Positions 1 to 19,629 of a stretch of 19,629 nt of DNA are shown piece by piece. The DNA comes from Candidatus Fermentibacterota bacterium. Lineage in GTDB: Bacteria > JAFGKV01. The DNA lies in the NCBI GenBank assembly GCA_030620115.1, contig JAUXFG010000068.1, positions 1 through 19,629 on the forward strand. The letters run 5' to 3'. The position numbers were made by a program, and so were the translations under genes. Numbering within the stretch: the first letter of the stretch is position 1; each line of letters begins with the position of its first letter. The notes under the pieces were generated by a model, which was given only the letters and a program-made list of their open reading frames with translations, did not search any database and was not told where the DNA came from.

Positions 1-212
1 CGGGCAGTTGACGGAACGAGGAGCGAGGTGAAATTCTTCGCTCCCATGAGTCGCTCAGAATGACAGTGGTAGTGAACAGAAGGATATGCCGGTACATGTC
101 ATTCTGAGGAAGCAAAGCGACCGAAGAATCTGGGTGGGGAGAGGAGAAGGAAGCGTTCAGCGTTCAGATGATGGAGCAAAGAGCAAGGAGAGATTTTCCG
201 CTCCCGCAAGTG
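1..212. repeat. Degenerate dispersed composite repeat (family A), left copy
   Basis: No gene is supported here; the stretch is repeat-derived. One arm lies at 33-65 and an inverted partner at 97-140. Each arm is bounded by ATTCT/AGAAT, and the arms are separated by about 31 bases, so they could fold into a long imperfect hairpin. A linker with a doubled GCGTTCA follows near 153-168, and a decayed second arm starts near 193, giving a period of about 160. The repeat runs to within a few bases of the mltF stop codon. The same composite occurs in reverse orientation at 19397-19629 and as a tandem pair at 16017-16273. ORFs across it are repeat translations, not genes. Confidence 0.85.
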
Positions 213-1622
213 CTAGCCCGGATCCTCCCCGCCCACCAAGGTTGTGTAGGCGTGCCATCGACGTACGATGTCGTTGGCATAGCTTACGGCTTCATCTCCC
301 CTGGCGTAGCCGTGCCGCGCCTTTCTGTAGTACTCGGGGCGGGAGAGCAGGAGCAAGGTTTGTTCAACATTGCCTTCCCAGATGCTCGGATCCAATTCCG
401 ATTCCGTGGCCAGACTCTGCGCATCCAAGACATGTCCGAGCCCGGCACAGTATGAGGCCAGCGCCAAAGGAATTCGATTCTCCTCAGTCGTGGATTCGAA
501 TTGATCACACATCCTTCTCAGGTAACGTACACCGCCCTCGATATTCTGCGCAGGATCCCATGGGTCCACCACGTCAAGTTCCCGGGCAGTGATGGGGAGG
601 AGTTGCGCGAGGCCGATGGCCCCGGCCCAGCTTTCCCGGTCTGGGTCGAAGCGCGATTCCTGATAGATCAGGGCAGCCAGAAGAAGCCAGTCAAAGTCGT
701 GCCGCTCCGCACTACCCTTAATGTAGCGATCGTAGCGACTGATGACGCCCTTTTCTTTGGTGACTTCCAGCGAATTCCGGTGGCGCACGATGTTCTTGGG
801 AACGAGGTAGTACTTCTTGACAAGATAGTTGAAGAACGTGGTCTTCTTCATGCTGGTGAGGTATTCATTCGCTGCCCGCAGCAGAGAGAGGCAGTCGGGT
901 CGAACGCCCCACGCGATGGGGCGAGGCTCGGTGAGGGCGGGGCCCAGGACGATGTCGTTGGAATAGGTTCGTTCGAACCACCCGATGTTTTGGTCCGCCA
1001 CGGTGAGATCTATCTCCCCGGCCCTCAGCATGGCTACGATGTCGCTGGTCTCCATGTGCGGGGGCATGATTTCGACAGAGAATTCCATCCGCTTCTTGAG
1101 CTTCAGGCGCAGCAGCGTGGCTTCGTAGCTCGAACCTTCACGGACGTGCATAGTCCGTCCTGCCAAATCGTCGATGCTTCCGGGAATCGGCTCCCCCCTC
1201 CGGCCCACCAATACTTCGGGTATCCTCTGGTAGGGAACGGTGAATGCGATTTCAGCGGCACGGCCGGGTGTGACGGTCATGGCCGAAGCGATCAGATCTC
1301 CCTTGCCCTCCAAGAGCCACGGGATGAGATCGGTCCATTCAGGAGGCACCACGGCACGTACGTTCACACCCAATCTCGTGGCAAACTCCTCGGCAAGCTC
1401 ATACTCGAATCCTAGCTCTCTCCCCCTGAATAGGAAGTATGTCTGGGGGTTGTTCCTGGTCAGGATCCTCAGTTCTCCGCTGGCCTTGATTTCCGCCAGA
1501 TCCCGAGGTGGAGCAGGGAGCGAGACCACCGTGATTTCGGGAGCCTTGGGAACGCAAGAAAGAAGGACACAGGATCCGACCAGGAGCATACGCCGAAGCC
1601 GACCGGAGGGAAATGTTCTCAT
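213..1622 (-). CDS. mltF: MltF-like membrane-bound lytic murein transglycosylase (lipoprotein)
   Basis: Predicted 469-aa periplasmic enzyme that cleaves peptidoglycan glycan strands with formation of 1,6-anhydroMurNAc. The chosen ATG (1620-1622) has GGAG five bases upstream and gives a lipoprotein signal with lipobox LLSC (Cys23); the longer open frame to 1826 would run into the upstream pseudouridine synthase gene. Residues about 45-270 form a bacterial extracellular solute-binding family 3 domain, starting at GELRILTRNNP. Residues about 305-440 form an SLT domain with the catalytic Glu in YQESRFDP and the downstream GAIGLAQLLP and GGVRYLRRM motifs. This SBP-plus-SLT order is the MltF architecture, and the length is near the family norm. 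The gene starts 10 bp after the pseudouridine synthase stop, so the two are probably co-transcribed. The 3' end abuts the family A repeat. Confidence 0.93.
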   Translation of the reverse strand: MRTFPSGRLRRMLLVGSCVLLSCVPKAPEITVVSLPAPPRDLAEIKASGELRILTRNNPQTYFLFRGRELGFEYELAEEFATRLGVNVRAVVPPEWTDLIPWLLEGKGDLIASAMTVTPGRAAEIAFTVPYQRIPEVLVGRRGEPIPGSIDDLAGRTMHVREGSSYEATLLRLKLKKRMEFSVEIMPPHMETSDIVAMLRAGEIDLTVADQNIGWFERTYSNDIVLGPALTEPRPIAWGVRPDCLSLLRAANEYLTSMKKTTFFNYLVKKYYLVPKNIVRHRNSLEVTKEKGVISRYDRYIKGSAERHDFDWLLLAALIYQESRFDPDRESWAGAIGLAQLLPITARELDVVDPWDPAQNIEGGVRYLRRMCDQFESTTEENRIPLALASYCAGLGHVLDAQSLATESELDPSIWEGNVEQTLLLLSRPEYYRKARHGYARGDEAVSYANDIVRRWHAYTTLVGGEDPG

Positions 1623-1632
1623 GCGCGCTCCG

Positions 1633-2448
1633 TCATCCTTGACTGTCCCTGCCTGTCGAGGAATGCCTCCCCGTGCGGCGGTCTCTCGTACGGCTACGGC
1701 GGCGGGGATGATCCCACTTCTCCGGGAGAGGGGGCCAGACCCAGTCAGGGGGGTTGGGAGCGTTGAGCACCATCTCGATCTGTCGTGTAGGATGGGTGAA
1801 CCGCAGCTCCAGTGCAAGCAGACCAATTCCGCCCCTCACCCGATGGCGAGCGCCATACTTCGTGTCTCCCAATATCGGCCATCCCGCATGGGATAGCTGC
1901 ACTCTGATCTGATGTGTTCGGCCGGTCTCAGGTCGTATCTCCAACAGGCTCATGTCTCCCCGGCTTTCGAGAGTCTTGTACGCAAGTAGTGCCTGCTTTC
2001 CCCGGAGATCTCCGGGAGGGACGGGCCGGCTTTTGCGATTCGGTGGCCTTCTGAGCAAGTGCTGCAGGGTGCCCGCCGGTGGATGCGGAATGCCCTCCAC
2101 CACGGCAAGATATGTCTTGGTGATCAATCCATCGCGGAATTGGGCAGAGAGACGTGCGGCAGCCTTGGAGGTTTTGGCCAAGAGCAAGACTCCGCCCACC
2201 GGGCGGTCGAGCCGATGAACCAGACCAAGGAAAATCTCACCCTGCTTATGGTACTTCTTGCGCAGCCACGCGCGTGCCACATCGAGAAGTGTGTTATGGC
2301 CATGCCCCGGGCCCTGGGTGAGCAAACCGGCGGGCTTGTAGATCCCCAGGAGGTGGTTGTCCTCGTAGAGTACAAGGAGCTCCTTCGCCGCTCTGAATGC
2401 CGGCATGGTTGACATCCGGTGACCATCCCACCATACAATGCCAGTCAT
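1633..2448 (-). CDS. RluA-family RNA pseudouridine synthase
   Basis: Predicted 271-aa enzyme converting uridine to pseudouridine in rRNA or tRNA. The catalytic motif HRLDRPVGG holds the nucleophilic Asp (Asp81 from this start), and the conserved RPETGRTHQIRVQ and GDTKYG motifs follow. There is no N-terminal S4 RNA-binding domain, so it resembles the short RluA/TruC-type members rather than RluC/RluD; substrate position cannot be assigned. The C-terminus (last 30 or so residues) is an Arg-rich tail. The start at 2446-2448 is chosen because GGGAGG lies eight bases upstream (2457-2462); later in-frame ATGs at 2415 and 2406 lack a ribosome-binding site. The start codon overlaps the divergent rsmG start codon. 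mltF follows 10 bp after the stop. Confidence 0.92.
   Translation of the reverse strand: MTGIVWWDGHRMSTMPAFRAAKELLVLYEDNHLLGIYKPAGLLTQGPGHGHNTLLDVARAWLRKKYHKQGEIFLGLVHRLDRPVGGVLLLAKTSKAAARLSAQFRDGLITKTYLAVVEGIPHPPAGTLQHLLRRPPNRKSRPVPPGDLRGKQALLAYKTLESRGDMSLLEIRPETGRTHQIRVQLSHAGWPILGDTKYGARHRVRGGIGLLALELRFTHPTRQIEMVLNAPNPPDWVWPPLPEKWDHPRRRSRTRDRRTGRHSSTGRDSQG
2409..2439 (+). promoter_or_regulatory. Candidate sigma70-type promoter for rsmG
   Basis: A perfect -35 hexamer TTGACA (2409-2414) and a 5/6 -10 hexamer TACAAT (2434-2439), separated by 19 bp, which is longer than the optimal 17. Transcription would begin near 2446, at or one base before the ATG at 2447, giving a leaderless mRNA. This fits the absence of any Shine-Dalgarno sequence upstream of rsmG. 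The promoter lies wholly inside the N-terminal codons of the opposing pseudouridine synthase gene. Confidence 0.5.
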
Positions 2449-3097
2449 GAAACGATCCTCCCAACCAAGCAAGAAAAAGCTCGGGCATATCTTGGAAAAG
2501 GCCGGTCTCCGGCTACGAGAAGATCAGCTTGATCGTCTCTGGAGATACCACCTTCTCCTGGATGAGCGCAACCCTGAACTTGACCTTACCAGGATCAAGG
2601 GTCTGCGAAACGTGGCAATCAAGCATTTCCTGGACTGTGCCATTGTGCCGGGCCTCGTGGCGCTTCCCAGCCCGCTGCTCGATATCGGCACCGGTCCTGG
2701 TTTCCCCGGGATTGTCTTGAAGGTGGTACAACCGGATCTCAAGATCATCCTGGCTGAACCACGGCACAAGCGAGTGTCTTTTCTGCGGGAAGTAGTACGT
2801 GAGCTGAATCTTGAGGGGATCGAGATCTTTCCCCACAAGGTGGTTGGCGATCACCCGCAGCCCGTGGCGGGGGTGATTACCAGGGCATTGGAGACGATTG
2901 CAGCGACATTGGAACGCGTGCAAGGCGTGCTGGATTCTGGTGGCTTCGTCTACTTCATGAAAGGTCCGTCGGTAGATCCGGAGCTCCTCGTGGCTCGCCG
3001 GAAGCTCAGGCATGTGTACGAGCTTGTGGACGATATGGACTATGTGCTTCCCGGTACAACCTATAAGCGAAGATTGGTGGTCTACCGGAGGGTATGA
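2447..3097 (+). CDS. rsmG: 16S rRNA (guanine-527 N7)-methyltransferase RsmG
   Basis: Predicted 216-aa cytoplasmic SAM-dependent methyltransferase acting on G527 of 16S rRNA. The SAM-binding glycine loop LLDIGTGPGFPGI (residues about 77-89) and the N-terminal helical region with RNPELDLTRI are typical of the family, and the length is normal. An alternative ATG lies at 2438, but it falls inside the candidate -10 box. ATG 2447 coincides with the predicted transcription start, suggesting a leaderless message. The SpoU-family gene follows 10 bp downstream, so the two rRNA/tRNA-modifying enzymes and the glycosyltransferase behind them likely form one transcript. The gene is often near gidA/mnmG or parA in other bacteria; neither is present here. 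Confidence 0.93.
   Translation: MKRSSQPSKKKLGHILEKAGLRLREDQLDRLWRYHLLLDERNPELDLTRIKGLRNVAIKHFLDCAIVPGLVALPSPLLDIGTGPGFPGIVLKVVQPDLKIILAEPRHKRVSFLREVVRELNLEGIEIFPHKVVGDHPQPVAGVITRALETIAATLERVQGVLDSGGFVYFMKGPSVDPELLVARRKLRHVYELVDDMDYVLPGTTYKRRLVVYRRV
2457..2462 (-). promoter_or_regulatory. Ribosome-binding site fixing the pseudouridine synthase start
   Basis: GGGAGG on the minus strand, eight bases before the ATG at 2448. It is the only good Shine-Dalgarno sequence near the candidate starts and lies inside the first codons of the divergent rsmG gene. Confidence 0.7.
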
Positions 3098-3107
3098 GCG
3101 GTGCTGA

Positions 3108-3872
3108 GTGATTACCAGTAGGGCGAACCCAACCTTCAAGCAGTTACGGGCGCTCCTTCACTCGAAGGGGATCAGGCGAGCCGGCCGTGCGTTGATCCCC
3201 GGTGACAAAGTTATCAGAGAGTTCCTGGCTTGCGAGCCGGCGCGGTGCAGATTTCTGGTCTGTGAGGCATTGCCTGTGGAGGATCTCCCCGGGTCGGAAG
3301 GAGTGTGCTCCATTCTGCTGTCAAAACGGCTGTTCCGGGAGCTGGATCGATGGGGTTGTGGTTCTCCACTTCTTGTGGTAGACGTGGCCCCCATCCTGCG
3401 CTGGGATCAGGCGAGCTGGCCCCATGGATGTACCGTGCTTCTGCCCCTTCAGGATCCACGGAACATGGGCGCTGCGCTGAGGAACGTTGCCGCGTTCGGC
3501 GCCAAGAGGGTCATCTTGACTCAAGAGGCTGCTCACCCCTTTCACCCGGATGCAATCCGGGCATCCGCCGGTGTGCTGCGCAGCCTGGAGCTGTTCACCA
3601 CCGGTCCCCTGGGCGAAGGGGGTTCCCTGCCGCGTCCATTGCTCGTGTTAGACAAGGGAGGCATGCCGGTGGAGCGCGTGCAGTGGCCGCCTGCCTTTGG
3701 TCTTTTGGTGGGCATAGAAGGGCCCGGTGTACCGCAAGAGCTGCCGGCAGCCCAGCGGATCGCCATCCCCATGGAGAGGGGAGTCGAATCCTTGAATGCG
3801 GCCACGGCGCTTGCGGTGGCTCTTCATATGTGGAGTAAGAGCCGGCGGATCGAGACTGGAGGAGATCCATGA
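3108..3872 (+). CDS. TrmH/SpoU-family RNA methyltransferase
   Basis: Predicted 254-aa SPOUT methyltransferase that would 2'-O-methylate a ribose in rRNA or tRNA. All three family motifs are visible: LQDPRNMGAALRN (residues about 114-126), LLVGIEGPGVP (about 199-209) and IPMERGVESLNAATALAVAL (about 220-239), which build the trefoil-knot SAM site. The N-terminal part (1-100) matches the SpoU substrate-binding domain, beginning with the usual TSRANPTFKQL. The start is GTG at 3108, because the nearby GTG at 3101 hits a stop and the protein start aligns with the family. A GGAGGG at 3087-3092 lies rather far upstream. The stop overlaps the next start as ATGA. The exact nucleotide target cannot be told from sequence. 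Confidence 0.92.
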   Translation: MITSRANPTFKQLRALLHSKGIRRAGRALIPGDKVIREFLACEPARCRFLVCEALPVEDLPGSEGVCSILLSKRLFRELDRWGCGSPLLVVDVAPILRWDQASWPHGCTVLLPLQDPRNMGAALRNVAAFGAKRVILTQEAAHPFHPDAIRASAGVLRSLELFTTGPLGEGGSLPRPLLVLDKGGMPVERVQWPPAFGLLVGIEGPGVPQELPAAQRIAIPMERGVESLNAATALAVALHMWSKSRRIETGGDP

Positions 3873-5455
3873 GACCATGGTGGCTTCTGGCCCTCGCATT
3901 CTGCCTCATTCCCAGAGCTCTGGATCTTGTGTGTGATCCCCCCCCCACTCTCGGTGAGAGTGGCGGCTACTATGCTGACGAGGGCTTCTGGACGCATAAT
4001 GCCCGCAATAAGGTGCTCTTTGGCACGTGGGTGACCGACGAGTGGAACAACATGTATGCAAGCCCACTCACCCACGGGCCCACGTTTGTCTCGTTCCGGT
4101 TATTTGGAGTGGGACTTCGGCAAGCGCGAATTATCCCGGTGGCCCTGAGCCTTATCGCGGTGCTTCTGATCATCTGGGGGCTCCCAGGGCATGCGGCACC
4201 CCTGGGTGCACTGCTTTTCTCAAGCAATGTGCTGCTGATTCACTTCGGCCGGCTTTCGCTCCTGGAGGCGCCCTTGATTCTGCTTCTTCTGGCATCGTGG
4301 GCGCTGCTTGCACAGGAAAAGCTCACATGGAGGGAGCTGTTTCTCTCAGGCATTGCCATGGGGCTTGCCGTGGGCACAAAGCTCTCAGTGGCCTACTTCA
4401 TTCCTGCGGCATTCCTTACCGTCATCCTGAGACCGGGAGCCATGGGGAGAGGCAAAGGGCTTCTGTTTTTGGCTTCCGGCTTCGTGCTCGCCGCAGCGCT
4501 CTGGATTGTGATGGTGGGTTCGCATCTTGGCTCCTTCCTGCAGTATGTGACCTACTATAGCTCGCAACAGGCGCCTTGGGCGACGCGACTCCTCCACAAT
4601 ATCAGGCATCCGGTGCTTTTCTCTCGCTTGAAGATCACGCCTCTTGTGCTCACCGGGGGATTCATCGTGGCCGCGGGAATGGTGCGTGAAACGTGGAAGT
4701 CGACAGTACCCCGATCGATACTGCTGGCCACTCTCTGGTTCGTATTCGGTGCGCTCTATCTCAATACGCTCACGTACGCTCCCCTGCGATACCATCTCCC
4801 GCTGCTCCCGGCCCTGGTGATCCTGGCTTCCTGGTTCGGTGTTGAGGCCTGGCAGGGAAATCGGCGCCTGCGCTTGAGTCTGCCGGGGGCTCTTTTTATT
4901 TTGCTGTTTCTCGGGCCAACGGTCTGGCAGTTCGTTTGTGATCTCCGTCCCGGGCTCTCTTGGTGGAGCACATGGCGCAAGCTTTTTCTGGCGATTCTGG
5001 CGATAGGTGGGCTGTATGTGATCTGGGAGGCTTCGGCAAGGATCTTTCGTTGTCGCCGACTGAGAAGGATATTCCTGGGAACAGCTCTTATCGCCTGCCT
5101 TGGCCTGCACGCGTACCAGTATCTCCACTGGTTCGGCGGGAGAACACATGAGATTTATTCCACCAGCAAAGCCTTGGGTGAGCGGTTCCACACCGTCACG
5201 TTCACGGGGCAGTGGGCCCCGGTGCTCTGTCTCGAGAACAGGCACCGTGCCGTGCCGGTCTGGCCGGGCTTCATCAATGGCGAGGAACCATTTGAGCGCT
5301 ATGCCATCACCCACGGCCTCATCTGGGGGCGACATTGGAAACGTTTCAACGAGTGGTTCCCCGAAGAGTTCGGAAATGCTGCGGTTCTGGATACGCTGTG
5401 GATCAAGGAAAGCCCGGTAGTGCTGTGCCAGTTCGGGGCATCCTGGGGTGGATGA
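3869..5455 (+). CDS. GT-C family integral membrane glycosyltransferase (PMT_2/ArnT-like)
   Basis: Predicted 528-aa polytopic inner-membrane protein. The acidic pair Asp37-Glu38 in YYADEGFW lies in the first extracytoplasmic loop, where GT-C enzymes carry catalytic and metal-binding acids. At least eight to ten hydrophobic segments follow (for example near residues 88-105, 110-160 and 165-215). Such proteins move sugars or mannose-like units from polyprenyl phosphate carriers to lipids or proteins on the periplasmic side; donor and acceptor are unknown. It overlaps the preceding gene by four bases (ATGA), suggesting translational coupling. A nine-C run at 3938-3946 encodes Pro24-Pro26 near the start. 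The last 12 bases overlap the 3' end of the convergent tRNA-His gene. The exact subfamily is uncertain. Confidence 0.82.
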   Translation: MRPWWLLALAFCLIPRALDLVCDPPPTLGESGGYYADEGFWTHNARNKVLFGTWVTDEWNNMYASPLTHGPTFVSFRLFGVGLRQARIIPVALSLIAVLLIIWGLPGHAAPLGALLFSSNVLLIHFGRLSLLEAPLILLLLASWALLAQEKLTWRELFLSGIAMGLAVGTKLSVAYFIPAAFLTVILRPGAMGRGKGLLFLASGFVLAAALWIVMVGSHLGSFLQYVTYYSSQQAPWATRLLHNIRHPVLFSRLKITPLVLTGGFIVAAGMVRETWKSTVPRSILLATLWFVFGALYLNTLTYAPLRYHLPLLPALVILASWFGVEAWQGNRRLRLSLPGALFILLFLGPTVWQFVCDLRPGLSWWSTWRKLFLAILAIGGLYVIWEASARIFRCRRLRRIFLGTALIACLGLHAYQYLHWFGGRTHEIYSTSKALGERFHTVTFTGQWAPVLCLENRHRAVPVWPGFINGEEPFERYAITHGLIWGRHWKRFNEWFPEEFGNAAVLDTLWIKESPVVLCQFGASWGG

Positions 5456-5520
5456 TGGGAATCGAACCCACGACGACTGGATCCACAGTCCAGCGCTCTA
5501 CCAACTGAGCTACACCCACC
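5444..5520 (-). tRNA. trnH: tRNA-His (anticodon GTG)
   Basis: On the minus strand the sequence folds as a complete tRNA. The acceptor stem GTGGGTG pairs with CATCCAC (one G-U). The D arm is GCTC/GAGC, the anticodon stem CTGGA/TCCAG has loop CTGTGGA, and the T arm GTGGG/CCCAT has loop TTCGATT. The anticodon GTG reads His codons. The His identity element is present: an extra G at position -1 (5520) facing C73 (5447). The 3' CCA is encoded (5444-5446). The gene lies 18 bp after the folD stop on the same strand, so it is probably processed from a glyA-folD transcript unless a promoter lies within folD. Its 3' end overlaps the last codons of the convergent glycosyltransferase gene. Confidence 0.97.
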
Positions 5521-5538
5521 GTTCGAATCAGAAATCGT

Positions 5539-6402
5539 CTATGCCACTGTTCTTTCGGCAGCCTCCACAAGGTTGCTCATGAGCATAGCCACTGTCAAGG
5601 GGCCGACTCCTCCCGGAACGGGGGAGACTGCCGCCGCCTTGTGCTTCACCTCTTCGAAGGCCACGTCGCCCACCAGGCGACCTTCTCGCCGGTTGATGCC
5701 CACATCCACCACCACGGCTCCCTCTTTGACCATATCCGCCCGGACGAACTCTGCTCTGCCCACTGCGGCAACGAGGATGTCGGCTCGACGGCAGACGGCA
5801 GGCAGGTCCGCTGTCCGCGAATGGGCAATGGTCACGGTGGCATTGGCGTGCATGAGCAAGAGCGCCATGGGTATGCCGACTATGTTGCTCCGGCCGAGCA
5901 CCACCGCCTCTTTCCCTTGGATATTTATGTTGTAGAACCGAAGCATCTCCATGATACCGCGGGGGGTGCATGGCGCGAACAATGGCTCCATGCCCTTCAT
6001 GGCAAGGGCGCCCATATTGGCCTTGTGGAATCCGTCCACATCCTTGGTGAGGGAGATGTTTTCCAGAATAGCGGGCTCATCGTATCCATGAGGAAGCGGC
6101 AGCTGGACAAGAATGCCGTGAATCCCGGAATCGGCATTCCAGGTATCGATCCGTGAGATAATTTCTTCCTGTGATGTTCCCTCAGCGAGGTTCACCTGGT
6201 CCGAATCTATCCCCAGCCTCGCCGCTGATTTTCCTTTTCCACGCACGTAGGCAAGCGATGCCGGATCATCCCCCACTACCATGGTCGCAAGTTTGGGCGT
6301 GATTCCCTCTCGCGCGAGCTCGGTCACCCGTGACTTCAGGTCGTCATAGATTTTGGCTCGAACGGGTTTTCCTTCCATCAGCACGAATGCATGACGGTCC
6401 AT
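5539..6402 (-). CDS. folD: Bifunctional methylenetetrahydrofolate dehydrogenase / methenyltetrahydrofolate cyclohydrolase FolD
   Basis: Predicted 287-aa cytoplasmic enzyme that oxidises 5,10-methylene-THF with NAD(P)+ and hydrolyses methenyl-THF to 10-formyl-THF. The catalytic Tyr52 and Lys56 sit in YVRGKGKSA; the substrate motifs ILVQLPLP and DVDGFH, the GRSNIVGIP nucleotide-binding segment and the C-terminal PVPGGVGPLT signature are all present. Length is typical. The start at 6402 has GGAG about ten bases upstream; an internal ATG at residue 9 is a possible alternative. It begins six bases after the glyA stop, so the two genes supply and process one-carbon units from a single transcript. 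tRNA-His follows 18 bp downstream. Confidence 0.97.
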   Translation of the reverse strand: MDRHAFVLMEGKPVRAKIYDDLKSRVTELAREGITPKLATMVVGDDPASLAYVRGKGKSAARLGIDSDQVNLAEGTSQEEIISRIDTWNADSGIHGILVQLPLPHGYDEPAILENISLTKDVDGFHKANMGALAMKGMEPLFAPCTPRGIMEMLRFYNINIQGKEAVVLGRSNIVGIPMALLLMHANATVTIAHSRTADLPAVCRRADILVAAVGRAEFVRADMVKEGAVVVDVGINRREGRLVGDVAFEEVKHKAAAVSPVPGGVGPLTVAMLMSNLVEAAERTVA

Positions 6403-6408
6403 GATCCG

Positions 6409-7662
6409 CTACTCCGTGGGAATGAGTCCGGCGTAGAGGGGAAAGGCGTCGCACAGTTCTTTGACTTTTCCACGGACCGCGTGGGCCTCTGACTCATTGT
6501 CGATGTTGGTCAGCACCTGGTCGATGAGCTGCGCGATGAGCTTCATCTCGGGCTCCTTCATCCCCCGGGTAGTGAGGGCCGGCGTGCCGATGCGGAGACC
6601 GCTGGCAATGAAGGGCTTCTCGGGATCGAAGGGTATGGTGTTCTTGTTGGCCGTAATTCCCGCCTGATCAAGCGCCTCCTCCGCTACCTTGCCGGTAAGT
6701 TTCTTCGGGATGAGGCTCATCAGGAAGAGGTGTGTATCGGTTCCACCGGATACGATGTGATAGCCAAGTTCCGCCAATGCCTGAGCCATGGCGGATGCGT
6801 TCTTCCTCACCTGTTTCTGGTAGGCCTTGAACTCATCGCTCATGGCTTCCTTGAGGCAGACCGCCTTGGCGGCAATGACATGCATCAGAGGCCCACCCTG
6901 CGTGCCGGGGAAGTTCTGACTGTTGATCTTCTTGCGGTAATCCTTCTTCATGAGGATGAGGCCGCCGCGTGGCCCCCGCAGTGTCTTGTGCGTGGTGCTG
7001 GTGACAATGTCCGCATACGGGACAGGGCTTGGATGCTCCCCGGCTGCGATGAGGCCCGCGATGTGTGCCATGTCCACGATGAGATATGCCCCGACTTCGT
7101 CGGCGATTCTCCGAAATGCCTCGAAATCGAGTGTTCGTGGATACGCGCTGGCACCGGCAACAATGAGCTTGGGCCTGGCTTCCTTGGCCACCTTCATCAG
7201 CTCATCATAGTCCAGCTGTTCCGTCTCCCTGCTCACCCCGTACTGCACTGCGTGGAAGAAACGGCCTGAGAAGTTCACCGGATGCCCATGGCTCAGATGG
7301 CCTCCGTGGGAGAGGTTCATGCCGAGCAGCGTGTCGCCTACATCTCCCACCGCGAAATAGGCCGTCATATTTGCCTGGGTACCTGAATGGGGCTGGACAT
7401 TGGCTGATTCGGAACCGAAGAGTGCGATAGCGCGTCTCCTGGCCAGCCGTTCGGCCTCATCCACATTCACGCATCCGCCATAGTATCGCCGGCCGGGATA
7501 TCCTTCCGCATACTTGTTGGTCATTACCGATCCCATGGCCTCCATGACGGCGCGCGAGGTGAAGTTCTCACTGGCGATGAGCTCCAGCGTGGTCGCCTGT
7601 CTGACGACTTCGGCGCGAATCGCCTCATAGATCTCGGGATCAACGGCTTTCAAGTTCTTCAT
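6409..7662 (-). CDS. glyA: Serine hydroxymethyltransferase GlyA
   Basis: Predicted 417-aa PLP enzyme converting serine and THF to glycine and 5,10-methylene-THF in the cytoplasm. The Schiff-base lysine is Lys226 in [45 protein letters not shown] and VDMAHIAGL are hallmark SHMT motifs, and the length is standard. The ATG at 7660-7662 is preceded by GGGGAG with an eight-base spacer. folD follows directly, so the pair forms a one-carbon operon. The 135-bp gap to the upstream kinase gene shows no THF-riboswitch-like fold or convincing promoter by eye, so glyA may have a weak promoter there or be partly read through from the kinase. Confidence 0.99.
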
Positions 7663-7797
7663 CGTGCCAACTCCCCTTTTCTGATGGCCTCCAAGCTACA
7701 TCGTGAGTGTGTTTGTACTTCCCACATTGGTCTAACCCGGACAACATAACTCCATGGGCTCGCGAGTCGAGTCTATGAGTTATCGCTTCTTGCTCGA

Positions 7798-9264
7798 TCA
7801 CAGCGCGACGGGCAACTCGATGGTCACGGTGGTGCCTTTGCCCTCGATACTCGTCAGCTCCAGTTGCCCTTGGTGATCCGCGATGATTCTGTTGCAGATT
7901 GACAGGCCAAGCCCCGACCCCTCGGCTCGTGTAGAAAAGAACGGTGCGAATACATGGGGCATACTCTCAGGCTTCACGCCGATTCCGGTGTCCGTGACCT
8001 GCAGTTCGATCATATGTCTGTCTTCCCGTTCCGCCGCGCGGATCACGAGATCACCGCCCTTGGGCATGGCCTCCAATGCGTTGAGGAAGAGATTCAGCAG
8101 AACCTGCTCGATCTTCCCTTCGTCTGCGAGAAGGGGAGGGAGACCGGTGGGAATATGGACCCTTGTGTTCACACCCTGTTCCAAGGCTCTGGTTGCCACC
8201 GTGTCCAATGCTCGATTGACGGGCTGAAGTACTGGACACGCCTTCTTGATAGGGCTGGCGGGTCTTCCCAAGATGAGGAGGTCGCTGACAATGCCATTGA
8301 GGCGTGTGATCTGTTGTACAATAGTCTCCCTATGCCTGAGGGCTCTCTCATCTTCCGGCGGCAATGTTGCAAGAATTTCCACTCCGGAAAGGATACTGGC
8401 CAAGGGGTTCCTTATCTCGTGGGCAATGCCCGCGGCCATGGATCCGAGCACGGCAAGCTGATCCGTACGGCGCAGCTGTTCTTGGAGACGTTTTTTCTTG
8501 GAGATATCCTGGTAGATCAGGACAATCCCGGCATCTTTGTCATCAGGAAGTCCATAAGGCGCGGTACTGAGGCCAAGCAGAACGATCTCTCCAGAGGGAA
8601 GCGGTAGCCGGTGCTCTACTCGTGTGCCGGATTCTCCGCTCCTGAGCGCTTTCCATAAGTGGTCCCGTCTCTGGATGTGGAACAGCCTTATCACGTCCTT
8701 GCCCACGAGTTCGTCTTGTTTGCTGCCGAGAATAGACGCGCCGTGGCTGTTCACCGAGAGGATCTTGTTCTGCCGATCAAGTAAGATCACGCCGGCGGGG
8801 AGGTACTCCACGATCTTGGACGTCATATCTTGGTATTCACCGGCGAGTTTGTCCGGCCTCAGGATCCCCGCATCCGAAGACGCGAGGATCTTGGCTTTAT
8901 GGACATCCCCCTTGCCGCAGTCGAGCCGCAACGCCCGGAAGAGCAGCTCTTCCGGTGTGTACGGCTCGACAAGGGCTTCCCATCCGGTCTGGGCGGCGAT
9001 CTCAAACATCTTCTTCGAGGCAACGCTGTCTGCGGTGAGCATAATTCGAGCAGGAAGCTTTTCCAGGGTCTCTCTGGTCCGCCGGGCCAGGAGAGAGGAA
9101 TCAACGACAATAATGGTTGTTCCCCACGTCGGATCAGGAGGTCCGGGCAGATCGGTGAGGCTGGCGGTCATGTCCACGCGATATCCTCTATCAGTGAGAA
9201 ACTGCTTCGCCCGGATTAGATAGCGAGTAGATCCGAATATCAGAAACCATGGTCTTCTATCCAA
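7798..9264 (-). CDS. Cytoplasmic PAS-domain sensor histidine kinase with N-terminal receiver-like domain
   Basis: Predicted 488-aa soluble kinase without membrane segments. Domains in order: a receiver-like fold (residues about 5-115; strands WFLIFG, TTIIVVDSS, ARIMLTADS and EALVEPYTPEELL) that lacks the usual acidic pair and has Glu where receivers keep Lys; a PAS domain (about 145-255); HisKA with phospho-acceptor His282 in AAGIAHEIRNPLAS; and HATPase_c (about 370-488) with the N-box LLNLFLNALEAMP, DTGIGV and GSGLGL. The HisKA-HATPase pair is NtrB-like. The TTG at 9262-9264 is preferred because GGAGGGG (9271-9277) lies six bases upstream and the first receiver strand then begins at once; an ATG at 9279 (493 aa) and longer frames to 9495 have no ribosome-binding site. 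It is divergent from the REC-PATAN regulator, its likely partner. Confidence 0.92.
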   Translation of the reverse strand: MDRRPWFLIFGSTRYLIRAKQFLTDRGYRVDMTASLTDLPGPPDPTWGTTIIVVDSSLLARRTRETLEKLPARIMLTADSVASKKMFEIAAQTGWEALVEPYTPEELLFRALRLDCGKGDVHKAKILASSDAGILRPDKLAGEYQDMTSKIVEYLPAGVILLDRQNKILSVNSHGASILGSKQDELVGKDVIRLFHIQRRDHLWKALRSGESGTRVEHRLPLPSGEIVLLGLSTAPYGLPDDKDAGIVLIYQDISKKKRLQEQLRRTDQLAVLGSMAAGIAHEIRNPLASILSGVEILATLPPEDERALRHRETIVQQITRLNGIVSDLLILGRPASPIKKACPVLQPVNRALDTVATRALEQGVNTRVHIPTGLPPLLADEGKIEQVLLNLFLNALEAMPKGGDLVIRAAEREDRHMIELQVTDTGIGVKPESMPHVFAPFFSTRAEGSGLGLSICNRIIADHQGQLELTSIEGKGTTVTIELPVAL

Positions 9265-9270
9265 AATGAA

Positions 9271-9277
9271 CCCCTCC
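9271..9277 (-). promoter_or_regulatory. Ribosome-binding site for the histidine kinase TTG start
   Basis: GGAGGGG on the minus strand, six bases before TTG 9262-9264. It lies downstream of the alternative ATG at 9279 and so argues against that ATG. Confidence 0.6.
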
Positions 9278-9287
9278 ATGAAGACGT
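9276..9287. repeat. 12-bp direct repeat copy 1 in the divergent kinase/regulator region (candidate operator)
   Basis: CCATGAAGACGT, identical to 9405-9416 and in the same orientation 129 bp away. It lies about 5-16 bases downstream of the predicted kinase transcription start. An identical 12-mer twice within 170 bp is unlikely by chance. Confidence 0.5.
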
Positions 9288-9298
9288 ACAATGGCGCG

Positions 9299-9327
9299 AA
9301 TTTAGGAGATGCGAGCCGATACGCCAA
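9299..9327 (-). promoter_or_regulatory. Candidate sigma70-type promoter for the histidine kinase gene
   Basis: On the minus strand, -35 TTGGCG (9322-9327) and -10 TAAATT (9299-9304) are each 4/6 matches with an ideal 17-bp spacer. The predicted start near 9292 gives a leader of about 27 bases that contains the GGAGGGG site. A copy of the 12-bp direct repeat lies just downstream of this start. Confidence 0.4.
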
Positions 9328-9372
9328 GATGGGATGGAAGAGCCCCGCAGATCCGGGACTCAAATCTCGTTC

Positions 9373-9401
9373 TTGACGAGCCATGCCGAGAGACAGATTT
9401 T
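9373..9401 (+). promoter_or_regulatory. Weak candidate promoter for the REC-PATAN regulator gene
   Basis: -35 TTGACG (9373-9378, 5/6) with a 17-bp spacer to a poor -10 GATTTT (9396-9401). Transcription would start near 9408, within the second copy of the 12-bp direct repeat. The poor -10 suggests activator dependence or a wrong call. Confidence 0.25.
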
Positions 9402-9404
9402 GTC

Positions 9405-9416
9405 CCATGAAGACGT
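9405..9416. repeat. 12-bp direct repeat copy 2 in the divergent kinase/regulator region (candidate operator)
   Basis: CCATGAAGACGT, the second identical copy, overlapping the predicted transcription start of the regulator gene and about 20 bases before its Shine-Dalgarno sequence. A GACGTC palindrome overlaps its right edge. Confidence 0.5.
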
Positions 9417-9447
9417 CGTCTAGTCCACTCCGCGCAGGGAGGCATCC

Positions 9448-10593
9448 GTGTCCGCAGATCCTGGGTCCACAGATGGGGCTGATACCCGTCCCCATGAAGC
9501 GATCTCAGTTCTCGTCGTGGACGACGAAGAGACGTTTCGCAACTTCCTTTCGGAAGGCATCTCCCTGATTGGGCGTGGGCGGTATGAGCCCGTATGCGCG
9601 CGCTCCGTGGACGAGGCTTTGGAACTCCTCTCTGATCGGGAGGTCGGCGCGCTGGTTACCGATATCCGTATGCCGGGAAAGGACGGCCTGCAGCTTCTCC
9701 TGGAGATCAAGAAGCAGTCGTTGAGAATCCCCACGGTGGTCATGACGGCATACGGTTCCCCAAGCGTTCACGCCGAAGCCGCACGGAGGGGCGCGATTCG
9801 ATACATCGAGAAACCATTTCGTTTTGAGGATCTGATAGCGCTTTTGGACGAGATGATCGATGAGCATGCCGCAGAACCCCCTCGTTCTTCCCTGGACCTG
9901 ATTGAGGTGGTGGAGATGCTTTGCGTGGGCGGCAAGGACATGGAAGTCACGGTTCGTACGGAGGACGGCAACGGGAAAATCCATATAAACCAGGGGGAGA
10001 TCCGTCACGCTGAATTCCTCGGCAGGGAGGGCTCTGGCGCCTTTTATGAGCTTTCCGCATACCGGCGATCCCAGATCTCCACGAGCCCTTCGTCAGAGAT
10101 GCCACATGCGACGATCACCCAGCCCTGGCGAGAGTTGACCCAGGAAGCGTGGAGGCGGAGAACTAACCCCATACTTTCCGGGAGAGCTGCCCGGGTTGGA
10201 GGGATGGGGGGGGGATCCATTCTCGAGGACAGAGATCTTCCGGTGCCGGAACCGTTCTGGTCGAAGCTGCCCGTGGATGAGGTGGTACGGAGCGCAGCAG
10301 TACATCTGAGTGGAGCTCAGCACCCCACATTGATCTCACATGATGATGAGGGCGGCGATCGTCTTGGTCCCGTGGAGCGGACAATCCTCTGCGTGGGTTC
10401 GGTGCTCAAGTTGGGACCGCTTGTAGGATGTATCATTCGGGAACCGGAGGAGTCGTGGATTCTGCTTCCTTTGGGACGGGGACGGACGCTGACCGCCTTG
10501 TGCGATGGATCCGTCCACATCCAGGCGCAGATCGTCTCCTTTGCCGAAACGTTTCGTTCCGACGATCGAGTCGCCCCCCACGGGGCAGAATAG
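9448..10593 (+). CDS. Response regulator with receiver, PATAN (DUF4388) and C-terminal roadblock-like region
   Basis: Predicted 381-aa cytoplasmic regulator. The receiver domain (residues about 19-138) keeps the acidic pair Asp25-Asp26, phospho-acceptor Asp72, Thr100 and Lys122, so it should be phosphorylatable. A PATAN/DUF4388-type domain follows (about 148-210; SLDLIEVVEMLCVGGKDMEV, then GKIHINQGEIRHAE). There is no HTH or AAA+ domain, so output is probably by protein contact. Residues about 271-366 show strand patterns like the second half of a Roadblock fold (VGCIIREPEESWILLPLG), a tentative call. The GTG start has AGGGAGG (9436-9442) five bases upstream. A nine-G run at 10206-10214 encodes a Gly linker before the C-terminal part. 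The partner kinase is divergent, and two Roadblock genes lie downstream. Confidence 0.88.
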   Translation: MSADPGSTDGADTRPHEAISVLVVDDEETFRNFLSEGISLIGRGRYEPVCARSVDEALELLSDREVGALVTDIRMPGKDGLQLLLEIKKQSLRIPTVVMTAYGSPSVHAEAARRGAIRYIEKPFRFEDLIALLDEMIDEHAAEPPRSSLDLIEVVEMLCVGGKDMEVTVRTEDGNGKIHINQGEIRHAEFLGREGSGAFYELSAYRRSQISTSPSSEMPHATITQPWRELTQEAWRRRTNPILSGRAARVGGMGGGSILEDRDLPVPEPFWSKLPVDEVVRSAAVHLSGAQHPTLISHDDEGGDRLGPVERTILCVGSVLKLGPLVGCIIREPEESWILLPLGRGRTLTALCDGSVHIQAQIVSFAETFRSDDRVAPHGAE

Positions 10594-10642
10594 AGATTGT
10601 TGTGACGAAAAGTCGATTCATCCATGAGGAAAGGGAGTAGTC

Positions 10643-10975
10643 ATGGAATACGGCCTCTTGGCAAAGCATATACGGGCGCTGGAAGGGGTCACCGGCGTAA
10701 CGGTGGCAGACGCCGAAGGTCGGTGCTTGGCGCGTGAAGATTGTAGTTATCCGGGCGGTCTTGCGGCGGCAACGGTTCTTGTCATGAATCATGCCGCCCA
10801 GTTGGCGGAAATGCTTGGCCTTGGGGAAAGCCCGCACGTCGACTTTGTGTGCGGGCTGACGCGGGTCGCATTGATCGGCAATGCCAATACCTTTGTCGCA
10901 ATCGAGTACGCGTGGCCTGCGGACTCCGATCGCCTTGCCGCTGAAACAGTTGGTCTATTGGCCGCATATCGCTGA
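10643..10975 (+). CDS. Roadblock/LC7-domain protein, short form
   Basis: Predicted 110-aa protein consisting of one Roadblock/LC7 domain. The helix-strand opening (LEGVTGVTVADAEGRCLA) and the C-terminal half (HVDFVCGLTRVALIGNANTF, then EYAWPADSDRLAAETVGLL) follow the family pattern. Bacterial members such as MglB dimerise and act as GAPs or scaffolds for Ras-like GTPases such as MglA. The ATG is preceded by GGGAG with a five-base spacer. It starts 49 bp after the regulator stop and ends 14 bp before the next Roadblock gene, so all three are likely one operon. No Ras-like GTPase is in the window, so the partner is unknown. The domain call is by pattern only. Confidence 0.82.
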   Translation: MEYGLLAKHIRALEGVTGVTVADAEGRCLAREDCSYPGGLAAATVLVMNHAAQLAEMLGLGESPHVDFVCGLTRVALIGNANTFVAIEYAWPADSDRLAAETVGLLAAYR

Positions 10976-10989
10976 CCCGGGAGGTGGGA

Positions 10990-11721
10990 ATGATGGTCCA
11001 AGAGCAACTTGCTCAGCTCAATAAGATTTCCGGTGTATTAGGTGCATGTTTGTGCAGCAGGGACGGGAAGGTTCTGGCCTGTAATATGCCGGAGATATAC
11101 GAACCAGAAACCCTCGAGCTGGCGGCCCGCCTCATTGCTGAAGCGTTCATGGGTATCGAGAGCATCCGTGAGGATGTATCAGAAATGGATTTTATCTATC
11201 AGGATTACCTCTGCATCGTCCGTCCAGTAGGGGATGCCCGCCTCCTCTACGTGATATGTGAGCCGGAGGTCAAAACCCCTATCGTGAAACTGAGCCTCAA
11301 CGTGGCTGCGAAAAAGCTGGCATTTGTACCCATGCCGGAAACAGTTGATGAGGGGAGCGCCGGGGGCACATCGGCACAACAGGTTTCAGGGGCGCCTACC
11401 CGGAAGCCCCCCGACGACTCCCTCGGCCACCAAGCCCTCACGGATTCGGAAACGCTGGATCCTGCGGCGGTAACAACGGTGATGAAGGCGATCCAGGATC
11501 AACTGGGGCAGAGCATGGGGGAATCGGTGGGCAAGATCATTGTTGATACTGCTCTGGATGCCTCGGGGGTGAACCGGGAGGCGCCGGGAAGGACGGAACT
11601 GAGGATCGCGCTCAACGAACTGCTCAACAAGGCGCTGGCCAATGTCATGGGCAAACCTGAGGCCGTACGATGGCTCAACGAGCTTCTTGAACGACATGGC
11701 CTTGCCCGAAAAGGGCAATAG
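10990..11721 (+). CDS. Roadblock/LC7-domain protein with C-terminal helical domain
   Basis: Predicted 243-aa cytoplasmic protein. Residues 1-105 form a Roadblock/LC7 domain (LNKISGVLGACLCSRDGKVL, later YQDYLCIVRPVGDARLLYVI). Residues about 113-148 are a Pro/Ser/Thr-rich linker. Residues about 150-243 are a mostly helical domain I do not recognise, containing GESVGKIIVDTAL and ELRIALNELLNKALANVMGK. The ATG at 10990 is five bases after GGGAGG (10979-10984); ATG 10993 is equally possible, while GTG 10984 overlaps the Shine-Dalgarno sequence. It follows the short Roadblock gene by 14 bp, so the two may form a heterodimer. A small hairpin (TTGCCC/GGGCAA, 11702-11718) ends at the stop codon but has no T-run. 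Confidence 0.82.
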   Translation: MMVQEQLAQLNKISGVLGACLCSRDGKVLACNMPEIYEPETLELAARLIAEAFMGIESIREDVSEMDFIYQDYLCIVRPVGDARLLYVICEPEVKTPIVKLSLNVAAKKLAFVPMPETVDEGSAGGTSAQQVSGAPTRKPPDDSLGHQALTDSETLDPAAVTTVMKAIQDQLGQSMGESVGKIIVDTALDASGVNREAPGRTELRIALNELLNKALANVMGKPEAVRWLNELLERHGLARKGQ

Positions 11722-11761
11722 CCCGCATCATTCCTCGACCCCGCTGTGGATCCGTATATGA

Positions 11762-11830
11762 TCAGGGTTCAGGGTTCAAGGGTTTCCCGCTGGAAGCGGG
11801 GTTCACGGGTACAAGGTTCAAGGTTCACCG
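11762..11830. repeat. GGTTCA-rich repeat with CCCGCTGGAAGCGGG hairpin (family B), copy 1
   Basis: Several GGTTCA-type hexamers surround a hairpin of six paired bases with a three-base loop at 11786-11800. The 18-base core at 11783-11800 is identical to 16393-16410, so this is a dispersed family. Confidence 0.7.
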
Positions 11831-11894
11831 AGAATCCGCTTTCGTCTCTTGAAGCTGCTCCTATCTGATATTTCGTACCGCAAGATATCACGAC

Positions 11895-11930
11895 TGTCAT
11901 TCTGAGTGAGTGAAAGGAGCGAAGAATCTC
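11895..11930 (+). repeat. Solitary arm of dispersed repeat family A
   Basis: A TGTCATTCTGAG opening and GAAGAATCT end, as in the composite repeats at 1-212, 16017-16273 and 19397-19629, but without an inverted partner nearby. Confidence 0.75.
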
Positions 11931-12050
11931 GCCGAGATCGTGGCGAGCCTTGGGTTCGCGCAAGAATAAGCTACGTTGAGTCACGCGTACTGCGCGGGAT
12001 TCGCATTCTTGACGCACAGATTTGCCGCAGAATTGGTTTCCCCATGTAGG

Positions 12051-12068
12051 GGCATGGCATGCCGTGCC
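12051..12068. repeat. Imperfect 18-bp palindrome
   Basis: GGCATGGCATGCCGTGCC is self-complementary except for one G-T type mismatch pair. It sits between family A and the nested palindromic element. Confidence 0.5.
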
Positions 12069-12118
12069 CACCGGCTTGTCACGGCGCAGTCAAACGTAGA
12101 CGTGAGGCGTAGCCGAAG

Positions 12119-12254
12119 CTTTGGAGTGCGATGCTTGCGCTTTGTTCTGCGGGAGCCATGCTCCCGCGCTTATTGCAGACTGTTCGATGTGCAACGGCCT
12201 ACGCAAGCATGGCTTCCTCGGGAAAAGCGGTAGCATGGCTACCGCACTCCAAAG
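12119..12254. repeat. Nested palindromic element (about 136 bp)
   Basis: The outer ends are a perfect 12-bp inverted repeat (CTTTGGAGTGCG 12119-12130, CGCACTCCAAAG 12243-12254). Inside is a 9-bp pair (ATGCTTGCG 12131-12139, CGCAAGCAT 12202-12210) and two hairpins with 8-bp stems: GCGGGAGC/GCTCCCGC (12149-12167, loop CAT) and GCGGTAGC/GCTACCGC (12227-12245, loop ATG). The regular nesting suggests a non-autonomous mobile palindrome or a structured RNA in the leader of the M16 operon. Confidence 0.75.
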
Positions 12255-12280
12255 GGGGAGAGTAGAAGATTGGTGAGAAG

Positions 12281-12296
12281 TCCGGGACATCCCGGA
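12281..12296 (+). other. Short hairpin just upstream of the M16 protease ribosome-binding site
   Basis: TCCGGG and CCCGGA pair over an ACAT loop, ending about eight bases before AAGGGAGG. It could shape translation initiation of the protease mRNA; no ligand or function can be inferred. Confidence 0.4.
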
Positions 12297-12315
12297 TATT
12301 TCAAGGGAGGTGTAT

Positions 12316-13827
12316 ATGAAATACTATAGGATAGGTGCGCTCTTTCTGGGACTAGCTCTTATGTGGCTTATGGTTCCGATGGAGAGCGGCGCAGGCGATT
12401 ACAGGGATCTAGAGAAACAGGTTGTGGAGCACACATTGCCCAATGGGCTCAAATTCCTGCTAGTGGAGCGAGGGGAGGCGCCGGTTTTTTCGTTCTGCAC
12501 TACGGTGCACGCCGGAGCCGTTGACGAGCAGTACGGTATCGGCGGTATCGCGCACATGATGGAACACATGGCATTCAAAGGATCCCAGACGGTGGGGACA
12601 ACCAACTATGCTGGTGAGGCGCAAGCCATAGAGCGTGTCGACAACGCCTATGAAGCCATCCTGCAAGAGAGAAGAAAGGGCGTTTTCGCGGATTCATTGA
12701 CGCTTGCTCGGTTGGAGCAGGAGTTCAGAGAAGCACAGAAGGCCGCGGACGCCTTTATCGTTCCCAATGAATACTCCAAAATCCTCGATGAAGAAGGGGC
12801 AACAGGTGTCAACGCGTACACCGGGGCTGATCAGACTGTCTACTACTACTCCTTGCCCTCCAATAAGATCGAGCTCTGGGCGCTCATGGAATCTGATCGA
12901 ATGACGTATCCGGTCTTCAGGGAATTCTATAAGGAGAACGAGGTAGTCCAGGAAGAGCGGAGAATGCGCTTCGAATCCACGGCCTCCGGTCGATTGCTGG
13001 ATGAGTTTCTCTCGGCAGCCTTCAAGGATCATCCGTATGGCCACGGCATCATCGGAACACCTTCGGATCTTAAATCATTCACGCGTAGAGATGGGCGCAA
13101 TTTTCGAAATACATACTACGTTGCTCGCAACATGACCACCGCCGTGGTCGGCGATGTTGACGTCAAGCAAACCATTCAACTGGCCGGAAAATACTTCGGA
13201 GATATGCCCGACCGGCCCTTGCCGCCGGCAGTGGACACGAAAGAGCCCCCGCAGATGGCCCAGAGACGGGTCATCATGGAAGACGCGGCGCAGCCGTTCT
13301 TCGTGGTCGGATATCATGTACCGGAAGAGAAGCATCCCGACTTCCCCGCCATAGAGGCAGCGACGGACATCCTTGCAAATGGAAGAAGTTCGAGGCTCCA
13401 CCGGGAGCTCGTGAAGAAGAAGCTTGCCGTTCAGGTTGGAGGGATCGTCGGCCCCTGGGGATGTCAGTATAATACGATCGCCATCGTTTTCGTCGTGGCG
13501 TCGGCAGGCACGGATATCCACGAGCTGGAGGAGGCCTACCATGGCGTGGTGAGCTCCCTCTGCTCCGAGGCCATCACTCCCCAAGAACTCCAGGGCTACA
13601 AGGCCAGGGCCAAGGCCGACCATTTGCGACGCCTTCGCGATGATGATGGTTTTGCCAATCAGCTGACGTATTACGAAGAATTTAGAGGAGGATGGAGGAA
13701 CCTGTTTACCCATCTGGATTCGATTGAAGCCCTGACCATCGATGATCTCTTGAGGGTCTCGGAACGTGTGTTCACCAAGAACAATAGGACGGTGGCAATG
13801 ATCGTGCCGCCGGCTGAACAGGAGTAG
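12316..13827 (+). CDS. M16-family zinc metalloprotease, catalytic subunit
   Basis: Predicted 503-aa exported protease. An N-terminal signal peptide (residues about 1-26, hydrophobic FLGLALMWLMV) directs it to the periplasm. The inverted zinc motif HMMEH (His80, Glu83, His84) and the distal Glu in ENEVVQEERRM (about 213) are intact. About 50-60 extra residues, mostly helical and charged, lie between them. The C-terminal M16 domain has SSRLHRELVKKKLAVQV, with Val where the partner family's substrate-binding Tyr sits. The ATG at 12316 has AAGGGAGG a few bases upstream; GTG 12310 overlaps that site. The second M16 gene follows 6 bp downstream, so the two probably work as a heterodimer degrading peptides. 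Substrate is unknown. Confidence 0.94.
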   Translation: MKYYRIGALFLGLALMWLMVPMESGAGDYRDLEKQVVEHTLPNGLKFLLVERGEAPVFSFCTTVHAGAVDEQYGIGGIAHMMEHMAFKGSQTVGTTNYAGEAQAIERVDNAYEAILQERRKGVFADSLTLARLEQEFREAQKAADAFIVPNEYSKILDEEGATGVNAYTGADQTVYYYSLPSNKIELWALMESDRMTYPVFREFYKENEVVQEERRMRFESTASGRLLDEFLSAAFKDHPYGHGIIGTPSDLKSFTRRDGRNFRNTYYVARNMTTAVVGDVDVKQTIQLAGKYFGDMPDRPLPPAVDTKEPPQMAQRRVIMEDAAQPFFVVGYHVPEEKHPDFPAIEAATDILANGRSSRLHRELVKKKLAVQVGGIVGPWGCQYNTIAIVFVVASAGTDIHELEEAYHGVVSSLCSEAITPQELQGYKARAKADHLRRLRDDDGFANQLTYYEEFRGGWRNLFTHLDSIEALTIDDLLRVSERVFTKNNRTVAMIVPPAEQE

Positions 13828-13833
13828 CAGAAA

Positions 13834-15975
13834 GTGAGAGGCCTCAAAAAAACAGCAATGCCGATAGGATTTCTTGTGATCGTGCTGTTGTCTCTCTGTG
13901 GTGCCGCCTACGCAGAGAAGCAGTGGGAGCAGCTTTCCTATCCGCCATTGAAGGAAATCAAGGTGCCCGAGGTCGCGCGCTATGAGTTCGACAACGGGCT
14001 GGTTCTTTTCCTATTGGAGGACAGGGAGTTCCCCCTGATCGATGTGCGAGCCAGTCTCAAAGCCGGTGGCGCATTCGACCCGGCGGACAAGGCGGGGCTT
14101 GCTTCGATCACTGCGGTGGTACTGCGGAACGGGGGGACCGAGTCCTTTCCGGGAGATGATCTGGATGTGTATCTCGAATCCATTGGCGCACAGATAGAGC
14201 TCACTACTGAGAATGACAGGGTCATCATCAATGCGTCATTCCTCTCAGAATATGATGATGATATTCTTATGCGGCTTGCCGATCTTCTCATGCGGCCGGC
14301 GTTTCCGGACGACAAGATCGAATTGGCGGAAATCGATGAACAAACCGCCATCGCGGCGCGAAACGACCAACCATTTGATATTGCTCTCAGGGAGTATCGG
14401 AAGGTCGTCTATGGCCCCGAGAGTCCGTATGCCAGGCACACGGAGTACGCCACTATCGAGGCCATCGGAAGGGACGATCTTCTTGCCTTTCACCGCAGCT
14501 ACTACCGCCCCGACGGGATGGTTCTGATCATCACCGGTGACTTCAAGAAAAAGGACATGAAAAAGCGGGTCGAGCGGCTTCTCGGAGGGTGGAAACAGCC
14601 GGGAGAGCCGCTACCCGAGCCGCCGGCTGTTCCCGAGATGCAGGCCCGGGGCATCTATTACGCCGAGAAGACCGATGTCACCCAGTCGACCATCCTCTTG
14701 GGTCATCTCGGGTTCCGTGTCGACGATCCTGACTACCCGGAGATGAGAATCCTGAACGAGATCTTAGGTGGCGGTTTCTCTTCACGCATCATGAACGAAA
14801 TTCGAACCAAACGCGGGCTTGCGTACATGGCGAACTCGATTCCCGGCTACGCCTATCCGCGACCAGGGATTTTTGGCGCCATTGCCGGCACGAAGTCTGA
14901 GTCGACCTTGGTTGCCATTCAGCTCTTGGAAGAGGAGATCCGCAAAGTCACGGAAGAGCCGGTTACCGAGGTGGAGCTGGAGCGAGCCCGGTCCGGCCTG
15001 TTGAATTCCTTTGTCTTTGAGTTCGATACTCGCTCCGAGGTTGCCAATCGTGTAGGCTTCTTCGAGTTCTACGGCTATCCTCTGGACTTTCTTGCGCAGT
15101 ATCAGCAAGGACTGAGGGAGGCCACGCCGCAAAGCATCCTGGAAGCCGCCAAGCGGAAGATTCACCTTTCGAAGCTCTCCGTACTCGTCATAGGGAACAA
15201 AGCCCAGTTTGCCGGCTCGCTTTCGGAGCTTGGCGAGGTGGTAGAGCTTGACATCTCGATACCCGAACCGCCGTCAAAGCTGGAAATACCCGAACCTACC
15301 GAAGAGAGCCGTGAGCGTGCACGGGAGATCTTGACCAAGGCGGCCCAGCTAGAGGGTGGAAAGGAAACGCTCGCGGAGCTGAAGTCGTTGAAAGTCGAGA
15401 CGGACGCCAAGATTTCCATGCAAGGCATGACCTTTAATATCTTTTCCACCGAGATACAGCTCTTTCCAGACCACCAATACGGCTCTCAGGTTCTTCCGTT
15501 CGGTCAGGGCACGGCTGTGCAGGTTTTCACTGGAGACGCGGGGTGGATGAAGGATCCCCGGGGTCTGCAGGACATGCCCGAGGATCAACTCGTCGATGCG
15601 AAAGCGGATCAGATCCGAGACCCGATCCGGCTCCTTGCTCATTACGAGAACATGGATCTCCAGGCATTGGATCCAATTGAAGAGGATGGGCAAACCTTCG
15701 AACGGGTATTCGTTCGTACCGAGCTCGTCAAAGATTTCATCTTGTTCTTCGACAAGGAAGGCCGATTCGTGCGCATGGACTACCAGGGGAAGGGACCACA
15801 GGGGCCGGTGAAGGCCTCCATGCGGTACGAGGGATTTACCGAAGAGTCAGGGATTGGTTTCCCTTCGACAGTCAAGCTGTACCATGACGGAGAGCTATTC
15901 CTTACCAGCACATTGAAGAGTGTTGAGGTGAATCCCGAAGTGGATATGACCATATTCGAGAAGCCTTCAGAATAG
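13834..15975 (+). CDS. M16-family non-catalytic subunit with C-terminal LolA-like domain
   Basis: Predicted 713-aa exported protein. The signal peptide ends near AAYA-EKQ (residues about 10-27). The M16 N-terminal domain (about 45-250) lacks the zinc motif: GLASITAVVLRNGG stands where HxxEH should be, so this domain is catalytically dead. The second M16 domain (about 265-470) keeps the substrate-binding Arg/Tyr pair in RTKRGLAYMAN (Arg324, Tyr331). Residues about 510-713 form an extra beta-rich domain resembling outer membrane lipoprotein-sorting (LolA/LolB-like) folds, a call by pattern only. The start is GTG with AGGAG nine bases upstream. It is coupled to the catalytic subunit upstream. 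The gene is convergent with the TolC-like gene across repeats. Confidence 0.92.
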   Translation: MRGLKKTAMPIGFLVIVLLSLCGAAYAEKQWEQLSYPPLKEIKVPEVARYEFDNGLVLFLLEDREFPLIDVRASLKAGGAFDPADKAGLASITAVVLRNGGTESFPGDDLDVYLESIGAQIELTTENDRVIINASFLSEYDDDILMRLADLLMRPAFPDDKIELAEIDEQTAIAARNDQPFDIALREYRKVVYGPESPYARHTEYATIEAIGRDDLLAFHRSYYRPDGMVLIITGDFKKKDMKKRVERLLGGWKQPGEPLPEPPAVPEMQARGIYYAEKTDVTQSTILLGHLGFRVDDPDYPEMRILNEILGGGFSSRIMNEIRTKRGLAYMANSIPGYAYPRPGIFGAIAGTKSESTLVAIQLLEEEIRKVTEEPVTEVELERARSGLLNSFVFEFDTRSEVANRVGFFEFYGYPLDFLAQYQQGLREATPQSILEAAKRKIHLSKLSVLVIGNKAQFAGSLSELGEVVELDISIPEPPSKLEIPEPTEESRERAREILTKAAQLEGGKETLAELKSLKVETDAKISMQGMTFNIFSTEIQLFPDHQYGSQVLPFGQGTAVQVFTGDAGWMKDPRGLQDMPEDQLVDAKADQIRDPIRLLAHYENMDLQALDPIEEDGQTFERVFVRTELVKDFILFFDKEGRFVRMDYQGKGPQGPVKASMRYEGFTEESGIGFPSTVKLYHDGELFLTSTLKSVEVNPEVDMTIFEKPSE

Positions 15976-15990
15976 GCCACCACAAGACCG

Positions 15991-16022
15991 ACGCTCTGCG
16001 GTACATTCTTGAGGCAGAGCGT
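15991..16022 (+). terminator. Hairpin after the M16 operon (possible terminator without T-run)
   Basis: ACGCTCTGC (15991-15999) pairs perfectly with GCAGAGCGT (16014-16022) over a 14-base loop, 16 bases after the stop. No T-tract follows, so intrinsic termination is doubtful. The right arm overlaps the first bases of the tandem repeat. Confidence 0.3.
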
Positions 16023-16149
16023 TCAGCGTAGAGATTCTTCGCTCCTTGCGTCGCTCAGAATGAGAGGGGTGGTTTGCATTGGACGTAAAGAGAGATGTCA
16101 TTCTGAGGGAGCAAAGCGACCGAAGAATCTGGGTGGGGACGGGAGAGGA
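16017..16149. repeat. Family A composite repeat, tandem unit 1 (133 bp)
   Basis: An inward-facing arm (16031-16064) and its inverted partner (16096-16131) are separated by about 31 bases and joined to the next unit by a GGAGAGGAGAGCG linker. It differs from unit 2 at one visible position over about 124 bases (G at 16063 against C at 16196), pointing to a recent duplication. Confidence 0.92.
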
Positions 16150-16273
16150 GAGCGTTCAGCGTAGAGATTCTTCGCTCCTTGCGTCGCTCAGAATGACAGG
16201 GGTGGTTTGCATTGGACGTAAAGAGAGATGTCATTCTGAGGGAGCAAAGCGACCGAAGAATCTGGGTGGGGGA
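16150..16273. repeat. Family A composite repeat, tandem unit 2
   Basis: The second copy, offset by exactly 133 bases, with the same paired inverted arms. It ends at the GGGTGGGG motif, where the flank diverges from unit 1. Confidence 0.92.
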
Positions 16274-16375
16274 GAGTGATGGAAAAAGGGGGATCGAGGG
16301 ATTCGCCGAGGCTCCCGCCGAAGCTCCCGACAAGGTTCTTTGGGAGAGGAGAAGGAAGTTCGGGCTATCTGTAGG

Positions 16376-16480
16376 CGTTTACGGGTTCAGAGTTTCCCGC
16401 TGGAAGCGGGACCTTTCAGATCCCACGAATCAACGGTTCGATTTCCGGTGAACCCTGAACCTATGAACCTTTCAACCCAT
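16376..16480. repeat. GGTTCA/TGAACC-type repeat with CCCGCTGGAAGCGGG hairpin (family B), copy 2
   Basis: The core 16393-16410 is identical to 11783-11800 and forms the same hairpin (16396-16410). Several TGAACC hexamers follow at 16450-16485, in opposite orientation to the GGTTCA units of copy 1. Confidence 0.65.
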
Positions 16481-16486
16481 GAACGG

Positions 16487-17944
16487 TTACGATGCCGGAT
16501 CCTCCACCAGCTCATCCAATCGGGCGAGGGTCACTCTCCGGAGTCTCCTGAGCGCCAGATCGAGATCGACGCGTGTGGCAAGGAGGTTGGTCCGTGACCG
16601 AAACAGTGAGAGCTGGGCATCGAGGAGGCGTTGGCTGCTGATACTGCCGGTATCAAAGCGAGCCTTGGCGATGCGATAGTTCTCCTCCGCCACATGAAGG
16701 GCCTGCGCGAGAACCTTTTTCCTCTCCAGCACGGTTCCCACGTCTCGGACTACCCGTCGTACTTCCGAGACCACCTCCTGCTCAGTGGATTCCACACCAA
16801 GGAGCTCCTGATCCCTGGAGAGCTCAGCCTTTCGTACGTCGATACTCCCCCTGCCGAACTGAACCAATGGGAGGGTGATCCCGAGGCTTATGGAATGCTC
16901 CCTGGTTGCGTTGTTCCATGCCGGCTCCAGCGCGGTGCCGCGGGAGACAAGATCCAATCCGACCGTCAAGTTTATTTGAGGCCCATTGGATTGCCTTGCT
17001 TGTTCTATGGTGAGTGAAGCGAGGTCAAGACTGAGCCGATGGCTTTTCACTTCACGGCGCCGCGCGAGTGCCAAATCCAGTGCGCGTTCCAAGGAAATCT
17101 CTGGCTCCACAGGCGGCGGAGGGACCACCAATTCCACCGAGATATCCATGGGGAGACCAAGAAGGAGCAGGAGTTCTTCCGCGTGTTGGATCTTGGCGGC
17201 ATTGCTCGAAATACAGGCCGCCTTGGTAGTGGCCTCTTGAAGCTCGAGTTCCAAGACATCTCCCTCTGACAGGAGCCCCGACCTTCGCTTCCTGCGACTC
17301 AAGTCTGCATTCTGGCGTGCCACCTCCAGCTCCAGAGAATCGATGCGAGCCTGTTCCTGGGCACGCACTGCGGAGAGGAACACCCCCGCAACCCGGTAAT
17401 CCAGGTCGAGAAGCTCCTTCTGGTAGGAAAGGAGGGCCTGTTCATAGTTAATATTCGCCTTCCGAAGGGCGATCTCCTTCCCGGTGGACCTGTCGAGGAT
17501 CGGCTGCTCAAAGGTGAAGCTCAAGGTGCTGGTATACGTGGGATCGTAAACGTTGGCTTCGTCCCGTGGGAAATCCTCCCACCTCCGCCCAGTGAAATCA
17601 ACGGTGAGCGAACCATCCGTGGGAAGTGGCAGCTTGAGAGATAGGCCACTGGAGAAAAGCCGGCTCTCTCTATCGTACATCAGGAATTCGCCTGATTCGG
17701 CGTCGAGCTGCTGAGTCGTATACTCACGGAGTGACGGGACCGTCATCTCCAGATCGAGACGCGGCAAGAAGCGCTCAACCCATGCCTTGTGACGTGTGAG
17801 CCTTGCCTGTTCCAGAACGAGCCGGCTGGTTGCCAGCTGATGGTTCTTTTCCCGGGCGATCCTCAAGCACGACTCCATATCGAGGCGAAGCCCTTCTTCC
17901 CCCGGAGGAAAAACCAGCAGCGCCAAGAGCAGGATACTACTCAT
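16487..17944 (-). CDS. TolC-family outer membrane efflux protein
   Basis: Predicted 485-aa outer membrane factor. A short hydrophobic signal (SILLLALLVF) opens the protein; no lipobox Cys is visible. Two repeats of the OEP family follow (residues about 20-230 and 250-475), with long amphipathic helices such as RLVLEQARLTRHKAWVERFL and the QILNxxR-like region near ALLSYQKELLDLDYRV. Such proteins trimerise into a periplasm-spanning exit duct for tripartite pumps. The start ATG (17942-17944) overlaps the end of the ABC permease gene by eight bases (ATGAGTAG), so translation is probably coupled. Substrate cannot be inferred. The 3' end faces the repeat-filled region. Confidence 0.92.
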   Translation of the reverse strand: MSSILLLALLVFPPGEEGLRLDMESCLRIAREKNHQLATSRLVLEQARLTRHKAWVERFLPRLDLEMTVPSLREYTTQQLDAESGEFLMYDRESRLFSSGLSLKLPLPTDGSLTVDFTGRRWEDFPRDEANVYDPTYTSTLSFTFEQPILDRSTGKEIALRKANINYEQALLSYQKELLDLDYRVAGVFLSAVRAQEQARIDSLELEVARQNADLSRRKRRSGLLSEGDVLELELQEATTKAACISSNAAKIQHAEELLLLLGLPMDISVELVVPPPPVEPEISLERALDLALARRREVKSHRLSLDLASLTIEQARQSNGPQINLTVGLDLVSRGTALEPAWNNATREHSISLGITLPLVQFGRGSIDVRKAELSRDQELLGVESTEQEVVSEVRRVVRDVGTVLERKKVLAQALHVAEENYRIAKARFDTGSISSQRLLDAQLSLFRSRTNLLATRVDLDLALRRLRRVTLARLDELVEDPAS

Positions 17945-19199
17945 ATCGAAGGGCCTCTATGGGCTGTGTCCCCGCAGCCCTCTTTGCCGGGTAGTAGCCG
18001 AACACGATCCCTACGGCCACGGAAACACCAAAAGCCAGTACCACGGCCGAAAGCGTAGGCTTCGCGGTGAATTCGGCCAAGAGGTCAATGCCGCGCGCCA
18101 AGAGGAGCCCCGAGAGAATACCGATGATGCCGCCGGTGAGACTGATCATGGATGCTTCGGCCAGGAACTGGGCCAAGATATCGGCACGCCGCGCGCCCAT
18201 GGCCCGACGAACACCGATCTCTCTTCTGCGCTCGAGCACAGAGGCCAACATGATATTCATGATGCCAATGCCCCCTACTAGAAGGCTGATTCCCGCAATG
18301 GCGCCGAGCACCACATTGAACATCCTTTGCTCTTTCTGCTGCTGTTCTATCAGTTCTTCGGGGACCACAAGACCAAAGTCCTCTGCGCCGTAGTGCCTCC
18401 GCGTCATGATTCGTTTCATCGCCAAAGCTGATGCCCTGAGAGCATCCTTGTCCGCCACCCTTATGGTGATTTGGGTGAGCTCGCTTTCTGCGCCCGTAAT
18501 CTTGTGCCGGGCGAGCTCGGTGTCCAAGGGGAGGTATACATCCTTATTGAGGTCCCGCGCTGAGAGCACCCCCGCACTTTCGGCGATCCGGTGTTTCCCC
18601 TCCATGATTCCCACCACGCTGAACCACTCCGTATCGATCTTTACTTGCTTCCCTAATGCTGATCCAAAGGGAAAAAGCTCCCGCGCGATCTCCCACCCTA
18701 GTACCACAACCGGACTCTTCTGCGCCATATCGAGAGGAGACAAAAACCTGCCACGGTGGACGATGAGGCTGAGCGCCTTGAGTAAGTCCGGCGTCGTGGC
18801 GACCACCAAACACTCATCCTCCTCGTCTTCGTGTCGAATCGTCGCCTCTCGATCCTTCTGTGGAACCACGCACACCACATTTGATACCAACTCGGCTAAT
18901 GCAGTGGCATCACTGATATCTAGGCCTCTGGAGTATCCGGCGCTGCTCCCTTCGCGATCCTCATGGGTTTCGCCCATGTCACGGATGATGATGTTCTCGC
19001 TGCCCCATGCTTCATACTTGGCCATCGCCTCTCGTTTTGCCCCTTCACCCACCGCCAGCATGGCGATGACCGCGGCGACCCCGAATACAATACCCAAGGT
19101 CGTAAGCAGCGAGCGGAGCTTATGGCTCAAGAGACCCGTGAAGCCGACTCTGAGGCTTTCGAGATTCTTCGACCTCAGCCTCCACATACGATCACGCAT
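17937..19199 (-). CDS. MacB/FtsX-family ABC transporter permease
   Basis: Predicted 420-aa inner membrane permease. Order: transmembrane helix 1 (residues about 27-50, SLLTTLGIVFGVAAVIAMLAVG), a large periplasmic MacB_PCD domain (about 55-270), then three C-terminal helices of the FtsX domain, with the signature EIGVRRAMGARRADILAQFL and GYYPAKRAAGTQPIEALRYE. No ATPase domain is fused, so a separate LolD/MacB-like ATPase is needed; it would lie beyond 19629 or elsewhere. These permeases use mechanotransmission to drive export through an adaptor and TolC. The start at 19199 has no clear Shine-Dalgarno sequence; ATG 19187 is an alternative. The gene overlaps the TolC-like gene downstream. Confidence 0.93.
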   Translation of the reverse strand: MRDRMWRLRSKNLESLRVGFTGLLSHKLRSLLTTLGIVFGVAAVIAMLAVGEGAKREAMAKYEAWGSENIIIRDMGETHEDREGSSAGYSRGLDISDATALAELVSNVVCVVPQKDREATIRHEDEEDECLVVATTPDLLKALSLIVHRGRFLSPLDMAQKSPVVVLGWEIARELFPFGSALGKQVKIDTEWFSVVGIMEGKHRIAESAGVLSARDLNKDVYLPLDTELARHKITGAESELTQITIRVADKDALRASALAMKRIMTRRHYGAEDFGLVVPEELIEQQQKEQRMFNVVLGAIAGISLLVGGIGIMNIMLASVLERRREIGVRRAMGARRADILAQFLAEASMISLTGGIIGILSGLLLARGIDLLAEFTAKPTLSAVVLAFGVSVAVGIVFGYYPAKRAAGTQPIEALRYE

Positions 19200-19319
19200 A
19201 CCCCGGATACCGCATGAGCCCCGGTTCGTCGTTCACGCGGACCATCCATCCCCATGTTGGCCATGAGTCGTTGCTTGCCTTATCCAAATTCCCCAGCCCC
19301 AAATCCCTTCTTTTCCTTC

Positions 19320-19347
19320 GATGTTGGATGTTGGATGTTGGATGTTC
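19320..19347 (+). repeat. 7-bp tandem repeat (GATGTTG, four units)
   Basis: Three GATGTTG units followed by GATGTTC. Its minus-strand translation gives the PTSNIQH-type peptide seen in spurious ORFs of many uncultured genomes. Confidence 0.85.
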
Positions 19348-19396
19348 AATCCCCCAATCCTTCAATCCGGCATTCTCGCATTTCCTCTTCTCCCTT

Positions 19397-19629
19397 CCCC
19401 CCCAGATTCTTCGGTCGCTTCGCTTCCTCAGAATGACAGACAATCCACATCCTTCTGCTCACTACCACTGTCATTCTGAGCGACCGCAAGGAGCGAAGAA
19501 TCTTTCCTTGCTCCTCGTTCTGTCATCTGAACGCTGAACGCTCTCCTCTCCTCCCCCCCCAGATTCTTCGGTCGCTTCGCTTCCTCAGAATGACAGACAA
19601 TCCACATCCTTCTGCTCACTACCACTGTC
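19397..19629. repeat. Family A composite repeat, right copy (tandem, period 157 bp, cut by window end)
   Basis: Arms at 19404-19438 and 19472-19502 face each other. After a linker ending in a C8 run (19553-19560), the second unit repeats from 19561 and matches the first without a visible difference to the window end. In reverse complement it matches the left copy at 1-212, including the GACAGTGGTAGTGA loop region. Confidence 0.9.

Follow-up and report, generated by a model that had tools for sequence, protein, structure and literature searches.

A conserved kinase, REC-PATAN regulator and Roadblock gene set in a Candidatus Fermentibacterota genome with no detected MglA GTPase

Analysis of a 19,629-nucleotide contig from a Candidatus Fermentibacterota bacterium (hereafter the window, meaning this stretch at its full length) identified four genes encoding a histidine kinase, a divergently transcribed receiver-PATAN (REC-PATAN) regulator and two consecutive Roadblock proteins, Rbl1 and Rbl2. 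The set genuinely exists as a conserved variation on a known module, and is notable chiefly for the undetected GTPase that every close comparison leads one to expect. The four genes sit between glyA (6409-7662), which flanks the set on the kinase side, and two genes for M16 family zinc peptidases (12310..15975, forward strand; identified by Pfam M16), which lie 3′ of Rbl2. All four were found by ORF reading, in the orientation described in the first-pass annotation, an earlier reading of the DNA from its letters and open reading frames.

The longest ORF of the kinase could begin at 9495, overlapping the regulator gene. Since conserved sequence begins near residue 80 of this frame in comparison with relatives, the start is more likely the ATG at 9279, placing the kinase at 7798..9279 on the reverse strand and leaving a divergent spacer of 168 bases (9280..9447, read directly from the ORFs) before the regulator. 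A scan for promoters and terminators gave no excess over shuffles. A dispersed intergenic repeat with the core TGTCATTCTGAG...CGAAGAATCT occurs in both orientations in the window (92-169, 11890-11929, 16016-16301 and 19393-19629), with some copies in near-identical tandem at spacings of 133 and 157 bases and one copy within the 588 bases that separate Rbl2 from the first M16 gene. Elsewhere in the window (213-1826), a solute-binding domain is fused to a lytic transglycosylase domain in an MltF-like arrangement.

The kinase matched the Pfam PAS (2e-15), HisKA (1e-12) and HATPase_c (4e-27) families, and no transmembrane segment was seen by eye. A weakly receiver-like region at its N-terminus is a candidate pseudo-receiver: it aligns in register and by eye resembles a degenerate receiver, but the profile comparison was not significant. 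The regulator (9448..10593, forward strand) consists of a receiver (residues 20-135; Pfam 1e-20), a PATAN/DUF4388 domain (148-238; Pfam 1e-8) and a divergent C-terminal domain (about 276-371), with both Pfam matches above cut-off. The receiver fold was recovered in an AF2 model (structure match Z 20), and the PDB structure matches listed for the regulator were taken up by receiver domains, which are uninformative on the PATAN domain or the C-terminus. The acidic triad, the phospho-Asp (Asp72), Thr100 and Lys122 were invariant in five homologues. Thus, the protein has the receiver with phospho-Asp and the DUF4388 domain that define a REC-PATAN response regulator; the PATAN output and the phosphorelay architecture proposed in the first-pass annotation are both supported. 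The C-terminal domain occupies the position of the Roadblock domain of distant homologues, and its model has a Roadblock-compatible order of elements except at helix 2, where there is a gap of low confidence (pLDDT about 50). It is a candidate third Roadblock domain; the profile comparison was not significant.

As judged from family profiles and a predicted structure, Rbl1 (10643..10975, forward strand; 'Roadblock A', a single Roadblock domain of 110 aa) and Rbl2 (10984..11721, forward strand; 'Roadblock B', 245 residues) are Roadblock proteins. The evidence does not come from Pfam, which by itself was insufficient: the two single proteins scored 17.2 and 16.1 bits against Robl_LC7, below the cut-off of 23, and a genome scan with PF03259 gave no match at E 0.001. 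The Pfam Roadblock model is known to miss some true members (PMC4316618), so the sub-threshold scores reflect the reach of the model, and passing its cut-off does not define the fold family. When each window protein was combined with its homologues in a family profile, the top PDB match was a Roadblock structure, 7yh1, for the Rbl1 family (E 4e-5, with LAMTOR2 at 3e-4) as well as for the Rbl2 family (E 5e-5). Alignment of the Rbl families to MglB-type Roadblocks by hhalign gave E-values of about 2e-6 to 5e-6 with probabilities of 86-89%, and the Rbl1 and Rbl2 families matched each other in profile-profile comparison at 2e-7.

Structural evidence was obtained from a relative (G002), in which the orthologues of Rbl1 and Rbl2 are in frame with one stop between them and were modelled by AF2 as one read-through chain. 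The tandem model had a mean pLDDT of 82, with each half predicted as a-b-b-a-b-b-b-a; its pTM of 0.55 supports the folds and not an Rbl1-Rbl2 interface or pairing. The leading Foldseek/VIA matches of the orthologue model were of Roadblock or longin type, with Z 8.1 to 3l7h for Rbl1 (model residues 2-89), and Z 12.9 to 9jue and 12.0 to Myxococcus xanthus MglB (6hjm) for Rbl2. The claim that both small proteins are Roadblocks is therefore upheld by profiles and model together. Rbl2 comprises a Roadblock domain (about 1-120), a linker and an additional C-terminal domain (about 145-245, some 100 aa), which forms a helical bundle in the orthologue model, is conserved in relatives and was missed in the first-pass annotation.

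Within the family, the comparison covered two relatives, G001 and G002, both of which keep the order folD-glyA-kinase<>regulator-Rbl1-Rbl2-M16-M16. The four-gene order is thus conserved in relatives, yet within the family it lends modest support to a functional unit because the whole folD-to-M16 block is syntenic. Identities to the relatives were 83% for GlyA, 57-63% for the M16 pair, which holds the same position in both, 45% for the kinase, 42-48% for the regulator and Rbl2 (42% for Rbl2) and 28-31% for Rbl1. The M16 pair, directly downstream of Rbl2 in three of three family members, and the outer-membrane efflux protein and MacB-like permease that come next in the window genome and one relative, could suggest that the module controls a target other than a pilus through protein contacts, such as envelope export or the exported M16 peptidases encoded alongside. 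We consider this improbable, as the conserved neighbourhood includes the unrelated folD and glyA, rendering adjacency uninformative, and the distant homologous sets described below have neighbours other than those of the window.

The low conservation of Rbl1 relative to GlyA, along with the fast divergence of the C-terminal domain of the regulator, might instead indicate a relict, that is, a locus decaying after loss of MglA or retaining only a minor kinase/phosphatase role. However, all frames are intact, the phosphorylation residues are invariant, and codon positions 1 and 2 of both small genes are better conserved than position 3, indicating that these genes are truly coding and under protein-level constraint. 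Furthermore, when G001 is compared with G002, both of which have MglA, Rbl1 again shows the lowest identity among these proteins (50% versus 90% for GlyA), and we regard decay as very unlikely.

A profile of Rbl2 was searched against 386 sampled genomes and matched 33, and the regions around the matches were searched with home-made profiles (the source sequences of which match by construction). Apart from the window family, a Roadblock A adjoining a Roadblock B was found once each in G055, G139, G276 and G158 and twice in G310; Roadblock A is in some cases a separate protein and in others is joined to a PATAN protein at its end. Homologous sets with the A-B pair thus occur in distant genomes, beyond close relatives, in answer to the gene-neighbourhood check suggested at first pass. 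The gene order in G055 (locus L010) was REC / PATAN-RoadblockA / RoadblockB / PATAN / HAMP / MglB / MglA, and that in G139 and G276 (L050 and L051) was RoadblockA / RoadblockB / REC-PATAN-Roadblock / RoadblockB / TPR-Roadblock / Roadblock / MglA / MglB / PilB; L046 and L047 each consist of PATAN-RoadblockA / RoadblockB. Three distant homologous sets therefore share a cluster with MglA and MglB, and sometimes PilB. Other MglA clusters (L011, L072 and L078) contain PATAN, TPR, MglB, PilB, PilT and kinase genes in whole or in large part. PATAN-Roadblock-MglA gene neighbourhoods were reportedly noted by Makarova in 2006, and MglA genes near PATAN genes were reported by Wuichet and Sogaard-Andersen in 2014 (PMC4316618). 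The company of MglA, MglB and PilB in these homologous clusters supports the evolutionary link to MglA modules drawn at first pass and indicates, from sequence comparison, descent of the window set from the PATAN-Roadblock-MglA module already known for type IV pili and polarity.

One distant set resembles that of the window in a further respect. In G158 (L075 6538-8632), a degenerate receiver-PATAN-Roadblock A protein is followed by a Roadblock B protein, which bears a helical tail, and by an OmpA-like gene; neither of the two Roadblock-bearing proteins matched a Pfam or NCBIfam family above cut-off, and no MglA was detected in this genome despite the A-B pair. The tail of Rbl2 was compared with the helical tails of PATAN or Roadblock proteins in L010, L050 and L075, and a relationship was rejected as weak (E 0.006, probability 6%). 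Roadblock B proteins at L050 9215-9832 and L051 8973-9590 have a C-terminal domain unlike that of Rbl2 and, by eye, small and beta-rich.

The first-pass annotation had interpreted the set as a phosphorelay governing the state of a small-GTPase switch, with the GTPase missing from the window. Searches of the whole window genome, the assembly of which is estimated to be 98.26% complete, did not find MglA with an MglA protein query, and the best match of an MglA profile was partial (E 0.07) and inside an 872-residue frame. No match to the Roc family was obtained, the sole match to the Arf family was weak and inside a 727-aa open frame, and MglB was not found by several searches. The regulator was the only PATAN match in the genome. 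Both relatives, in contrast, have an MglB-MglA operon elsewhere in the genome, headed by a degenerate PATAN protein and, in G001, accompanied by a further PATAN protein. The head protein (L044 4594-5640 on contig C39 of G001; L045 on contig C44 of G002) scored 21 bits, below cut-off, and had no NCBIfam match. Non-detection of the GTPase thus holds for the entire window genome and not for the family, and the GTPase-switch interpretation is unsupported in the window genome, where no cognate Ras-like GTPase of an MglA/MglB polarity module was found.

Across the sampled genomes, MglA was present in 25 of the 33 with an Rbl2-like protein and in 122 of the 353 without (Fisher P 6e-6, uncorrected for relatedness). 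The ancestral link to MglA is real but not obligatory. This enrichment, and the presence of MglA in both relatives, would be expected if an MglA-type switch were still set in the window genome, its gene being absent from the assembly or replaced by a divergent GTPase, with Rbl1 and Rbl2 acting as GAP, GEF or co-regulators. We consider such a switch unlikely, though less so than the other alternatives weighed above: at this level of completeness, no trace was found of MglA, MglB, the PATAN protein of the operon or the 349-aa protein beside it, so that an assembly gap hiding the MglA gene is conceivable but improbable; the Roc and Arf searches offer no ready substitute; and G158, too, combines an A-B pair with no detected MglA.

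A type IV pilus motor is encoded in the window genome, although no pilus genes lie inside the window. Contig C14 carries PilB, two PilT, PilC and PilS/PilR (names other than those of the T2SSE ATPases were assigned by eye), PilB has an N-terminal MshEN-like region, and PilM is also encoded. Among the two draft relatives, PilM was found in both and PilT in G001, and intact PilB was recovered in neither. Receiver-PATAN regulators of the cyanobacterium Synechocystis bind PilB1 and PilC directly (PMC12288463, PMC7690835).

Taken with the cyanobacterial PATAN regulators and the RomR/MglB/MglC proteins, the encoded pilus machine makes a GTPase-less motor adaptor the most economical reading of the set. 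We favor, with confidence a little short of even, a model in which the kinase phosphorylates the regulator and the Roadblock pair serves the regulator as a scaffold at the type IV pilus motor, without MglA. In this model the genes form a two-component system with a protein-protein rather than a DNA output. The soluble PAS kinase would autophosphorylate and pass the phosphate to Asp72 of the receiver, as suggested by the domains present, the intact catalytic motifs and the divergent arrangement of the two genes. The phosphorylated receiver-PATAN protein may then switch the partner that it holds. Rbl1 and Rbl2 would pair together and with the regulator as an adaptor comparable to RomR-MglC-MglB, since both have Roadblock folds and are co-encoded, the A-B pair is recurrent and Roadblock A is sometimes fused to PATAN. 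The PilB/PilC motor is the putative target, in view of PATAN-PilB binding in cyanobacteria and of the homologous clusters containing PilB, and the system may tune pilus extension or cellular placement. As the GTPase is undetected in this lineage, contact between the adaptor and the motor is probably direct.

It is conceivable, with the chances leaning against it, that control of the pilus motor here, and perhaps independently in G158, lies with a REC-PATAN/Roadblock A-B complex free of any small GTPase, the Roadblocks serving as phosphorylation-dependent scaffolds and not as regulators of a GTPase. Bacterial Roadblock proteins are almost automatically taken as partners of MglA; if this proposition is true, the Roadblock fold is able to act as a phosphorelay adaptor alone, without MglA, and the cyanobacterial PATAN regulators and myxobacterial RomR/MglC/MglB would be branches of one ancestral pilus-steering module.

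Several known systems share parts of this architecture. The Myxococcus RomR/MglC/MglB proteins likewise combine a response regulator with two different Roadblock proteins, the contacts in the window set being predicted from gene linkage; the Myxococcus module serves MglA, whereas MglA was not found in the window genome. A PATAN domain is not known in RomR. MglC is a Roadblock protein that has lost MglA binding; its partners include MglB and RomR, the response regulator (PMC7949163). The actinobacterial conservons CvnA-D resemble the window set in that a histidine kinase is encoded with an MglB-type Roadblock protein, but include CvnC and the GTPase CvnD and have no response regulator (PMC4316618). 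The cyanobacterial PixG, PixE and LsiR are, like the window regulator, soluble proteins with a receiver and a PATAN output. They act on PilB1/PilC (PMC12288463, PMC7690835), an action on the motor that is proposed for the window set by analogy, and no Roadblock partners are reported for them in the available portions of their descriptions; the window regulator has its receiver ahead of PATAN and belongs to a set with a PAS kinase. Lastly, the PATAN-Roadblock-MglA neighbourhoods are alike in placing PATAN genes near MglB-type Roadblock genes, and those at L010, L050 and L051 include both MglA and MglB. The window set differs from them in coming from a genome without detected MglA or MglB, in adding a kinase, and in having two unlike Roadblock proteins after one REC-PATAN regulator.
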